Positions 1-64,000 of a stretch of DNA of 64,000 bases are shown piece after piece. Made by a program: the position numbers and the translations under genes. Under the pieces are notes generated by a model. It was not told the origin of the DNA and made no database searches. It saw only the letters and a program-made list of their open reading frames with translations. Source of the DNA: Salinilacihabitans rarus. Its GTDB lineage: Archaea > Halobacteriota > Halobacteria > Halobacteriales > Natrialbaceae. Every line of letters begins with the position of its first letter. Position 1 is the first letter of the stretch. Location of the stretch: the NCBI RefSeq assembly GCF_024296665.1, contig NZ_CP100762.1, forward strand, positions 1,860,001-1,924,000. Reading direction: 5' to 3'.

Positions 1-1308
1 CGCGAGGCCCTCGCGGAGGCCGCGGCGGCGCTGTCGGCGCTCGACGACGGGCGCGTCCGCGAGGGAGCCGACGAGGAACTCGACCGCCTGCGCGACGCCC
101 TCGGGACGGTCGAGGACGTGGACGCGAACGCCCTCAACCTGATCGAGGAGTTACGCGAGGACGGCGTCCGCGACGTGGCCGGCTTCCGCGACGCGTTCGA
201 GGATCGGCTGGTCGCCGACGCGGGCGTGACGATCGACCGGGTCCGCGAGGCGATACCGGCCGACGCGACCGACGCGACGGACTTCGTCGGCGCGACGCTG
301 CGCGGGCTCCGGGCCGACCTGACCGACGCCGTCGACGAGCGCGAGGCGGCCGTGGCGAGCGACCTCGAGGCGACGCTGGCCGACGCCCGCGAGGCGGTCG
401 ACCGGGCCGTCTCGGCGGTCGACGAGATCGCGTTGCACCTCTCGCTCGCGCGGTTCGCGCTGGCGTACGACTGCACGCGCCCGACGTTCGTGGAGACCGA
501 GGCGCGCGGCGCCTCGGACCGGGCGAGCGCGGGAACCGCGCGAGAGGGGCGCCGCGCGGCCGTCTCCGTCGTCGGGGCGCGCAACCTCCGGCTGGCCGCG
601 AGCGACGAGGAGTCCGTCCAGCCCGTGACGTACGCGCTTGGCGACCACGCCGTCGACGAGGTTCCCGACGGCGTCGGCTCGGCCCCCGGCGACGACCGCG
701 TCGCCGTCCTCACGGGGGCAAACAGCGGCGGGAAGACGACGCTGCTGGAGACGCTCTGTCAGGTGGTCCTGCTGGCGTCGATGGGCCTGCCGGTCCCCGC
801 CGAGCGCGCCGCGGTGACCCCCGTCGACGCGCTGGTGTTCCACCGTCGCCACGCCAGTTTCAACGCGGGCGTCCTCGAATCGACGCTGCGCTCGATCGTC
901 CCGCCGCTTTCCGGCGACGGGCGCACCCTCATGCTCGTCGACGAGTTCGAGGCGATCACCGAACCCGGCAGCGCCGCCGACCTGCTGCACGGCCTCGTGA
1001 CGCTCACCGTCGAGCGCGACGCGCTGGGCGTGTTCGTCACCCACCTCGCGGACGACCTGGAGCCGCTGCCGCCCGAGGCACGCGTCGACGGCATCTTCGC
1101 CGAGGGGCTGGGGGCCGACCTCGAACTGCGCGTCGACTACCAGCCGCGGTTCGACACGGTGGGACGGTCGACGCCCGAGTTCATCGTCTCGCGGCTCGTC
1201 GCGAACGCGAGCGACCGGGCCGAGCGCGCGGGCTTCGAGACGCTCGCGGAGGCGGTCGGTCACGAGGCCGTCCAGCGGACGCTGGCGGACGCCCGCTGGG
1301 ACGAGTGA
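1..1308 (+). CDS. MutS-family DNA mismatch repair-type ATPase, 3' part (cut by window edge)
   Basis: The reading frame is open from base 1, so the N-terminus lies outside the window; 435 residues are visible. The first ~150 residues are alanine- and acid-rich helix (the lever/clamp part of MutS-type proteins). Then comes the ABC-type ATPase: Walker A TGANSGGKTT at visible residues 238-247 and Walker B LMLVDEFE near 310-317, followed by a conserved THL near 335. This is the MutS signature; the archaeal branch (MutS5/MutS2-like) is usually linked to recombination or DNA repair rather than classical mismatch repair, which is family knowledge and not visible here. Residues ~165-185 look inserted and carry two small DNA hairpins (see findings). 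The gene converges on the DUF6735-type gene with only 3 bases between stop codons. Confidence 0.88.
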   Translation, partial: REALAEAAAALSALDDGRVREGADEELDRLRDALGTVEDVDANALNLIEELREDGVRDVAGFRDAFEDRLVADAGVTIDRVREAIPADATDATDFVGATLRGLRADLTDAVDEREAAVASDLEATLADAREAVDRAVSAVDEIALHLSLARFALAYDCTRPTFVETEARGASDRASAGTAREGRRAAVSVVGARNLRLAASDEESVQPVTYALGDHAVDEVPDGVGSAPGDDRVAVLTGANSGGKTTLLETLCQVVLLASMGLPVPAERAAVTPVDALVFHRRHASFNAGVLESTLRSIVPPLSGDGRTLMLVDEFEAITEPGSAADLLHGLVTLTVERDALGVFVTHLADDLEPLPPEARVDGIFAEGLGADLELRVDYQPRFDTVGRSTPEFIVSRLVANASDRAERAGFETLAEAVGHEAVQRTLADARWDE

Positions 1309-1311
1309 GGC

Positions 1312-1818
1312 TCACGGCTCGCCGACGCCCTCGTCCGACGGGGCGTCGTAGGTGTAGAGGTGACCGTCCCGATCCTCGCAGACGCGCGCTTCGAGGTACG
1401 CCTGCGCCGCCCGCCGCGAGAGGACGCCCATCTCGACGACGTCGGCCAGCGCGGTCTTCGTGGCGCGAAACCACGTCCGGAGTTCGAGGTCGTCGCCGGG
1501 GTCGGCCGCGACGAGCGCGCCCCGGCCCCGGCGGCGGCCGTCGCCCCAGCCGAGCCAGAACGCGCGGTAGGGTCGCACCGCGAACGCGGGGGAGACGAGG
1601 TACAGCGCCTCGTAGCCGCGCGGGTCGAGGTAGTCGGTCAGGACGTGATCGAGCGCGACGCCGGCGGCGAGCAGTTCGGCGTCGACGGCACTGCGGGCCA
1701 GCGGCGCGTCGTGCGTGATCGCGGTCGCGAGCGCGAGGCCCTCGCCGCCCCAGTGGCTGTACCGGAGGTCGTAGCGGCGGTCGGGTCGCCGGTAGGCGAC
1801 GAGCGCCCTATGTCCCAT
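1312..1818 (-). CDS. Haloarchaeal conserved protein, DUF6735-like
   Basis: 168 residues, starting MGHRALVAYRRPDRRYDLRY. This opening, followed by HWGG, matches my memory of the haloarchaea-specific family DUF6735; the exact family number should be confirmed by profile search. No catalytic motif, membrane segment or signal peptide is visible. The ATG at 1816-1818 is chosen because the conserved block begins there, while the open frame further upstream has non-coding composition. It is divergent from the HAD phosphatase gene, with about 175 bases between them that must hold both promoters. Function unknown. Confidence 0.8.
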   Translation of the reverse strand: MGHRALVAYRRPDRRYDLRYSHWGGEGLALATAITHDAPLARSAVDAELLAAGVALDHVLTDYLDPRGYEALYLVSPAFAVRPYRAFWLGWGDGRRRGRGALVAADPGDDLELRTWFRATKTALADVVEMGVLSRRAAQAYLEARVCEDRDGHLYTYDAPSDEGVGEP

Positions 1819-1992
1819 CGCGCCACCGGCGAGCGGGGCGGTCGACGTCGGTCGTCGAGGGCGCGAGCGCGGGCATTCGGTCGGGCATCGGGGAGTCTGG
1901 CCGCCCGTTTGCACTTGAACCTGTGGACGCCCCGCGGACGGGTCGCCGGCGAGCGCAAGGCCGAAAGTCTCCGAGCCCGTACGGACGACCGA

Positions 1993-2661
1993 ATGCGATA
2001 CGACGCAGTCGTCTTCGACAACGACGGCGTGTTGACGACGCCGACCCGACGGGAGGCCCTCCGGCGGGCGATGCGAACCGCCTTCGAGAGCGTCGGCGCG
2101 GTCGCGCCGGCCGACGAGCACCTCGACACCCTGATCAGCCCCGACGTGCCGTCGCTGCGGTCGATCGCGACCGAGCACGGCGTCGAGGCGAGCGAGCTCT
2201 GGGCGGCCCGCGAGCGCGCCGCCGTCGAGGTCCAGTACGAGGAGATCCGGGCGGGCCAGAAGACCCTGTACGACGACGTTTCGAGCCTCGACGACCTGAC
2301 GGCGCCGCGGGCGATCGTGAGCAACAACCAGCACGAGACGATCGCCAACATCGTCGAGCACTTCGGGCTCGACGGCTTCGACCCGTGGTACGGCCGCGAG
2401 CCGACCATCGCCGGCATCGAGCGCAAGAAGCCGACGCCGTACTACCTCGAACGCGCGATCGACGACATCGGCTGTTCGAACCCGCTGTACGTCGGCGACA
2501 GCTGGGTCGACGTGGCGGCCGCCGACGCGGTCGGGATCGACTCGGCGTTCGTCTGGCGCGACCACCGCGACGGCTACGACCTGACGGCGTTCGACCTCGA
2601 GAGCGAGCCGACCCACGAGATCGACACGCTCGCGGAGCTTCCGGGGCTGGTCTCCGGGTAG
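1993..2661 (+). CDS. HAD-superfamily hydrolase (class I, phosphoglycolate phosphatase-like)
   Basis: 222 residues. All four HAD motifs are visible: motif I DNDGVL at residues 9-14 (Asp nucleophile and second Asp), motif II VSNNQ, motif III KKPTPYY with its lysine, and motif IV GDSWVD. A helical cap domain sits between motifs I and II, so this is the subfamily I type that hydrolyses small phosphate monoesters such as phosphoglycolate or sugar phosphates; the substrate cannot be read from sequence. The ATG at 1993 immediately precedes RYDAVVFDNDG, the usual N-terminus. The next gene converges on it with a 3-base gap. Confidence 0.9.
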   Translation: MRYDAVVFDNDGVLTTPTRREALRRAMRTAFESVGAVAPADEHLDTLISPDVPSLRSIATEHGVEASELWAARERAAVEVQYEEIRAGQKTLYDDVSSLDDLTAPRAIVSNNQHETIANIVEHFGLDGFDPWYGREPTIAGIERKKPTPYYLERAIDDIGCSNPLYVGDSWVDVAAADAVGIDSAFVWRDHRDGYDLTAFDLESEPTHEIDTLAELPGLVSG

Positions 2662-2664
2662 CGA

Positions 2665-3174
2665 TCAGGCGGTCGCGTTCGCGTCCGCGTCCGCGTCCGC
2701 GTCCGGGTCCGGGTCCGGGTCCGGGTCCGGGTTCGCCCGCGCCTCGGCGCGCGCTTTCACGGCCTCGTTCATCGCCCTGAAGCCGCGCTCGATGCGGTCC
2801 GCGTCGAACAGGAGGGGGACGAGCGCCCCGCGGAACGTCTCGCGCTGGAGCAGGCGAGTGCGCTCGCCGCCGTCGACCGGTTCGAGGTGGAACTCGTGGT
2901 ACCCGTCGAAGGCGAACGGGACCAGCAGGCGACCGACCCAGACGAGGCGGCGGTTCTCCTCGGCGGCGACGACCGCCGGCGTGAACGTCCAGCCCCGCGA
3001 CTCCGGCGGCTCGATCCGCACGCGGAGGCGCTCGCCCGTGACGGGAACCCCCTCGATCGAGCGGACGAACGGGTTCCACTCCGGGTAGGCGTCGAACTCG
3101 AGGAGCACGTCCCAGACGACCGACGGCGGGGCGTCGATCTCTTCGAAGACCTCGACCTGGTGCACGCTAGTCAC
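2665..3174 (-). CDS. SRPBCC (polyketide cyclase/START-like) domain protein
   Basis: 169 residues. The N-terminal ~145 residues show the SRPBCC ligand-binding fold pattern: VHQVEVFEEIDAPPSVVWDV, then FDAYPEWNPF, with alternating beta strands and a long C-terminal helix. Members bind hydrophobic ligands or act as cyclases; no specific substrate is indicated. The last ~25 residues are an acidic tail of alternating Pro-Asp and Ala-Asp pairs encoded by a hexanucleotide microsatellite, so tail length may vary between strains. It stands alone and is convergent with the HAD gene. Confidence 0.85.
   Translation of the reverse strand: MTSVHQVEVFEEIDAPPSVVWDVLLEFDAYPEWNPFVRSIEGVPVTGERLRVRIEPPESRGWTFTPAVVAAEENRRLVWVGRLLVPFAFDGYHEFHLEPVDGGERTRLLQRETFRGALVPLLFDADRIERGFRAMNEAVKARAEARANPDPDPDPDPDADADADANATA
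2675..2734. repeat. Hexanucleotide microsatellite, 4x GCGTCC then 4x GGGTCC
   Basis: Read on the plus strand, four perfect GCGTCC units (2681-2704) are followed by four perfect GGGTCC units (2705-2728), with one imperfect unit at each end. On the minus strand they encode the Pro-Asp/Ala-Asp tail of the SRPBCC gene. Because the unit is 6 bases, gain or loss of copies would keep the reading frame. Confidence 0.95.
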
Positions 3175-3257
3175 TGACTCGCCCGACGGACAAGCGTGTG
3201 TCGGTGACGGCGGCCGCCACCAAAACCCCCATTGTCGTCCGGGCCGGAGGGGCGCGC

Positions 3258-4541
3258 ATGAGCCCCCCGTCGCGCGGACTCCCCCGTCGCGCGTTCGTCC
3301 GCAGCGCCGTCGCCATCGGCGGGGCGAGCGCGCTCGCCGCCTGCATGGACCGCGAGGGCGAGGAGGTCGCAGACCTGCCGCAGGCGTCGGTCGCCCCCGA
3401 GGACCTCCCGGAGCGCCAGCACGCCTGGAACGACCACGTCCTCGAAGACGAGCACGGCAACGCGCTCGCGCCCGAGCACAACGTCCTCCTCTGTCTCGAC
3501 TACCTGGGCGACCGGCCGACCGACGCCGAGCGCGGAGAGGTCGAAGCGGCGCTGACGACCCTCGAACGCGCCTACGAGCGCGGGAGCGACGGCCTCGCGT
3601 TCACCGTCGGCTACTCGCCGGCGTACTTCGACCGGTTCGACGGGGACCTGCCCGGGTCGGTCCACCTGCCCGACCCCGAGCCGCTGGCGTCGATCGAGGA
3701 CCCCGCGCTCGACGCGTACGACGCGCTCGTCCACCTCGCGAGCGACCACGGGTCGGTCGTGCTGGCCGCCGAGGAGGCGCTGACCGGCGAGCGCGCGTCG
3801 CTGAACGGCCTCGACGTCGAGGGCTCGTTCGACGGGATCTTCGAGGTGGCAGAGCGCCGGACCGGGTTCGTCGGCGAGGGTTTGCCCGCCGACGAGCAGG
3901 AGGGGGTCCGCGGCATCCCCGACTCCGAGCCCGTCCCCGAGGACGCTCCGATGTTCATGGGGTTCAAGTCCGGCTTCCGGAAGAATCAGGCGAGCGAGGA
4001 CCGCGTGACCATCGACGCGGGACCGTTCGCCGGCGGGACGACGACCCACCTCTCGCGCATCCGACTCCACCTCGAACAGTGGTACGAGCAGGACAGCCGC
4101 GACCAGCGCGTCGCCAAGATGTTCTGTCCCGCCCACGCCGACGAGGGCCGCGTCGAGGGCGCGGGGCACGACCTCGGCGACTCGAGCGAGTTGGGCGACT
4201 GCCCCGCCCACGCGACCGACGACGCCCGCAACCGCGGGGTGGTCGGCCACGCCCAGAAGGCCGCCCGCGCCCGCGAGGACGACGAACCGCGCATCCTCCG
4301 GCGGGACTTCGACTCGACCGACGGCGGCGAGGCGGCCGTCCACTTCCTCGCCCACCAGCGGGCCGTCTCGGAGTTCGTCGAGACGCGGCGGGCGATGACC
4401 GGCGCCGACCTCGCCCGCGACTCCGCGGTCGGCTCGCGGACGAACAACGGCATCCTCCAGTACCTGACGGTCGCGAACCGGGCGAACTACCTCGTCCCGC
4501 CGCGCCGGCACCGCTCGCTGCCGTCGCCGGCCCCCGAGTGA
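3258..4541 (+). CDS. Tat-exported DyP-peroxidase-like protein (DUF7405-like)
   Basis: 427 residues from the ATG at 3258; an in-frame GTG 60 bases upstream is less likely because the Tat signal belongs at the N-terminus. The signal is PRRAFVRSAVAIGG followed by LAAC, so it is probably a Tat lipoprotein with Cys29 anchored outside the cell. The body resembles the dye-decolourising peroxidase/EfeB fold: AFTVGYSPAYFDRF near residue 115, MGFKSGF near 230, the block SRIRLHLEQWY near 260, and RILRRDF near 345. An unusual CPAHADEG...GDCPAH segment lies near 280-305. Heme binding is inferred from the family and the proximal histidine is not certain. I recall this haloarchaeal group as DUF7405 (COG2837-like). 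Confidence 0.78.
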   Translation: MSPPSRGLPRRAFVRSAVAIGGASALAACMDREGEEVADLPQASVAPEDLPERQHAWNDHVLEDEHGNALAPEHNVLLCLDYLGDRPTDAERGEVEAALTTLERAYERGSDGLAFTVGYSPAYFDRFDGDLPGSVHLPDPEPLASIEDPALDAYDALVHLASDHGSVVLAAEEALTGERASLNGLDVEGSFDGIFEVAERRTGFVGEGLPADEQEGVRGIPDSEPVPEDAPMFMGFKSGFRKNQASEDRVTIDAGPFAGGTTTHLSRIRLHLEQWYEQDSRDQRVAKMFCPAHADEGRVEGAGHDLGDSSELGDCPAHATDDARNRGVVGHAQKAARAREDDEPRILRRDFDSTDGGEAAVHFLAHQRAVSEFVETRRAMTGADLARDSAVGSRTNNGILQYLTVANRANYLVPPRRHRSLPSPAPE

Positions 4542-4633
4542 CCGTCCCGCCGACCGCGACGCGCTCGCCGGGGCCGGCGCCGGCCCGCAGTCGCCGCCCG
4601 GAGCTATTTCCTGCCGGCCGACGTGCGAGGCCC

Positions 4634-5443
4634 GTGACCGACGTCGCGATCACCGGCGCGTCGGGGAACGTCGGCCGGCAGGCGATCGAAGCGTTCCCCG
4701 GCGACGAGTACGACCTGACGCTGTTCTCCCACAGCGAGAGCGAGGACCTCGAGACGACGCCGATCGAGATCACGGACCGCGAGGCGCTCGTCGACGCCCT
4801 CGACGGGCAGGACGTGTTGATCCACCTCGCGGCCACCCCCTCGCCCGCCGCGGAGTGGGACGACCTGTCCGGGCCGAACGTCGAGGGCGTCTACAACGCC
4901 TTCGAGGCGGCCGTCGAGAACGACCTCGAACGGGTGGTGTACGCGAGTTCGAACCACGCGGTGAACATGGGCAACGTCGCCTCGCCGATCCGCCCGGAGA
5001 CGACCGAGGGCACGCCGACGGCGGTGCGCCCGGACGACCCGCCGGCGCCGGACACCCACTACGGCGTCACGAAGGTCTTCGGCGAGGCGATGGGGAGCTA
5101 CTACGCCCGCAGACACGGCATCGAGGTGGTCTCGCTGCGGATCGGCTGGCTGCTCTCCCGCGAGGGCCTCCGCGAGGCGGTCGCCGAGCGCGACGGGGCC
5201 GGCGAGCGCTACGCCCGCGCGATGTGGCTCAGCCCCGAGGACTGCCGCCGCGCGATCGACGCCGCCGCGACGGCGACCCTCGACGACAACCCCGTGACCG
5301 CCCACGCGGTCTCGCGCAACGCCGACCGGTTCCTCTCGCTGACCGAGACGGCGCTGTCGATCGGCTACCGTCCGCAGGACGACGCCGCCGCGGTCCTCGA
5401 CGGCGAGGAGTTCACCGGCCGCGAGGGCCTCGAAACGGGCTGA
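4634..5443 (+). CDS. NAD-dependent sugar dehydrogenase/epimerase, extended SDR (Azf-like)
   Basis: 269 residues, GTG start at 4634 directly before TDVAITGASGNVGRQ, which holds the Rossmann TGxxGxxG motif. The segment YASSNHAVNMGN near residue 100 supplies the catalytic serine region and THYGVTKVFGE holds the YxxxK pair. The SSNHAV and YGVTK context resembles Azf, the NAD-dependent glucose-6-phosphate dehydrogenase described in Haloferax volcanii, but haloarchaea hold several paralogs, so the substrate is open: a sugar or sugar phosphate. It lies 92 bases after the DyP-like gene and could be separately transcribed. Confidence 0.82.
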   Translation: MTDVAITGASGNVGRQAIEAFPGDEYDLTLFSHSESEDLETTPIEITDREALVDALDGQDVLIHLAATPSPAAEWDDLSGPNVEGVYNAFEAAVENDLERVVYASSNHAVNMGNVASPIRPETTEGTPTAVRPDDPPAPDTHYGVTKVFGEAMGSYYARRHGIEVVSLRIGWLLSREGLREAVAERDGAGERYARAMWLSPEDCRRAIDAAATATLDDNPVTAHAVSRNADRFLSLTETALSIGYRPQDDAAAVLDGEEFTGREGLETG

Positions 5444-5505
5444 GCCCGCGGCGGCCACGCGCCGGTTCCGAAACACCGATTAGTCGGCGCGCGACAGTAT
5501 CTCGT

Positions 5506-5706
5506 ATGCTCACGAGCGTCTCCGAGTCCACCGGCTACGGGCCGAACCGCGAGATGTCGGCGTTCGGCTACCTCGTCGCGTTGCCCCTCGTCGTCCTGTT
5601 GATCCCGCTGGTGCCGATCATCGCGCTCGTCTGGCTGTTCTCGAAGCTGTTCGGCACGGACGAGGGCAGCCCCTCCACGCGGGCGAAACGGCCCCCGAGC
5701 GCCTGA
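5506..5706 (+). CDS. Small single-span membrane protein (DUF7535-like)
   Basis: 66 residues. The N-terminus (MLTSVSESTGYGPNREMSAF) is polar and is followed by one strongly hydrophobic segment at residues ~25-48 (YLVALPLVVLLIPLVPIIAL), then a positive and polar tail. I recall short haloarchaeal proteins with this GYGPN-x-EM-xxxGY pattern as DUF7535; treat the number as a memory match. No function is known. The ATG at 5506 is preceded by a 62-base gap after the Azf-like gene. It is convergent with the GST-family gene, 4 bases apart. Confidence 0.75.
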   Translation: MLTSVSESTGYGPNREMSAFGYLVALPLVVLLIPLVPIIALVWLFSKLFGTDEGSPSTRAKRPPSA

Positions 5707-5710
5707 GGGG

Positions 5711-6718
5711 TCAGTCGTCCGCCTCGACGCCGGTCAGCGCCGCGGGCGGGCCGCCCGGCAGCGCGTCGCGGCCGTGGGGCGCCTCGAAGTCGAGGTCCGG
5801 CCCGCGGGCGACGATCCGGTGGGGGTTGACGTCCGGGTGGGTCGTGTAGTAGTGCTCCTTGACGTGGTCCATCCGGACGGTCTCCGCCACGCCGGGCGTT
5901 TGATACAGATCCCGCAAATACGGCCAGAGGTTCTCGTACTCCCGGACGTACCGGACGTTACACATGAAGTGGGTGTGGTAGACCTCGTCGAACCGGACGA
6001 GCGTCGTGAACATCGCGACGTCGGCCTCGGTGAGGCGGTCACCCGCGAGGTATCGCTGCTCGCCCAGGACCTCGTCCCAGCGATCCAGCGCCGCGAACAG
6101 GTCGTCGACGGCCTCGTCGTAGGGCTCTTGCCCGGTGGCAAAGCCCGCGCGGTAGACGCCGTTGTTGATCGGTTCGTAGATGTCGTCGAGGATGCGGTCG
6201 ACGTCCTCGCGGTAGCCCTCGGGATAGAGGTCGACGTCCCGGGTCGCGAGGTCGTCGAACTCGGTGTCGAGCATCCGCATGATCTCGCGGGACTCGTTGT
6301 TGACGACGGTGTCCTCCTCGGTGTCCCACAGCACCGGCACCGTCACCCGGCAGGTCGCGTCGGGGTCCGCGCGGACGTACAGGTCCCGCAGGGAGTCGAC
6401 GTCGTGGACGCGGTCGCGGGTACAGCCGTCCTTCTCGGGGGTGAACTGCCAGCCGTCCTCGTCGCGGTCGGGGTCGACGACGGAGACGGGAATCGCCTCC
6501 TCGAGGCCCTTCAACGCGCGCACCACGAGCGTCCGGTGGGCCCACGGGCAGGCGTAGGAGACGTAGAGGTGGTACCGACCGGCCGCCGGTCGAAAGCGGG
6601 CGTCGGGGTCGTCGCGCACCTCGTCGCGGAAGGTCGTCTCCCCGCGCTCGAAGGCGCCCTCCTCGTCCGTGGCCTCGTAGGCGTCCGTCCGCCACTCGCC
6701 GTCGACGAGCATGTTCAT
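5711..6718 (-). CDS. Glutathione S-transferase family, glutathionyl-hydroquinone reductase (YqjG/ECM4)-like
   Basis: 335 residues from the ATG at 6716-6718 (MNMLVDGEW); a further in-frame upstream start would add only unconserved residues. The thioredoxin-like N-domain has the active-site motif SYACPWAHRTL with the catalytic cysteine near residue 59, as in the Xi-class/ECM4 GSTs, and the all-helical C-domain includes AGDRLTEADVAMFTTLVRFD. The bacterial family reduces glutathionyl-hydroquinones. Haloarchaea use gamma-glutamylcysteine rather than glutathione, so the thiol partner here is probably different; that is inference. Single gene. Confidence 0.9.
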   Translation of the reverse strand: MNMLVDGEWRTDAYEATDEEGAFERGETTFRDEVRDDPDARFRPAAGRYHLYVSYACPWAHRTLVVRALKGLEEAIPVSVVDPDRDEDGWQFTPEKDGCTRDRVHDVDSLRDLYVRADPDATCRVTVPVLWDTEEDTVVNNESREIMRMLDTEFDDLATRDVDLYPEGYREDVDRILDDIYEPINNGVYRAGFATGQEPYDEAVDDLFAALDRWDEVLGEQRYLAGDRLTEADVAMFTTLVRFDEVYHTHFMCNVRYVREYENLWPYLRDLYQTPGVAETVRMDHVKEHYYTTHPDVNPHRIVARGPDLDFEAPHGRDALPGGPPAALTGVEADD

Positions 6719-6786
6719 GGCCGGATCGAGGGCTCGCGCGCACAAAGGGGCTCGCTAACACCGACGTTACCGGGCCGGCGACGCGC

Positions 6787-7758
6787 TCAGCCCGCGGTGA
6801 CGACCCAGTAGGCGACCACCGTCGCGACGAGCGCGGCGCCCTCGGGGCGGGTCAGCCGACGGCCGGTCGCCAGCAGCGCGGTCGCGACCGCGGTGAGGAC
6901 GAACAGCCAGCCCAGTCCGAGGACGGCGTCGGCCGCGACGTGCATCGGGCGCAACAGGGCCGCTACCCCGAGTACGCCGAGCAGGTTGAGCACGTTCGAA
7001 CCGACGATGTTCCCCGCCGCGATGCCGAGTTCGGCGCGCCGCGCCGCGACCAGCGACGCCGCGGCCTCGGGGAGCGAGGTCCCGACGGCGACGACCGTCA
7101 CGCCGACCAGCCACTCGGAGACGCCGGCGTCGAGCGCCAGCCGCCCGGCCGCGTCGACCAGCAGGTCGCCCCCGGCGGCGACGAGCGCGAGGCCGACCAG
7201 CAGGACGCCCGCCTCGACCGCGAGCGGGCGTCGCCGGTCGTCGTCGAGCGACGGGGCGTCCGGACGGGCGGGGCCGCCGTCGACCGCCGGGTCGTCGCTC
7301 GACTCCGAGCGGGCCGCCCGGACGAGCGCGGCGAGGTACGCGACAAGCAGCGCGACGAGCAACGCGCCCTCGGCCCGCGAGACGGTCAGGTCCGCGAGGA
7401 CGGCGAGTGCGACCCCCGTCGCCGCGCCCATCGCGAGGGCGTCCCGGCGGACGAGCGCGTCGGTGACGCGAAACGGCCGCAGCAACGCGAGGACGCCGAG
7501 CAGGAAGCCGAGGTTGAACACGTTCGAGCCGACGACGTTGCCGACGGAGACGTCCGGCCGGCCGACGAGGGCGGCGTCGACGCTGACGGCGAACTCGGGC
7601 GCGGAGGTGCCGAACGCGATCACCGTGAGGCCGATCACCAGCGGCGGGACGTTCGCTGCGCGTGCAAGCGCCGCGGCGGCGCCGACGAGCCAGCGTGCGC
7701 CGAACCAGAGGGCGACGACGGCGGCGGCGACGAGCGCGAAGTCGACGACGAGCGACAC
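6787..7758 (-). CDS. Na+/Ca2+ exchanger-family membrane antiporter (CaCA family)
   Basis: 323 residues, GTG start at 7758. About ten membrane segments in two inverted halves separated by an acidic cytoplasmic loop (~residues 145-175, with SSDDPAVDGG). Each half carries an alpha-repeat: GLTVIAFGTSAPEFAVSV with NVVGSNVFNLGF in the first, and GVTVVAVGTSLPEAAASL with NIVGSNVLNLLG in the second. The Glu of each TS-x-PE motif is the ion ligand. It exports Ca2+ against Na+ entry (possibly with K+). It is divergent from the methyltransferase gene with a 53-base gap. Confidence 0.93.
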   Translation of the reverse strand: MSLVVDFALVAAAVVALWFGARWLVGAAAALARAANVPPLVIGLTVIAFGTSAPEFAVSVDAALVGRPDVSVGNVVGSNVFNLGFLLGVLALLRPFRVTDALVRRDALAMGAATGVALAVLADLTVSRAEGALLVALLVAYLAALVRAARSESSDDPAVDGGPARPDAPSLDDDRRRPLAVEAGVLLVGLALVAAGGDLLVDAAGRLALDAGVSEWLVGVTVVAVGTSLPEAAASLVAARRAELGIAAGNIVGSNVLNLLGVLGVAALLRPMHVAADAVLGLGWLFVLTAVATALLATGRRLTRPEGAALVATVVAYWVVTAG

Positions 7759-7811
7759 GGCCGAGGTTACGATGGCGAGGGCTTATGACGTTCGGGTGAG
7801 CACGCCGGAGC

Positions 7812-8843
7812 ATGGCCGACGACGGGGAGGACGAGGCCGACCGTCACCGCCAGAGCCGCCTGTTCACGACCGACGACGGGGGGTTCGACGCCGAGCGGGC
7901 GCGCGAGGAGTCGCTGCCGGTCGAGGACGGCGAAGTGGTCGACACCGACGACCTCGCGGACCACCAGACGTACCTCGACGGCCGGGGGATCTACGACGAA
8001 CGAAACCGGCTCAACGACCTCACCGGCCGGGAGTGGAAGTACGCGACGAAGTCGGTGATCGCGGAGGGGTACCCGCCGGACCTCCAGCACGACCTGCGAA
8101 GCGAGCACGGCGGCCAGAAACCCCCGCGGCTGTGTGCGACGCTGATCGGCCGGTTCAGCAAGGCCGGCGACCGCGTGCTGGACCCGTTCGCGGGCGTCGG
8201 CGGCACCTTACTCGGCGCGAGCCTCTGTGAACACGAGGGAACGGGCCTCCGGGAGGCGCTCGGCTTCGAGCGCAACCCGCGGTGGGTCGAGGTGTACGAG
8301 GAGGTCGTCGAGCGCGAGAACGCGGAGCGACGCGCCCGCGGCGAGCCCCCGCTGGAACCACAGGAGATGCGTCGCGGCGACTGCGCCGAGTTGATCGAGG
8401 ACGTTCCGGACGACTCGGTCGACCTGCTGCTGACCGACGTCCCGTACTGGAACATGGACGAACTCGAGCAGACCCGCAACGAGCGGGCGACCCGCGAGAG
8501 CAAACTGGGGGCGTTCGACGCCGGCGACGGCGCCGAGACGACCGGGTCCGCGACGAAAGGCGAGTGGCTCGCGGACATGGCGGCGAAGTTCGCTCGCTTC
8601 GCCGCGGCCGTGAAACCGGGAGGCCACGTCGTCGTCTTCATCGGGGACATGTACCGCGAGCGCTCCTACGAGTTCCTCTCGGCGGACCTGGCGCGGGCGA
8701 TCGACGACGCGGCGCCGGCGACGCTGGCCGCGAACCTGATCTGGTACGATCCGACGAAGGACCTCCACGTCTACGGCTACCCGTTCTCGTTCGTCCCGTC
8801 GATGGTCCACCAGAACGTGCTCGTCTTCCGCGTCGACGACTGA
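7812..8843 (+). CDS. Orphan DNA methyltransferase-like protein (N4/N6 amino-MTase fold)
   Basis: 343 residues. An acidic N-terminus (~60 residues) is followed by an AdoMet-binding motif I DPFAGVGGT near residue 119 and a motif IV-like LLLTDVPYWNMD near residue 210, where the usual (D/N/S)PP(Y/F/W) reads DVPY. KPGGHVVVFIGDMYR follows near 275. The order motif I before motif IV and the DPFAGxGGT form are shared with site-specific DNA amino-methyltransferases and with TRM11-type tRNA guanosine methyltransferases. There is no endonuclease or specificity gene next to it and no THUMP domain is evident, so I favour an orphan DNA methylase with a substituted motif IV. Confidence 0.75.
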   Translation: MADDGEDEADRHRQSRLFTTDDGGFDAERAREESLPVEDGEVVDTDDLADHQTYLDGRGIYDERNRLNDLTGREWKYATKSVIAEGYPPDLQHDLRSEHGGQKPPRLCATLIGRFSKAGDRVLDPFAGVGGTLLGASLCEHEGTGLREALGFERNPRWVEVYEEVVERENAERRARGEPPLEPQEMRRGDCAELIEDVPDDSVDLLLTDVPYWNMDELEQTRNERATRESKLGAFDAGDGAETTGSATKGEWLADMAAKFARFAAAVKPGGHVVVFIGDMYRERSYEFLSADLARAIDDAAPATLAANLIWYDPTKDLHVYGYPFSFVPSMVHQNVLVFRVDD

Positions 8844-9023
8844 CCACCGCGTCACGCGGCCGTCTGACGCACCTTTATGGGCTCACCGGCCGATCTCGGA
8901 GTAGGCGCGCACGATACACCGGCAGTTCCCATCCTTCCCGCTGCGCGCCTCGACACACCACCTCCGGACGCTTCTCCCCGAGCGGTCGGACCCGCCTCCG
9001 GCCGCCGTCGGTCGCGTCCCGCC

Positions 9024-9686
9024 TCAGGCGTTCGCGGGCAGCAGCGCCCGGCGGACCTCCTCGACGCGGTCGACCTCGACGACGAGCGCGACCTCGTCGC
9101 CGGCGGCCAGTTCGGTCCCCGGAAGCGGGATCGTCAGCGGTTCGCGCTCGCGGCCGTGGGCGTAGATGCGCGCGCCGCCCGGGAGGTCGAGTTCGCTCGT
9201 GCGCTTGCCGACGGCGGGCGACCCCTCGCGGATCTCGATGACGGTGAGTTGCAGGTTGGCCGCGAGGTCGGCGACGACGTTGAAGTCGCCGCCGAGCAGG
9301 GCCGTCTTCGCGCCGGCGGCGCCGAGGCGCTCGGGGTAGATGATCTCGTCGACCTCGTCGGCGTAGCGCTCGTAGATCTCCTCGCGGTAGTCCTCGTCGA
9401 TGCGGAGCACGGTGCGACAGCCGTGGTGTTTGCCGACCATCGCGGCGGCGAAGTTGACGTTGAGGTCGGGGGTGAACGCACCGATCGCGTCGGCGGTCTC
9501 GATCCCGGCCTCGACGAGGACGACCTCGTCGTCGCCGTCGCCCCGGACGGCCTCGAAGCCGTCGTCGGTCGCTCGCCGGACGCGGTCGTGGTCGTCGTCG
9601 ACGACGACCACCTCGTGACCCTCCTCGTCGAGGATGCGCGCCGTCCGGGAGCCGACGCGACCGTACCCCACGATAACGAACTGCAT
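9024..9686 (-). CDS. TrkA-type NAD-binding (RCK/KTN) regulatory protein
   Basis: 220 residues. The RCK_N Rossmann domain opens with MQFVIVGYGRVGSRTARIL (GxGxxG), ends its second strand with VVVDDD, and continues with RGDG and AxxIGAFTPDLNVNF. The C-terminal ~70 residues match an RCK_C/TrkA-C domain (TVIEIREGSPAVGKRTSEL). Such proteins gate or couple Trk/Ktr potassium uptake, but no membrane partner lies nearby, so the partner is unknown. The ATG at 9684-9686 directly precedes the Rossmann strand. On the minus strand a TATA-like box at 9711-9719 would place transcription start about 4 bases before the ATG, a nearly leaderless transcript. Confidence 0.88.
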   Translation of the reverse strand: MQFVIVGYGRVGSRTARILDEEGHEVVVVDDDHDRVRRATDDGFEAVRGDGDDEVVLVEAGIETADAIGAFTPDLNVNFAAAMVGKHHGCRTVLRIDEDYREEIYERYADEVDEIIYPERLGAAGAKTALLGGDFNVVADLAANLQLTVIEIREGSPAVGKRTSELDLPGGARIYAHGREREPLTIPLPGTELAAGDEVALVVEVDRVEEVRRALLPANA

Positions 9687-9742
9687 GGCAGTCGGGTACG
9701 GGGCCGGGGACCAAATACGTTGGCCGGGTCCGCGACGCAAAC

Positions 9743-9750
9743 GTTTAATA
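9743..9750 (+). promoter_or_regulatory. TATA box for the gene at 9779
   Basis: GTTTAATA, preceded by CGCAAAC, which resembles a purine-rich BRE. Its centre lies about 27 bases upstream of 9774, so transcription would start roughly 5 bases before the ATG at 9779. This argues against the in-frame GTG at 9758 as start. Confidence 0.55.
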
Positions 9751-9778
9751 GTGTAATGTGCTAACGTATGTCTCAGCG

Positions 9779-10000
9779 ATGTCTACGAGCGACACCGTCC
9801 GCCGAACGCTGCGCCTGCGCCGGGTCGACTCCGCCGCCGCGGCCGCCCGCGTCCGCCACGTCGACGAACTGAGCGAGGAGGCTCTCGCGCGGTTCGTCGA
9901 ACTGATCGAGTCGGGGTCGACGGCCGCCGTCGACGAGGCGACGTTCGCCGACGGCGAAGTGATCGTCTTCACCGACTACTACCGGGTCGACCTCTCCTGA
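9779..10000 (+). CDS. Small conserved-looking haloarchaeal protein of unknown function
   Basis: 73 residues. The N-terminal half is basic (TVRRTLRLRRVDSAAAAARV), followed by DELSEEALARFVELIES and a C-terminus ending in a beta-like GEVIVFTDYYRVDL. The pattern of a basic start, an amphipathic helix and a hydrophobic strand suggests a small folded domain. I do not recognise a family. Codon usage is typical of neighbours. The start was chosen from the TATA box position. Confidence 0.6.
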   Translation: MSTSDTVRRTLRLRRVDSAAAAARVRHVDELSEEALARFVELIESGSTAAVDEATFADGEVIVFTDYYRVDLS

Positions 10001-10057
10001 CGGCGTCGCGCCGCCCGTATCGAAGCCGTTTTCCCCGGAGCGGCCGACCGGTCGGGT

Positions 10058-10468
10058 ATGAACGGCGGCAGCGACATGACCCTCGCGTTCGAACTCGAGG
10101 CACTGAAGGAGGTCGCCTACCCCGAGGCAGTCTTCGAGGACGCCCGCGGCTGGACCAGTTACGTCGGGGTCGTCTCCGAGGAGCCTACGTACGTCGTCAC
10201 GAACTTCACCCGCAAGAACCGCGTCCGGCAGGACTTCTTCTCCGGACCGCGCGGCGTCAGCGAGAGCCTCCAGAGCGTCAAACAGCAGTTCGACACCGAG
10301 CGGTACGTCTTCATCGGGACGACCGACGAGGACGAGGCCCTCGCCGACGCCGTCGGCTGGGAGTACCTCGACGTCGAGGAGGCCGCCGAGGCCGCCGACT
10401 GGGACCTCGCCGACGACGAACTGGTAGGCGACACGAGCGAACCCGACGTCCGCGACGACTGGCCGTAG
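10058..10468 (+). CDS. Haloarchaeal conserved protein, DUF7124-like
   Basis: 136 residues. The core TLAFELEALKEVAYPEAVFE, then WTSYVGVVSEEPTYVV and QDFFSGPRG, matches what I recall as DUF7124, a haloarchaea-only family. It is acidic, soluble, and has no catalytic motif that I can name. The ATG at 10058 and the one at 10076 (before TLAFEL) are both possible; the second fits the conserved core better but the first follows a normal spacing. Probably transcribed on its own or with the preceding small gene. Confidence 0.78.
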   Translation: MNGGSDMTLAFELEALKEVAYPEAVFEDARGWTSYVGVVSEEPTYVVTNFTRKNRVRQDFFSGPRGVSESLQSVKQQFDTERYVFIGTTDEDEALADAVGWEYLDVEEAAEAADWDLADDELVGDTSEPDVRDDWP

Positions 10469-10508
10469 AGTCGTCGGGCTTATCCGCCGCCCGCCCGAAG
10501 TGACGGCG

Positions 10509-11042
10509 ATGGCCGAACCCCGCGTACCGGGCGACGACGACCGAACGCTCGAACTCCCGTGCGGGGAGTCGATCGACCCCCACGAGATCGACCTCGGGAT
10601 GCGCGAGTACGACTGTTCCTGTGGCGACGTCCACGCCGTCGTCACCGACGTCCACCCGCCGTCGCGCTTCGTCCCCGAGTCGCTCGTGGCCGTCCTGCGC
10701 GAGACGATCGAGACCGAGGACGACTTCGGCGAGTTCGGCACCCCCCACCTCATGGGGATCACGATGGAGGAGTTCCCCGAGGCGGTGGCCGTCCACGACG
10801 CCGCCGAGGACGGCAGCGTCGGCTACGCGATGCTGTGGGTAACCGACTTCGACTCCCGCCGACTCCACGAACTCGTCGTCGAACTCGTCGTCGAACTGAT
10901 GGAACACGCCGTGAGCCACGCCGAGGACGACGACGCCGTCGGCGAGTTCGAGTCCCAGATGCTCGAGTTCGACGTAAGCGAGTTCGTCGCGGAGTACCGC
11001 CGACTGCGCGACTGGGAGAGCGAGCACGACCGGCCGGTCTGA
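10509..11042 (+). CDS. Haloarchaeal conserved protein, DUF5815-like
   Basis: 177 residues. Residues 15-40 read LPCGESIDPHEIDLGMREYD followed by CSCGD, giving Cys17, Cys38 and Cys40 as possible metal ligands. The rest is acidic alpha/beta with a long helix containing HELVVELVVELMEHAVSH. This arrangement matches DUF5815 from memory. Function unknown; the cysteines and histidines hint at a metal site, which is inference. The ATG at 10509 is preferred to a GTG three codons earlier. A T-rich run (CGCTTTTGCC) 17 bases after the stop may end the transcript. Confidence 0.8.
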   Translation: MAEPRVPGDDDRTLELPCGESIDPHEIDLGMREYDCSCGDVHAVVTDVHPPSRFVPESLVAVLRETIETEDDFGEFGTPHLMGITMEEFPEAVAVHDAAEDGSVGYAMLWVTDFDSRRLHELVVELVVELMEHAVSHAEDDDAVGEFESQMLEFDVSEFVAEYRRLRDWESEHDRPV

Positions 11043-11224
11043 GCCGGACGTTGGGACCGCTTTTGCCGACCGCCGCGCCGCCGAGCGGCCGCGCTCTCGC
11101 CATCGTCCGTCGAACGATCCCGCGCGCTCGCCGTTCTCCGGGTCGCCACCCCGTAGCGACCGCTCCGGTCGCGGCAATATTCGAAATTCGAAACGGCACT
11201 TCGGGTATCGTAATATTTCGTGGC

Positions 11225-11233
11225 GCTTATTAC
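11225..11233 (+). promoter_or_regulatory. TATA box of carB
   Basis: GCTTATTAC within an AT-rich patch (11178-11233) that contrasts with the surrounding high GC. Its centre is ~34 bases upstream of the ATG at 11263, giving a leader of only a few bases. The patch contains AATATTCGAAATTCGAA and TAATATTTCG, overlapping short palindromes that could bind a regulator. Confidence 0.5.
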
Positions 11234-11262
11234 GATTCGCGAACTCCGGGTGAACGGGACCA

Positions 11263-14520
<3,258 letters not shown>

Positions 14521-14644
14521 GCAGCGGTCCGAACCGACGAGACGGGCGCAGAACGATCGATGGGCCGAACGGTGCCGTCTGACGCCGCGAAATCAGTCAC
14601 ATTTTAGTGGGATAACCTCGTAGTACGTGATGAGGTGGTGATCG

Positions 14645-14881
14645 ATGACCAGCAGAGACATCGCCGGGTTCTCGGATCGCGTTCGTCGACTGCTCCACGC
14701 CGCGGGACGGTACGACCTTCTGCTCGCGACGATCCCCCTCGCGTTCGCCGGTGCCGCCCTCGTCGGCGAACTGTTCGACGTCCCGTTCGAAGTCGCGCTC
14801 CTGGCGGGCGCCGCGGTGGCGTTCTTCGCGGTGCTCGACGGACTCTTCCTCCGGCCACCGACCGGCCTGCAGCGCACGTGA
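14645..14881 (+). CDS. Small two-span membrane protein, unknown
   Basis: 78 residues. A short basic N-terminus (RVRRLLHAAGRYD) is followed by two hydrophobic segments: LLLATIPLAFAGAALVG (~25-41) and VALLAGAAVAFFAVLDGLF (~50-68). The tail LRPPTGLQ is short. Two-segment proteins of this size are common in haloarchaea and I recognise no named family. The ATG at 14645 is preceded by an AT-rich CATTTTAGTGGG around 14600 that may carry the promoter. Nothing links it functionally to carB or folCP. Confidence 0.65.
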   Translation: MTSRDIAGFSDRVRRLLHAAGRYDLLLATIPLAFAGAALVGELFDVPFEVALLAGAAVAFFAVLDGLFLRPPTGLQRT

Positions 14882-15027
14882 GCGGCCCGTGACCCCCCTG
14901 CGGTCGCCGAACCAGTCACCCGCACAGCGGCTACGTGCGCTCGCGGCGACCGCTCGCGAATGGAGGGGCCCCCGCGGCCGGTCACCGAGTTCGACACCCT
15001 AAAGCGGGCGGACTCTGTGGTTCGGGT

Positions 15028-17502
15028 ATGGAGTACCACGAGGCGGCGGACTTCCTCTTCGGCCTGCGCCGGTTCCGTCCGAAACCGGGCACGGAGTCGA
15101 CGGCGGACTTGCTCGCCCACCTCGGGGACCCCCACGAGGGCGTCGACTTCGTGCAGGTTGCCGGCTCCAACGGGAAGGGGAGCACCGCGCGGATGCTCGA
15201 ACGCGTCCTCCGCGAGGCCGGCCTCACCGTGGGACTGTACACCTCGCCGCACCTCGAGGACGTCCGCGAGCGGATCCGCGTCGACGGCCGGAAGATTCCC
15301 CGGTCGACGGTCGCCGCGTTCGTCGCGGAGGCCCGCGGCTACGTCACCGACCGGGCGGCCGACGGCGACGCGCCCACCTTCTTCGAGACGATGACCGCGC
15401 TCGCGCTCTGGCAGTTCGGCCGCGAGGACGTCGACGTGGCCGTCCTCGAAGTCGGCATCGGCGGCCGGTACGACGCGACGAGCGTCGTCGACCCGGTCGC
15501 GAGCGCCGTCACGAGCGTCACGCTGGAACACACGGGGATCATCGGCGACACGATCGAGGAGATCGCCCGCGACAAGGCCCAGGTCGTCGGCGAGGAGCCG
15601 CTCGTCACCGGCACGACGGGGGACGCTCTGGCGGCCGTCCGGGCGGTCGCCGGCGAGGTCGTCACCGTCGGCCCCGACCCGGACGCCGACGTCCGCGTCG
15701 CCTACGAGGGCCGGACGAACCACACCGAGGCCGCCGTCTCGATCGACGCCGAGGGGTGGGGGATCGAGACGCGCATCCCGCTGCCTGGCGACCACCAGGC
15801 CGAGAACGCCGGCATCGCGGCGGCGCTCGCCCGGCAGGTGGCCGACGTCTCGACGGACGACCTCGCGCGGGGGCTGCGAAGCGCCCACTGGCCGGGCCGG
15901 TTCGAGGTGCTCGGGACCGACCCGCTGGTCGTCCTCGACGGCGCGCACAACCCCGGCGCCTGCGAGCGCCTCGCCGAGACGCTCGCGACGTTCGAGTACG
16001 ACGACCTCCGACTGGTCTTCGGCGCGATGCACGACAAGGACCACCACGGGATGGCCGCGGCGCTGCCGACCCCCGACGCGGTCGTCACCTGCGAACCGCC
16101 GCTGGACCGTGCCGAGGACCCCGCGGTCCTCTCGACGGTGTTCGAGCGTACAGGCGTCGACGACGTGCGGACGGGCGAGAGCGTCCAGGACGCGCTCGCC
16201 GACGCGCTCGCGGCCGCCGACGCCGACGACTGCGTCCTCGTGTCCGGGTCGCTGTTCGCCGTCGCGGAGGCGCGCGCCCGGTGGACCCGGCAGACGACGC
16301 CGAAGCGCGTCCGCGACCTCGAGGACGCCCGCGAGGCGCTCGCGGGCGCGAACGTCGCCGCGACCGAGATCCGTCGGGCGAGCGGCGAGGCGGTCCACCG
16401 CGTCGTCGCGACGAGCGTGGGGCGCCGGCAGGCCCGCGCCGTCCAGCGGGAGTTCGCCCGCGTCGGCGGCGAGTGCTCGCTGTCGGCCCTGGAGGGCGAT
16501 CAGGGCGACGAACGCGTCGACGCCGTCCTGATGGGCACGCTCGCGCAGTTCGACCGACTGGTCGGCCGCCTCGACTCCCGCCCCGACGGACTGGCGGCCC
16601 TCGCCGCCGACCTCCGGGAGACGCTCGACCTCGACGGCGAGAGGGAGTCGGCCGCGGGCCGCTCGCGATACCCGTGGACCGACCGGACCGCCGTGATGGG
16701 CATCTGCAACGTCACGCCCGACAGCTTCCACGACGGCGGCGAGTACGACGCGCTCGACGACGCCGTCTCGCGGGCCGAGGCGATGGTCGAGGCCGGCGCG
16801 GACGTGATCGACGTCGGCGGCGAGTCGACCCGGCCCGGCGCCGACCCCGTCGCCGTCGAGGAGGAGATCGACCGCGTCGTCCCCGTCATCGAGCGGATCG
16901 CGGACCTCGACGCCCTCGTCTCGGTCGACACCCGCAAGGCCGCCGTCGCCGCGGCCGCCCTCGAAGCGGGCGCGGACGTCGTCAACGACGTCTCGGGGCT
17001 CGAAGATCCCGAGATGCGGTTCGTCGTCGCCGAGCACGACGCGGGGCTGATCCTCATGCACAGCATCGACGCCCCGGTCGTCCCGGATCGTGACGTCGCC
17101 TACGACGACGTCGTCACGGACGTGATCGACGAACTCGCCGAGACCGTGTTGCTCGCCGAGAAGGCGGGGATCGACCGCGATCGGATCGTCGTCGACCCCG
17201 GCCTCGGCTTCGGGAAGTCCGCCGCCGAGAGCTTCGAGTTGCTCGACCGGATCGACGAGTTCGCGGCGCTTGGCTGTCCCGTCCTCGTCGGCCACTCCCA
17301 CAAGTCGATGTTCGAGCGCGTCGGCTGTGGCCCCGACGAGCGCCTCGCGCCGACGGTCGCCGCCAGCGCGCTCGCGGCCGACCGCGGCGCCGACCTCGTC
17401 CGCGTCCACGACGTCCCCGAGAACGTCGCGGCCGTCAAGACCGCGCTCGCGGCGGCGAACCCCGACGCGCTCGACGACGACGGCGCGTTCGTCGACGGCT
17501 GA
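15028..17502 (+). CDS. folCP: Bifunctional folylpolyglutamate/dihydrofolate synthase - dihydropteroate synthase
   Basis: 824 residues. Residues 1-~420 are FolC: P-loop AGSNGKGSTARML near 45, GLYTSPHLEDV, LEVGIGGRYDATSVVDP, LDGAHNPGA near 313. Residues ~540-824 are the FolP dihydropteroate synthase TIM barrel: MGICNVTPDSFHDGGEYD near 555, DVGGESTRPGA near 595, DPGLGFGKS near 730, VGHSHKS near 755. The FolC-FolP fusion is known from haloarchaea. Both steps lie in folate synthesis: pABA condensation, then glutamate addition. About 120 residues in the middle (~425-540) belong to neither domain. The ATG precedes EYHEAADFLFGL, the family N-terminus. Confidence 0.95.
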   Translation: MEYHEAADFLFGLRRFRPKPGTESTADLLAHLGDPHEGVDFVQVAGSNGKGSTARMLERVLREAGLTVGLYTSPHLEDVRERIRVDGRKIPRSTVAAFVAEARGYVTDRAADGDAPTFFETMTALALWQFGREDVDVAVLEVGIGGRYDATSVVDPVASAVTSVTLEHTGIIGDTIEEIARDKAQVVGEEPLVTGTTGDALAAVRAVAGEVVTVGPDPDADVRVAYEGRTNHTEAAVSIDAEGWGIETRIPLPGDHQAENAGIAAALARQVADVSTDDLARGLRSAHWPGRFEVLGTDPLVVLDGAHNPGACERLAETLATFEYDDLRLVFGAMHDKDHHGMAAALPTPDAVVTCEPPLDRAEDPAVLSTVFERTGVDDVRTGESVQDALADALAAADADDCVLVSGSLFAVAEARARWTRQTTPKRVRDLEDAREALAGANVAATEIRRASGEAVHRVVATSVGRRQARAVQREFARVGGECSLSALEGDQGDERVDAVLMGTLAQFDRLVGRLDSRPDGLAALAADLRETLDLDGERESAAGRSRYPWTDRTAVMGICNVTPDSFHDGGEYDALDDAVSRAEAMVEAGADVIDVGGESTRPGADPVAVEEEIDRVVPVIERIADLDALVSVDTRKAAVAAAALEAGADVVNDVSGLEDPEMRFVVAEHDAGLILMHSIDAPVVPDRDVAYDDVVTDVIDELAETVLLAEKAGIDRDRIVVDPGLGFGKSAAESFELLDRIDEFAALGCPVLVGHSHKSMFERVGCGPDERLAPTVAASALAADRGADLVRVHDVPENVAAVKTALAAANPDALDDDGAFVDG

Positions 17503-17586
17503 CCGCAGAATCGAGCGTCGGAGGCCCGTCGAGTCCGTTCGTGATCGAAATCGATCACCGAGCGACGGGAACGGTCGCGACGGAAC

Positions 17587-17594
17587 GTATTTAT
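17587..17594 (+). promoter_or_regulatory. TATA box of trpB
   Basis: GTATTTAT, centred about 30 bases upstream of the ATG at 17621, so the mRNA leader would be only ~4 bases. It is the only AT-rich stretch in the 118-base gap after folCP, which shows trpB has its own promoter. Confidence 0.55.
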
Positions 17595-17620
17595 CCGCCG
17601 CGGGCCACCCGTGACGTGAC

Positions 17621-18775
17621 ATGGCAGACGGAGAGTTCGGCGGCTACGGCGGCCGCCACGTTCCCGACCCGCTCCGCGAACCGCTCGACGAACTCGCCGC
17701 GGCCTACGACGAGGTCCGCGAGACCGACGCGTTCCGCGAGGAGTTTCGCGCCCTCCTAGAGGAGTTCACCGGCCGACCGACCCCCCTCTACCACGCCCGC
17801 AACCTGAGCGAGCGCTACGGCGCCGACATCTACCTCAAGCGCGAGGACCTGCTCCACGGCGGCGCCCACAAGATCAACAACGCGCTCGGCCAGGGGCTGC
17901 TGGCGAAACACGCCGGCCGCGAGCGGCTGATCGCCGAGACCGGCGCCGGCCAGCACGGCGTCGCGACCGCGATGGTCGGCGCGCTGCTGGGGCTGGAGAC
18001 GGAGATTTACATGGGGAAAAAAGACGCCGAGCGACAGGCGATGAACGTCTTCCGCATGCGGCTGCTGGGCGCCGAGGTCAACGAGGTGACCCGCGGCGGC
18101 GCGGGCCTCGCCGACGCCGTCGACGTCGCCCTCGAGGACTTCGCCGAGAACGTCGCCGACACCCACTACCTCGTCGGCAGCGCCGTCGGCCCCGACCCGT
18201 TCCCGCGAATGGTCCGGGACTTCCAGTCGGTCATCGGCGAGGAGGCCCGCGAGCAGTTCCGCGAGCGGACGGGGGCGCTGCCCGACGCCGCCGTCGCCTG
18301 CGTCGGCGGCGGCTCGAACGCCATCGGGCTCTTCCACGCCTTCCGCGACGACGAGGTCGCATTCTACGGCGCCGAGGGCGGCGGCGAGGGCCCCGACTCG
18401 ACGCGCCACGCGGCGCCGCTCGCGAGCGGGACCGACGACGTGCTCCACGGGATGAAGACGCGCGTCCTCGGCGACGACGTCGAGGTCCACTCGGTGTCGG
18501 CGGGGCTGGACTACCCCGGCGTCGGCCCCGAGCACGCCATGTTCCGCGCGGTCGGCCGCTGCGAGTACACCGCGGTCACCGACGACGAGGCGCTGGCGGC
18601 GTTCCGCGAGTTGAGCGAAACGGAGGGGATCATCCCGGCGCTGGAGTCCAGCCACGCGGTCGCGCGGGCGATCCAACTCGCCGAGGAGGGCGCCCACGAC
18701 TCGCTCCTCGTCAACCTCTCCGGGCGCGGCGACAAGGACATGGAGACCGCGGCGGCGAAGTTCGATCTAGAATAA
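17621..18775 (+). CDS. trpB: Tryptophan synthase beta chain, not clustered with other trp genes
   Basis: 384 residues, the normal TrpB1 length. It condenses indole with serine using pyridoxal phosphate. Visible landmarks: FGGYGGRHVPD at 6-16, RPTPLYHARNLSE, KREDLLHGGAHKINN with the PLP lysine (the K of HKINN), ETGAGQHGVATA, the phosphate-binding GGGSNAIGLFHAF, and a C-terminal SGRGDKD. The HGGAHK form marks the TrpA-interacting TrpB1 class. Haloarchaea usually have trpC-trpB-trpA together; here neither neighbour is a trp gene. Its stop overlaps the convergent glycosyltransferase gene by 9 bases. Confidence 0.93.
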   Translation: MADGEFGGYGGRHVPDPLREPLDELAAAYDEVRETDAFREEFRALLEEFTGRPTPLYHARNLSERYGADIYLKREDLLHGGAHKINNALGQGLLAKHAGRERLIAETGAGQHGVATAMVGALLGLETEIYMGKKDAERQAMNVFRMRLLGAEVNEVTRGGAGLADAVDVALEDFAENVADTHYLVGSAVGPDPFPRMVRDFQSVIGEEAREQFRERTGALPDAAVACVGGGSNAIGLFHAFRDDEVAFYGAEGGGEGPDSTRHAAPLASGTDDVLHGMKTRVLGDDVEVHSVSAGLDYPGVGPEHAMFRAVGRCEYTAVTDDEALAAFRELSETEGIIPALESSHAVARAIQLAEEGAHDSLLVNLSGRGDKDMETAAAKFDLE

Positions 18776-19828
18776 CCCGCGGTCCTCTCGCAGGTCGCGG
18801 TACGCATCGAGGTAGCGCTCGCCGACCGCCTCGTGGTCGAACTCCGCGAAGCGTTCGTCGTAGTCGCGGTGTTCGAGGTCGCGGGCTTCGAGCAGGACGT
18901 CGGCGAGTTCCTCCTCGCTCGTCGTCCGGAACCCCCGCTCGCACCCCTCGAGGAGTTCGTGGGCACAGGAGTCGGTGTGGTACTCGACGACGCCGACACA
19001 GCCGGCGGCGAGCGCCCACAGCATCTCGGTCGGGAAGACGCAGTGCTGGGCCGTCTGGGCGAAGACGTGCGCGCCGCGGTAGGCGGCGATGCGTTCGTCG
19101 AGCGAGGCGTCGCCGGCGAACTCGACCCGGTCGTCGATCCGGAGGTCGCCCGCTAGCTCCTCGTAGGCGTCGCGCTCGGGACCGTCGCCGAGCACCCTCG
19201 CGCGCCACTCGCGGTCGCGTAGCTCCGCGAGCGCCAGCAGGAGACTTTCGAGGTTCGCCCCCGCGTCGAGCCGACGGGCGTAGACCACGTCGACCTCCTC
19301 GCCGGGGTCGGTCTCGCGGACCCGCTCGACGTCGACGCCGTTGGGGACGACGTCGACCGCGTTCCCGTCCGCGCCGAGTTCGCGGACCTTCCGCCGGACG
19401 AGTTCCGACGGGGTGACGATCCGGTCGGACGCGCGGGCCGCGAGGCAGCGCCGCCGGCCGCCCTCGACGCCGCCGTCGCCGTACCACTCGACGAGCAGCG
19501 GCGCGCGCGAGAGCGTCGCCCCCGAGCGCGCCGCGAGCACCTGTCCCGGGGGATTCGCGCCCGCGTGGACGACGTCCGGGTTCGTCGCGCGCAGCGCGAC
19601 CGGCAGGCGCAACAGGAACGACTCGCAGGCGTCGAGACCGACCGAGACGCCGTGGTAGGTGATCCCGTCGCGTTCGAGTCGCCCCGCCTCGTCGGCCCAG
19701 AACTGCGCGCAGAAGACGTGAACGTCGTGCCCGCGGTCCCGAAGGAGTTCCACGACGGACCGAAACCGTTCGTTCGTCTCGCTCGCGCGGTGGTGGACCG
19801 TCTCGAACGAGACGAACGCGATGCGCAT
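18767..19828 (-). CDS. Glycosyltransferase family 4-like
   Basis: 353 residues. The N-terminal GT-B half starts MRIAFVSFETVHHRASETNE, typical of GT4 enzymes in haloarchaea. The second half has VVYARRLDAGANLESLL, ARVLGDGPERDAYEELA and the nucleotide-sugar region AQTAQHCVFPTEMLWALAAG, in which the E of PTEMLWALA corresponds to the EX7E glutamate. It probably transfers a sugar to a lipid or protein glycan at the cytoplasmic face; no substrate can be named. The ATG at 19828 is supported by a minus-strand TATA box 26 bases upstream. It is convergent with trpB, overlapping by 9 bases. Confidence 0.87.
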   Translation of the reverse strand: MRIAFVSFETVHHRASETNERFRSVVELLRDRGHDVHVFCAQFWADEAGRLERDGITYHGVSVGLDACESFLLRLPVALRATNPDVVHAGANPPGQVLAARSGATLSRAPLLVEWYGDGGVEGGRRRCLAARASDRIVTPSELVRRKVRELGADGNAVDVVPNGVDVERVRETDPGEEVDVVYARRLDAGANLESLLLALAELRDREWRARVLGDGPERDAYEELAGDLRIDDRVEFAGDASLDERIAAYRGAHVFAQTAQHCVFPTEMLWALAAGCVGVVEYHTDSCAHELLEGCERGFRTTSEEELADVLLEARDLEHRDYDERFAEFDHEAVGERYLDAYRDLREDRGLF

Positions 19829-19850
19829 ATGCGGGCGAAACGTAGTCGCG

Positions 19851-19860
19851 GAATAAAAAG
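19851..19860 (-). promoter_or_regulatory. TATA box of the GT4 gene
   Basis: On the minus strand the sequence reads CTTTTTATTC, centred ~26 bases upstream of the ATG at 19828. Transcription would then start at or one base before the start codon, a leaderless mRNA. Confidence 0.6.
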
Positions 19861-19953
19861 TCACTTCTTTCGTCGTCTCGCGGCGCCACGGGACCGTTCC
19901 CGGCCGTTCGCGACCGAATTTCGGACTCGCGGTCGCGGTCGCGGACGTCGCGG

Positions 19954-21168
19954 TCAGTCGGCTTCCTCGCCCGTCTCGACCGTCTGGGACTGTGCCACCT
20001 CGACGTTCTGGTGCTGTTTCACCTCGGCGTCCTCGGGCGCGTCGGCCTCGACGGTCTGTGTCTGGCTCACCTCGACGGTCTGGATCTGCTCGACTTCGAG
20101 TTTCCCGTCTTTCTTCTCGTCGTCCGTCCCGTCGTCGCCCTTCTTGTCGTCTTTCTTCGGCTGGTCTTTCTTCGGGGCCCGGTCTTTCTTTTTCTCCTCG
20201 ACCTGTCGGTCCTTCTTCTCCTCGTCTTTCTTCTCCTCGACTTGCCGATCCTTCTTCTTCTCGTCCTTCTTCTCAGCCGTATCCTTCTTCTCGTCCTTGC
20301 GATCCTTCTGTTCGACTTGTCGGTCCTTCTTCTCAGCCGTATCCTTCTTCTCGTCCTTGCGATCCTTCTGTTCGACTTGCCGGTCTTCCTTCTCGTCTTT
20401 CCGCTCGACGGTCTTCTCGACCGCTTCGTCTTCTTTCTCGACTTTCCTGTCGCCGTCTTTCTTCTCCACTCGGTCGACCGTCTCTTTCGCGGGCTTCTCG
20501 GTCGTCTCGACGTCGATTTTCGTCTCCGTCACCACCTTCCGGTCGGGCTTCTCGACCTGCTTCGCGCCGTCGGCGGCGAAACACGCGCCGGCGAGCACGA
20601 GAACCTGCGCGTCCGCCTTCGTCGTCGCCGCTGACGTGACGACGGCCAGAGGAGCCGCGTCCGCGTCGGCCGCGCCGTCGATCGACCCCGACCACGCGTC
20701 GCCGCCGACGTCGAGGAACGTCACCGGGACGTCCGCGCCGCCGCCGTCGGCCGCTCCCGCGCCGCGGTCGAGCGACCGGGCGGTCGCGCCGTCGAAGACA
20801 CACTGGACCCGCTCCCCGTCGGCCTCCGCGGCGACGACGAGGTCCTGCACGCCGTCGCCGTCGACGTCGGCGAGGAGCCAGCCGTCGCCGACCTCGCCGT
20901 CGAGAGTCAGGTCGGCCCGCGAGGCGTCGAGGTCGCCGGCGTCCGACGGGCCGGTGAACAGGTGTATCGAGTCGACCTGCGTCGGCTCGACGTGGTCGAT
21001 CGGGACGTCGCGTTCGGCCGTCGAGTCGGCGTGGTCGGACGCCGCCGCGACGCCGGCGACGCCGACCGTCAGGCTGAGGGCCGTCAGTACGGTGACGAGG
21101 ACGGTCAGCCACGGCCGTCCGCGGTTCGACGTTCGATTCCCGCTCGGAGAATTCGCCGGTCGTATCAT
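19954..21168 (-). CDS. Secreted lysine/glutamate/aspartate-rich repeat protein, unknown
   Basis: 404 residues. An N-terminal signal peptide (WLTVLVTVLTALSLTVGVAG, ~20-40) is followed by AAASDHAD. Residues 95-115 contain ADVDGDGVQDLVVA, an FG-GAP/EF-hand-like calcium loop. Cys123 and Cys196 flank a predicted small domain. Residues ~203-355 are almost entirely K, E, D, R and Q, including two copies of a 20-residue unit (261-280 and 281-300, each holding DRQVEQKDRKDEKKDTAEK). The last 50 residues hold Q-x-Q-(T/N)-V-E motifs (IQTVEV, TQTVEA, HQNVEV, SQTVET). Such lysine density is very unusual for a haloarchaeon. No membrane anchor is visible. Function unknown. Confidence 0.72.
   Translation of the reverse strand: MIRPANSPSGNRTSNRGRPWLTVLVTVLTALSLTVGVAGVAAASDHADSTAERDVPIDHVEPTQVDSIHLFTGPSDAGDLDASRADLTLDGEVGDGWLLADVDGDGVQDLVVAAEADGERVQCVFDGATARSLDRGAGAADGGGADVPVTFLDVGGDAWSGSIDGAADADAAPLAVVTSAATTKADAQVLVLAGACFAADGAKQVEKPDRKVVTETKIDVETTEKPAKETVDRVEKKDGDRKVEKEDEAVEKTVERKDEKEDRQVEQKDRKDEKKDTAEKKDRQVEQKDRKDEKKDTAEKKDEKKKDRQVEEKKDEEKKDRQVEEKKKDRAPKKDQPKKDDKKGDDGTDDEKKDGKLEVEQIQTVEVSQTQTVEADAPEDAEVKQHQNVEVAQSQTVETGEEAD
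20265..20394. repeat. 60-bp tandem direct repeat in the lysine-rich secreted protein gene
   Basis: The 60-base blocks 20281-20340 and 20341-20400 are nearly identical over the first ~45 bases, and each is preceded by the same 16 bases (CCTTCTTCTCAGCCGT). The repeat encodes the 20-residue unit described for the gene. A 60-base unit keeps the frame, so copy number could vary. Confidence 0.85.
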
Positions 21169-21440
21169 AGCGTTCGTCGCTATTCGCGGCGGGAGTCGGG
21201 CTTTGTTATGCGCGCTGGACAGGGCGGCAATTATCCGTCGATTACCCTTCGTTTCCGTCCACACGCCACGAGCGGGAAGGGAGTTCGACCAAGTGACGGT
21301 TGATCGATCGTTCGAACGGTTCGAATCGGGGTTCGGACCGTTTCGAGGGCGGGACCGCGCCCGGAAATCGACCGCTACGGGAACCGGAGGTACGAGAGGT
21401 GCCAAAGCGATTTATGGTGTCGATTCGAGAGGGGTAGCGT

Positions 21441-23318
21441 ATGAGAACGTACAGCATCGAGCGCTATCTCAACGTCCGCAGCGCCTACGGGGCCTCGTTC
21501 GGTCCCGAGGGCGAGCGGCTCTCGTTTCTGATGGACACCACGGGCGTCCCGCAGGTCTGGACGCTCGACGGGCCCCGCGCGTGGCCCGAGCAGCGCACCT
21601 TCTCCGACGAGCGGGTCACCTTCGCCTCCTGGTCGCCCGAGCGGCCCGAACTGGTCTTCGGGATGGACGAGGGCGGCAACGAGCGCGCCCAGTTGTTCCG
21701 CCTCGACGCGGAGACGGGCGTCATCGAGGACCTGACGGCGATGCCCGACGCGAAACACCGCTGGGGCGGGTGGAGCCACGACGGCGAGCGGTTCGCGTTC
21801 ACCTCCAACCGGCGCGACGAGGCCGTCTTCGACGTCTACGTGCAGGGCCGGGACGAGACCGGCGACGCGGCCGAACTGATCCACGAGGGCGACGGCTGGC
21901 TCACCGTCGCCGGCTGGAGCCCCGACGACGGCCGGCTGCTCGTCTCGCAGGCGTACTCGAACTTCGATCAGGATCTCTACGTCCTCGACGTCGAGACCGG
22001 GGACCTCGACCACCTCACGCCCCACGAGGGCGACGTCCGCTACGGGAGCCCGTCGTGGGCACCCGACGGCGAGGGACTCTACCTCGTCACCGACGAGAGC
22101 ACGGACACGCTCTCCCTCGCGTACCTCGACCTCGACACGCGCGAGATCGAGACGGTCGCCGACGGAGAGGGGTGGAACGTCGACGGAATCGCACTCGACG
22201 ACGAGACCGGCCGGTTCGTCTACTCGCGCAACGTCGAGGGCTACACGGAACTCACGGTCGGCGCGTTCGACGACGACGAGCCGACGGCGTTCGAGACCTT
22301 CCCGAAGCCGGACCTCCCCGGCGGCGTCTCCGGCGGCGTGAGCTTCGGCCCCGATGCCGAACGGTTCGCGCTCTCGACGACCGGCGACACGGTCAACACG
22401 AACGTCTTCGTCGTCGACGTCGAGGAACTACGTTCCTCGGGCGGTGCGACGCAGTCACACGACGTCGAGACCGGCGCGGTCGAGCGGTGGACCGCCGCGC
22501 CGACGGCCGGCATCCCGCCCGAGACCTTCCGCGAGTCCGACCTCGTCCACGTCGAGAGCTTCGACGGGCTGGAGGTGCCGGGCTTTCTCGCGCTGCCCGA
22601 GGGAGACGAGGACGGCGGGGACGACACCGAGGGCGACGGCGCGCCCGTCGTCGTCGACATCCACGGCGGCCCCGAGAGCCAGCGCCGGCCGTCGTTCTCC
22701 AGCGTCAAGCAGTACTTCCTGGACCGCGGCTACGCCTACTTCGAGCCCAACGTCCGCGGCTCGTCGGGCTACGGGAGCGAGTACGCGAGCCTCGACGACG
22801 TCGAGAACCGGATGGACTCGGTCGCCGACGTCGCCGCCTGCGTCGAGTGGCTCGGCGACCACCCCGCGATCGATCCCGACCGCGTCGTCGCCATGGGCGG
22901 CTCCTACGGCGGGTTCATGGTGCTCGCCTCGCTCACCGAGTACCCCGAGCTGTGGGCCGCGGGCGTCGACGTCGTCGGCATCGCCAACTTCGTCACCTTC
23001 CTCGAGAACACGGGCGACTGGCGTCGCGCGCTCCGGGAGGCGGAGTACGGCTCGCTGGAGGACGACCGCGAGTTCCTCGAGTCCATCTCGCCGATCAACA
23101 ACGTCGACCGCATCGAGGCACCGCTGTTCGTCCTCCACGGCGAGAACGACCCCCGCGTCCCCGTCGGCGAGGCCGAACAGATCGTCGAGGAGGCCCGCGA
23201 GCGGGGCGTACCGGTGCGCAAACTGCTCTTCGAGGACGAGGGCCACGGCTTCTCGAAGCTGGAGAACCGCATCGAGGCCTACTCCGAAATCGCCGCCTTC
23301 CTCGACGAACACGTCTGA
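21441..23318 (+). CDS. S9-family serine peptidase (acylaminoacyl/dipeptidyl peptidase-like)
   Basis: 625 residues. Residues ~1-370 form a beta-propeller of repeated blades (for example GGWSHDGERFAFTSNRRDE, AGWSPDDGRLLVS, PSWAPDGEGLYLV). Residues ~380-625 are the alpha/beta hydrolase: oxyanion loop DIHGGPESQ, nucleophile serine in MGGSYGGFM (~490), acid in HGENDPRVPV (~570), histidine in EGHGFSKLEN (~600). It cleaves short peptides in the cytoplasm; no signal peptide is seen. Residues ~329-343 are an insertion bounded by 9-base direct repeats inside the propeller (see findings). Single gene. Confidence 0.92.
   Translation: MRTYSIERYLNVRSAYGASFGPEGERLSFLMDTTGVPQVWTLDGPRAWPEQRTFSDERVTFASWSPERPELVFGMDEGGNERAQLFRLDAETGVIEDLTAMPDAKHRWGGWSHDGERFAFTSNRRDEAVFDVYVQGRDETGDAAELIHEGDGWLTVAGWSPDDGRLLVSQAYSNFDQDLYVLDVETGDLDHLTPHEGDVRYGSPSWAPDGEGLYLVTDESTDTLSLAYLDLDTREIETVADGEGWNVDGIALDDETGRFVYSRNVEGYTELTVGAFDDDEPTAFETFPKPDLPGGVSGGVSFGPDAERFALSTTGDTVNTNVFVVDVEELRSSGGATQSHDVETGAVERWTAAPTAGIPPETFRESDLVHVESFDGLEVPGFLALPEGDEDGGDDTEGDGAPVVVDIHGGPESQRRPSFSSVKQYFLDRGYAYFEPNVRGSSGYGSEYASLDDVENRMDSVADVAACVEWLGDHPAIDPDRVVAMGGSYGGFMVLASLTEYPELWAAGVDVVGIANFVTFLENTGDWRRALREAEYGSLEDDREFLESISPINNVDRIEAPLFVLHGENDPRVPVGEAEQIVEEARERGVPVRKLLFEDEGHGFSKLENRIEAYSEIAAFLDEHV
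22416..22469. repeat. 9-bp direct repeats flanking a 36-bp in-frame insert in the S9 peptidase gene
   Basis: GACGTCGAG at 22416-22424 is repeated exactly at 22461-22469. A perfect hairpin with 8-base arms CGAGGAAC and GTTCCTCG and a 3-base loop spans 22421-22439, across the left junction. Deleting one repeat plus the 36 bases gives VVDVETGAVERW, the usual propeller blade sequence. This looks like an insertion with a target-site duplication. Confidence 0.8.
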
Positions 23319-23340
23319 CCGGGTCCGGGACGGACCGCGC

Positions 23341-24402
23341 TCAGCCGATGACGCCCGTCTTCGTCGCCACCTCGCGGGCGGCGCGTTCGTTCATGCCGTC
23401 GCCGAGGATCGTGTAGCGGTCGCGGATCTCGTGGCAGGTCGAGAGCGACTCGACGACGGTCTCGTCGTCGATGCCGAGTTCCGCGGCGGTCGTCGGCGCG
23501 TCGAGGCTGGCGAGGGCGTCGCGGATGTCCCGCCAGATGCCGCGCTCGCCGCCGTGGAGGTAGGCGGTCATGATCGCGCCGACGCCGACCTGGTGGCCGT
23601 GTAGCGCCGCTCCCGGCGCCAGCCGGTCGAGTTGGTGCGAGAAGAGGTGCTCGGCGCCGCTGGCCGGCCGCGAGGAGTTGGCGATGCTCATCGCGACGCC
23701 CGAGGACATGAGCGCCTTCGTGACGACCCACGCGGACTCCTCGAGTCCCGGTCGGATGAGGTCGGCGTTGTCGACGAGAATCTCGGCGGTCATCTCCGAG
23801 AGCGCGGCGGCGTACTCGGAGTACTCGGCGTTTTTCAGCCGGCGGGCCAGCCGCCAGTCCATCACGGCGGTGTAGTTCGAGATGATGTCCGCACAGCCGG
23901 CGGTCGTCAGCTCCCAGGGGGCGTTCGCGAGGATTTCGGTGTCGGCGACGACCGCGAGCGGCGGCTCGGCCGCGACGCTGTGGCGGGTGTCGCCCTCGGG
24001 GACGGAGCCGCGGTTGCTGACGATGCCGTCGTGGCTCGCCGCGGTCGGCACCGAGAGAAAGCCCATATCGAGGTGGTCGCTCGCCATCTTCGCGATGTCG
24101 ATGGCCTTCCCGCCGCCGATGCCGACGAGGTAGGAGGCCCCCTCGGCCTCGGCCGTCTCGATGACCTCCTCGACGGCGCCGAACGTCGCCTCCTCGACGG
24201 TGACCAGCGTGGGGTCGAGCCCCGCGGCCTCGAAGTCGGCGGCGATCGGGTCGGCGGCGACCTCCCGTGGCGTCGGACTCGTGACGAACAGCGGTCGTCC
24301 CTGCAGGTGGAGGTCGTCGACCACGTCGACGGTTTGCGAGCGGACGCCGTGGCCGACGACGACGTTTCGCGGCAGACGGATCCACGTCGACTTCTCGAAC
24401 AT
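23341..24402 (-). CDS. egsA: sn-glycerol-1-phosphate dehydrogenase
   Basis: 353 residues, the expected length. It reduces dihydroxyacetone phosphate to sn-glycerol-1-phosphate, the enantiomer used only in archaeal membrane lipids. Landmarks: FEKSTWIRLPRNVVVGHGV at the start, NAD-binding GIGGGKAIDIAKMA near 95, SVPTAASHDGIVSNRGSV near 118 (metal ligand Asp), and SGAEHLFSHQLDR and ALHGHQVGVGAI with the zinc-binding histidines. The ATG at 24402 directly starts the conserved N-terminus. Convergent with the S9 peptidase gene, 22 bases apart. Confidence 0.96.
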   Translation of the reverse strand: MFEKSTWIRLPRNVVVGHGVRSQTVDVVDDLHLQGRPLFVTSPTPREVAADPIAADFEAAGLDPTLVTVEEATFGAVEEVIETAEAEGASYLVGIGGGKAIDIAKMASDHLDMGFLSVPTAASHDGIVSNRGSVPEGDTRHSVAAEPPLAVVADTEILANAPWELTTAGCADIISNYTAVMDWRLARRLKNAEYSEYAAALSEMTAEILVDNADLIRPGLEESAWVVTKALMSSGVAMSIANSSRPASGAEHLFSHQLDRLAPGAALHGHQVGVGAIMTAYLHGGERGIWRDIRDALASLDAPTTAAELGIDDETVVESLSTCHEIRDRYTILGDGMNERAAREVATKTGVIG

Positions 24403-24533
24403 ATCGTCACCCAGGCGGACGGGATATAAAGCCGTTCCCGTACCCGGTGGCCGACGCCCGCGACCGCCGGTTCCGGGCGACCGGACCGTCACGACGCGGG
24501 AATCGGGTCGCGTCTTCGGACGTGAACCCGCGG

Positions 24534-25580
24534 TCAGACCGTGTCGAGGATTCCGAGCACCCGTTCTTCGGCCTCGCGGCCGGGGTCGTGCTCGCTCCCG
24601 TCGCGGTCGCTCTCGACGTGTTCCTCGACGGTCGCTTCCATCGCCTCGTCGAGCGGCGTCGACTCCCAGCCGAGGGCGGCGAGTTTCGCCGTCGAGAGGA
24701 CGTGCGGGTAGTCCCGGTAGAGGACGTAGTCGTCGGGCGAGAGGGCGCCGGCCCCGAGTTCGCGCGGGCCGGCGTGGACGACCTCGACGTCGGTCGCTCC
24801 CGGTTCGCTCCGCTCACCGCTCTCGTTCTCCGTGGCGCGTGGCGTCACGCGGTCGAGCGCGTCCGCGATCAGTTCGACCATCTCGTCGAGGGTGACGAGT
24901 CGTCGGTCGCCGACGTTGTAGGCCTCGCCGGGGTCGCCCCGTTCGGCGACGACCCGGAGCGCGCTGGCGACGTCCGCGACGTAGGCGCGGTGCCAGACGT
25001 TGGTGCCGTCCCCGGGGACGATCACGCGGTCGTAGTTGCGGACGCGGTCGATCCAGAAGTCGAGGCGTTCGGTGTAGTCGTACGGGCCGTAGACGATACA
25101 GGGGCGGACGGCCATCGCGTTCACGCCGCGGTCGGCGGCCGCGAAGACCGCGCGGTCGCCCTCCGCCTTCCGGTTGCCGTAGGTCGCCCCGGAGTCGTCG
25201 GTCGCCTGCTCCGTGCTGCAGGGGCGCAGCGGCGTCTCGCCCTCGCGTTTGGGGATCTCCTCGCGGCCGTAGGCGTCGCCGCTCGAAACGTAGACGTACG
25301 CCTCGCAGTCGGCGAATATCTCGGTCGCGGCGCGGACGTCCTTCGGGTAGTAGGCGACGCAGTCGAAGACGGCGTCGGGGTCGACCGCCTCGGCGGCGGC
25401 TTCCAGCGCCGAGTCGTTCGTCCGGTCGCCCTCGTGGCGGTCGACGCGGTCGTCGTCCGCGAACGGATCGTCGTGGTTTCCGCGGTTGAAGATCGTCACG
25501 TCGTAGTCGTGGTCGAGGAGTTCGGAGACCAGGTGGCGGCCGATGAATCGGGTGCCGCCGACGACGAGTGCGCTGTCCAT
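24534..25580 (-). CDS. NAD-dependent epimerase/dehydratase, extended SDR family
   Basis: 348 residues. The Rossmann motif is unusual, VGGTRFIGRHL at 7-17 (GGTxFIG), as in the CSP41-like branch of extended SDRs. YVSSGDAYG gives the serine region and TYGNRKAEGDRA the YxxxK pair. The C-terminal domain has GDGTNVWHRAYVADVA and YNVGDRRLVTLDEMV. It acts on a nucleotide sugar or related substrate, not identifiable here. Residues ~244-266 (within VTPRATENESGERSEPGAT) look inserted relative to relatives, and the DNA there holds a perfect hairpin at 24836-24851. The ATG at 25580 sits right before DSALVVGGTRF. Confidence 0.85.
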   Translation of the reverse strand: MDSALVVGGTRFIGRHLVSELLDHDYDVTIFNRGNHDDPFADDDRVDRHEGDRTNDSALEAAAEAVDPDAVFDCVAYYPKDVRAATEIFADCEAYVYVSSGDAYGREEIPKREGETPLRPCSTEQATDDSGATYGNRKAEGDRAVFAAADRGVNAMAVRPCIVYGPYDYTERLDFWIDRVRNYDRVIVPGDGTNVWHRAYVADVASALRVVAERGDPGEAYNVGDRRLVTLDEMVELIADALDRVTPRATENESGERSEPGATDVEVVHAGPRELGAGALSPDDYVLYRDYPHVLSTAKLAALGWESTPLDEAMEATVEEHVESDRDGSEHDPGREAEERVLGILDTV

Positions 25581-25688
25581 ACTCGCACCTCGCCCGTCCA
25601 CCCCAAAACGGTGACGAACACGGCGAGGGAAACGGGCCGACGGCGGGGTGGGGGTTCTTTTTCGTCGCCCGTGGTAGGGCGCCCCGCC

Positions 25689-26708
25689 ATGACGCGACCA
25701 GCCCGGGCCGATCGCGGCGCCGGACGGTACCGACGCTGTGACTACTGCGGCTACACGCTCCCGACCGAACCCCACCGGGGCGAGCGGGGGCTGTTCTGCT
25801 CGACGCACTGTCTCGAAGCCGGCGAACCGAACGAAGACGAGGGAAGCGACGAGGCCCCGGAGAGCGTCCTCGAACACGACGCCTACAAGCGCTTCGCCAC
25901 CGGCGTCGAGCCGCTCGACGCGCTCGCGCCGAACGGCCTCCCGGCGGACGCGCTGGTCTTGCTCTCCGGCGAGGAGGGGACCCGCCGGGCGGAGCTATCG
26001 ACCGAACTCGTCTGGCGCGCCCTCGAACGCGGGGAACGGGCCGTCCTCGTCGCCGCCGCCGACCCGCCGGTGGCCGCCCTCGAACGGTTCTTCGCGGCCG
26101 ACTGGAACGTCCTGCCGGCGCTGGAGGACGACCGGCTTCGCGTCCTCGACTGCTTCACCGGTCGACTCGACGACCGCGAGGGCTACCTCGCGAGCCGAAA
26201 CGAGTGGGGGCAGTTCGTGGCCGACGTCGCGGGCGACGGGATCGTCGAGGTGAGCGACCCCGACGACGGCCGCGAGGTGGCGGACGCGCTCGTCCGGACC
26301 CTCGACGACCTCGAGATGACCGAGACGGGGCTGGTCGCGGTCGACTCGCTCGACGCGCTGCTCCGCGACGGGTCGGTTCGCGACGTCCTCGCGGAGGTCC
26401 GCGCGACGGTCTGCAAGGCGCGGTACGTCCCGGTCGCCGCGGGCGCGACCGCCGGCGGCGACGCGGCGGCCCGCGTCGGCGAGTACGCGTTCGACGCGGT
26501 CGTCGACCTGCGGCTGACCGACCGCCTCGCGCCGGAGGCGCGGCTCAAACGCCTCGGGATCAGGAAGCTGACCGGCGCGAGCCACCGGCCCCGCTGGCTC
26601 GCCTACGAGTACGCGCCCGAGCGGGGGCTGTTCTCGTTCGACCCGGAGACGGAGACCGAGCGCGTCTACGACATCGTCGGCCCCGGCCGGCCCGTCGACG
26701 CCCGCTGA
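25689..26708 (+). CDS. RecA/RAD55-fold protein with N-terminal zinc finger and degenerate Walker A
   Basis: 339 residues. Residues 15-45 form a treble-clef-like zinc finger: CDYCGYTLP, then FCSTHCLEAG (CxxC...CxxxC). Residues ~65-339 follow the RAD55/KaiC-like RecA fold: FATGVEPLDALAPNGLP, a P-loop position that reads SGEEGTRRAEL instead of GxxGxGKT/S, and a Walker B-like TGLVAVDSLDALL near 215. The lysine and the following Thr/Ser of the P-loop are missing, so ATP hydrolysis is doubtful. Haloarchaea have such proteins annotated as RecA-like or DUF7125 (from memory). Role unknown, possibly regulatory. Confidence 0.8.
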   Translation: MTRPARADRGAGRYRRCDYCGYTLPTEPHRGERGLFCSTHCLEAGEPNEDEGSDEAPESVLEHDAYKRFATGVEPLDALAPNGLPADALVLLSGEEGTRRAELSTELVWRALERGERAVLVAAADPPVAALERFFAADWNVLPALEDDRLRVLDCFTGRLDDREGYLASRNEWGQFVADVAGDGIVEVSDPDDGREVADALVRTLDDLEMTETGLVAVDSLDALLRDGSVRDVLAEVRATVCKARYVPVAAGATAGGDAAARVGEYAFDAVVDLRLTDRLAPEARLKRLGIRKLTGASHRPRWLAYEYAPERGLFSFDPETETERVYDIVGPGRPVDAR

Positions 26709-26743
26709 CCGCCCGCCGGCGACCATGCAGGCCCACGCTCCGG

Positions 26744-26750
26744 TTTTATT
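26744..26750 (+). promoter_or_regulatory. Candidate TATA box for the RG-rich protein gene
   Basis: TTTTATT in an otherwise GC-rich gap of 115 bases. It would start transcription near 26775, giving a leader of about 50 bases that contains the pyrimidine/adenine run CCACCACACACCACC just before the ATG. That run has no Shine-Dalgarno sequence. Confidence 0.4.
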
Positions 26751-26823
26751 CCCGCGTCGGGCGTAGCCGTGACGCTGTAGCGGCGCCGAGCGACTGCTCC
26801 GACGTCGACCACCACACACCACC

Positions 26824-27900
26824 ATGAACGACCGACACGACAGCGACCGACGGGACCGAGACCGTCGGCACCGACGGGAGGCGGAGGGCGGAACGAACGA
26901 CCGCCACCGGGGCGGCCGCGACCGGCCCGAGGGCAAGCGCGGCTGGCTACACGGCCTGTTCGACCGCGGCGAGGACCGCGACGAGGGTCGCTCCGGCCGG
27001 CGGCGACGGGGCGGCGGCGAGTTCCACCGCGAGGAGACGCCCTACGGCCAGCCCGGCTGGAGCGAGCCACCGGACGAGCGCTACGAGCGAGAGCGGTGGC
27101 CGGAGGAGCAGCGAGGGGGCGAAGGCCCGTACGAGCGAGGCGGGTGGGAAAGCCACCGAGAGGAGCGAGCGGAGCGAGGCGGCGGAGGCGGCGACCACCG
27201 CGGCCGACGGGAGTACGAGGGTCGCGAGCGGGGGCGTGGCCAGCGGTCCCAGCAGGACCTCCGCTACGGCGGCGAGAGCCGGCGACGGGCGTCCGAGCGC
27301 GAGTCCGGGGGCCGCCGCGAGCGGGGCGGCGGCCGGTCGGGCCGACGCGAGGGGAGTCGCCGCGGCCGCCACGAGGACCGCGGCGAGGAGCGCCACGAGG
27401 GCCGTGACCGTGACCGCCGCGAGCGGCGGGCCGCCCGCGAGTTCGGCCAGGGGAGCCAGCAGCGACGCGCCGGCCGGCGGGCGGGCGGCGAGTTCGGTCA
27501 GGGCAGCCAGCAGCGGCGAGGCGACCGGCGCACCGACGAGCGCCGCGGCCGGGGCACCGACGAGTGGGGTCGCCGCGGCGACCGCGAGTTCGGCGAGGAC
27601 CGCGGCCGGACCGAGCGGCGGCCGGACCGCGACGTCGACGAGGGGCGCGGCCGGCGACGCGAGGGCGGACACGACATGCAGGGCGGCGGCTTCGACCGCT
27701 CGCGGTCGGCCCGCACCGGCCTCCAGTCCGAACGTCCGCGCGACGAGGGCGGCGACTGGGCCGAGGGCGAAAGCGAGAGCGAGGGCGGCCGCGCCGGACG
27801 CGGCGTCGGCGAGGGGCGCTCGCGCGACCGGGACCGGAACCGCGACGAGGACGTGAGCAACCGGCGCCACGTCCACGACCGGGACGAGGACCGGCAGTAG
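26824..27900 (+). CDS. Arginine/glycine/acid-rich intrinsically disordered protein
   Basis: 358 residues of extreme composition: Arg, Gly, Glu and Asp make up the great majority, with few hydrophobic residues. The N-terminus is a run of alternating charges (DRRDRDRRHRRE). One short hydrophobic patch, KRGWLHGLFDRGED (~38-51), stands out. RG/RGG-type pairs occur throughout, and EFGQGSQQRR occurs twice (~200-225). Codon choice (GAC, GAG, CGC, GGC) fits a real gene. The opposite strand also has a long open frame (26947-27876), but that is the expected shadow of this composition. RGG-rich proteins in other domains bind RNA or form condensates; any such role here is inference. Confidence 0.68.
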   Translation: MNDRHDSDRRDRDRRHRREAEGGTNDRHRGGRDRPEGKRGWLHGLFDRGEDRDEGRSGRRRRGGGEFHREETPYGQPGWSEPPDERYERERWPEEQRGGEGPYERGGWESHREERAERGGGGGDHRGRREYEGRERGRGQRSQQDLRYGGESRRRASERESGGRRERGGGRSGRREGSRRGRHEDRGEERHEGRDRDRRERRAAREFGQGSQQRRAGRRAGGEFGQGSQQRRGDRRTDERRGRGTDEWGRRGDREFGEDRGRTERRPDRDVDEGRGRRREGGHDMQGGGFDRSRSARTGLQSERPRDEGGDWAEGESESEGGRAGRGVGEGRSRDRDRNRDEDVSNRRHVHDRDEDRQ

Positions 27901-27956
27901 CGCCCGCCGACCCCGAACCGCCGCCGTTTTTGCGCCGCGGGCTTCGACACGTCGTC

Positions 27957-28391
27957 ATGAGCGACGGCGGCACCTACGTGCTCGCGATCGAACTCGCCGA
28001 AGACGCGACCGTCGAGGTCGGCGCGCTGGGCGAGCGCGCGTTCGCCCGCGGGACGTACGCCTACGTGGGGTCGGCGTTCGGCCCCGGCGGCTTCTCGCGC
28101 GTCGACAGGCACCGCGAACTCGCCCGCGGCGAGCGCGACGCGCGCCACTGGCACGTCGACTACCTGCTCGGCGCGCCCGAGGCGACGCTCGCGCACGCCG
28201 TCCTGTTCCCCGACGAGGACCGCGAGTGCGACCTCGCGGCGACGCTGCCCGGCGATCCAGTTCCGGACTTCGGCGCCTCCGACTGCGACTGCGAGGCGCA
28301 CCTGCTCGCCGCGCCCGGGACCGCGGCGCTGCTCGCGGCGCTGGAGGAGGTCGGCGGCCGGGTCGACGACTCGGTCGATCCGGTCGGCTAG
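27957..28391 (+). CDS. DUF123 / GIY-YIG-like domain protein
   Basis: 144 residues. The pattern GTYVLAIELAEDATVEVGAL, then FARGTYAYVGSAFGPGGFS, HWHVDYLL and ECDLAATLPG matches DUF123, a GIY-YIG-related domain common in archaea and sometimes fused to endonuclease III. The GTY...AYVG pair corresponds to the GIY and YIG elements. C-terminal ASDCDCEAHLL contributes two cysteines. Nuclease activity is unproven for this family. It follows the RG-rich gene by 56 bases. Confidence 0.85.
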   Translation: MSDGGTYVLAIELAEDATVEVGALGERAFARGTYAYVGSAFGPGGFSRVDRHRELARGERDARHWHVDYLLGAPEATLAHAVLFPDEDRECDLAATLPGDPVPDFGASDCDCEAHLLAAPGTAALLAALEEVGGRVDDSVDPVG

Positions 28392-28404
28392 AAGGAGCGG
28401 CCGG

Positions 28405-33057
<4,653 letters not shown>

Positions 33058-33106
33058 ACCACGACGATGCACAAACGGAGATAAGAGGCTACCCCATAAT
33101 GGCTAA

Positions 33107-33141
33107 GTGTATTATATACACATATAATTCACCTTAAGGTG
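33107..33141 (-). promoter_or_regulatory. gltB promoter with two palindromes
   Basis: The minus-strand TATA element TATATAAT (33111-33118) lies inside a palindrome with arms GTGTAT and ATACAC (33107-33121). A second perfect palindrome, CACCTTAAGGTG, occupies 33130-33141, directly upstream. Transcription would start near 33088, giving a ~30-base leader. A palindrome over the TATA box and one at the BRE side are where an archaeal repressor or activator would bind; nitrogen control is a reasonable guess, not shown. Confidence 0.55.
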
Positions 33142-33205
33142 CGTGCGCGGCGACGCGGACGCTCGTCGACGAACGGTTCGGCGCGAAAGGTGTCAGAGGC
33201 ACGTA

Positions 33206-33227
33206 GTGTTCATCGGGAAATGAACAC
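33206..33227. repeat. Perfect 8-bp inverted repeat between proS and gltB
   Basis: GTGTTCAT at 33206-33213 and ATGAACAC at 33220-33227, separated by CGGGAA. It lies about 125 bases after the proS stop in the direction of transcription and 150 bases before gltB. It could be a 3' hairpin of the proS message or an upstream regulator site for gltB. Confidence 0.6.
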
Positions 33228-33350
33228 CACGGATATAGAGGGACACTCCAGAAGTATGCTCTGTGTGGCTAAACGATTAGGTTCGGTACGGGAGGACGTG
33301 ACGAGGTTGCCCGGCCGGCGACGCGAGCGGGCCGGGGCGAGGCCGTCGCC

Positions 33351-34835
33351 TCAGTAGGACTTCGCGAAGTAGGCGATCTCGTCGGCGGGGTCGCCACAGA
33401 CGCCACACTCGGCGTCGTCCTCGGGAGTCGTCGGCTCCCCGGCGGTGGTCCCGCCCTGATCCTCGAGCGGTTGCATGACGATCTCGGCGGCGATCTTCTC
33501 CTTGATGGCCTCCTCGCAGGCCTCGTCGCCACACCACGGCGTCTTCACGTAGCCGCCGTGCTTGCCGATCGTCCCGAGGATCTCCTCGGGGCTGTGGGCC
33601 TCCCGGACGTTCTCCTCGAGGTTCTCCTTCGCCGCGTCGTAGAGTTCGTCGTAGATCGTCTCGAGGTGCTCGTCGACCGTCCCGACGATGTCCGCGCGGT
33701 CCGCGACGGCCCGCTCGCCGTCCGGGCGGTGGACGAGGGTGGCCTCCCCGTCGTCGACCTCGTTGGGACCGATCTCGATCCGGAGAGGGACGCCGTGGAG
33801 TTCGTGTTCGTTGAACTTGAAGCCGGGGTTGCGCTCGTCGCGGTCGTCGAGTTCGACGCGGACGCCGGCGTCTTCGAGGTCGGCGGCGATCCCCTCGGCG
33901 TACTCGAGGACCGTCTCCTTGGTGTCCTCCTGCCAGATGGGGACGACGGCGACCTGCGTGGGCGCGATCGTCGGGGGGAGCACGAGACCCTGATCGTCCG
34001 AGTGGGTCATGATGAGCGCCCCGAGCGCGCGCCAGGAGAGCCCCCACGAGGTGGTGTAGGCGGTGCGCTCCGCCTCGTCCTCGTCGACGAAGGTGATGTC
34101 GAACGCCTCCGCGAACGACTGGCCGAGATTGTGGCTGGTGCCGCCTTGCACCGACTTGCCGTCGGGCATCAGACACTCGACGGTCGTCGTCGTGTCCGCC
34201 CCGGGGAACTTGTCGTGTTCGGGCTTCTTCCCGCGCAGGACCGGGATGGCGAGTACCTCCTCGTAGACGCGCTCGTACTGGCCGAGGCGGGTCCAGACCT
34301 CCTCCCACGCCCCCTCGTCGGTCGCGTGGGCGGTGTGACCCTCCTGCCAGAGGAACTCCTTGGTCCGGAAGAACGGCTTCGTCTCCGTCGCCTCCCAGCG
34401 GACGACCGAACACCACTGGTTCAACCGGAGGGGGAGGTCGCGGTGGCTGCGGACCCACTGGGCCATGAAGGGGGCGATGATCGACTCGCTGGTCGGGCGC
34501 ACCGCGAGGCGTTCCTCCAGTTCGTCGTGACCGCCCTTCGTGACCCACGCCACCTCGGGGTCGAAGCCCTCGACGATGTCCTTCTCCCGTTCGAGGTAGC
34601 TCTCGGGGATGAACATCGGGAAGTAGGCGTTCGTGACGCCGGTGTCCTTGAACCAGCCGTCCAGGGCGTCCTGTATCGCCTCCCACAGCGCGTAGCCGCG
34701 GGGCTTCGTGACGATGAACCCGCCCATGGGCGCGTAGTCGGCCAGTCCCGCCTTCCGGACGACCTCGGCGTACCACTCGCCGGGCCGGTGCGATTTGGAC
34801 TCGGTGATGCCGAGTTCCTGACTCTCGTCGCTCAT
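33351..34835 (-). CDS. proS: Prolyl-tRNA synthetase (archaeal/eukaryotic type)
   Basis: 494 residues. It charges tRNA-Pro. Class II landmarks: motif 1 region FKDTGVTNAYFPMFIPESY near 70, motif 2 NQWCSVVRWEATETKPFFRT near 150, motif 3 region TSWGLSWRALGALIMTHSD near 255, then an anticodon-binding domain and the C-terminal zinc domain of the archaeal-type enzyme, with cysteines in TPWCGDEACEEA and AECGVCGDP. It lacks the INS editing domain of bacterial ProS. The ATG at 34835 is supported by a minus-strand TATA box ~27 bases upstream, giving a leaderless mRNA. Confidence 0.96.
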   Translation of the reverse strand: MSDESQELGITESKSHRPGEWYAEVVRKAGLADYAPMGGFIVTKPRGYALWEAIQDALDGWFKDTGVTNAYFPMFIPESYLEREKDIVEGFDPEVAWVTKGGHDELEERLAVRPTSESIIAPFMAQWVRSHRDLPLRLNQWCSVVRWEATETKPFFRTKEFLWQEGHTAHATDEGAWEEVWTRLGQYERVYEEVLAIPVLRGKKPEHDKFPGADTTTTVECLMPDGKSVQGGTSHNLGQSFAEAFDITFVDEDEAERTAYTTSWGLSWRALGALIMTHSDDQGLVLPPTIAPTQVAVVPIWQEDTKETVLEYAEGIAADLEDAGVRVELDDRDERNPGFKFNEHELHGVPLRIEIGPNEVDDGEATLVHRPDGERAVADRADIVGTVDEHLETIYDELYDAAKENLEENVREAHSPEEILGTIGKHGGYVKTPWCGDEACEEAIKEKIAAEIVMQPLEDQGGTTAGEPTTPEDDAECGVCGDPADEIAYFAKSY

Positions 34836-34859
34836 ACCTCGAACGACAGCCACGGCGGT

Positions 34860-34867
34860 CTTAAACG
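34860..34867 (-). promoter_or_regulatory. TATA box of proS
   Basis: Minus strand CGTTTAAG, centred ~28 bases from the ATG at 34835. The predicted transcription start coincides with the start codon. Confidence 0.55.
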
Positions 34868-34929
34868 ATGCGAAGGTGGGACGGCGTGTGGCACACCGGC
34901 GCGGCCGGCGGGAAGGCCGGAAGCGTCCG

Positions 34930-34964
34930 GCCGCCTCGGCGCGACGGCCAGCGGCCGAGGCGGC
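34930..34964. repeat. 11-bp GC-rich inverted repeat upstream of the phn operon
   Basis: GCCGCCTCGGC at 34930-34940 and GCCGAGGCGGC at 34954-34964, with a 13-base spacer. The right arm abuts the palindromic GCTATATAGC (34963-34972), which contains a possible upstream TATA box. It lies in the divergent gap between proS and phnD. Confidence 0.75.
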
Positions 34965-35024
34965 TATATAGCGGCCCGAGAGCTACCTATCACCACGGAA
35001 AAATAGTTAGATTTCATCAACCAC

Positions 35025-35032
35025 GTTTATTG
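35025..35032 (+). promoter_or_regulatory. Proximal TATA box of the phn operon
   Basis: GTTTATTG, centred ~28 bases before the ATG at 35057, so the transcript would be leaderless. A second candidate box, CTATATAG at 34964-34971, would give a ~60-base leader. The 60 bases between them are AT-rich. Confidence 0.55.
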
Positions 35033-35056
35033 TACTTCACTATAATTGGTGTGAGC

Positions 35057-36163
35057 ATGGTTGGCACGAACGGTTCGAGACGAGACGTCCTGAAAGCGAC
35101 GGCGTGTGCCTGCTGTGGCGCGGCGCTCGCCGGCTGTCTGACCGGAAACGACGGTGACGACGGGGGGAGCGGTCCGAGCGAGGACGACTTCCCCGAGTTC
35201 AACCCGCTCGACCCCGAGTTCCCGCAACTCACTTCGACGCTGCTCGACCACGGCTTCGAGACCGGTTCGATCGAGGAACTCGACACCTTCGAGGAGCGCG
35301 ACGAACCCCACTACGGCGACCCGCCGCGGGAGACGCCGGACGACGAGAGCGAGTGGCTCGACCCCGACACGCTCGACTTCGCGATGGTGCCGACCGAAGA
35401 CCCCGCCGTCTTCGAGGGGGTGCTCGACCCGCTGCTCGAGAACATCGAAAAGGAGACCGGCAAGAACGTCGAGAACAATCCGCTGCAGTCGTACGCGGCC
35501 CAGATCGAGGCGATGCGCAACGAGCGCCTGCACGTCGCCGGCTTCTCGACCGGGTCGACGCCGTTCGCGGTCAACAACTCCGGGGCCGTCCCGTTCGGCA
35601 TTCAGGTCGGCGAGGAGGAGTTCGGCTACCGGCTGTGGGTCATCACGCAGGCCGACAACGACGAGATCACCGAACTCGGGGACATGGCCGGCAAGAACGT
35701 CGCCCACACCGACCAGTCGTCGAACTCCGGGCACCTCGCGCCGAACGCGCTGTTCACCGACGCCGGCGTCACCCCGGGCGAGGACTACGAGATCGAGTTC
35801 TCCGGCAGCCACGAGAACAGCGCCGCGGGCATCTTCCACGGCGACTACGACGTCGCGCCGATCTGTAGCACCTGCTACGCGCGAGTCGCCGACCGCGGCG
35901 ACGTCGACCCCACGCAGATCAAGTGCATCTGGGCCAGCGCGCCGTTCCCGACCACCTCGTTCTGTTACCGCTACAACCTCCACCCCGACGTTCAGGAGGG
36001 CGTCAGGCGCGCGTTCCTCGACTACGACTACCAGGACACCCAGATCGCCGAGGAGTTCGAGGGCCGCGGGACGTGGGTCGAGATCGACTACGCCACCCAC
36101 TACCACGATATCCTCGTCAACCACGAGGTCAACGGGGTCGACTACGAGGACGACGACGTCTGA
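35057..36163 (+). CDS. phnD: Phosphate/phosphonate-type ABC transporter substrate-binding lipoprotein
   Basis: 368 residues. The Tat signal is [20 protein letters not shown], with lipobox LAGC and Cys27 as the lipid-anchored residue. An acidic linker ([10 protein letters not shown]) leads to a periplasmic-binding-protein domain of the PhnD class: [20 protein letters not shown] at the start, then [20 protein letters not shown] near 210, where PhnD proteins bind the phosphoryl group, and [20 protein letters not shown] near 260. The ligand may be phosphonate, phosphite, phosphate or a phosphate ester. Gene order D-C-E-E with overlaps shows one operon. Confidence 0.9.
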
Positions 36164-36167
36164 CTCG

Positions 36168-36995
36168 ATGCTCAGGATAGTCGACCTCGACAAGACCTAC
36201 CAGACCGGCGACCGCGCGCTCAAGGGGGCTTCCATGGAGGTTTCGGGCAACGAGGTCGTCGCGATCATCGGCCCGAGCGGCGCCGGCAAGAGCACGCTCG
36301 TCCGGTGTATCAACCGCCTCACGGAACCGACCGACGGCGAGGTGTGGCTCGACGACACCGAACTCACGGCGCTGTCGAAGCGACAGCTCCGGAAGACCCG
36401 CCGGGACGTCGGGATGATCTTCCAGGAGTACGGTCTCGTCGAGCGCCTGACCGTGATGGAGAACGTCCTCTCGGGACGGCTCGGCTACCTCAGCAACTGG
36501 AACGCGTTCCGCCGGAACTTCCCGGCGGAGGACGTCGAGTACGCCTACGAGACGCTCGACCGCGTGGGGCTGGCCGACATGGAGAACAAGCGGGCCGACG
36601 AACTCTCGGGCGGCCAGCGCCAGCGCGTCGGCATCGCGCGGGCGGTCGTCCAGCGGCCGAAGATCCTGCTCGCCGACGAGCCGACGTCGAGCCTCGACCC
36701 CGACACCTCCCGGGCCGTGATGGACCTCCTGACCGAGATCGCCCGCGAGGAGTCGATCCCGGTGCTCATCAACATCCACGAGGTGGAACTCGCGCTGGAG
36801 TACGCAGACCGGGTCGTCGGCCTCCACGACGGCGAGATCGTCTTCGAGGGCGGCCCCGAGGACGTCGACGAGGGCGCGCGGGACGTGATCTACCGTGGCG
36901 CCGACGAGGGGGTCGCCCCCGGCGCCGGCGCGGCGGCGAGCGACCCCGACGACGAGGGAGTCGCCCCCGCCGACGGCTCGACCCGGGAGCTATGA
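36168..36995 (+). CDS. phnC: Phosphate/phosphonate-type ABC transporter ATP-binding protein
   Basis: 275 residues, starting 4 bases after the phnD stop. Walker [12 protein letters not shown] near 35, Q-loop [20 protein letters not shown] near 85, signature [14 protein letters not shown] near 145, Walker [14 protein letters not shown] near 168, H-loop [12 protein letters not shown] near 200. The [12 protein letters not shown] segment after the Q-loop is characteristic of PhnC. It powers import. The C-terminal ~30 residues are acidic and repeat DEGVAP. Its stop codon overlaps the next ATG (ATGA). Confidence 0.95.
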
Positions 36996-37822
36996 GTTCG
37001 GGGACCGAGGCCGACCGCGGGCGCGCCGACCACCCCCGCGAGTGGGAGCGGCCGACGGTGTTCTACAACGCCGCGGTGAAGTACGTCGTCTACGCGGCCA
37101 TCGCGGCGTTCGTCCTGTGGAGCCTCTGGGAGATCCGGATCGGCGTCGACCGGATCCTCTCCGGCGCGGCGGCCGCACTCGACCTGCTCCGCGAGATGTA
37201 TCCGCCGAACTTCGGGCCGCGCAAGCGCGAACTCATCCTCCGGGGGATGGTCGAGAGCATCGCGATGTCGATCGTCGCGACGGTCGTCGGCGTCGTGGTC
37301 AGCATCCCGATCGCCGTGATGGCGGCGGAGAACCTCGTCCCCCGGCCGGTCTACCTCGTGGGCCGGGCGATCGTCTCGGTCTCGCGCGCGCTGCACGAAC
37401 TCGTGCTGGGGATCCTCGCCGTCGTCGCCGTCGGCATCGGCCCCCTCGCGGGCGTGATCGCGCTCGTGTTCGCCACGCCCGGCTTCTACTCGAAGCTGCT
37501 CGCCGAGGACCTGGAGGACATCGACGAGAACCAGCGCGACGCCGTCCGCGCGGTCGGCGGTTCGCCCCTGCAGGTGCTCCTCTACGGCGTCTACCCGCAG
37601 GTCGTGCCGCGGATCGCCGGCCTGGCGATCTACCGCTGGGACATCAACATCCGCGCGAGCACGATCATCGGCATCGTCGGCGCCGGCGGCATCGGCATCA
37701 CGCTGATCAACGCCTTCGACCGTTACGAGTTCGACTTCGCGGTGGCGATCGTCATGGTCATCATCGCCGTCGTCCTGCTCGGCGAGGGCGTAAGCGCCTA
37801 CACGCGGAGGTGGATACAGTGA
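36992..37822 (+). CDS. phnE: Phosphate/phosphonate-type ABC transporter permease 1
   Basis: 276 residues with about six membrane segments, beginning near [17 protein letters not shown] (~30). The periplasmic loop contains [12 protein letters not shown]; such MYPPN loops are usual in PhnE permeases. The EAA-type coupling loop is [20 protein letters not shown] near 188, where PhnC docks. It overlaps phnC by 4 bases (ATGA) and the second permease by 4 bases (GTGA), so translation is coupled. It pairs with the next gene as a heterodimeric channel. Confidence 0.93.
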
Positions 37823-38625
37823 GCACCGAATCCGCCGGGGGCGTCCGCGACTGGAGCGCCAGAGGGCGCCGACGACGGCTCGTCCGCTACCTCGCCGGGC
37901 TCCTGACGCTCGTCGCGGTCGCCGTCTCGTGGCGCGCACTCGGCGTCCGCTACGAGTACGTCCGGTCCGCCCCCGAATCGGTTCGGGACCTGCTCAACCG
38001 GATGTACCCGCCGGACGCCGCCTACGCGAACGAGATCGTCGGCCCGCTGCTGGAGACCGTCAACATCGCGGTCCTCGGGACCGGACTCGCCATCCTGCTG
38101 GCGCTGCCGGTCGCGTTCATCGGCGCCGAGAACACCACGCCGAACCGCGCGACGTACGCGCTGGGGAAGTTCCTCATCGTCGCCACGCGGTCGGTGAACG
38201 TCATCATCTGGGCGATCCTCTTCGTGATCCTGTTCGGGGCGGGCGCGCTCGCGGGCGTGCTCGCGGTGGGGTTCCGGTCGATCGGCTTCGTCGCCAAACT
38301 CGTCTCCGAGGAGATCGAGGAGATCAGCCCGACGCAGGTCGAGGCCGTCCGCGCGACCGGCGCCAGCAGGACCCAGACGCTGCTGTACGGGATCGTCCCA
38401 CAGGTGAAGCCGGCGTTCGTCGGCGTCTCGGTCTACCGCTGGGACATCAACGTCCGGTCGAGCACGATCATCGGCTTCGTCGGCGCCGGCGGCATCGGCG
38501 TCGAACTCCAGAACAGCATCAACTTCCTCGACTGGCACCGCGTGCTGACGATCCTGCTTGCCATCCTCGCGGTCGTCATCGTCAGTGAATTGCTCTCGGC
38601 GTACCTACGTTCGAAGGTACGCTAG
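37819..38625 (+). CDS. phnE: Phosphate/phosphonate-type ABC transporter permease 2
   Basis: 268 residues, GTG start overlapping the previous stop. Basic N-terminus ARGRRRRLVRYLAG, then six predicted membrane segments, the loop RMYPPDAAYANE, and the coupling loop AVRATGASRTQTLLYGIVPQ near 175. It is a PhnE paralog of the preceding gene. The last codons lie in a perfect inverted repeat (38599-38622, 8-base arms) just before the HAD gene, which could be a hairpin between the two cistrons. Confidence 0.93.
   Translation: MSTESAGGVRDWSARGRRRRLVRYLAGLLTLVAVAVSWRALGVRYEYVRSAPESVRDLLNRMYPPDAAYANEIVGPLLETVNIAVLGTGLAILLALPVAFIGAENTTPNRATYALGKFLIVATRSVNVIIWAILFVILFGAGALAGVLAVGFRSIGFVAKLVSEEIEEISPTQVEAVRATGASRTQTLLYGIVPQVKPAFVGVSVYRWDINVRSSTIIGFVGAGGIGVELQNSINFLDWHRVLTILLAILAVVIVSELLSAYLRSKVR
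38599..38622. repeat. 8-bp inverted repeat at the end of the second phnE
   Basis: GCGTACCT at 38599-38606 and AGGTACGC at 38615-38622, with an 8-base spacer. It spans the last codons of the permease, just before its stop and the ATG of the HAD gene at 38629. In RNA it would form a hairpin at the junction of the two cistrons. Its spacer begins ACGTTC, also present in the S9-peptidase insert hairpin. Confidence 0.65.
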
Positions 38626-38628
38626 GCT

Positions 38629-39414
38629 ATGAACTACGACGGCATCCTTCTGGACCTCGACGGAACCATCTACCGGGGTGACGGCCTCGTCCCGGGCGCC
38701 ACAGCGGCGGTCGAACGCGCCCGCGAGGCCGCGCCCGTCCTGTTCCTGTCGAACAACGCGACGAAGCGACCGGCCGACTACGCGAGCACGCTGACCGACC
38801 TCGGGATCCCGGCCGCCCCCGAGGACGTGCTCACGTCCGCGGCCATCGCCGGCGAGTGGCTCGCGGGAACCCACCCCGACAGGCCGGCGCTGGTCGTCGG
38901 GGAGGCGGCGCTGGTCGCCGAACTCGAAGCGGCCGGCGTGACCGTGACCGACGACCCCGACCGGGCGGGGGTCGTCGTCGCGTCGATGGACCGCTCGTTC
39001 GACTACGCGACGCTCCGGCGGGCGTTCGACGCCCTCGACGAGGGGACGCCGTTCGTCGCGACCAACCCCGACCGCACCTGTCCGGTAGCCGACGGCGAGG
39101 TGCCCGACGCGGCCGGGATGATCGGCGCCATCGAGGGCGTCACCGGCCGGTCGCTCGATCGCGTCCTCGGGAAACCGTCGGCCACGGCCGCCGAGGTCGC
39201 GATCGCGACCCTCGACTGCCCGCCCGAGCGGTGTCTGCTCGTCGGCGACCGCCTCGAGACCGACGTCGAGATGGGCGCGCGCTCGGGGATGACGACCGTG
39301 CTCGTCCTCACCGGGGCGAGCGACCGGGCGGACCTGACGGCCGCCGCCCACGACCCGGACTACGTGCTCGACTCGATCGCGGACCTGCCGGCGCTTCTCG
39401 ACGACGCCGGGTAG
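38629..39414 (+). CDS. HAD-IIA family phosphatase (NagD-like), last gene of the phn operon
   Basis: 261 residues. Motif I LLDLDGTIYRGD at 6-17, motif II FLSNNATKRPADYAST near 42, a type C2 cap domain (~70-180), GKPSATAAEVA near 180 with the motif III lysine, and motif IV LVGDRLETDVEMGARSG near 205. NagD-like enzymes hydrolyse nucleotide or sugar phosphates, p-nitrophenyl phosphate or glycerol phosphate. It starts 3 bases after the permease stop, so it is surely cotranscribed with the transporter; a natural reading is that it releases phosphate from an imported phosphate ester. Confidence 0.9.
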   Translation: MNYDGILLDLDGTIYRGDGLVPGATAAVERAREAAPVLFLSNNATKRPADYASTLTDLGIPAAPEDVLTSAAIAGEWLAGTHPDRPALVVGEAALVAELEAAGVTVTDDPDRAGVVVASMDRSFDYATLRRAFDALDEGTPFVATNPDRTCPVADGEVPDAAGMIGAIEGVTGRSLDRVLGKPSATAAEVAIATLDCPPERCLLVGDRLETDVEMGARSGMTTVLVLTGASDRADLTAAAHDPDYVLDSIADLPALLDDAG

Positions 39415-39490
39415 CCGCCGAACCGAAACTGCCGGCACGTTGCTTCCGGTTCGCCCGCATTTTTGAGGGACGGCCGCGATTCTCCGTTCC

Positions 39491-40462
39491 ATGCAAGCGA
39501 TCGAAGTCACCGAGTTCGGCGACAGCGACGCGCTCGAAACCGTAGAGCGCGAGCGACCGGAGCCCGGCCCGGGCGAGGTCCGCGTCGACGTCGAGGCGGC
39601 GGGGATCAACTTCGCGGACATCCAGCAGCGCAAGGGTCAGTACCCCGGCGGGCCGGAGCCGCCGTACGTCCCCGGCATGGAGGCCGCCGGAACGATCGAC
39701 GCGACCGGCGAGGGCGTCGACCTCGACGAGGGCGACCGCGTCGTCGCCATGCTGAACGGCGGCGGTTACGCCGAGTACGTCACGGCCGACGCCCAGCTAC
39801 TGTTCCCGATCCCCGAGGGGATGAGCTTCGCGGAGGCCGCGGGCTTTCCCGTCCAGTACCTCACCGCGCACAACTGCCTGTTCGCGTGGGGCGGCCTCGA
39901 GGAGGGCGAGCGCGTGCTGATCCAGGCCGCCGCCGGCGGCGTCGGCACCGCGGCCGTCCAGCTCGCCTCCCGGGCCGGCGCGGAGGTGTTCGGCACCGCG
40001 AGCAGCGACGAGAAACTCGACCTCGCCGCCGACCTCGGCTGTGACCACCCCATCAAGTACACCGAGACGGACTTCCGCGAGGTGATCGACGAGGAGACCG
40101 ACGGCGAGGGCGTCGACCTCGTCTTAGAGAGCGTCGGCGGCGACGTCTTCGAGCGCAGCCTCGACGCCCTCTCGCACTTCGGTCGGCTGGTCACCTTCGG
40201 CGTCGCCGGCGGCGAACCCGCGAGCGCCGACACCCGCCGGCTGCTGTTCGAGAACAAGCGCGTGATCGGCTTCCACCTCGGGCAGGCCTCCCAGCGGGAC
40301 CCCGAGCGGATCATGGGCGCGGTGCCCGACCTCACCGAGGCGCTGTCGAGCGGCGACCTCGAAGTGGTCGTCGGCGAGGAGTTCCCGCTCGCGGACGCCG
40401 CCGAGGCCCACCAGTTCATCGAGGACCGCAAGAGTTCGGGGAAGGTCGTGCTGCGGCCCTGA
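39491..40462 (+). CDS. Zinc-independent medium-chain dehydrogenase (NADPH:quinone oxidoreductase-like)
   Basis: 323 residues. The N-terminal GroES-like domain (MQAIEVTEFGDSDALE, then AAGINFADIQQRKGQYPGGP, PYVPGMEAAGTI) lacks the zinc-binding Cys/His set of alcohol dehydrogenases. The Rossmann domain has LIQAAAGGVGTAAVQLA (AxxGGVG) near 140, and FGTASSDEKLDLAADLG for NADP ribose recognition. These enzymes reduce quinones or alpha,beta-unsaturated carbonyls. It has its own upstream gap of 76 bases and is convergent with the Nudix gene (1 base apart). Confidence 0.92.
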   Translation: MQAIEVTEFGDSDALETVERERPEPGPGEVRVDVEAAGINFADIQQRKGQYPGGPEPPYVPGMEAAGTIDATGEGVDLDEGDRVVAMLNGGGYAEYVTADAQLLFPIPEGMSFAEAAGFPVQYLTAHNCLFAWGGLEEGERVLIQAAAGGVGTAAVQLASRAGAEVFGTASSDEKLDLAADLGCDHPIKYTETDFREVIDEETDGEGVDLVLESVGGDVFERSLDALSHFGRLVTFGVAGGEPASADTRRLLFENKRVIGFHLGQASQRDPERIMGAVPDLTEALSSGDLEVVVGEEFPLADAAEAHQFIEDRKSSGKVVLRP

Positions 40463-40463
40463 C

Positions 40464-40940
40464 TCACTCGAACGAGACGTCCCACTCCAGATCGTGGTCG
40501 ACGAACGCCGCTTCGTCCAGCGGTTCGCCGCCCTCGAAGCGGAACTCGCCGGCGACGGTCCGCCCGTCGAGGACGCCCGGCAGCCAGAGGCGGTCGTCGT
40601 CCCACATCCGGTCGTAGGGCACGTCCTCGACCGGCACCCACTCGGGACGGGCCTCGGGCGAGGCCCGGGGCTCGCCCTCGAACGTCGACGTCCGGTAGAC
40701 GTGACAGAACGTGTGGGCCGCGCCGTCGAGGGTGAACCGCAGTTCGCCCGCCTTCTCCACGTCCGCGACGTCGAGGCCGACCTCCTCGCGGACCTCGCGG
40801 ACCGCGCACTCGCGGGGCGTCTCGCCGTCCTCGACCTTGCCGCCGGGACCGTTGTACCACCCCTCGCCGAGTCCACGGCGCTTCTCGATCAACAGGACCT
40901 CGCCGTCGCGAACGACGAAACAGAGCGTCGCCTCCTGCAT
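40464..40940 (-). CDS. Nudix hydrolase (MutT/MTH1-like)
   Basis: 158 residues. The Nudix box GGKVEDGETPRECAVREV followed by REEVGL is complete (GX5EX7REUXEEXGU) near residues 36-59. It is preceded by ATLCFVVRDGEVLLIEKRRG and LGEGWYNGPGG. WYNGPGGK is the form seen in MTH1-type 8-oxo-dGTP diphosphatases, which clean oxidised nucleotides from the pool; specificity is inferred. The ATG at 40940 fits the usual N-terminus. Confidence 0.92.
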   Translation of the reverse strand: MQEATLCFVVRDGEVLLIEKRRGLGEGWYNGPGGKVEDGETPRECAVREVREEVGLDVADVEKAGELRFTLDGAAHTFCHVYRTSTFEGEPRASPEARPEWVPVEDVPYDRMWDDDRLWLPGVLDGRTVAGEFRFEGGEPLDEAAFVDHDLEWDVSFE

Positions 40941-41058
40941 GGCCGGCCGTTGTGAGCGGACGGCCAAAATCCCTCGCGGTTCGACCCGACGCGGGTGCGG
41001 CCGCTCGCGGATCGCCGTGTCGGCAACCCTTTTGAATCACCGGTGAGACGAGGTACCC

Positions 41059-41466
41059 ATGGACGACATCTTCGTCGCACGGCTGATGTCCACCGACCTC
41101 CGGACGGCGTCGCCGGACACGCTCGTCGAGGACGCCGCGGAGACGATGCTCGAACACGAGATCGGTTCGCTGGTCGTCGTCGACGACGACGGCCACCTCG
41201 AAGGGATCCTGACGCGGACGGACTTCGTCGGCATCGTCTCGCAGAGCCACCCGAAGGCCCAGACGGCGGTCTCGCGGTACATGACGACCGACGTGGTGAC
41301 GACGACGGCCCAGACGCCGATCCGCGAGGTAGCGGACGCGATGATCGAGCACGGCTTCCACCACATGCCGGTCGTCGACGAGGAGGAGGTCGTCATCGGG
41401 ATGATCTCGACGACCGACCTGACCGGCTACATCTCCAGCGTCCGGACGCCGAGTCCGAGCGACTGA
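41059..41466 (+). CDS. Two-CBS-domain protein
   Basis: 135 residues made almost only of two CBS motifs: VARLMSTDLRTASPDTLVED...GSLVVVDDDGHLEGILTRTD (~7-55) and VSRYMTTDVVTTTAQTPIRE...HHMPVVDEEEVVIGMISTTD (~72-125). CBS pairs bind adenine nucleotides or AdoMet and act as energy sensors. Stand-alone pairs are abundant in haloarchaea and their targets are mostly unknown. It is convergent with the GlpA-like gene, 1 base apart. Confidence 0.92.
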   Translation: MDDIFVARLMSTDLRTASPDTLVEDAAETMLEHEIGSLVVVDDDGHLEGILTRTDFVGIVSQSHPKAQTAVSRYMTTDVVTTTAQTPIREVADAMIEHGFHHMPVVDEEEVVIGMISTTDLTGYISSVRTPSPSD

Positions 41467-41467
41467 C

Positions 41468-42691
41468 TCAGCCGCCGGCGACGACGTCCGCGTCGGTCGG
41501 GCCGCTGGCGTCGAACGCCGCGACGAACTCGTCCAGGCGGGCCGGATCGTCCGCGCCCGGCAGGTCGCGTTCGTCGGTGACGCAGTCGGCCGCGACGCCG
41601 AGGCGGTCGCAGACGAGGTCGGCGGCGGCCTCTGCCATCGCACGGTAGGTCGTCAGCTTCCCGCCGACGATCGTCGCGAAGTTCTCGGCACCGTCGTCGG
41701 CGTGGTCGAGCAGGACGAAGTCCCGGGAGATGCCCCGGCCGCCGCGCTCGGCCTCGTCCGGTCCGTACAGCGGGCGGATCCCCCACCACGTCCGCAGCGG
41801 GTCGGCGTCGGCGACCGCGGGGAGCATCGCCGAACACTCCTCGACCGTCCGCTCGACCTCCCACTCGGGTTTCGGGTACTCGTCCGGGTCGTCGACGTCG
41901 ACGCTCGTCGTCCCGAGGACGACCTCGCCCTCGTGGGGGACGACGATGTCGCCGTCCGACGGCACCCGACAGCGGTTGAGCACCGGGCCGAGGTCGTCGT
42001 AGGGCACCGAGACCATCACGCCGCGGTTGGGGTGCATCGTCACGTCGGCCCCCGCCATGCCGGCGATCCGGCCGGCCCACGCGCCGGCGGCGTTGACGAC
42101 GTAGTCGGCCACGACCGTCTCCCCGACCGCGCCGCCGACGCGGACCCCGGTCACCCGGTCGCCGTCCGTCTCGATCCCCTCGACCGGCGCGTGCGTGTGG
42201 ATCGTCGCGCCGTGCTCGCGGGCGTCGGCCGCGTTCGCGGCGACCAGCCGCGAGGGGTAGACGACGCCGTCGGGGACCCGCATCGCCCGCTCGACGGCCG
42301 GCGAGAGCCCCGGCACCGCCGCCCGGGCCTCGTCGCCGTCGATCACCTCGGTCGGGATGCCGACTTCCTCGCAGGCCGTCAGTTTCTCCTCGAAGTACGC
42401 CGGGTCGTCGGCCGGGAGCGAGACGAACAGCCCGCCCGTGTCGCGGACGCACGCGCCCGCGATCTCGCCGAGTACGCGCCGCTCCTCGATGCACTCCGCG
42501 GCGCCGGCGCGGTCGGCCTCGGCGTAGCGCGCGCCGCTGTGTAACAGCCCGTGGGAGCGACTCGACGTGCCCGAGGAGAGGCCGTCGCGCTCGACGAGGA
42601 CCGCGTCGAGGCCCCGGAGGGCGAGGTCGCGTGCGATGCCCGCGCCGGTCGCGCCGCCGCCGACGACGAGGACGTCCGTTTCGATCGTCAC
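41468..42691 (-). CDS. FAD-dependent glycerol-3-phosphate dehydrogenase-like protein (short GlpA-like)
   Basis: 407 residues, GTG start at 42691. FAD-binding GGGATGAGIARDLALRGLDA at 10-29, then ERDGLSSGTSSRSHGLLHSG, typical of GlpA/GlpD (SxxxTSxxxS...HGG). PNRGVMVSVPYDD, PHEGEVVLGTTSVDV and ATIVGGKLTTYR (~345) follow. GlpA of haloarchaea is usually ~540-580 residues with an extra C-terminal cysteine-rich domain, and is followed by glpB and glpC. Here that C-domain and both partners are missing, so it may be a paralog with a different electron acceptor. Confidence 0.85.
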   Translation of the reverse strand: MTIETDVLVVGGGATGAGIARDLALRGLDAVLVERDGLSSGTSSRSHGLLHSGARYAEADRAGAAECIEERRVLGEIAGACVRDTGGLFVSLPADDPAYFEEKLTACEEVGIPTEVIDGDEARAAVPGLSPAVERAMRVPDGVVYPSRLVAANAADAREHGATIHTHAPVEGIETDGDRVTGVRVGGAVGETVVADYVVNAAGAWAGRIAGMAGADVTMHPNRGVMVSVPYDDLGPVLNRCRVPSDGDIVVPHEGEVVLGTTSVDVDDPDEYPKPEWEVERTVEECSAMLPAVADADPLRTWWGIRPLYGPDEAERGGRGISRDFVLLDHADDGAENFATIVGGKLTTYRAMAEAAADLVCDRLGVAADCVTDERDLPGADDPARLDEFVAAFDASGPTDADVVAGG

Positions 42692-42736
42692 GGACGGTCT
42701 AGGCCCCCGAGGAGTATAGACCCGTTGCGAGAGGCA

Positions 42737-43048
42737 TCAGGGTCGGCGGAAGGTGTACGTCGACCGGTCGCCGTCGGCCGTCGCGACCGTCAGTTCGCCG
42801 CGGTCGTGGTCGAACGCGAGCGCGTCGACCCCGTCCCGCGCGAACGCGTGCAGCGGCATCCCGGTCTCGACCGTCCCGTCCCGCGAGACGGCCAGCCGCG
42901 CGTTCGCGAACCGGCAGACTGCGCGGCCGTCGTCGACCTCGAACTCCCCGCCCGCACAGAACCGTTCGAGGTGTTCGACGACGGCATCCCAGTCGGACAG
43001 CGGCACGCGTCGCGCGCCCTCGCGGCGCTCGTCGGTCGGATCGGTCAC
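42737..43048 (-). CDS. Small haloarchaeal protein of unknown function
   Basis: 103 residues, GTG start at 43048 before TDPTDERREGARRVPLSDWD. The middle alternates charged and hydrophobic residues: VVEHLERFCAGGEFEVDDGR, AVCRFANARLAVSRDG, then a C-terminal beta pair ALAFDHDRGELTVATADG and STYTFRRP. It looks like a small beta-rich domain. I do not recognise the family. It lies 45 bases upstream of the GlpA-like gene in the same direction and may be cotranscribed with it. Confidence 0.65.
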   Translation of the reverse strand: MTDPTDERREGARRVPLSDWDAVVEHLERFCAGGEFEVDDGRAVCRFANARLAVSRDGTVETGMPLHAFARDGVDALAFDHDRGELTVATADGDRSTYTFRRP

Positions 43049-43182
43049 GGTTCCGCGTCGACGCGCCGCCTCCGTGTACCCGGCGACCGTTTCGAGGGGA
43101 AGTCGCGGTTTTCCACCTCGCCGAACCGAACGTCCATCGCTCCCGAGAGGTCCGAAAACGGTACCGGAAGCCGAGTTAACCA

Positions 43183-43192
43183 AATTATATAA
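43183..43192 (+). promoter_or_regulatory. TATA box of the zinc-ribbon microprotein gene
   Basis: AATTATATAA, the clearest TATA box in this part of the window. Its centre lies ~27 bases before 43215, so the mRNA would begin at the ATG at 43216. Confidence 0.65.
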
Positions 43193-43215
43193 ACCAGTGT
43201 ATGGAACGCAGTAGT

Positions 43216-43338
43216 ATGTCCGTGAGCGCGTGTCCGAAGTGCGGATCGAGCGACGTCGGGTTCGACAACTGTTCCTACGGCATCGGCTGCAACCACTGCG
43301 ACTGGGTCGGGACCGCCGACAGCCTCCACGCGGAGTGA
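43216..43338 (+). CDS. Zinc-ribbon microprotein, 40 residues
   Basis: 40 residues from the ATG at 43216. It has two CxxC knuckles, CPKC and CNHC, with two more cysteines between them (DNC and GIGC). Such one-domain zinc-finger microproteins are common and conserved in haloarchaea; in Haloferax some affect swarming and biofilm formation, but I cannot assign this one. An in-frame ATG at 43201 would add five residues, but the TATA box at 43183-43192 puts transcription start at about 43215, so the second ATG fits a leaderless transcript. No operon partner. Confidence 0.72.
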   Translation: MSVSACPKCGSSDVGFDNCSYGIGCNHCDWVGTADSLHAE

Positions 43339-43447
43339 GTGGCCCCCGTTCTCGCGGCGACGCCCCCGCTTGAGTGGCATTCTCACGCCTTCTGGCGGCG
43401 AAGGATGTGTGTAGTTAAGTGCCACGACGCCGGTCGGCTAGGTACGA

Positions 43448-44431
43448 ATGGTCTACTACGCGGGCGTCGACCTGGGGGCGACGAACGTGCGCGCCGTCGT
43501 CGCCGAGGACGACGGGGCGACCGTCGGCGCGAGCAACAACGGAACGCCGCGCGGCCCGACCGGCATCGACGTGACGGAGAAGGTCCTCGCGACCCTGCGG
43601 GAAGCCTGCACCGAGGCTGGGATCGACCCCGAGCGAATCGAGGCGGTCGGCATCGGCTCGATCGGCCCGTTCGACCTCGCGGAGGGGGCGGTGATCGACC
43701 CCGCGAACCTGCCGGACACGATCGACCGCATTCCCCTGACGGGTCCGATCGGCAACCTCGCCGACACCGACGAGGTCTACCTGCACAACGACACGAACGC
43801 GGGCGTCATCGGCGAGCGCTTTCACTCCGAGCGCAACCCCGACGACATGGTCTACGTCACCATCTCCTCGGGGATCGGTGCGGGCGTCTGCTGTGACGGC
43901 GATATTCTCGACGGCTGGGACGGCAACGCCGGCGAGGTCGGCCACTGCATCGTCGACCCGGCCGGCCGAATGACCTGCGGGTGCGGCCACGACGGCCACT
44001 GGGAGGCCTACTGCTCGGGCAACAACATCCCCGAGTACGCCCGCCTGCTCGCCGAGGACGACCCCTCGACCGAGACCGCACTGCCGCTCGAAGACCCCGA
44101 GTTCACCGCCAGGGACGTCTTCGACCTCGCCGGCGAGGACGAGTTGGCCGACCACACGATCGAGCAACTCGCCCACTGGAACGCCGTCGGCGTGGCGAAC
44201 GTCGTCCACTCGTTCGCGCCGATCGTGATCTCCTTCGGCGGCGCGGTCGCGCTCAACAACGAGGAACTCGTCGTCGACCCCATCCGCGAGCGCGTCTCGG
44301 ACATGGTGATGAGCAACGTCCCCGAGATACAGGTCACCAGACTGGGCGACGACGTCGTCGTCGAGGGGGCGCTCGCGAGCGCCATGACCGAGGGGACCGG
44401 CGACCGCCGTCGACTCCGCGACCGTCGGTGA
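43448..44431 (+). CDS. ROK-family glucokinase/sugar kinase
   Basis: 327 residues. The phosphate-binding DLGATNVRAVVAEDD is at 8-22. The ROK signature region reads ISSGIGAGVCCDGDILDGWD (~138-157), then GNAGEVGHCIVDPAG. The zinc site follows as CGCGHDGHWEAYCSG, where the usual GCxE cysteine is a histidine. FGGAVALNN near 262 closes the ATP site. Haloarchaeal homologs phosphorylate glucose; another hexose is possible. The upstream gap has AGTTAAGTG as a possible TATA box, 33 bases from the start. Confidence 0.9.
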   Translation: MVYYAGVDLGATNVRAVVAEDDGATVGASNNGTPRGPTGIDVTEKVLATLREACTEAGIDPERIEAVGIGSIGPFDLAEGAVIDPANLPDTIDRIPLTGPIGNLADTDEVYLHNDTNAGVIGERFHSERNPDDMVYVTISSGIGAGVCCDGDILDGWDGNAGEVGHCIVDPAGRMTCGCGHDGHWEAYCSGNNIPEYARLLAEDDPSTETALPLEDPEFTARDVFDLAGEDELADHTIEQLAHWNAVGVANVVHSFAPIVISFGGAVALNNEELVVDPIRERVSDMVMSNVPEIQVTRLGDDVVVEGALASAMTEGTGDRRRLRDRR

Positions 44432-44503
44432 GCGAGACCCGCGACTGGCCCCGCACCCGTTCGCAACCCAAACCGATTTACCCGGAGACACGTTCGTGAG
44501 CGT

Positions 44504-46003
44504 ATGCACCGCAGAGCCCTCCTCCGGGCCGGCGCGGCCCTCGGCGCCGGCGTCTTCGGTTCGGCGGCGGCCCCGGCGGTCGGCGCGGCGCAGACCGACG
44601 AGGGGTACGAACCCCTCGGGCGGGTCCCCGTCGAGGGCGCCGCCGAGGCGGTCGTCGGCGACGACGGCGAGACGGCCTACCTCGCCGCCGTCGACGGCTT
44701 CGCGGTCGTCGACGTGAGCGACCCCGCCGAGCCGACGGTCCTCGCCGATCGACGGGCCCTCCTCGACGACGAGGACGAGCGCCCGCCGCTCGTCGACGTC
44801 CTCGACGCCAAAGTCGACGGCGACCGACTCGCGGTCGTCGGGCCGGCGAACCCCGCGACCGGGAACGCCTTTCAGGGCGTCCTGCTGTACGACGTGAGCG
44901 ACCCCGCCGACCCCGTCCGGGTCGGCGAGCCATACGCGACCGACTTCCACATCCACAACTGTCACTTCGCGGACGGGACGCTCTACCTCGCGGGCAACGA
45001 CGGCGAGGCCAACCCGCTGGTGATCGTCGACGCGAGCGACGACGACCCCGAGGAGGTCGGCCGGTGGTCGCCCCTCGAAGTCGACCCGGCGTGGCGCGAG
45101 GTCGACCAGTTGCTCCGCTACCTCCACGACGTCACCGTCCGCGACGGGGTGGCCGCCCTGCCCTACTGGGACGCCGGCACCTACCTGGTCGACGTAGGCG
45201 ACCCGACCGATCCCGAGTTGCGCTCGCACGTCCCGGCGGTCGACCCCGAGGCGGTCACCGACCTCGACGGCCCCGAGGTGACCGAGGCCCAGCAGGCGCT
45301 GCCCGGCAACGACCACTACGCCGCGTTCGACGAGGCCGGCGAGGTGCTGGCGGTCGGCAGGGAGGCCTGGTCGACGCGGGCGGGCGACCCCGACGGCGCG
45401 GGCGGGATCGACCTCTTCGACGCGAGCGAGTCCGGCGAACCGACCCCCCTGACGACGATCAGCGCGCCGGAGACGTACGACGCCTCCTACCGCACCGGGG
45501 CGTGGACGACGTCGCACAACTTCGAACTCCGGGACGGCCTGCTGTTCTCCTCGTGGTACCGCGGGGGCGTGGCGATCCACGACGTCTCCGATCCCGCCGA
45601 CCCCGAGGAGGTCGCCCGGTGGCGCGACCCCGAGACGGCGGCGTTCTGGACGGCCCGCGTCGCGACCGACGACGTCTTCGTCGCGAGCAGCACGTCGCTG
45701 CTGCCGAACGCGCCGACCGAGGGCGCCCTCTACGCGTTCCCGATCGAGGCGGGCCGGCAGGTCGACCCGCCGGCGCTGGTCGACCCCGACGAGGAGGGGG
45801 CGTCGAACGAGACGAACGGGACGAACGAGACGGACGACGCCGCGACTCCCGACCCCTCGGACGACGGGAACGCGTCCGGGAGCGGGGAGGAGGCTGCGGC
45901 GAACCCGGTTCCGGGATTTACGGCGGCCGGCGCCGTCGCCGGCGGGGCGGTCGCGCTCGCGGCCGCGCTCGCGGCCGCGCGACGCCGGGCGCGCCGGCGG
46001 TGA
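44504..46003 (+). CDS. Exported LVIVD-repeat protein with C-terminal sorting signal
   Basis: 499 residues. N-terminal Tat-like signal HRRALLRAGAALGAG, with a cleavage-like AVGAAQ near 29. Residues 35-430 are repeated blades ending in V-x-DVSDPA-x-P or close variants (VVDVSDPAEP, LYDVSDPADP, IHDVSDPADP), the LVIVD repeat that builds a beta-propeller. A His-rich spot, DFHIHNCHF, is near 147. A threonine/asparagine-rich linker is followed by NPVPGFTAAGAVAGGAVALA and an Arg-rich end, which matches the PGF-CTERM archaeosortase signal. So it is a cell-surface protein; its ligand is unknown. Confidence 0.85.
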   Translation: MHRRALLRAGAALGAGVFGSAAAPAVGAAQTDEGYEPLGRVPVEGAAEAVVGDDGETAYLAAVDGFAVVDVSDPAEPTVLADRRALLDDEDERPPLVDVLDAKVDGDRLAVVGPANPATGNAFQGVLLYDVSDPADPVRVGEPYATDFHIHNCHFADGTLYLAGNDGEANPLVIVDASDDDPEEVGRWSPLEVDPAWREVDQLLRYLHDVTVRDGVAALPYWDAGTYLVDVGDPTDPELRSHVPAVDPEAVTDLDGPEVTEAQQALPGNDHYAAFDEAGEVLAVGREAWSTRAGDPDGAGGIDLFDASESGEPTPLTTISAPETYDASYRTGAWTTSHNFELRDGLLFSSWYRGGVAIHDVSDPADPEEVARWRDPETAAFWTARVATDDVFVASSTSLLPNAPTEGALYAFPIEAGRQVDPPALVDPDEEGASNETNGTNETDDAATPDPSDDGNASGSGEEAAANPVPGFTAAGAVAGGAVALAAALAAARRRARRR

Positions 46004-46048
46004 GGGGCGATCCGAAACTATTCCCCGCTCGACTCCCTAGGAGGGGCG

Positions 46049-46417
46049 ATGACCGACTCAGACGGCGGCGACGCGAGCCTGAAAGAGCGCGTCGAGCGCT
46101 GGCTGGCCCGAGAGATGCCGATCATTCAGATGCACGGCGGCACCAGCGCCGTCCGCGAGGCCGACCCCGAGACGGGCGAGGTCGTCGTCGAACTCGGCGG
46201 CGGCTGTTCGGGGTGTTCGATCAGCGACGTCACGACGGGCAACATCGAGGCCGCGCTGTTGCAGTGGCCCGAAATCGACGACGTCACCGTCCGCGTCCCC
46301 GACCCCCGCGAGAGCCTCGGCGGCCCCGAGCAGGCCGAGTCCATCATGGGCATCGACCGCACCGAGGGCGGCCGCGGCGACTGGGGCTCGTCGAACCCCG
46401 GCGAGGACCACTTCTGA
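46049..46417 (+). CDS. NifU C-terminal-domain (iron-sulfur scaffold) protein
   Basis: 122 residues. VERWLAREMPIIQMHGGTSA leads to the Nfu pattern VVVELGGGCSGCSISDVTTG with the CxxC at ~54-57 and the helix following. Stand-alone Nfu domains carry a labile Fe-S cluster to target proteins. The C-terminal 25 residues (DRTEGGRGDWGSSNPGEDHF) are a polar tail. It is 45 bases downstream of the LVIVD gene. No other Fe-S assembly genes are adjacent. Confidence 0.85.
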   Translation: MTDSDGGDASLKERVERWLAREMPIIQMHGGTSAVREADPETGEVVVELGGGCSGCSISDVTTGNIEAALLQWPEIDDVTVRVPDPRESLGGPEQAESIMGIDRTEGGRGDWGSSNPGEDHF

Positions 46418-46490
46418 CCGGCCGCGTCGGCCCGCCTTCCGCCACCCCGTGTGCGCCGCGTTCGCACGGTCGGCCAGTTTTGGAGACGTC

Positions 46491-46504
46491 TATACGCTTT
46501 TACG
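46491..46504 (+). promoter_or_regulatory. TATA region of the ACT-hom operon
   Basis: TATACGCTTTTACG, with either TATACGC or CTTTTACG as the box. Transcription would begin near 46521-46527, close to a 14-codon upstream open frame that starts at 46527. Confidence 0.5.
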
Positions 46505-46526
46505 CGACCGCTCCCCAGAGGGAGCC

Positions 46527-46571
46527 ATGACGGCGCGTGAACGCCCACCGGGAGGTGTCGTCGATGAGTGA
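46527..46571 (+). CDS. Possible 14-residue upstream open reading frame before the ACT gene
   Basis: ATG at 46527, sequence MTARERPPGGVVDE, stop TGA at 46569-46571. It overlaps the ATG of the ACT-domain gene (46564) by 8 bases in another frame. With the TATA region just upstream, this ATG would be the first in the mRNA. It has no run of regulatory amino-acid codons, so classical attenuation is not indicated; translational coupling is possible. It may also be chance. Confidence 0.3.
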   Translation: MTARERPPGGVVDE

Positions 46572-47157
46572 CGAAGCCGAACCCGCGGGCGGATCGACAC
46601 CGACGGCGGACGCCGAGACCGACGGCGGCGAGCGGACCGACGGCGGCGTTCGCGCGTACACGGTCCGTCTCGAACTCGTCGACGAACCCGGCGAGTTGCT
46701 CCGGGCGCTGGCGCCCATCGCCGACAACGGGGGGAACCTGCTTTCGATCCACCACGAGCGCGGCAACATCACGCCGCGGGGGCACATCCCCGTCGAGGTC
46801 GACTTCGAGTGCCCGCCGGAGCGCTTCGATGTCGTCGTCGACGCGCTGCGCGAGGCAGGGGTCAACGTCATCCAGGCCGGCGCCGACCGCTACGGCGAGG
46901 AGATCACCGTCGTCCTCGTCGGCCACCTCGTCGAGACCGAACTCTCGGAGACGCTCTCGGCGATCGAGACCGACGCGAACGCCGCGGTGATCGACCTCTC
47001 GCTCGCGGCCCCGGACGGGATGGACGCCGTCTCGAGCGTCCGCCTGCGCCTCGCGATCGACTCCGGGCGCGCCGAGCGCGCGCTGGAGGCGCTGCGCGGG
47101 GTCGCCGCCGAGAAGGACCTCCGCCTCGTCGAGCCGCTGCTCGGGGGTGATGCCTGA
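46564..47157 (+). CDS. ACT-domain amino-acid-binding regulatory protein
   Basis: 197 residues. After a ~28-residue acidic, low-complexity N-terminus comes a ACT domain, YTVRLELVDEPGELLRALAP and IADNGGNLLSIHHER (~32-66), then a second ACT-like beta-alpha-beta unit to the end. ACT domains bind amino acids. The start at 46564 follows a good Shine-Dalgarno sequence, GGAGGTG at 46551-46557. Its stop overlaps the hom start (TGATG), and this gene pair is conserved in haloarchaea, so it probably senses threonine or another aspartate-family product for homoserine dehydrogenase. Confidence 0.87.
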   Translation: MSDEAEPAGGSTPTADAETDGGERTDGGVRAYTVRLELVDEPGELLRALAPIADNGGNLLSIHHERGNITPRGHIPVEVDFECPPERFDVVVDALREAGVNVIQAGADRYGEEITVVLVGHLVETELSETLSAIETDANAAVIDLSLAAPDGMDAVSSVRLRLAIDSGRAERALEALRGVAAEKDLRLVEPLLGGDA

Positions 47158-48095
47158 TGCGGCTGGCGATCCTCGGCGCCGGCGCCGTCGGCGGTTCGGT
47201 CGCCGACCTCGCCGGCGAGTACGGCCACGAGGTGGTCGCGCTCGCGGACTCGACGAGCGCGGCCGTCGCCGACGGCGGGATCGACGTGACCGGCGCGCTG
47301 GAGCGCAAGGCGGGCGGCGAACCCGTCGGCTCCGCCGACCCGGAGGCGGTCTTCGAGAGCGACTACGACGTCCTCGTCGAGACGACGCCGACGACGCTCG
47401 GCGACGCCGAACCCGGCTTCACACACGCGAAACGCGCACTGGAGGCCGACCGGCACGTCGTGCTGGCGAACAAGGGTCCCGTCGCCGAGCGCTACGAGGA
47501 CCTCCGCGCGCTCGAACGCGAGAGCGCGGGCGCGATCCGGTTCGAGGCCACCGTCGGCGGCGCCATCCCGGTGCTGTCGACGATCGAGGACTGCACGCCC
47601 GGGGCCGTCACCGCGGTCCGGGGCGTGCTCAACGGGACGGCCAACTTCATCCTCACGCGGATGGCCGCCGAGGGCCTCGGCTACGAGCACGTCCTCGCGG
47701 AGGCCCAGGACCTCGGGGTCGCGGAGGCCGACCCCACCTTCGACGTCGACGGCACCGACGCCGCGCTGAAGTGTGTCATCCTCGCGAACGTGCTGGCCGA
47801 CGGCGGCTTCTCGCTCGACGACGCGGCGGTCGACGGCATCCGGGACGTCCCGCCGAGCGCGCTCGACGTCGCCCGCGAGGACGGCCGGACGATCAGGCTG
47901 GTCGGCGAGGCCACCCGCGAGGGGGTCCGCGTCGGCCCGCGGCTGGTCCCCGAGAACGGCGCGCTCGCCGTGTCGGGCACGCAAAACATCGTCCAGATCG
48001 AGACGCGCCACGCCGGCGACCTCTACTCCAGCGGCCACGGCGCGGGCGGGCCGGAGACGGCGACGGCGGTGCTGTCGGACGTCGGTCGGCTCTGA
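47157..48095 (+). CDS. hom: Homoserine dehydrogenase
   Basis: 312 residues, the short form with no C-terminal ACT domain; the ACT protein encoded just upstream may take that role. Rossmann MRLAILGAGAVGGSVADLAG at 1-20, LVETTPTT near 78, HVVLANKGPVAERYEDL near 100, the conserved GAIPVLSTIEDCTPGAVTAV and GVLNGTANFILTRM, and DPTFDVDGTDAALKCVILAN with the catalytic lysine and aspartates. It makes homoserine for threonine and methionine. Translation is coupled to the ACT gene by a 1-base overlap. Confidence 0.95.
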   Translation: MRLAILGAGAVGGSVADLAGEYGHEVVALADSTSAAVADGGIDVTGALERKAGGEPVGSADPEAVFESDYDVLVETTPTTLGDAEPGFTHAKRALEADRHVVLANKGPVAERYEDLRALERESAGAIRFEATVGGAIPVLSTIEDCTPGAVTAVRGVLNGTANFILTRMAAEGLGYEHVLAEAQDLGVAEADPTFDVDGTDAALKCVILANVLADGGFSLDDAAVDGIRDVPPSALDVAREDGRTIRLVGEATREGVRVGPRLVPENGALAVSGTQNIVQIETRHAGDLYSSGHGAGGPETATAVLSDVGRL

Positions 48096-48220
48096 CGGCC
48101 GGCTTTCGGCGCCGCGACACCCCCGTGAACCGTGCGCACTAGACACAAACCGCAAGACGGCGCCGTGGCCGCCGAAATACGGTTTCGAAATGGTTTTAAC
48201 CGCAACGGGCAAAAGGGACC

Positions 48221-48228
48221 GATATAAG
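48221..48228 (+). promoter_or_regulatory. TATA box of tuf
   Basis: GATATAAG, centred 28 bases upstream of the ATG at 48253. The tuf mRNA would be leaderless, starting at or within a base of the ATG. A run of AT richness (GGTTTTAACC, a palindrome, at 48192-48201) lies just upstream. Confidence 0.6.
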
Positions 48229-48252
48229 CGCCTCTGCGCGTGAGCTACAACC

Positions 48253-49521
48253 ATGAGCGAAGACAAACCCCACCAGAACCTGGCCATCATCGGCCACGTC
48301 GACCACGGGAAGAGTACGCTGGTCGGGCGACTCCTCTACGAGACGGGGAGCGTACCCGAGCACGTCATCGAGCAGCACCGAGAGGAAGCCGAGGAGAAGG
48401 GCAAGGGCGGCTTCGAGTTCGCCTACGTGATGGACAACCTCGCCGAGGAGCGCGAGCGCGGGGTCACCATCGACATCGCCCACCAGGAGTTCGACACCGA
48501 CGAGTACTACTTCACCATCGTCGACTGTCCGGGCCACCGTGACTTCGTGAAGAACATGATCACGGGCGCCTCGCAGGCCGACAACGCGGTGCTCGTCGTC
48601 GCCGCCGACGACGGCGTCGCGCCCCAGACCCAGGAACACGTCTTCCTCGCGCGCACGCTCGGTATCAACGAACTCATCATCGGCGTCAACAAGATGGACG
48701 TCGTCGACTACAGCGAGGACACCTTCGAGGAGGTCGTCGGCGAAGTCGAACAGCTGCTCAAGCAGGTGCAGTTCCAGACCGACGACGCCTCGTTCGTCCC
48801 GATCTCGGCCTTCGAGGGCGACAACATCGCCGAGGCCTCCGACAACACGCCGTGGTACGACGGCCGTACCCTGCTCGAGTCCCTGAACGACCTGCCGGAG
48901 CCGCAGCCGCCGACGGACGCGCCGCTGCGCCTGCCGATCCAGGACGTCTACACCATCTCCGGCATCGGTACCGTCCCCGTCGGCCGCGTCGAGACCGGGG
49001 TCATGGAGACCGGCGACGACGTCTCCTTCCAGCCCAGCGACGTCGGCGGCGAGGTCAAGACGATCGAGATGCACCACGAGGAAGTCCCGCGCGCCGAGCC
49101 CGGTGACAACGTCGGGTTCAACGTCCGCGGCATCGGCAAGGACGACATCCGCCGCGGTGACGTCTGTGGCCCCGCCGATGACCCGCCGAGCGTCGCCGAG
49201 ACGTTCCAGGCCCAGATCGTCGTCATGCAACACCCCTCGGTCATCACGGCCGGGTACACGCCGGTCTTCCACGCCCACACGGCGCAGGTCGCCTGTACGA
49301 TCGAGTCCATCGACAAGAAGATGGATCCCGCGAGCGGCGAAGTCGCCGAGGAGAACCCCGACTACATCCAGTCGGGCGACGCCGCCGTCGTGACGATCCG
49401 TCCGCAGAAGCCGCTGTCGATCGAACCGTCGAGCGAGATCCCCGAACTCGGGAGCTTCGCCATCCGCGACATGGGCCAGACCATCGCGGCCGGCAAGGTC
49501 CTCGAAGTCAACGAGAAGTAG
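48253..49521 (+). CDS. tuf: Translation elongation factor EF-1 alpha
   Basis: 422 residues. It delivers aminoacyl-tRNA to the ribosome. G1 GHVDHGKST at 15-23, switch region [14 protein letters not shown] near 67, G3 [12 protein letters not shown] near 92, G4 NKMD near 148, G5 SAF near 182, then beta-barrel domains II and III ([35 protein letters not shown]). Lengths and motifs are those of the archaeal/eukaryotic factor. It is followed 4 bases later by rpsJ, the standard haloarchaeal order. Confidence 0.97.
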
Positions 49522-49525
49522 ATCG

Positions 49526-49834
49526 ATGCAACAGGCACGCGTTCGACTCGCGGGCACGAGTCCGGAAGACCTCGACGAGATCTGTGCGGACGTCCGCGAG
49601 ATCGCGAACAACACCGGCGTCAACCTGAGCGGGCCGATCCCGCTCCCGACGAAGACGCTCGAGGTGCCGACCCGCAAGTCGCCCGACGGCGAGGGCACCG
49701 CTACGTGGGAGCACTGGGAGATGCGCGTCCACAAGCGCCTGATCGACCTGGACGCCGACGAACGCGCACTCCGCCAGCTCATGCGCATTCAGGTGCCAAA
49801 CGACGTCTCGATCGAGATCGTCCTCGAAGACTGA
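49526..49834 (+). CDS. rpsJ: 30S ribosomal protein S10
   Basis: 102 residues, full length for archaeal S10. [20 protein letters not shown] at the start, the loop [20 protein letters not shown] near 40, and [20 protein letters not shown] near 66, which are the S10 hallmarks. It binds 16S rRNA in the small-subunit head. It starts 4 bases after the tuf stop and is surely cotranscribed with it. Confidence 0.97.
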
Positions 49835-49934
49835 TCGAGGTCGCGATCGCGATTCTCCCGCTCGCAACCGCCCAGCCGTAGCTGTCGCCGACGGGGCGCC
49901 GAGCGCTTTTGTGTCGGTCCGTCGTAGAACGTAC

Positions 49935-50567
49935 ATGACCGTCGCCGGCGGCAACGGGACCGGGACCGAGAGCCCGGTCGTCGAGACGCTCGCGCTGTTC
50001 GTCGTCGTCTTCGCCCTCCAGGGGGTCGCCTACGCCGTCGGCCGGACGGCGCTGGTGGTCGGCCTGTTTGCCCTCTCGCCGCCGCTCGAAGCGAACCCGT
50101 GGACGATCGTCACGAGCGTCTACGCCCACGACGGTCTCGCGCACCTCCTCTCGAACGGCGTCGCGCTCGTGCTGTTCGGCTGGCCGATCGCCCGCGCGAC
50201 GACCCGGCTACGGTTTCACGCCTTTTTCGTCGCGACGGGGGCGTTCGCAGGCGTCGCTCAGGTCTGGGTCAGCGGTGCAGTCTTCGGCGTCGACAACCCC
50301 GAGGTCCTCGGCGCCAGCGGCGCCGTCTTCGCGCTGATGGGGTACCTGCTGGCCGGCAACCGCCTCGCGGACGGGCTGGCCGCCCGGGTCGAGGTCCCCC
50401 GCTGGGCGACGCTCGCTGCGTTCGTCGCCCTCGCGGCGATCATCACCGTCGCGACCGCCGCGCCCCAGGTGGCGCTGATCGCCCACTTCGCCGGCTTCCT
50501 GCTGGGGCTCGTGGCGGGCAGGGCGGGCGTACTGGAGCCGAGGACCCGGCGGGCACTCGCTACGTGA
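49935..50567 (+). CDS. Rhomboid-family intramembrane serine protease
   Basis: 210 residues with about six membrane segments. Rhomboid landmarks: ANPWTIVTSVYAHDGLAHLL near 55, SNGVALVLFG, the catalytic GASGAVFALMGY (Ser in GxSG, ~133) and the catalytic His in VALIAHFAGFLLGLVAG (~190). The HDGLAHLLSN block replaces the usual HxxxxHxxxN. It cleaves membrane proteins within the bilayer; substrates unknown. It lies 100 bases after rpsJ and just before tRNA-Ala. Confidence 0.9.
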   Translation: MTVAGGNGTGTESPVVETLALFVVVFALQGVAYAVGRTALVVGLFALSPPLEANPWTIVTSVYAHDGLAHLLSNGVALVLFGWPIARATTRLRFHAFFVATGAFAGVAQVWVSGAVFGVDNPEVLGASGAVFALMGYLLAGNRLADGLAARVEVPRWATLAAFVALAAIITVATAAPQVALIAHFAGFLLGLVAGRAGVLEPRTRRALAT

Positions 50568-50630
50568 GTCCCACCCACGGCACCGCCGAAACACAAGGTA
50601 CAAATAGAAACCGCGGATAGAAACGTGCGA

Positions 50631-50702
50631 GGGCTCGTAGATCAGCGGCAGATCGCTTCCTTCGCAAGGAAGAGGCCCCGGGTTCAAATCCCGGCGAGTC
50701 CA
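50631..50702 (+). tRNA. tRNA-Ala (anticodon CGC)
   Basis: 72 bases that fold completely. Acceptor stem GGGCTCG with CGAGTCC, including the G3:U70 pair that marks alanine tRNAs, and discriminator A. D arm GATC...GATC, anticodon stem CTTCC/GGAAG with loop TTCGCAA, so the anticodon is CGC (codon GCG). T arm CCGGG-TTCAAAT-CCCGG. The 3' CCA is not encoded after the discriminator. No intron. The lower-GC islet begins directly after it. Confidence 0.95.
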
Positions 50703-51029
50703 CTTCTGCACGTCGCTACGCTCGTTCAGTCGTGACTCGCCGACCATCGCAAACGCGAAGCGTGCGCTCAGGCCCGGCACGTCCACTCCGATTCTGCCGT
50801 CTTTCGGAGCCGGCCGTATCGATAGCGACTGACGCTGCAACGTCTGTCGACGAAGTCTTCGCTCACCCCGTCGAGCGGGCCGTGGCCGACGGCCCGCTGG
50901 CTCCCGACCGACGTGCGGTACGATGTCGCGACCGGACACTGGCCGGGAAAGCCGGTTACACGGCGTGAGATGCGTCTGTAGCACTCACGGCAGAAGGGCT
51001 ATCAGAGAAGCAGCGACTACTGTCACCCG
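50703..51029. other. 327-bp gap downstream of tRNA-Ala, no gene seen
   Basis: No open frame with plausible coding signal. CGCTACGCTCG-type short reverse-symmetric text (50709-50760) is present. At 50773-50787 CCCGGCACGTCCACT resembles the tRNA 3' end CCCGGCGAGTCCACT at 13 of 15 positions, possibly a decayed tRNA-end remnant. The GC content starts to fall here. Confidence 0.5.
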
Positions 51030-51437
51030 ATGTTCTCTCGACGAGGGGTCCTCACGGCTGGAACGGGCATCGCTCTCGCAGGCTGTTCGGCGCTCGACGG
51101 CGCAAGCGCACGGATCGCGCGTCTCCGACTGGAAAACGACGACGCGAGCGCTCACGAGTTCTCGGTAGCTGTGAGCATCGATGGCGAGACGAGATACGAC
51201 GAACCGCATCGGATCGCCGCCGACGGGGACGAGTCGGCCGTGGAACTGACCGACGAACTTCCGGACGAACGGGGGGTGATAACTATCGAAACGGCGATCG
51301 ACGAGGCCGGGATCACGGAGTCGACGACCGTTGACGATGCCAGATGTTACGACGTTATCGCCGAGTACACCGGCGACAACCTGATCCACTGGCAAAGCGG
51401 GAGTAGCGAGGGGTGTGACGCGTTTATCGAGGAATGA
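51030..51437 (+). CDS. Small Tat lipoprotein, unknown
   Basis: 135 residues. FSRRGVLTAGTGIALAGC at the start: twin arginines at 4-5 and lipobox LAGC with Cys19 as the lipidated residue. The rest is a small beta-rich domain (RIARLRLENDDASAHEFSVA, VSIDGETRYDEPHRI, GVITIETAIDEAGI) with two later cysteines (near residues 105 and 129) that may form a disulfide. Haloarchaeal surface lipoproteins of this size are numerous and varied; I recognise no family. Codon usage is less GC-rich at third positions than in flanking genes. Confidence 0.72.
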   Translation: MFSRRGVLTAGTGIALAGCSALDGASARIARLRLENDDASAHEFSVAVSIDGETRYDEPHRIAADGDESAVELTDELPDERGVITIETAIDEAGITESTTVDDARCYDVIAEYTGDNLIHWQSGSSEGCDAFIEE

Positions 51438-51603
51438 AACTGGGGAACACCGCCCTCCGAGACGGCCGGAGCCGTGCCAAAGGATTTCAGTCAGTCGGGA
51501 GAACATAGACGGAAGTGATGAACTTGGACCGGAAGCTACGGTGGCGGGAAGCACGGCATCGAACTGGTTCAGCGTCGCAGGTAGACGTGAGTAGTGATCG
51601 GAA

Positions 51604-52044
51604 ATGGTGAACCCGGCCCGTGTCGACGCGGTCGTCGACCTCGCTTACGGGGCGTTGATCATCCTCGCGATCGGGCTGATCGCGACGGTCGAATTCAGCG
51701 TCGGGATCGCCTTCGGACTCGGCGTCTTCTCCGCGTACATCCTTCACGTGGTCTGGAAGATGGCCCGGTTCGATCCCGACTGGATGACCCGGACCGTCGA
51801 GGAGACGGTCGGTGAAACCGTCGAACAGAAAGTCGAGGAGACGGTCGGCGAAACCGTCGAACAATCGGTCGAAAAGACGGTCGGTGAAACCGTCGAACAA
51901 TCGGTCGAAAAGACGGTCGGTGAACAGATCGAGACGGTGCAGGCGCAGGTCGAGGCCGTCGACGAACGCGTCGATCGACGGCCGCGCCAGGAGCAGGTCG
52001 AAGAACTCATCGACGAGTCGGCCGAGGACGACTCCGACACGTAG
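51604..52044 (+). CDS. Membrane protein with 12-residue tandem repeats, probably coiled coil
   Basis: 146 residues. Two membrane segments, VVDLAYGALIILAIGLIA (~9-26) and FSVGIAFGLGVFSAYILH (~31-48), are followed by a basic joint (WKMARFDPDW). Then comes a soluble tail of a 12-residue unit, TVGETVEQSVEK, in three copies plus a part copy, with valine and threonine at regular spacing, ending in VQAQVEAVDERVDRR. The repeat phasing suggests an extended or coiled structure. Unknown function. The 36-base DNA repeats are listed separately. Confidence 0.7.
   Translation: MVNPARVDAVVDLAYGALIILAIGLIATVEFSVGIAFGLGVFSAYILHVVWKMARFDPDWMTRTVEETVGETVEQKVEETVGETVEQSVEKTVGETVEQSVEKTVGEQIETVQAQVEAVDERVDRRPRQEQVEELIDESAEDDSDT
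51805..51927. repeat. 36-bp tandem repeats, three copies plus 15 bases
   Basis: Units at 51805-51840, 51841-51876 and 51877-51912, then a partial copy to 51927. The second and third units differ at one base, suggesting recent duplication or gene conversion. Each unit encodes 12 residues, so unit gain or loss keeps the frame. Each holds ACGGT...ACCGT, a short inverted pair. Confidence 0.9.
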
Positions 52045-52065
52045 CGGTTCGGACGCGGGCGGGCG

Positions 52066-52494
52066 TCAGCGCACGAGCGTTACCGGCACCGGTGCCCGTT
52101 TGGACACCGTCTCGGCGACGTTGCCGACGAGAAAGCGGCGCGTCGCGCGCCGCCAGTCTTCGCCGTGACTGCCGAGTACAACCGTGTCGTAGTCGCCGGC
52201 ACGATCGATCACGTTCCGGGCCGGGTGGCCCACGCCGACGGCCGTGTCGATCTCTCGATCACGCTCGTCGGCGATCGCGCGAGCGCGTTCGAAAACCGGT
52301 TCGGCGCGGTCGGCGGCGGCCTCGTCGATGTCGTCTTCGAGCGCGAGACCGACTGCGTCGCCCATCATCATCGACGGGACGCCGACGACGTGTAAGACGG
52401 TCACCTCGGCATCGGGGTGGTTGTCGAGTGCGTACTCTAGAGCGTGTTCAGCGTGGTCGGAGTCGTCCATCGGAACGAGAACGCGCGAGAGCAT
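52066..52494 (-). CDS. Universal stress protein (UspA family)
   Basis: 142 residues. LSRVLVPMDDSDHAEHALEY at the start, VTVLHVVGVP near 32, VGVGHPARNVIDRAGDYDTV, then the nucleotide-binding stretch VLGSHGEDWRRATRRFLVG followed by NVAETVSKRAPVPVTLV. The canonical G-2x-G-9x-G-(S/T) is altered: GSHGEDWRRATRRFLVGN. It follows the Pit-like gene by 35 bases in the same direction, so the two are probably one transcript and this protein may regulate the carrier. Confidence 0.9.
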   Translation of the reverse strand: MLSRVLVPMDDSDHAEHALEYALDNHPDAEVTVLHVVGVPSMMMGDAVGLALEDDIDEAAADRAEPVFERARAIADERDREIDTAVGVGHPARNVIDRAGDYDTVVLGSHGEDWRRATRRFLVGNVAETVSKRAPVPVTLVR

Positions 52495-52529
52495 GGTGTC
52501 GTATTCACCGTCCAGCCGTAAATACTCGG

Positions 52530-53708
52530 TCAGGCAACTCCGGGCACGACGATGAAGAACCCGTAGGCGAGGATCGTCGACATCGACGGACCGATGACCC
52601 ACATCGAGACGTACTTGACGATCGCCCGTGGGTTAAAGAGGTTGGCCGCGTCGATCACCTCGTCGGGTTCTTGCTCGCCGATCGCCGGTGTCGGCGTCGC
52701 TTCCTGTTCCTCAGCGACGATGGCGCCCAGTTCGATATCGCGGTTTTCGACGTCACCGGTGACCGCCTCGCGAACGGTGACCGGACGGGTCGCTCGGCCC
52801 CACCCGATGCCAACGATCGTCATCACCGTCGCCATCACGAGGCTGATCGGGATCCCGAGCCACGAGAGGGTGGTCGTAATCGTCGATGCCGTTATCATGA
52901 CGAACAGCGCGGCGAGCAGTGGAATGTCGCTCAGTTCGCCGCCGACCGACTCCATCGTTCGGCGGGCGATCGTAAACCCGCCGAATCCGATCGCGAGCGT
53001 GGCGAGGACGATCGCGGTGTCCGTGCCGAGTCCACCGACACCGCCGACCAGTGGTGCGGCGGCGTTCGGAACGTTACTCGCACCGGCGCTGAACGCCATG
53101 TAACAGCCGATAACGAAGACGACCAGCGTCGTGGTAAACTCCGACCACGTGGTGTTCGGGCCGAACGCCGGCGTCGGAAGTCGTCCCCCCCGATCGAGGA
53201 CCAGTAACGGCCCGTCGGACTTTTCGATTCGAACCCGACGGTTGACCGCCGGATAGACGTAACGACCGATGATGACGCCGATCCACAGCCCAAGAACCGG
53301 GGTGACGATCCACCACGAGAGGATCTCCGCGATCGTCGCGTAGTTCAGCGTATCCGTCGCGAGTCCGAGTCCGGCGATGGCGCCGACGGTCGTCATCGAC
53401 GTCGGGACGGGGACGCCGAAGAGATTGGCGACGAGGATCCCAAGCCCGATGAAAAAGAGGACGGCGACGCCCGCCGTCAGCGTGAGATCGGTCGTGATGA
53501 TGCCCTCGCTGAGCGTCTTCATGACGTTCCGGCCGACGGTCCACCCGCCGAAGAAAACGAAGAACGTCATGACTGCCGCGGCCGTCGTCTTCGTCACGAT
53601 TCCGGCACCGACCGAGGGCCCCCACGTGATGCCCGTCGACGAGCCGCCGATGTTGAACCCGACGAATATTGACGCGACGACCCCGACTAATAAAACGGTC
53701 TCGACCAT
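52530..53708 (-). CDS. PiT-family inorganic phosphate transporter-like permease
   Basis: 392 residues with about ten membrane segments in two repeated halves around an acidic loop. PiT proteins carry GANDVANA-type signatures in each half. Here the first reads VGFNIGGSSTGITWGPSVGA and the second AGASNVPNAAAPLVGGVGG; the second is the clearer match and the first lacks the usual D/N pair. Function as an Na+- or H+-coupled phosphate carrier is the family expectation. The C-terminal hydrophilic segment (~300-345, EEQEATPTPAIGEQEPDEV) is followed by two final spans. A minus-strand TATA box at ~53735-53742 gives a leaderless mRNA. Confidence 0.87.
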   Translation of the reverse strand: MVETVLLVGVVASIFVGFNIGGSSTGITWGPSVGAGIVTKTTAAAVMTFFVFFGGWTVGRNVMKTLSEGIITTDLTLTAGVAVLFFIGLGILVANLFGVPVPTSMTTVGAIAGLGLATDTLNYATIAEILSWWIVTPVLGLWIGVIIGRYVYPAVNRRVRIEKSDGPLLVLDRGGRLPTPAFGPNTTWSEFTTTLVVFVIGCYMAFSAGASNVPNAAAPLVGGVGGLGTDTAIVLATLAIGFGGFTIARRTMESVGGELSDIPLLAALFVMITASTITTTLSWLGIPISLVMATVMTIVGIGWGRATRPVTVREAVTGDVENRDIELGAIVAEEQEATPTPAIGEQEPDEVIDAANLFNPRAIVKYVSMWVIGPSMSTILAYGFFIVVPGVA

Positions 53709-54084
53709 CGTCGGATACTACAGGGGTGCGGGTGAAATAAGTAGTGTAGCGGGACCGTCGTCTCGCCCGGTACGTCCTCCTCCGGCAGAGCGATCACCGC
53801 CCTCGCGGCTACCGTCGGACCCCGCGATAGGTGCGGTCCTCGGCCGGCCGCCGCCGCGCTCGAACGTCGTCGACGTGGTTTCGACAGCCGTGATCGCCGG
53901 CGCGGGCCTGCCTTCCGGCCGTACGGCTTCCGTTGGCCGAGCAGGGGCAAGCGCTAACATCCACCGTGGTGTTCGTCCACACAGGTGAGTCGGGAATGGA
54001 TCGTCCGGGTACGGAGGCGGGGGGACACGGAGCGACGGGCGCCGGCCGACCGACGGGGCCGGGACGCCGTCGGCACCCGCGGCC
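53709..54084. other. 376-bp gap without a supported gene
   Basis: Apart from the Pit promoter at its left end, no reading frame shows haloarchaeal coding signal or a recognisable motif. Frames on both strands are arginine/proline-rich shadow translations. Possibly remnants of lost genes. Confidence 0.45.
53735..53742 (-). promoter_or_regulatory. TATA box of the Pit-like/UspA pair
   Basis: Minus strand ACTTATTT, centred 30 bases from the ATG at 53708. Predicted transcription start is within 3 bases of the start codon. Confidence 0.55.
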
Positions 54085-54456
54085 ATGACCTTCCCCGACC
54101 TCGCGGTGAACCTCGTCTACACCGTCCTGTGTCTGGTACCGGGGTTCGTCAGCCTGCAGGTCGTGACCCACACGACGGACCTCGACCCGGAGCTAAGCGA
54201 GTTCGAGAAGTCGACGTGGAGCCTCCTCGGGAGCGGCGTCTCGTTGTCGGTGACCTACTTCCTGTACGTCGCCTGGCGCGGGCTCACGACGGGCGAGTTC
54301 GCGCTCGTCCGTCCGCTCGACATCGGCTGGGTCGAACTCGTCGCGGCCTACCCGCTCCTGCTCGTCGTGGCGGTCCTTGTCGGGTACGTCAGCGCGAAGC
54401 TACTCGGTCGCGCCCAGGGGTCGCTCGCGAGCACCCGTCCGGAGACGAGCCGGTAA
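54085..54456 (+). CDS. Membrane protein of unknown function, three spans
   Basis: 123 residues. Hydrophobic segments at ~7-27 (AVNLVYTVLCLVPGFVSLQV), ~45-65 (LLGSGVSLSVTYFLYVAWRG) and ~82-105 (ELVAAYPLLLVVAVLVGYVS), with an acidic loop LDPELSEFEKSTW. The VPGFVSL...SEFE order recalls the N-terminal part of DUF6338-type proteins, which are longer, so this may be a truncated copy; low certainty. It sits in the lower-GC islet and has no clear partner. Confidence 0.6.
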   Translation: MTFPDLAVNLVYTVLCLVPGFVSLQVVTHTTDLDPELSEFEKSTWSLLGSGVSLSVTYFLYVAWRGLTTGEFALVRPLDIGWVELVAAYPLLLVVAVLVGYVSAKLLGRAQGSLASTRPETSR

Positions 54457-54823
54457 CGGCGACGAACCCGTGGCGACCGGCGTCGGTAGACGTCCGCGAG
54501 GAACTCGCGGAGCGCCTCGTTGACGGGCTCTGGCCGCTCCAGCACACATGGAAGTATCCCGTGAACGCGTTTCAGGGGGCGCCGGTCGAAGACGCACCCG
54601 GTAGGGAGAACGGACCTCGCGTCGGGAGCCACACACGTCTAAGAGAGCTCGGTTTTCGCACATTACCAATATTGATCTCACGTGACTATTTGCAGATGTT
54701 GTCAAGATGAGATAGTACGAGGCGAACGAAATATCGCACACAGATCGCGGACCAGTCGAGTTCACGGGAGCGGACGACGGTGCTGTGAACTGGTACCGTG
54801 TGAAGAGTCAACAGAAGGGCGAC

Positions 54824-54833
54824 ATAATTAAAA
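54824..54833 (+). promoter_or_regulatory. TATA box of the C69 peptidase gene
   Basis: ATAATTAAAA, centred so that transcription would start near 54855. That falls inside the inverted repeat at 54849-54868, which therefore overlaps the transcription start. Confidence 0.55.
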
Positions 54834-54848
54834 GACAAACAGTTTGAT

Positions 54849-54868
54849 GGAACGGCTTTGTCCGTTCC
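54849..54868. repeat. Perfect 7-bp inverted repeat at the predicted transcription start of the C69 gene
   Basis: GGAACGG at 54849-54855 and CCGTTCC at 54862-54868, with a 6-base spacer. It ends 9 bases before the GTG start codon. Depending on the exact start site it is an operator or a 5' hairpin over the initiation region. Confidence 0.7.
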
Positions 54869-54877
54869 GACCGCTTA

Positions 54878-56782
54878 GTGTCGGATGTGAAGTCTAAACC
54901 AGTAGCAACGATCGTCGCAGCGATGATGGTACTGTCGGTACTCACGCCGGTTGCTGCGGCCGCACCCGCCGCCGACGGCGACGCGTCGGCGGCCCCGGCC
55001 GCGGAGACGGAGTCGCCGACGCCGGACGGCGTACAGACCGAGACCGACGCGGAGTACCGTGGCTGTACGATGGTGATCGTCGGAAAGAACGCCAGCGCTG
55101 ACGGCTCGGTCGTGCTGGCCAGAACCGAAGACTACAGCGGGAACTGGGCGAAACACTTCCGCCACGTTCCCGCCGAGACGCACCCGGAGGGTGCGACGTT
55201 CGAGGCGGCCAACGGCCTCGAATGGCCGCTTCCCAACGAGACGTACGCGTACAACGCCGCGCAGGACTGGACCACAGAGTGGGGCCGATTCCACGAGTTC
55301 GCGATCAACTCCGAGGGGGTCGGCGTGACCGCGACGACGACGACGAGCATCAACGAGGACGTCGAGGAGGTCGACCCGCTCGTCGAGGGGGGCCTCGCCG
55401 AGGCGAGCGTGACGACGCTCGTGGCCCAGCGGGCCGACACGCCCCGCGAGGGCGTCGAACTCGTCGGCGAGATCGTCGAACAGGAGGGCGCGAGCGAGCC
55501 GTTCGCGATGGCCGTCGCGAACGGCACCGAGGCGTGGCTCATCGAGACCGCCAGCGGCCACCACTGGGCCGCCCACCGGATCCCCGACGACGAGTACTTC
55601 GTCGGCGCCAACGCGATGCGACTCGGGGAGGTCGACCTCGACAGCCCCGACTACATGGGCTCCGACGGCCTGATCGACTTCGCCGCCGAACACGACCTCT
55701 ACGACCCGGAAACCGAGGACTTCCACTTCGCGAAAGCCTACGGGACGGCCGACGACTACGCCGCCTACAACTACCAGCGCGTCTGGGGCGGCCTCGAGTA
55801 CTTCGGCACCGAGAACGCGCCGTGGGACGGCGACGAGGTGCCCGGTCCCGACGCGAGACCCTATCCGGTCACCGTCGAACCGGACGAAGAGATCTCCGTA
55901 AAGGACGTGATGGACTTCACGCGGTACCGCTACCAGGACACCGAATACGACGCGCGCGAGACGGACGAGCCACTGCCCCGCACGGTCGGGACCACGTCGA
56001 CGATCGAATCGCACATACTACAGCTTCGCGAGGACGGCCCGACGCCGATCAGCGACGTCGCGTGGGCCGCGATGGGGACGCCGCTGGCCAGCCCGTACGT
56101 CCCCTACTACCCCGCGCTCGAAGAGTTCCCCGAGCCGTACAGGCAGGGGAACGACACCTACGACGAGGACTCCGCGTTCTGGCAGTTCAGGTCGCTCAGT
56201 AACCTGCGGTTCCTCAGTTACGACTACTTCGGGCCGAAGGTGATCGAGGAGATCGAGACGTTCGAAGAGGCGGAGCTAGAGCAGCAGGCGGAGAAAGAGC
56301 GGAAAGCCGCCGAACTGTGGGAAGAAAACGAGACGAAAGCAAGGGAGTACCTCGCGAACTACTCGGAAGAGCAAGCCTGGGAGGCGCTGGACCTCGCGGA
56401 CGACCTCGAGACCGAGATCCACACGACGGTCGCCCAGATAGAGGGCTGGAAACTCGCGAACCCGTCGGTAGACGCCCAGCCGGAAGAGTGGGACCTGCCC
56501 GCACCCGACGCCGACGCCGACGCCGACGAACCGGAGCCCGACGACGACAACGCCGACACGGACGATCCGGGGACCGACGACGGTGACGACACCAGTGACG
56601 CCGACGATGGCAGCACCGACGACGCCGACGATGGCAGCACCGACGACGCCGACGATGGCAGCACCGACGACGCCGACGGCGAAACCGACGCCGACGACTC
56701 CACGCCCGGCTTCGGCGTCGCCGCGGCCGCCGTCGCTATCGCCGCACTGATCGCCGTCGGCGCCGCGACGAGACGCCGCTGA
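54878..56782 (+). CDS. Secreted C69-family dipeptidase with C-terminal sorting signal
   Basis: 634 residues, GTG start at 54878. Signal peptide VATIVAAMMVLSVLTPVAAA (~9-28), then a threonine/alanine-rich pro-region. The C69 (PepD-like) Ntn-hydrolase core begins with Cys63 in YRGCTMVIVGKNASADGSVV, the expected catalytic nucleophile after processing. ARTEDYSGNWAKHF follows, and WGRFHEFAINSEGVGVTATT near 140. A helical charged region (~465-530) and an acidic linker with three DDGSTDDA repeats lead to STPGFGVAAAAVAIAALIAV and RRR, a PGF-CTERM archaeosortase signal. So it is a cell-surface peptidase. Confidence 0.9.
   Translation: MSDVKSKPVATIVAAMMVLSVLTPVAAAAPAADGDASAAPAAETESPTPDGVQTETDAEYRGCTMVIVGKNASADGSVVLARTEDYSGNWAKHFRHVPAETHPEGATFEAANGLEWPLPNETYAYNAAQDWTTEWGRFHEFAINSEGVGVTATTTTSINEDVEEVDPLVEGGLAEASVTTLVAQRADTPREGVELVGEIVEQEGASEPFAMAVANGTEAWLIETASGHHWAAHRIPDDEYFVGANAMRLGEVDLDSPDYMGSDGLIDFAAEHDLYDPETEDFHFAKAYGTADDYAAYNYQRVWGGLEYFGTENAPWDGDEVPGPDARPYPVTVEPDEEISVKDVMDFTRYRYQDTEYDARETDEPLPRTVGTTSTIESHILQLREDGPTPISDVAWAAMGTPLASPYVPYYPALEEFPEPYRQGNDTYDEDSAFWQFRSLSNLRFLSYDYFGPKVIEEIETFEEAELEQQAEKERKAAELWEENETKAREYLANYSEEQAWEALDLADDLETEIHTTVAQIEGWKLANPSVDAQPEEWDLPAPDADADADEPEPDDDNADTDDPGTDDGDDTSDADDGSTDDADDGSTDDADDGSTDDADGETDADDSTPGFGVAAAAVAIAALIAVGAATRRR
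56603..56674. repeat. 24-bp tandem repeat, three identical copies
   Basis: Units at 56603-56626, 56627-56650 and 56651-56674 encode DDGSTDDA three times in the acidic linker before the PGF-CTERM tail of the C69 peptidase. Exact identity suggests recent expansion. Confidence 0.92.
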
Positions 56783-57116
56783 ACGCGGAGGGGGGCGGCC
56801 GACCCCACCGTCGACGGCCGTTTCTCGCTTTTCTCGGCCGAACGTGTGCGTAGTTCGACCCGTCTCTCCGGAACCGCCGAGCGCGCGACGAGAGGCGCCG
56901 ACCGGCCGACGCGACCCGTAACGGACCCCCGACCGTTTACATCAGCCACATTATACGACGGGCACACACAGTTATAATCTTTGAGTGTAGTGCGTAAATT
57001 GAACGGCCGACCGACGCGACACCGCCCGCGCGACCGCGGCGGTCCGGATTCGCCGGGGCCCGGAGACCCGCTCCGGGGAGGCGGATCCCCCAACTCGGTA
57101 CCTGCCACCAAAACCC
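56783..57116. other. 334-bp gap, no gene seen
   Basis: It contains a short AT-rich patch (56935-57000) with TTATAATC at 56973-56980, a TATA-like element that would start transcription near 57003, about 115 bases before the coiled-coil gene. No small gene or RNA structure is evident. Confidence 0.45.
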
Positions 57117-57959
57117 ATGCCAGCGCACAACGATCGAACGCCACCCCCCAACGAATCGACCGATCGATCGGCGACCGACGCCCTCGACGAACTGCTCGCG
57201 GCGCTCAGATCCGACCAGGGCGGCGCGCGGACGACCGCGCTCCGCCGCGCGCTCGCCGACGAGACCGACCCTCCGGCGGAGCGGCTGGCCGACGTCGAGT
57301 CGACGCTCGACTCGCTGGCGGCGGACGTCGAGGCGCTCGAAGAGGCAATCGAGGACCTCGAATCGAACGACCGAGCGCTGGCGGTCGAGACCAGCGACCT
57401 CGGCGCCGACGTCGAGCGCGTCGCCGACCGGGTCGAGCGCGTCGAGGAGAAGACGGACGCCCTCCGGGACGAACTCGTCGCCACGCGCGACGCCGTCGGG
57501 GAGACGTCCGCGGCCGGGGCCGGGAACGACGAGGAACCGTCGGCGGACCCCGAGGAGTACAGCGACGACGTCCTCCGGCGGATGAAACACGTCGAGCGGA
57601 AACTGGATCGGCGGACCTCCTCGCTTGCGTCGGAGCTGTCGTCCGTCGAGGACCTCGAGGCGCGCATCGACGAACTCGAACGGGAACTGGACCAGCGGAC
57701 CGACGCGCTGGTGGCGGGGCTCGAAGACGTCGACGGGACGCTGGAGGAGGCGGTCCGGTACGTCCACGAGGACCTCTCCGACGAGATCGAGCGCCGCTCG
57801 CACACGCTCGAAGCCGCCGTCGAGGACCTCGAGGAGGAGCTGGGGTCGTCGATCGACGACCTGCGGGACGACGTCGACACGCTCGAGATGCACGCGGTCG
57901 ACTTCACCATGTGGCGCCGCTCCGTCGAGGAGACGCTGGAGGAGTCCGAGGACGGGTGA
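57117..57959 (+). CDS. Soluble coiled-coil protein, unknown
   Basis: 280 residues, nearly all helical heptads. Segments ~55-130 (for example LADVESTLDSLAADVEALEE, VERVADRVERVEEKTDALRD) and ~150-265 (LRRMKHVERKLDRRTSSLAS, EARIDELERELDQRTDALVA) are separated by a Gly/Pro/Asp-rich hinge (AGAGNDEEPSADPEEYSD). It ends MWRRSVEETLEESEDG. Strongly acidic, no membrane segment, no enzyme motif. Similar haloarchaeal proteins are scaffolds or unknown. The opposite strand has Ser/Arg-rich shadow frames. Confidence 0.75.
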   Translation: MPAHNDRTPPPNESTDRSATDALDELLAALRSDQGGARTTALRRALADETDPPAERLADVESTLDSLAADVEALEEAIEDLESNDRALAVETSDLGADVERVADRVERVEEKTDALRDELVATRDAVGETSAAGAGNDEEPSADPEEYSDDVLRRMKHVERKLDRRTSSLASELSSVEDLEARIDELERELDQRTDALVAGLEDVDGTLEEAVRYVHEDLSDEIERRSHTLEAAVEDLEEELGSSIDDLRDDVDTLEMHAVDFTMWRRSVEETLEESEDG

Positions 57960-58070
57960 GCGGCCGCGTCGCGTCCCCACCCGGCCCTGTCCCGTGGGCC
58001 CACGCGCTGGGTGCGTTCGTCGCCTCGGGGCCGGACGCCCGTGTGGACGAGAAGCCGGGAGACGGAGTCG

Positions 58071-58523
58071 TCAGTCCTCGCCGCGGACGAACGTCACCGG
58101 ACAGGGCGCCGACAGCAGCACCTCCTGGGCGGTCGAGCCGAACACCGCCTTGCCGGTCGGCGAGCGCCGGCGGCCGCCGACGACGACGCGCTCGGCCCCG
58201 ACCGACTCCGCGAGGTCGACGATCGTCGTCCCGTGGTCGCCGACGGCGCCGCGGACCTCGTAGTCGACGCCGTGTTCCTCGAGGACCGCCCGGATGTCCC
58301 GGATCGTCGCGTGGCGGGTCGCGACGTCGTCGGGATCGACCTCGCCGTCGGGATCGAAGTCCAGCCGGTCGAGGACCTGATCGTACTCCTCGCGGGTGAA
58401 CACGTGGCCGAGGACGACCGTCGCCGCGGCCGGCCTCGCGACCTCGACGACGGTCGCGGCCAGTTCGTCGGCGCGGTCGGCGTCCCCCGGGCCGACCGCG
58501 AGCAGAATCGTCTCGAGCGTCAT
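58071..58523 (-). CDS. Universal stress protein (UspA family)
   Basis: 150 residues. TLETILLAVGPGDADRADEL at the start, TVVLGHVFTREEYDQVLDRL, GAVGDHGTTIVDLAESVGAE, then VVVGGRRRSPTGKAVFGSTA followed by QEVLLSAPCPVTFVRG, a good G-2x-G-9x-G-S nucleotide-binding motif with the first glycines in GGRRRSPTGKAVFGS. Usp proteins bind ATP or act in stress responses. Stand-alone gene in front of the divergent SDR. Confidence 0.9.
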   Translation of the reverse strand: MTLETILLAVGPGDADRADELAATVVEVARPAAATVVLGHVFTREEYDQVLDRLDFDPDGEVDPDDVATRHATIRDIRAVLEEHGVDYEVRGAVGDHGTTIVDLAESVGAERVVVGGRRRSPTGKAVFGSTAQEVLLSAPCPVTFVRGED

Positions 58524-58652
58524 ACCCCTGACTACCCCGGGCCACTACCTTAAACGTTCACACGGTCGAGCCGGCGCGAACGGCCCGAGGACGCCCGTCG
58601 GCGCCGCTCGCGCGACCGGGCGACTTTTGGACGGCCGGGTCGACGGACCGGC

Positions 58653-59393
58653 ATGGACGGACCGGACCTCTCCGATCGGACCGTGCTCGTCACGGGCAGC
58701 GGCCGCGGCCTCGGGCGCGAACTCCTGCTGGCGACCGCCGACCGCGGCGCGGACGTCGCCGTCCACTACCACACGAGCGCCGACGCCGCCCGCGAGGTCG
58801 CCGCCGAGGCCCGCGAGCGCGGCGCCGGCGCGGCGACGACCGTTCAGGGCGACGTCACCGACCCCGACAGCGTCGACGGACTGTTCTCGGCGGTCGAGAC
58901 CGACCTCGGCCCCGTCGACTGTCTCGTCAACAACGTCGGCGACTTCGCGCCGCGCCACTGGGAGGCCCTCGACGTCGAGACCTGGCGGCGGGTGTTCGCG
59001 ACGAACCTCGACGGCACTTACCTCTGTTCGAAGCGCGCGCTGCCGGCGATGCGCGAGAGCGGCTACGGCCGCATCGTCAACGTCGGCTACGCCTCGGCCG
59101 AGAAAGGGCTCGTGAGCCCGAAGAACTTCCCGTACTTCGCCGCGAAGGCGGGCGTGTTGATGTTCACCCGGATGCTCGCCGCCGACACGCAAGACGACGG
59201 AATCACGGTCAACGCCGTCTCCCCCTACGTCGTCGAGAACTCCGACGAGTTCCCCGACGACCTCCCGCGGGGCCGGCCCGCCTCCTTCGAGGACGTCGCC
59301 CGGCCCGTCCTCTTCTTCCTCGACCCCGAGAACGGGTACGTCAGCGGCGAGAACGTCGAGGTCGACGGGGGCTGGTTGCCGGAGTCGGTGTGA
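58653..59393 (+). CDS. Short-chain dehydrogenase/reductase (FabG-like)
   Basis: 246 residues. NAD(P)-binding VLVTGSGRGLGRELLLATAD at 11-30 (TGxxxGLG), LVNNVGDFAPRHWE near 90 (NNxG), serine region RIVNVGYASAEKGLVSPKNF near 140, YFAAKAG with the catalytic Tyr and Lys near 165, and PYVVENSDE after the active site. C-terminus YVSGENVEVDGGWLPES. Classical SDR, acting on a carbonyl/alcohol that cannot be named; FabG-type ketoacyl reductase is one option. Confidence 0.9.
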   Translation: MDGPDLSDRTVLVTGSGRGLGRELLLATADRGADVAVHYHTSADAAREVAAEARERGAGAATTVQGDVTDPDSVDGLFSAVETDLGPVDCLVNNVGDFAPRHWEALDVETWRRVFATNLDGTYLCSKRALPAMRESGYGRIVNVGYASAEKGLVSPKNFPYFAAKAGVLMFTRMLAADTQDDGITVNAVSPYVVENSDEFPDDLPRGRPASFEDVARPVLFFLDPENGYVSGENVEVDGGWLPESV

Positions 59394-59467
59394 GAGCGAC
59401 GGTGGCGGGACGAAGAACCGACCTCGACGCCCGCCAGACGTTTACGGCGGGTCGCCGTAGCGCGAGT

Positions 59468-59698
59468 ATGGCCGAGAATCGCGTGGTTCAGGGGCGGATG
59501 GTCACCCCCGAGTCGCTCGCGGAACTCGTCGAGGGGGAGTCGGTGATGGAGGCGGACGCGATCGAGGACGCCGACCGGGACTGTCCGGCGTGTGGCGGCG
59601 ACGTGCTTCGCGTCGGCTACATGCCCTCGGTGACCGAGTTCGTCACCGGCTGGAAGTGCACCGACTGCGACTGGCACGAGACCGACCGGGCCGAGTGA
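59468..59698 (+). CDS. Zinc-ribbon protein, DUF5795-like
   Basis: 76 residues. AENRVVQGRMVTPESLAELV at the start, then a CxxC...CxxC zinc ribbon: CPACGG (~40) and KCTDCDW (~64), with VGYMPSVTEFVTGW between them. This fits DUF5795, a family I remember as widespread in haloarchaea and of unknown function. It is followed by the convergent GGR gene, 10 bases away. Confidence 0.85.
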   Translation: MAENRVVQGRMVTPESLAELVEGESVMEADAIEDADRDCPACGGDVLRVGYMPSVTEFVTGWKCTDCDWHETDRAE

Positions 59699-59708
59699 GC
59701 GCGGGACG

Positions 59709-60941
59709 CTACGACCGGAGGCGCTGGCCGGCGAACCGCGCCAGCAGCGGCAGGTCGCCGAGGTCGAGGAGCTTCGTGATCGCCCGCTTGTTCCCGTCGT
59801 TCGCCTTCGCGAGCGTCTCGTCGTCGAGGCGGTTCAGGTCGGCCATCAGTTTGTCGTACCGTTCGTTCGGCGCGAGGTAGAGCAGTTGGGTCATCAGCAG
59901 CCGCGAGCGCACGTTCGGCGCGACGTCGCGGTGCCAGAGGGTGTCGTACACCTCGAGGTTCTCCGCCGTCGGCGGCACGTCGGCGTGTTTGAGGCAGCTG
60001 TCGGCCGCGGCGGCGGCCGCGCGCCCGGACTGCATGCACTTGTTGATCCCCTCGCCCCACAGCGGGTCGACCGTCGGGACGGTGTCGCCGACGGCCATGA
60101 ACCGGTCGGTGTAGAGCGTCCCGGGGAGCTGAATGTGCGCGGAGCCGCGGTGGTGGCGCCCCTCGATGCGCTCGGCGCCCTCGAACCGGGGGTCGGTCTC
60201 CATCCAGTGGGTGAGGTAGTCGTCGATGGCGAAGTCGCTCTTGGCGTACTTCCGGTGGCTGTCGTTCTGGATGTAACAGACGCCGACCTTGGCGGTGTCC
60301 TCGCCGGTGTGGAAGATCCACGAGTAGCCGCCGGGAGCGATCTCGTGGTCCAGTCGGAGCATCATCGCGTCGGTCAGGTCCGCGAAGCCGGGGTGGTCGA
60401 CGTCGACGCCTTCGAGTTCGTACTCGACGCCGATCGCGTGGTTCTCGCGTTCGAGGTTGCTGACGCCGAGTTTCTTCGCCAGCGGCGCGGCCGGTCCCGT
60501 CGCGTCGACGACGATCTCGCCGTAGACCTCCTCGTCGCCGTTGTACGTGACGCCGACGACCTCGCCACCCTCGACGATCGGCGCGGTGGCGCGCGCGTCG
60601 AAGCGGTACTCGGCGCCGTCGGCGCGACTGTCCTCGACGAGGTATCGCTTGAACGCGGCGAAGTCGAGCACGGCGCCGGGCTGGTCCTGAACGTAGTAGT
60701 CGCTGGGCGACTCCAGGACGACGCTGTCGGTGTAGTGCTGGACGACGTCGTCCGGGACGCCGAACGACGCCATCATCGACGGGAACGTGCCGGCGGTCGA
60801 CTTGTTGCTCTGTTTCGGGAACTCGGCCTCCGATTCCGTCTCGAGGACGACAACGTCGTAGCCTCTCGCGGCAAGGTCGCGCGCACACTGGCCACCAGCG
60901 GGTCCCGCACCGGCGATCACTACGTCGTAATCCTCGTTCAT
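59709..60941 (-). CDS. Geranylgeranyl reductase family flavoprotein
   Basis: 410 residues. FAD-binding DVVIAGAGPAGGQCARDLAA at 6-25, VVVLETESEAEFPKQSNKST, the second FAD motif IVVDATGPAAPLAKKL near 145, and the GGR-type GGYSWIFHTGEDTAKVGVCY near 210. TDRFMAVGDTVPTVDPLWGE near 275 is the GD-P motif contacting FAD. These enzymes saturate the geranylgeranyl chains of archaeal lipids (digeranylgeranylglycerophospholipids) or prenyl quinones. Minus-strand TATA box at 60964-60971 predicts a leaderless mRNA. With EgsA it forms part of the ether-lipid pathway. Confidence 0.9.
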   Translation of the reverse strand: MNEDYDVVIAGAGPAGGQCARDLAARGYDVVVLETESEAEFPKQSNKSTAGTFPSMMASFGVPDDVVQHYTDSVVLESPSDYYVQDQPGAVLDFAAFKRYLVEDSRADGAEYRFDARATAPIVEGGEVVGVTYNGDEEVYGEIVVDATGPAAPLAKKLGVSNLERENHAIGVEYELEGVDVDHPGFADLTDAMMLRLDHEIAPGGYSWIFHTGEDTAKVGVCYIQNDSHRKYAKSDFAIDDYLTHWMETDPRFEGAERIEGRHHRGSAHIQLPGTLYTDRFMAVGDTVPTVDPLWGEGINKCMQSGRAAAAAADSCLKHADVPPTAENLEVYDTLWHRDVAPNVRSRLLMTQLLYLAPNERYDKLMADLNRLDDETLAKANDGNKRAITKLLDLGDLPLLARFAGQRLRS

Positions 60942-60963
60942 GGAATACGGACTGTACTGGGTC

Positions 60964-60971
60964 GTTATTAG
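60964..60971 (-). promoter_or_regulatory. TATA box of the GGR gene
   Basis: Minus strand CTAATAAC, centred 26-27 bases from the ATG at 60941, predicting a leaderless transcript. Confidence 0.55.
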
Positions 60972-61070
60972 TGTGTCCAGTCACGTCGGGGCGACTGCCC
61001 CGCCGGACGACCGCCTCCCCCGTCGGTGTGAGCACGGTCGCATCGGTGAAAAACGGTTCGGGGAGCGGCC

Positions 61071-61688
61071 TCACCGGCCGCCCGCGGCCTCGCGGTACCG
61101 GTTCGGCACGTACGACAGCGCGCTCGACGGGAGCGCGGCGACGAGCGCGGCCGCGACCGCCGCGAGGGTCCGCCGGAGCGCGACGTAGACGCCGGCGACG
61201 ACGACGGCGGCGGCGACGACGACCCGGAGCGGCCCGTCGAGGGCGGCCAGCAGCGGCGCCGCGAACGCCGCCGTCAGCAGGAAGTCCTCGGGCGACCCGT
61301 CGTAACGGATCGCGCGCCGCGGCGGGATCCACCGCCCCCGGTAGTGGTCGTACACCGCCCGGTCGGAGGTGCCCTCCCACGGGCGCAGTTCGAGGCCGCC
61401 GCCGAAGACGTCCGCGACGCAGTGGGCGGCCGCGCCGAGCAGGAGAAACGCCGCGACGACCGTCGGCGGCGACGGCGCGAGCGCCGCGAGGGGGACGGCG
61501 ACGGCCGCGAGCGCGGGGTAGTACACGGGGTAGTGCAGCGTTTTGCGGTGGCCGACGTACATGTCGAGGTCCGGGAGGACGCCGCCGACCAGTCCCGCGA
61601 GGAGGCCGACGGTGGCGAACTCCGGCGCGACCGCGAGCAGCGGCGCCGCGAGAAGCATCCCCCCGAGAGCGTGGGTCGGGAGCATCAT
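61071..61688 (-). CDS. Membrane-bound metal-dependent hydrolase family protein (YdjM/DUF457-like)
   Basis: 205 residues. The start MMLPTHALGGMLLA has the early PTH motif, followed by GLLAGLVGGVLPDLDMYVGH (~32-51; PDxD), RKTLHYPVYYP and AHCVADVFGG, matching the YdjM family of membrane-bound predicted hydrolases (PDxDxxxGHRTxTHS-like). Five or more membrane segments. The conserved Asp and His could bind a metal; activity is unproven. Either ATG of the pair at 61683-61688 could be used. Divergent from the next gene. Confidence 0.85.
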   Translation of the reverse strand: MMLPTHALGGMLLAAPLLAVAPEFATVGLLAGLVGGVLPDLDMYVGHRKTLHYPVYYPALAAVAVPLAALAPSPPTVVAAFLLLGAAAHCVADVFGGGLELRPWEGTSDRAVYDHYRGRWIPPRRAIRYDGSPEDFLLTAAFAAPLLAALDGPLRVVVAAAVVVAGVYVALRRTLAAVAAALVAALPSSALSYVPNRYREAAGGR

Positions 61689-61821
61689 CGTGTCCCACAC
61701 GAGGCAACACGAACACATCAACGTGTCGCCGTGCGAGAGAGTCGGTGACACGCGACCCTCGCGGGTCCCGACGGGTCAGACCGGGACCACTTAGGCGCTC
61801 GCGTCCCCACCGATCACGTAG

Positions 61822-63108
61822 ATGACCTACGGAGACGGGCTGGCTGACCTGCTGCTGGATGATCGGCAAAACGCGGCCCTCTCGTGGGCGTTCGTCGGCG
61901 TCCTCGGGATCGCTACCGTCGAGCGCGCCGTCACCGAGGGGGACGTCCGGACGGCCGCGTTCGCGGCGGCCCTCGTCCTCGTCGCGGTCGTCCCGCCGCT
62001 TGCGTTCCGCGACCCGACGGTCACCCTCCCGTGGGACCTGCTCGGCGTCGCCTGTTCCCCCGTCCTCTGGAAGACCTTCGTCGGCGTCCCCTTCAGGACC
62101 GAGGTGGTGCCGTACGTCTCCGTCGCGGTGATCGCCCTGATGGTCGCCGTCGAACTCCACGCGTTCACCGCGGTCCGCATGGACCACACGTTCGCGGTCG
62201 TCTTCGTGACGCTGACGACGATGGCCGCCGCGGCCGTCTACAACGTCCTCAAGTGGCTCGTCGACGTCGCCCTCGGGGCCGGCCTGCTGCTCGACGGCCG
62301 GAGCCAGCACGCGCTCAACGCCGTCGTGATGGTCGAGTTCGCCTACGCGACCGGCGCCGGGATGCTCGCGGGCGTCGCGTTCACCTACTACTTCCGGCGG
62401 CGGCTCCCGTCGCCGGGCCGACGGCCGTCCGACCGGCCGCGATCGCACCCCGAGTGCGCCGACGGGCACGCGTCGCTGGCCGAACGGCTCCGCCTCTCGG
62501 CGACCGTCCAGCGGCGGCTCACCCGCTCGATGCAGGGCGTCCTCGGCGCCGTCCTCCTCTACGGGCTGGTCACGGTCACCCTGCCGACGATCGTCAACGC
62601 CACCGTCGCGCTCGGGCTCACGTTCGTCCCCGCGATCCTCGAACGCGACCTCGAACTCCCGATGGACCCCGGCCTCGTGCTGTGGATCACGGCCGCCGTG
62701 TTCCTCCACTCGCTGGGTTCGGCCGGGCTGTACGGCACGGTCACCCACTGGGACCACCTCACACACGCGCTGTCGGCGTCGGTCGTCGCGGCCACCGGCT
62801 ACGCGTTCTTCCGGGCGGTCGACCTCCACAGCGTCGACGTCTACATTCCCCGGCAGTTCATGTTCGCGCTCATCCTGATCTTCGTCCTCGCGGCGGGCGT
62901 CGCCTGGGAGTTGCTCGAGTTCGCGATCGACCAGTTCGCCATCGTCGTCGGCCTCCCCGCCGTGCTCGCCCAGCACGGCCTCGACGACACGATCCTCGAC
63001 CTCGTGTTCAACGCCGCCGGCGCGGTCGTCGTCGCGACGTGGGGAGCCGTCTACCTCACCGACCTCTCGGAGGCGCTGTCGAACCGCCTCGAGGAGTGGT
63101 CCGCCTGA
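61822..63108 (+). CDS. Polytopic membrane protein with C-terminal DUF2238 (YjdF)-like domain
   Basis: 428 residues, about 10-11 membrane segments in two parts separated by a basic loop (~195-235, RRRLPSPGRRPSDRPRSHPE). The C-terminal part has HWDHLTHALSASVVAATGYA near 310, GVAWELLEFAIDQFAIVVGL near 355 and HGLDDTILDLVFNAAGAVVV near 390, which fits DUF2238/YjdF (WD-xxH, WExxE, DTxxDL). The N-terminal part (~10-190) is a different multi-span region. Function unknown. Convergent or independent of neighbours; the UspA gene follows after 42 bases. Confidence 0.8.
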   Translation: MTYGDGLADLLLDDRQNAALSWAFVGVLGIATVERAVTEGDVRTAAFAAALVLVAVVPPLAFRDPTVTLPWDLLGVACSPVLWKTFVGVPFRTEVVPYVSVAVIALMVAVELHAFTAVRMDHTFAVVFVTLTTMAAAAVYNVLKWLVDVALGAGLLLDGRSQHALNAVVMVEFAYATGAGMLAGVAFTYYFRRRLPSPGRRPSDRPRSHPECADGHASLAERLRLSATVQRRLTRSMQGVLGAVLLYGLVTVTLPTIVNATVALGLTFVPAILERDLELPMDPGLVLWITAAVFLHSLGSAGLYGTVTHWDHLTHALSASVVAATGYAFFRAVDLHSVDVYIPRQFMFALILIFVLAAGVAWELLEFAIDQFAIVVGLPAVLAQHGLDDTILDLVFNAAGAVVVATWGAVYLTDLSEALSNRLEEWSA

Positions 63109-63150
63109 GAGTCCCAAACTGTCAAGCCCGTACGTGGCCTACTACCGGTC

Positions 63151-63600
63151 ATGGAGTTGCTCGTCGCAGTCGACCGATCGGAGGAGAGCCGGAACGCCCT
63201 CGAGTACGCGCTCGACCTCGCGGCGGCCTTCGAAGCGAACCTGACCGTCGTCCACTCGGTCGACCCGGCGGTATACGACCGGGGCGGATCGGCGCCGGTC
63301 GCGGACGTCCCGGACGCCGACGAGCGCCTCGTCCTCGAAAACGTCGCCGACGCCGAGGAGCGCGGCGAACGCCTCCTCGAGGAGGCGGCCGAGGAGGCGG
63401 CCGACCGCGGCGTCGAGGCCGGGACCGAGTTGCTGTACGGCGATCCGGTCGAGACGATCTCGGGGTACGCCGATGAGGGGGCCGTCGACGGCATCGTCGT
63501 CGGCCACCGGGGCCACTCCGGGCGCGCCCGCGAGTTGCTCGGGAGCGTCGCCCGGGGGCTGGTCGAGGAGGCGACGGTTCCGGTGACCGTCGTCCGCTGA
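63151..63600 (+). CDS. Universal stress protein (UspA family)
   Basis: 149 residues. ELLVAVDRSEESRNALEYAL at the start, LTVVHSVDPAV near 31, a long acidic helix (ENVADAEERGERLLEEAAEE), ELLYGDPVETISGYADEGAV, and the full nucleotide-binding motif VVGHRGHSGRARELLGSVAR followed by GLVEEATVPVTVVR. It is 48 bases upstream of a CBS-domain gene in the same direction; Usp and CBS proteins both bind adenine nucleotides, and they may be cotranscribed. Confidence 0.93.
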   Translation: MELLVAVDRSEESRNALEYALDLAAAFEANLTVVHSVDPAVYDRGGSAPVADVPDADERLVLENVADAEERGERLLEEAAEEAADRGVEAGTELLYGDPVETISGYADEGAVDGIVVGHRGHSGRARELLGSVARGLVEEATVPVTVVR

Positions 63601-63648
63601 CCGCGGGCACCACCGGGTTCTATTGCCCCGGCCGTGGGACGGGGCCGT

Positions 63649-64000
63649 ATGGCAGTCGAACGCTTCGCACGGAGCGACGTCGTCACGGCCGCCCCGGACG
63701 CGCCGATCCACGAACTGGCGACGACGATGCGCGAGTCGAAGGTCGGCAGCGTGGTGATCGTCGACGACGACGAACCGGTCGGCATCGTCACCGACCGCGA
63801 CCTGACGATGCGGGTCCTCGCCGAGCACGCCGACCCCGACGGCCTCGCCGCCGAGGACGTGATGTCCCCGGAGTTGCGGACGGTCGACCGCGACGCCGGC
63901 TTCTACCGCGCCACCGAACTGATGAACAACCACAGCATCCGCCGCCTCCCGATCGTCGACGGGGACGGCGCGCTCGTCGGCATCATCACGGCCGACGACC
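63649..64000 (+). CDS. CBS-domain protein, 5' part (cut by window edge)
   Basis: 117 residues are visible before the window ends. Two CBS motifs: VERFARSDVVTAAPDAPIHE...GSVVIVDDDEPVGIVTDRDL (~3-55) and AEDVMSPELRTVDRDAGFYR...RRLPIVDGDGALVGIITADD (~73-117). The second ends at the edge, so it may be a plain CBS pair or carry a further domain. The GIVTDRD form is common in adenosyl-nucleotide-binding CBS modules. Confidence 0.88.
   Translation, partial: MAVERFARSDVVTAAPDAPIHELATTMRESKVGSVVIVDDDEPVGIVTDRDLTMRVLAEHADPDGLAAEDVMSPELRTVDRDAGFYRATELMNNHSIRRLPIVDGDGALVGIITADD

Follow-up and report, generated by a model that had tools for sequence, protein, structure and literature searches.

An arginine-rich, predicted disordered protein family of Natrialbaceae, with a candidate role as a cytoplasmic scaffold

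Within the window, a stretch of 64,000 nucleotides of the Salinilacihabitans rarus genome, the ORF at 26824-27900 (+), which encodes 358 amino acids dominated by Arg, Gly, Glu and Asp, just as an earlier note on this DNA had stated, is by comparison with other genomes a real plus-strand gene with relatives and not an orphan. The family to which it belongs appears to be undescribed, specific to Natrialbaceae, fully disordered, basic, Arg-rich and nearly free of Lys; we refer to the protein as the IDP, for intrinsically disordered protein. The gene, its neighbours and its motifs are as follows:

25689..26708 (+): upstream neighbour, KaiC/RAD55-type ATPase (Pfam PF06745, E = 4e-14)
26726..26773 (+): conserved promoter, by family consensus, with an upstream CACGCTC box, a TTTTAT TATA-like element (26744-26749) and a downstream TCGG..TAG
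26824..27900 (+): Arg-rich, predicted intrinsically disordered protein gene, 358 aa (from ORF, composition, C-terminal profile and AlphaFold2)
26824..26853 (+): motif 1, N-terminus MNDRHDSDRR (family MNDRYDSDRR)
26935..26976 (+): motif 2, KRGWLHGLFDRGED (family DRGWLHGLFSRGES)
27037..27099 (+): sub-clade motif TPYGQPGWSEPP..., common to L078, L095 and L108 (TPYGEPGWGQSP)
27250..27285 (+): motif 3, degenerate single copy QQDLRYGGESRR (family SGFETDAxxEANLEYGGEARH, 1-3 copies)
27439..27519 (+): private repeat EFGQGSQQRRAGRRAGGEFGQGSQQRR, two copies, no family feature
27712..27777 (+): motif 6, RTGLQSERPRDEGGDWAEGESE (family SGGGLEYRQxGRRSEQGDWTE; alignment A1)
27844..27897 (+): motif 7, C-terminus DEDVSNRRHVHDRDEDRQ (family DDDMSNRRHVHERDPT; RRHV invariant in alignment A1)
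27957..28391 (+): downstream neighbour, DUF123 protein (Pfam PF01986, E = 1.2e-31)

At ~79% GC, this region leaves several frames open, among them ORFs of 435 and 309 aa on the minus strand, and so the length and openness of the ORF are no proof of a gene. This openness is also what would speak for a chance ORF in DNA of very high GC content or for a gene on the minus strand, against which stand frame-specific conservation, in-frame indels, dN/dS values well below 1 and a retained promoter. Across 11 pairs of relatives dN/dS ranged from 0.18 to 0.37, and in nine close pairs, aligned as unconstrained nucleotide sequences, all 56 of 56 indels came in multiples of three and the 1255 substitutions fell 238, 316 and 701 times on codon positions 1, 2 and 3. 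The relatives are thus under purifying selection at the protein level. For a pairwise codon test the window gene lacks a sufficiently close relative, and its own status rests on homology, position and promoter. Its promoter fits the consensus CgAACgCACGCTC.Gg.TTTATcCgc.CGtTCGG..TAGc found ahead of 30 orthologs; when a regulon was sought in the same genome, the exact core preceded no other gene. Likewise, the C-terminal profile A1, which covers the block GGGLEY...GDWTE...SNRRHVHE, matched this gene (E = 3.1e-12) and nothing else in the genome. Taken at the family level, codon-level conservation and promoter already refute the spurious or minus-strand reading, to which we assign a negligible probability, and make a strong comparative case for translation of the 26824-27900 frame.

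Single-sequence similarity searches with the window protein found no relatives, because composition filters and divergence masked them; instead, synteny via the downstream DUF123 gene exposed the orthologous slot in other genomes. The relatives, among them those of Natrinema (assigned to Natrialbaceae), Natrialba, Halopiger and Natronorubrum, are ORFs of low complexity, about 250 to 760 aa long, that occupy the same slot and share motifs with the window protein. Of the 125 Natrialbaceae genomes, 56 matched profile A1, spread over 17 of the family's 29 genera, and in an order-wide sample of 293 genomes all 29 matches lay in Natrialbaceae, with no family member outside it. Four out-of-family matches to a motif pattern in 392 genomes (L142-L145) were rejected as chance frames. 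Searches of Pfam, NCBIfam, PHROGs, PDB sequences, plasmids and viral contigs returned no family match, a weak Collagen hit in Pfam (E = 0.006, one of 21 members) being low-complexity noise, and no description of the family was found in the literature searched.

The gene order is G1PDH, NAD epimerase, KaiC-like ATPase, IDP, DUF123 and gltB, and the window gene sits in the same slot, between G1PDH/epimerase/KaiC and DUF123/gltB, as in its Natrialbaceae relatives. The KaiC-like ATPase itself carries an N-terminal cysteine-containing, treble-clef-like region with weak zf-FCS/VATC matches below cut-off. The recurrence of the order KaiC, IDP, DUF123 in many genomes would fit an IDP that serves as a dedicated accessory, a flexible tether of the adjacent KaiC-like ATPase or DUF123 protein. 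However, the IDP gene is kept without an upstream KaiC-like gene in L052, L063, L092 and L108 and with both neighbours gone in Natrialba (L188-L189), and the neighbours in turn persist without it, at most such loci 94-220 bp apart (compared with a spacing of 1254-3234 bp where it is present). These independent losses weaken any dependence on the KaiC-like neighbour, and we consider the tether reading highly improbable. Presence of the IDP gene requires at least 13 changes on a poorly resolved DUF123 tree, a pattern that suggests ancestral presence followed by repeated loss, though horizontal gain may explain some cases; because it is so often lost, the gene would be accessory and not essential. 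Remnants were seen between the KaiC-like and DUF123 genes at two loci: L083 retains the start MNDRYDS followed by a stop, and L087 has kept its initial codons (MNDR) and, beyond an internal deletion, a vestige of the C-terminal tail. At L069 (575-823, -) an 83-aa form keeps the N-terminus, GDWTE and the SNRRHVH tail, lacks the whole middle and is acidic (pI 5.5).

Along the protein, conserved short motifs (RGWLHGLF, LEYGGEAR, GGGLEY...GDWTE, SNRRHVHE) are linked by fast-evolving R/G/D/E/Q linkers. The window protein carries RGWLHGLF exactly, together with DLRYGGESRR, TGLQ...GGDWAEG and VSNRRHVHDRD. The motif list of the relatives also includes GRHQRSEG, and in it DRGWLHGLFSRG follows the N-terminal MNDRYDSDRR. 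Tail conservation in the set of 40 relatives is partly circular, as the set was selected by an RRH[VS][HN] tail; motifs 2 and 3 were no selection criteria and were found in 27 and 35 of the 40, respectively. The KRGWLHGLF patch (residues 38-46), which the earlier note had taken for a single hydrophobic patch, is present and conserved, with RGW[LVF][HRQ]G in 27 of the 40 full-length relatives, but belongs to a set of at least five short conserved motifs. That note had named a lack of orthologs and translation of the minus-strand frame as findings that would count against it; both fail, since patch-bearing orthologs exist and the plus-strand gene is real. The two EFGQGSQQRR copies that it pointed out are there as well, starting at residues 206 and 223 and exact at the protein level (26 of 30 bases identical), but are essentially private to this genome. 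Of the family repeat SGFETDAxxEANLEYGGEARH, only the degenerate copy remains in the window protein, its FETDA half missing. Motifs 2 and 7 are unique in the genome, where the motif 2 pattern had no second occurrence; the motif 3 pattern gave one unrelated match there and missed the gene itself owing to an AGC serine.

The protein consists of 27.4% Arg, 20.1% Gly, 14.2% Glu and 9.8% Asp, with 99 Lys and Arg residues (a single Lys among them) against 86 Asp and Glu, giving a modest net charge of +13, a pI of 10.9 and a GRAVY of -2.38, and it has no hydrophobic segments. Its composition is indeed unlike that of any neighbour, as had been claimed, the median pI of the 43 window genes (by crude calling) being 4.5, with one of the 43 above 9. 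Among the relatives 37 of 40 have a pI above 8, the exceptions being L110 and two short forms with internal deletions, and the ratio K/(K+R), taken over 38 relatives, is 0.008 compared to 0.196 in the window genes. Two other window proteins stand out. A 404-aa protein (19957-21168, -) has an N-terminus that is hydrophobic and signal-like, and its long repetitive Lys/Glu/Asp-rich tract (KKDRQVEQKDRKDEKKDTAEKKD...) accounts for the marked AT skew at 20-21 kb; its Lys-richness contrasts with the Arg-only IDP. The other is a strongly acidic, predicted coiled-coil protein of 280 aa (57117-57959, +).

AlphaFold2 gave no confident structure, with a mean pLDDT of 45.7 for the window protein alone and 41.9 for a Natrinema relative modelled with 21 sequences, and in neither did any residue reach 70, so that the near-complete disorder proposed earlier is upheld by prediction. 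The description as RG/RGG-rich fared less well: scattered RG and RGG are present, but not above what composition predicts (20 RG observed vs 19.6 expected, 6 RGG vs 4.0 +/- 1.7), although most relatives show mild RG enrichment. DR, on the other hand, is enriched about twofold (20 vs 9.7 +/- 2.5 expected). Because the window protein shows no RGG enrichment, the label 'RGG protein' is too narrow, and an Arg-enriched mixed-charge protein is the better analogy. The IDP resembles such domains in its disorder, in its interspersed R and D/E (R 27%, D+E 24%) with well-mixed charges, more evenly so than in shuffles for 38 of 38 relatives (asymmetry z = -1.8 in the window protein), in its enriched DR dipeptides and in its use of Arg over Lys. 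It differs in lacking sequence homology to them, in its 20% Gly and, across the family, often 15-25% Gln, in its conserved short motifs, in its molar-KCl cytoplasm and in being a whole protein instead of a tail on a folded domain. With RGG/RG-rich RNA-binding proteins of the FUS, LAF-1 and fibrillarin type it shares high Arg and Gly and scattered RG/RGG; unlike them, it shows no RG/RGG enrichment, has no attached RNA-binding fold and contains many acidic residues.

Our leading interpretation, held tentatively, is that the IDP is an accessory cytoplasmic, Arg-driven scaffold; it would bind RNA or another polyanion and may condense in multi-molar KCl. Such a concentration would screen simple charge attraction, while stacking of Arg guanidinium groups and Arg-aromatic contacts would persist; the long R/G/D/E(Q) linkers would then act as a multivalent cohesive chain that self-associates and holds polyanions, most likely RNA. 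The RGWLHGLF, LEYGGEAR, GGGLEY...GDWTE and SNRRHVHE elements would serve as docking sites that recruit specific partners, for which their near-invariance argues, and the whole could be an accessory scaffold for an RNP or a condensate. Cytoplasmic location and partner docking, like RNA binding and condensation, are parts that we infer, the latter two being plausible from the conserved basic charge and Arg-only cations. Polyanion binding is likelier than membrane insertion, since hydrophobic segments are lacking. Protamine, which is Arg-rich, phase-separates again above ~3 M NaCl, as polylysine does not, and by itself does so at 2.75 M KCl or NaCl via Arg-Arg contacts (PMC9705477), so an Arg-only chain may be well placed to assemble in a cytoplasm rich in KCl. 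On the other side, R/D peptides that alternate evenly did not phase-separate in vitro while blocky ones did (PMC9324279), which counts against condensation because the charges of the IDP family are well mixed; the lack of an RNA-binding domain and of RGG enrichment in the window protein and a net charge of only +13 over 358 residues also weigh against the scaffold. A bolder version, in which the IDP is a dedicated condensate scaffold tuned to the salt-in archaeal cytoplasm and forms a salt-responsive membraneless compartment with motif-recruited clients, Arg having been kept and Lys removed by selection because no contacts other than Arg-Arg and Arg-aromatic ones withstand multi-molar KCl, strikes us as distinctly unlikely.

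A useful comparison for the scaffold is the C-terminal scaffold of RNase E in bacterial degradosomes, which is disordered and carries short motifs for docking partners as well as Arg-rich segments that bind RNA. The IDP is similar, by analogy, in its disorder, Arg-rich stretches and short motifs, but has neither a catalytic domain nor homology to it.

Ranked next after the scaffold, though unlikely, is a protectant akin to hydrophilins or LEA proteins, which would protect macromolecules when cells dry out, become trapped in salt crystals or undergo osmotic shock, and would do so with no specific partner. Hydrophilins are defined by more than 6% Gly and strong hydrophilicity; the IDP, with 20.1% Gly, a GRAVY of -2.38 and fully predicted disorder, falls within this definition, its linkers drift freely in length and sequence, and its patchy retention fits a conditional role. 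However, a pure hydration role needs neither near-invariant RRHV, RGWLHG and LEYGGEAR nor selection for Arg over Lys, and the IDP departs from these proteins in being basic and Arg-rich, with no LEA family match in Pfam for the window protein or 21 members.

Haloarchaea follow a salt-in strategy with acidic proteomes. The proteins that are not acidified there belong for the most part to the ribosome, bind DNA or sit in membranes, and for unannotated proteins of high pI a DNA-binding or membrane role has been suggested (PMC4230888). That the exceptions are of these kinds also lends weight to the leading scaffold reading. The suggestion for unannotated proteins, together with the high pI and the nearly all-Arg cations, would favour a nucleoid or DNA-binding, protamine-like protein; yet 24% acidic residues almost balance the Arg, unlike in protamine, and Pfam searches found no DNA-binding domain, making this reading quite improbable.

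Arg-rich mixed-charge disordered proteins are already known from eukaryotes; new here are their occurrence in this lineage, the set of motifs and the high-salt setting. Basic proteins are avoided by salt-in archaea. A conserved, basic, Arg-only and by prediction fully disordered protein in cultured haloarchaea (Natrinema, Natrialba, Natronorubrum and Halopiger) offers a concrete test case for whether assembly inside cells at high salt is driven by arginine chemistry, and its conserved motifs provide a handle for finding partners.
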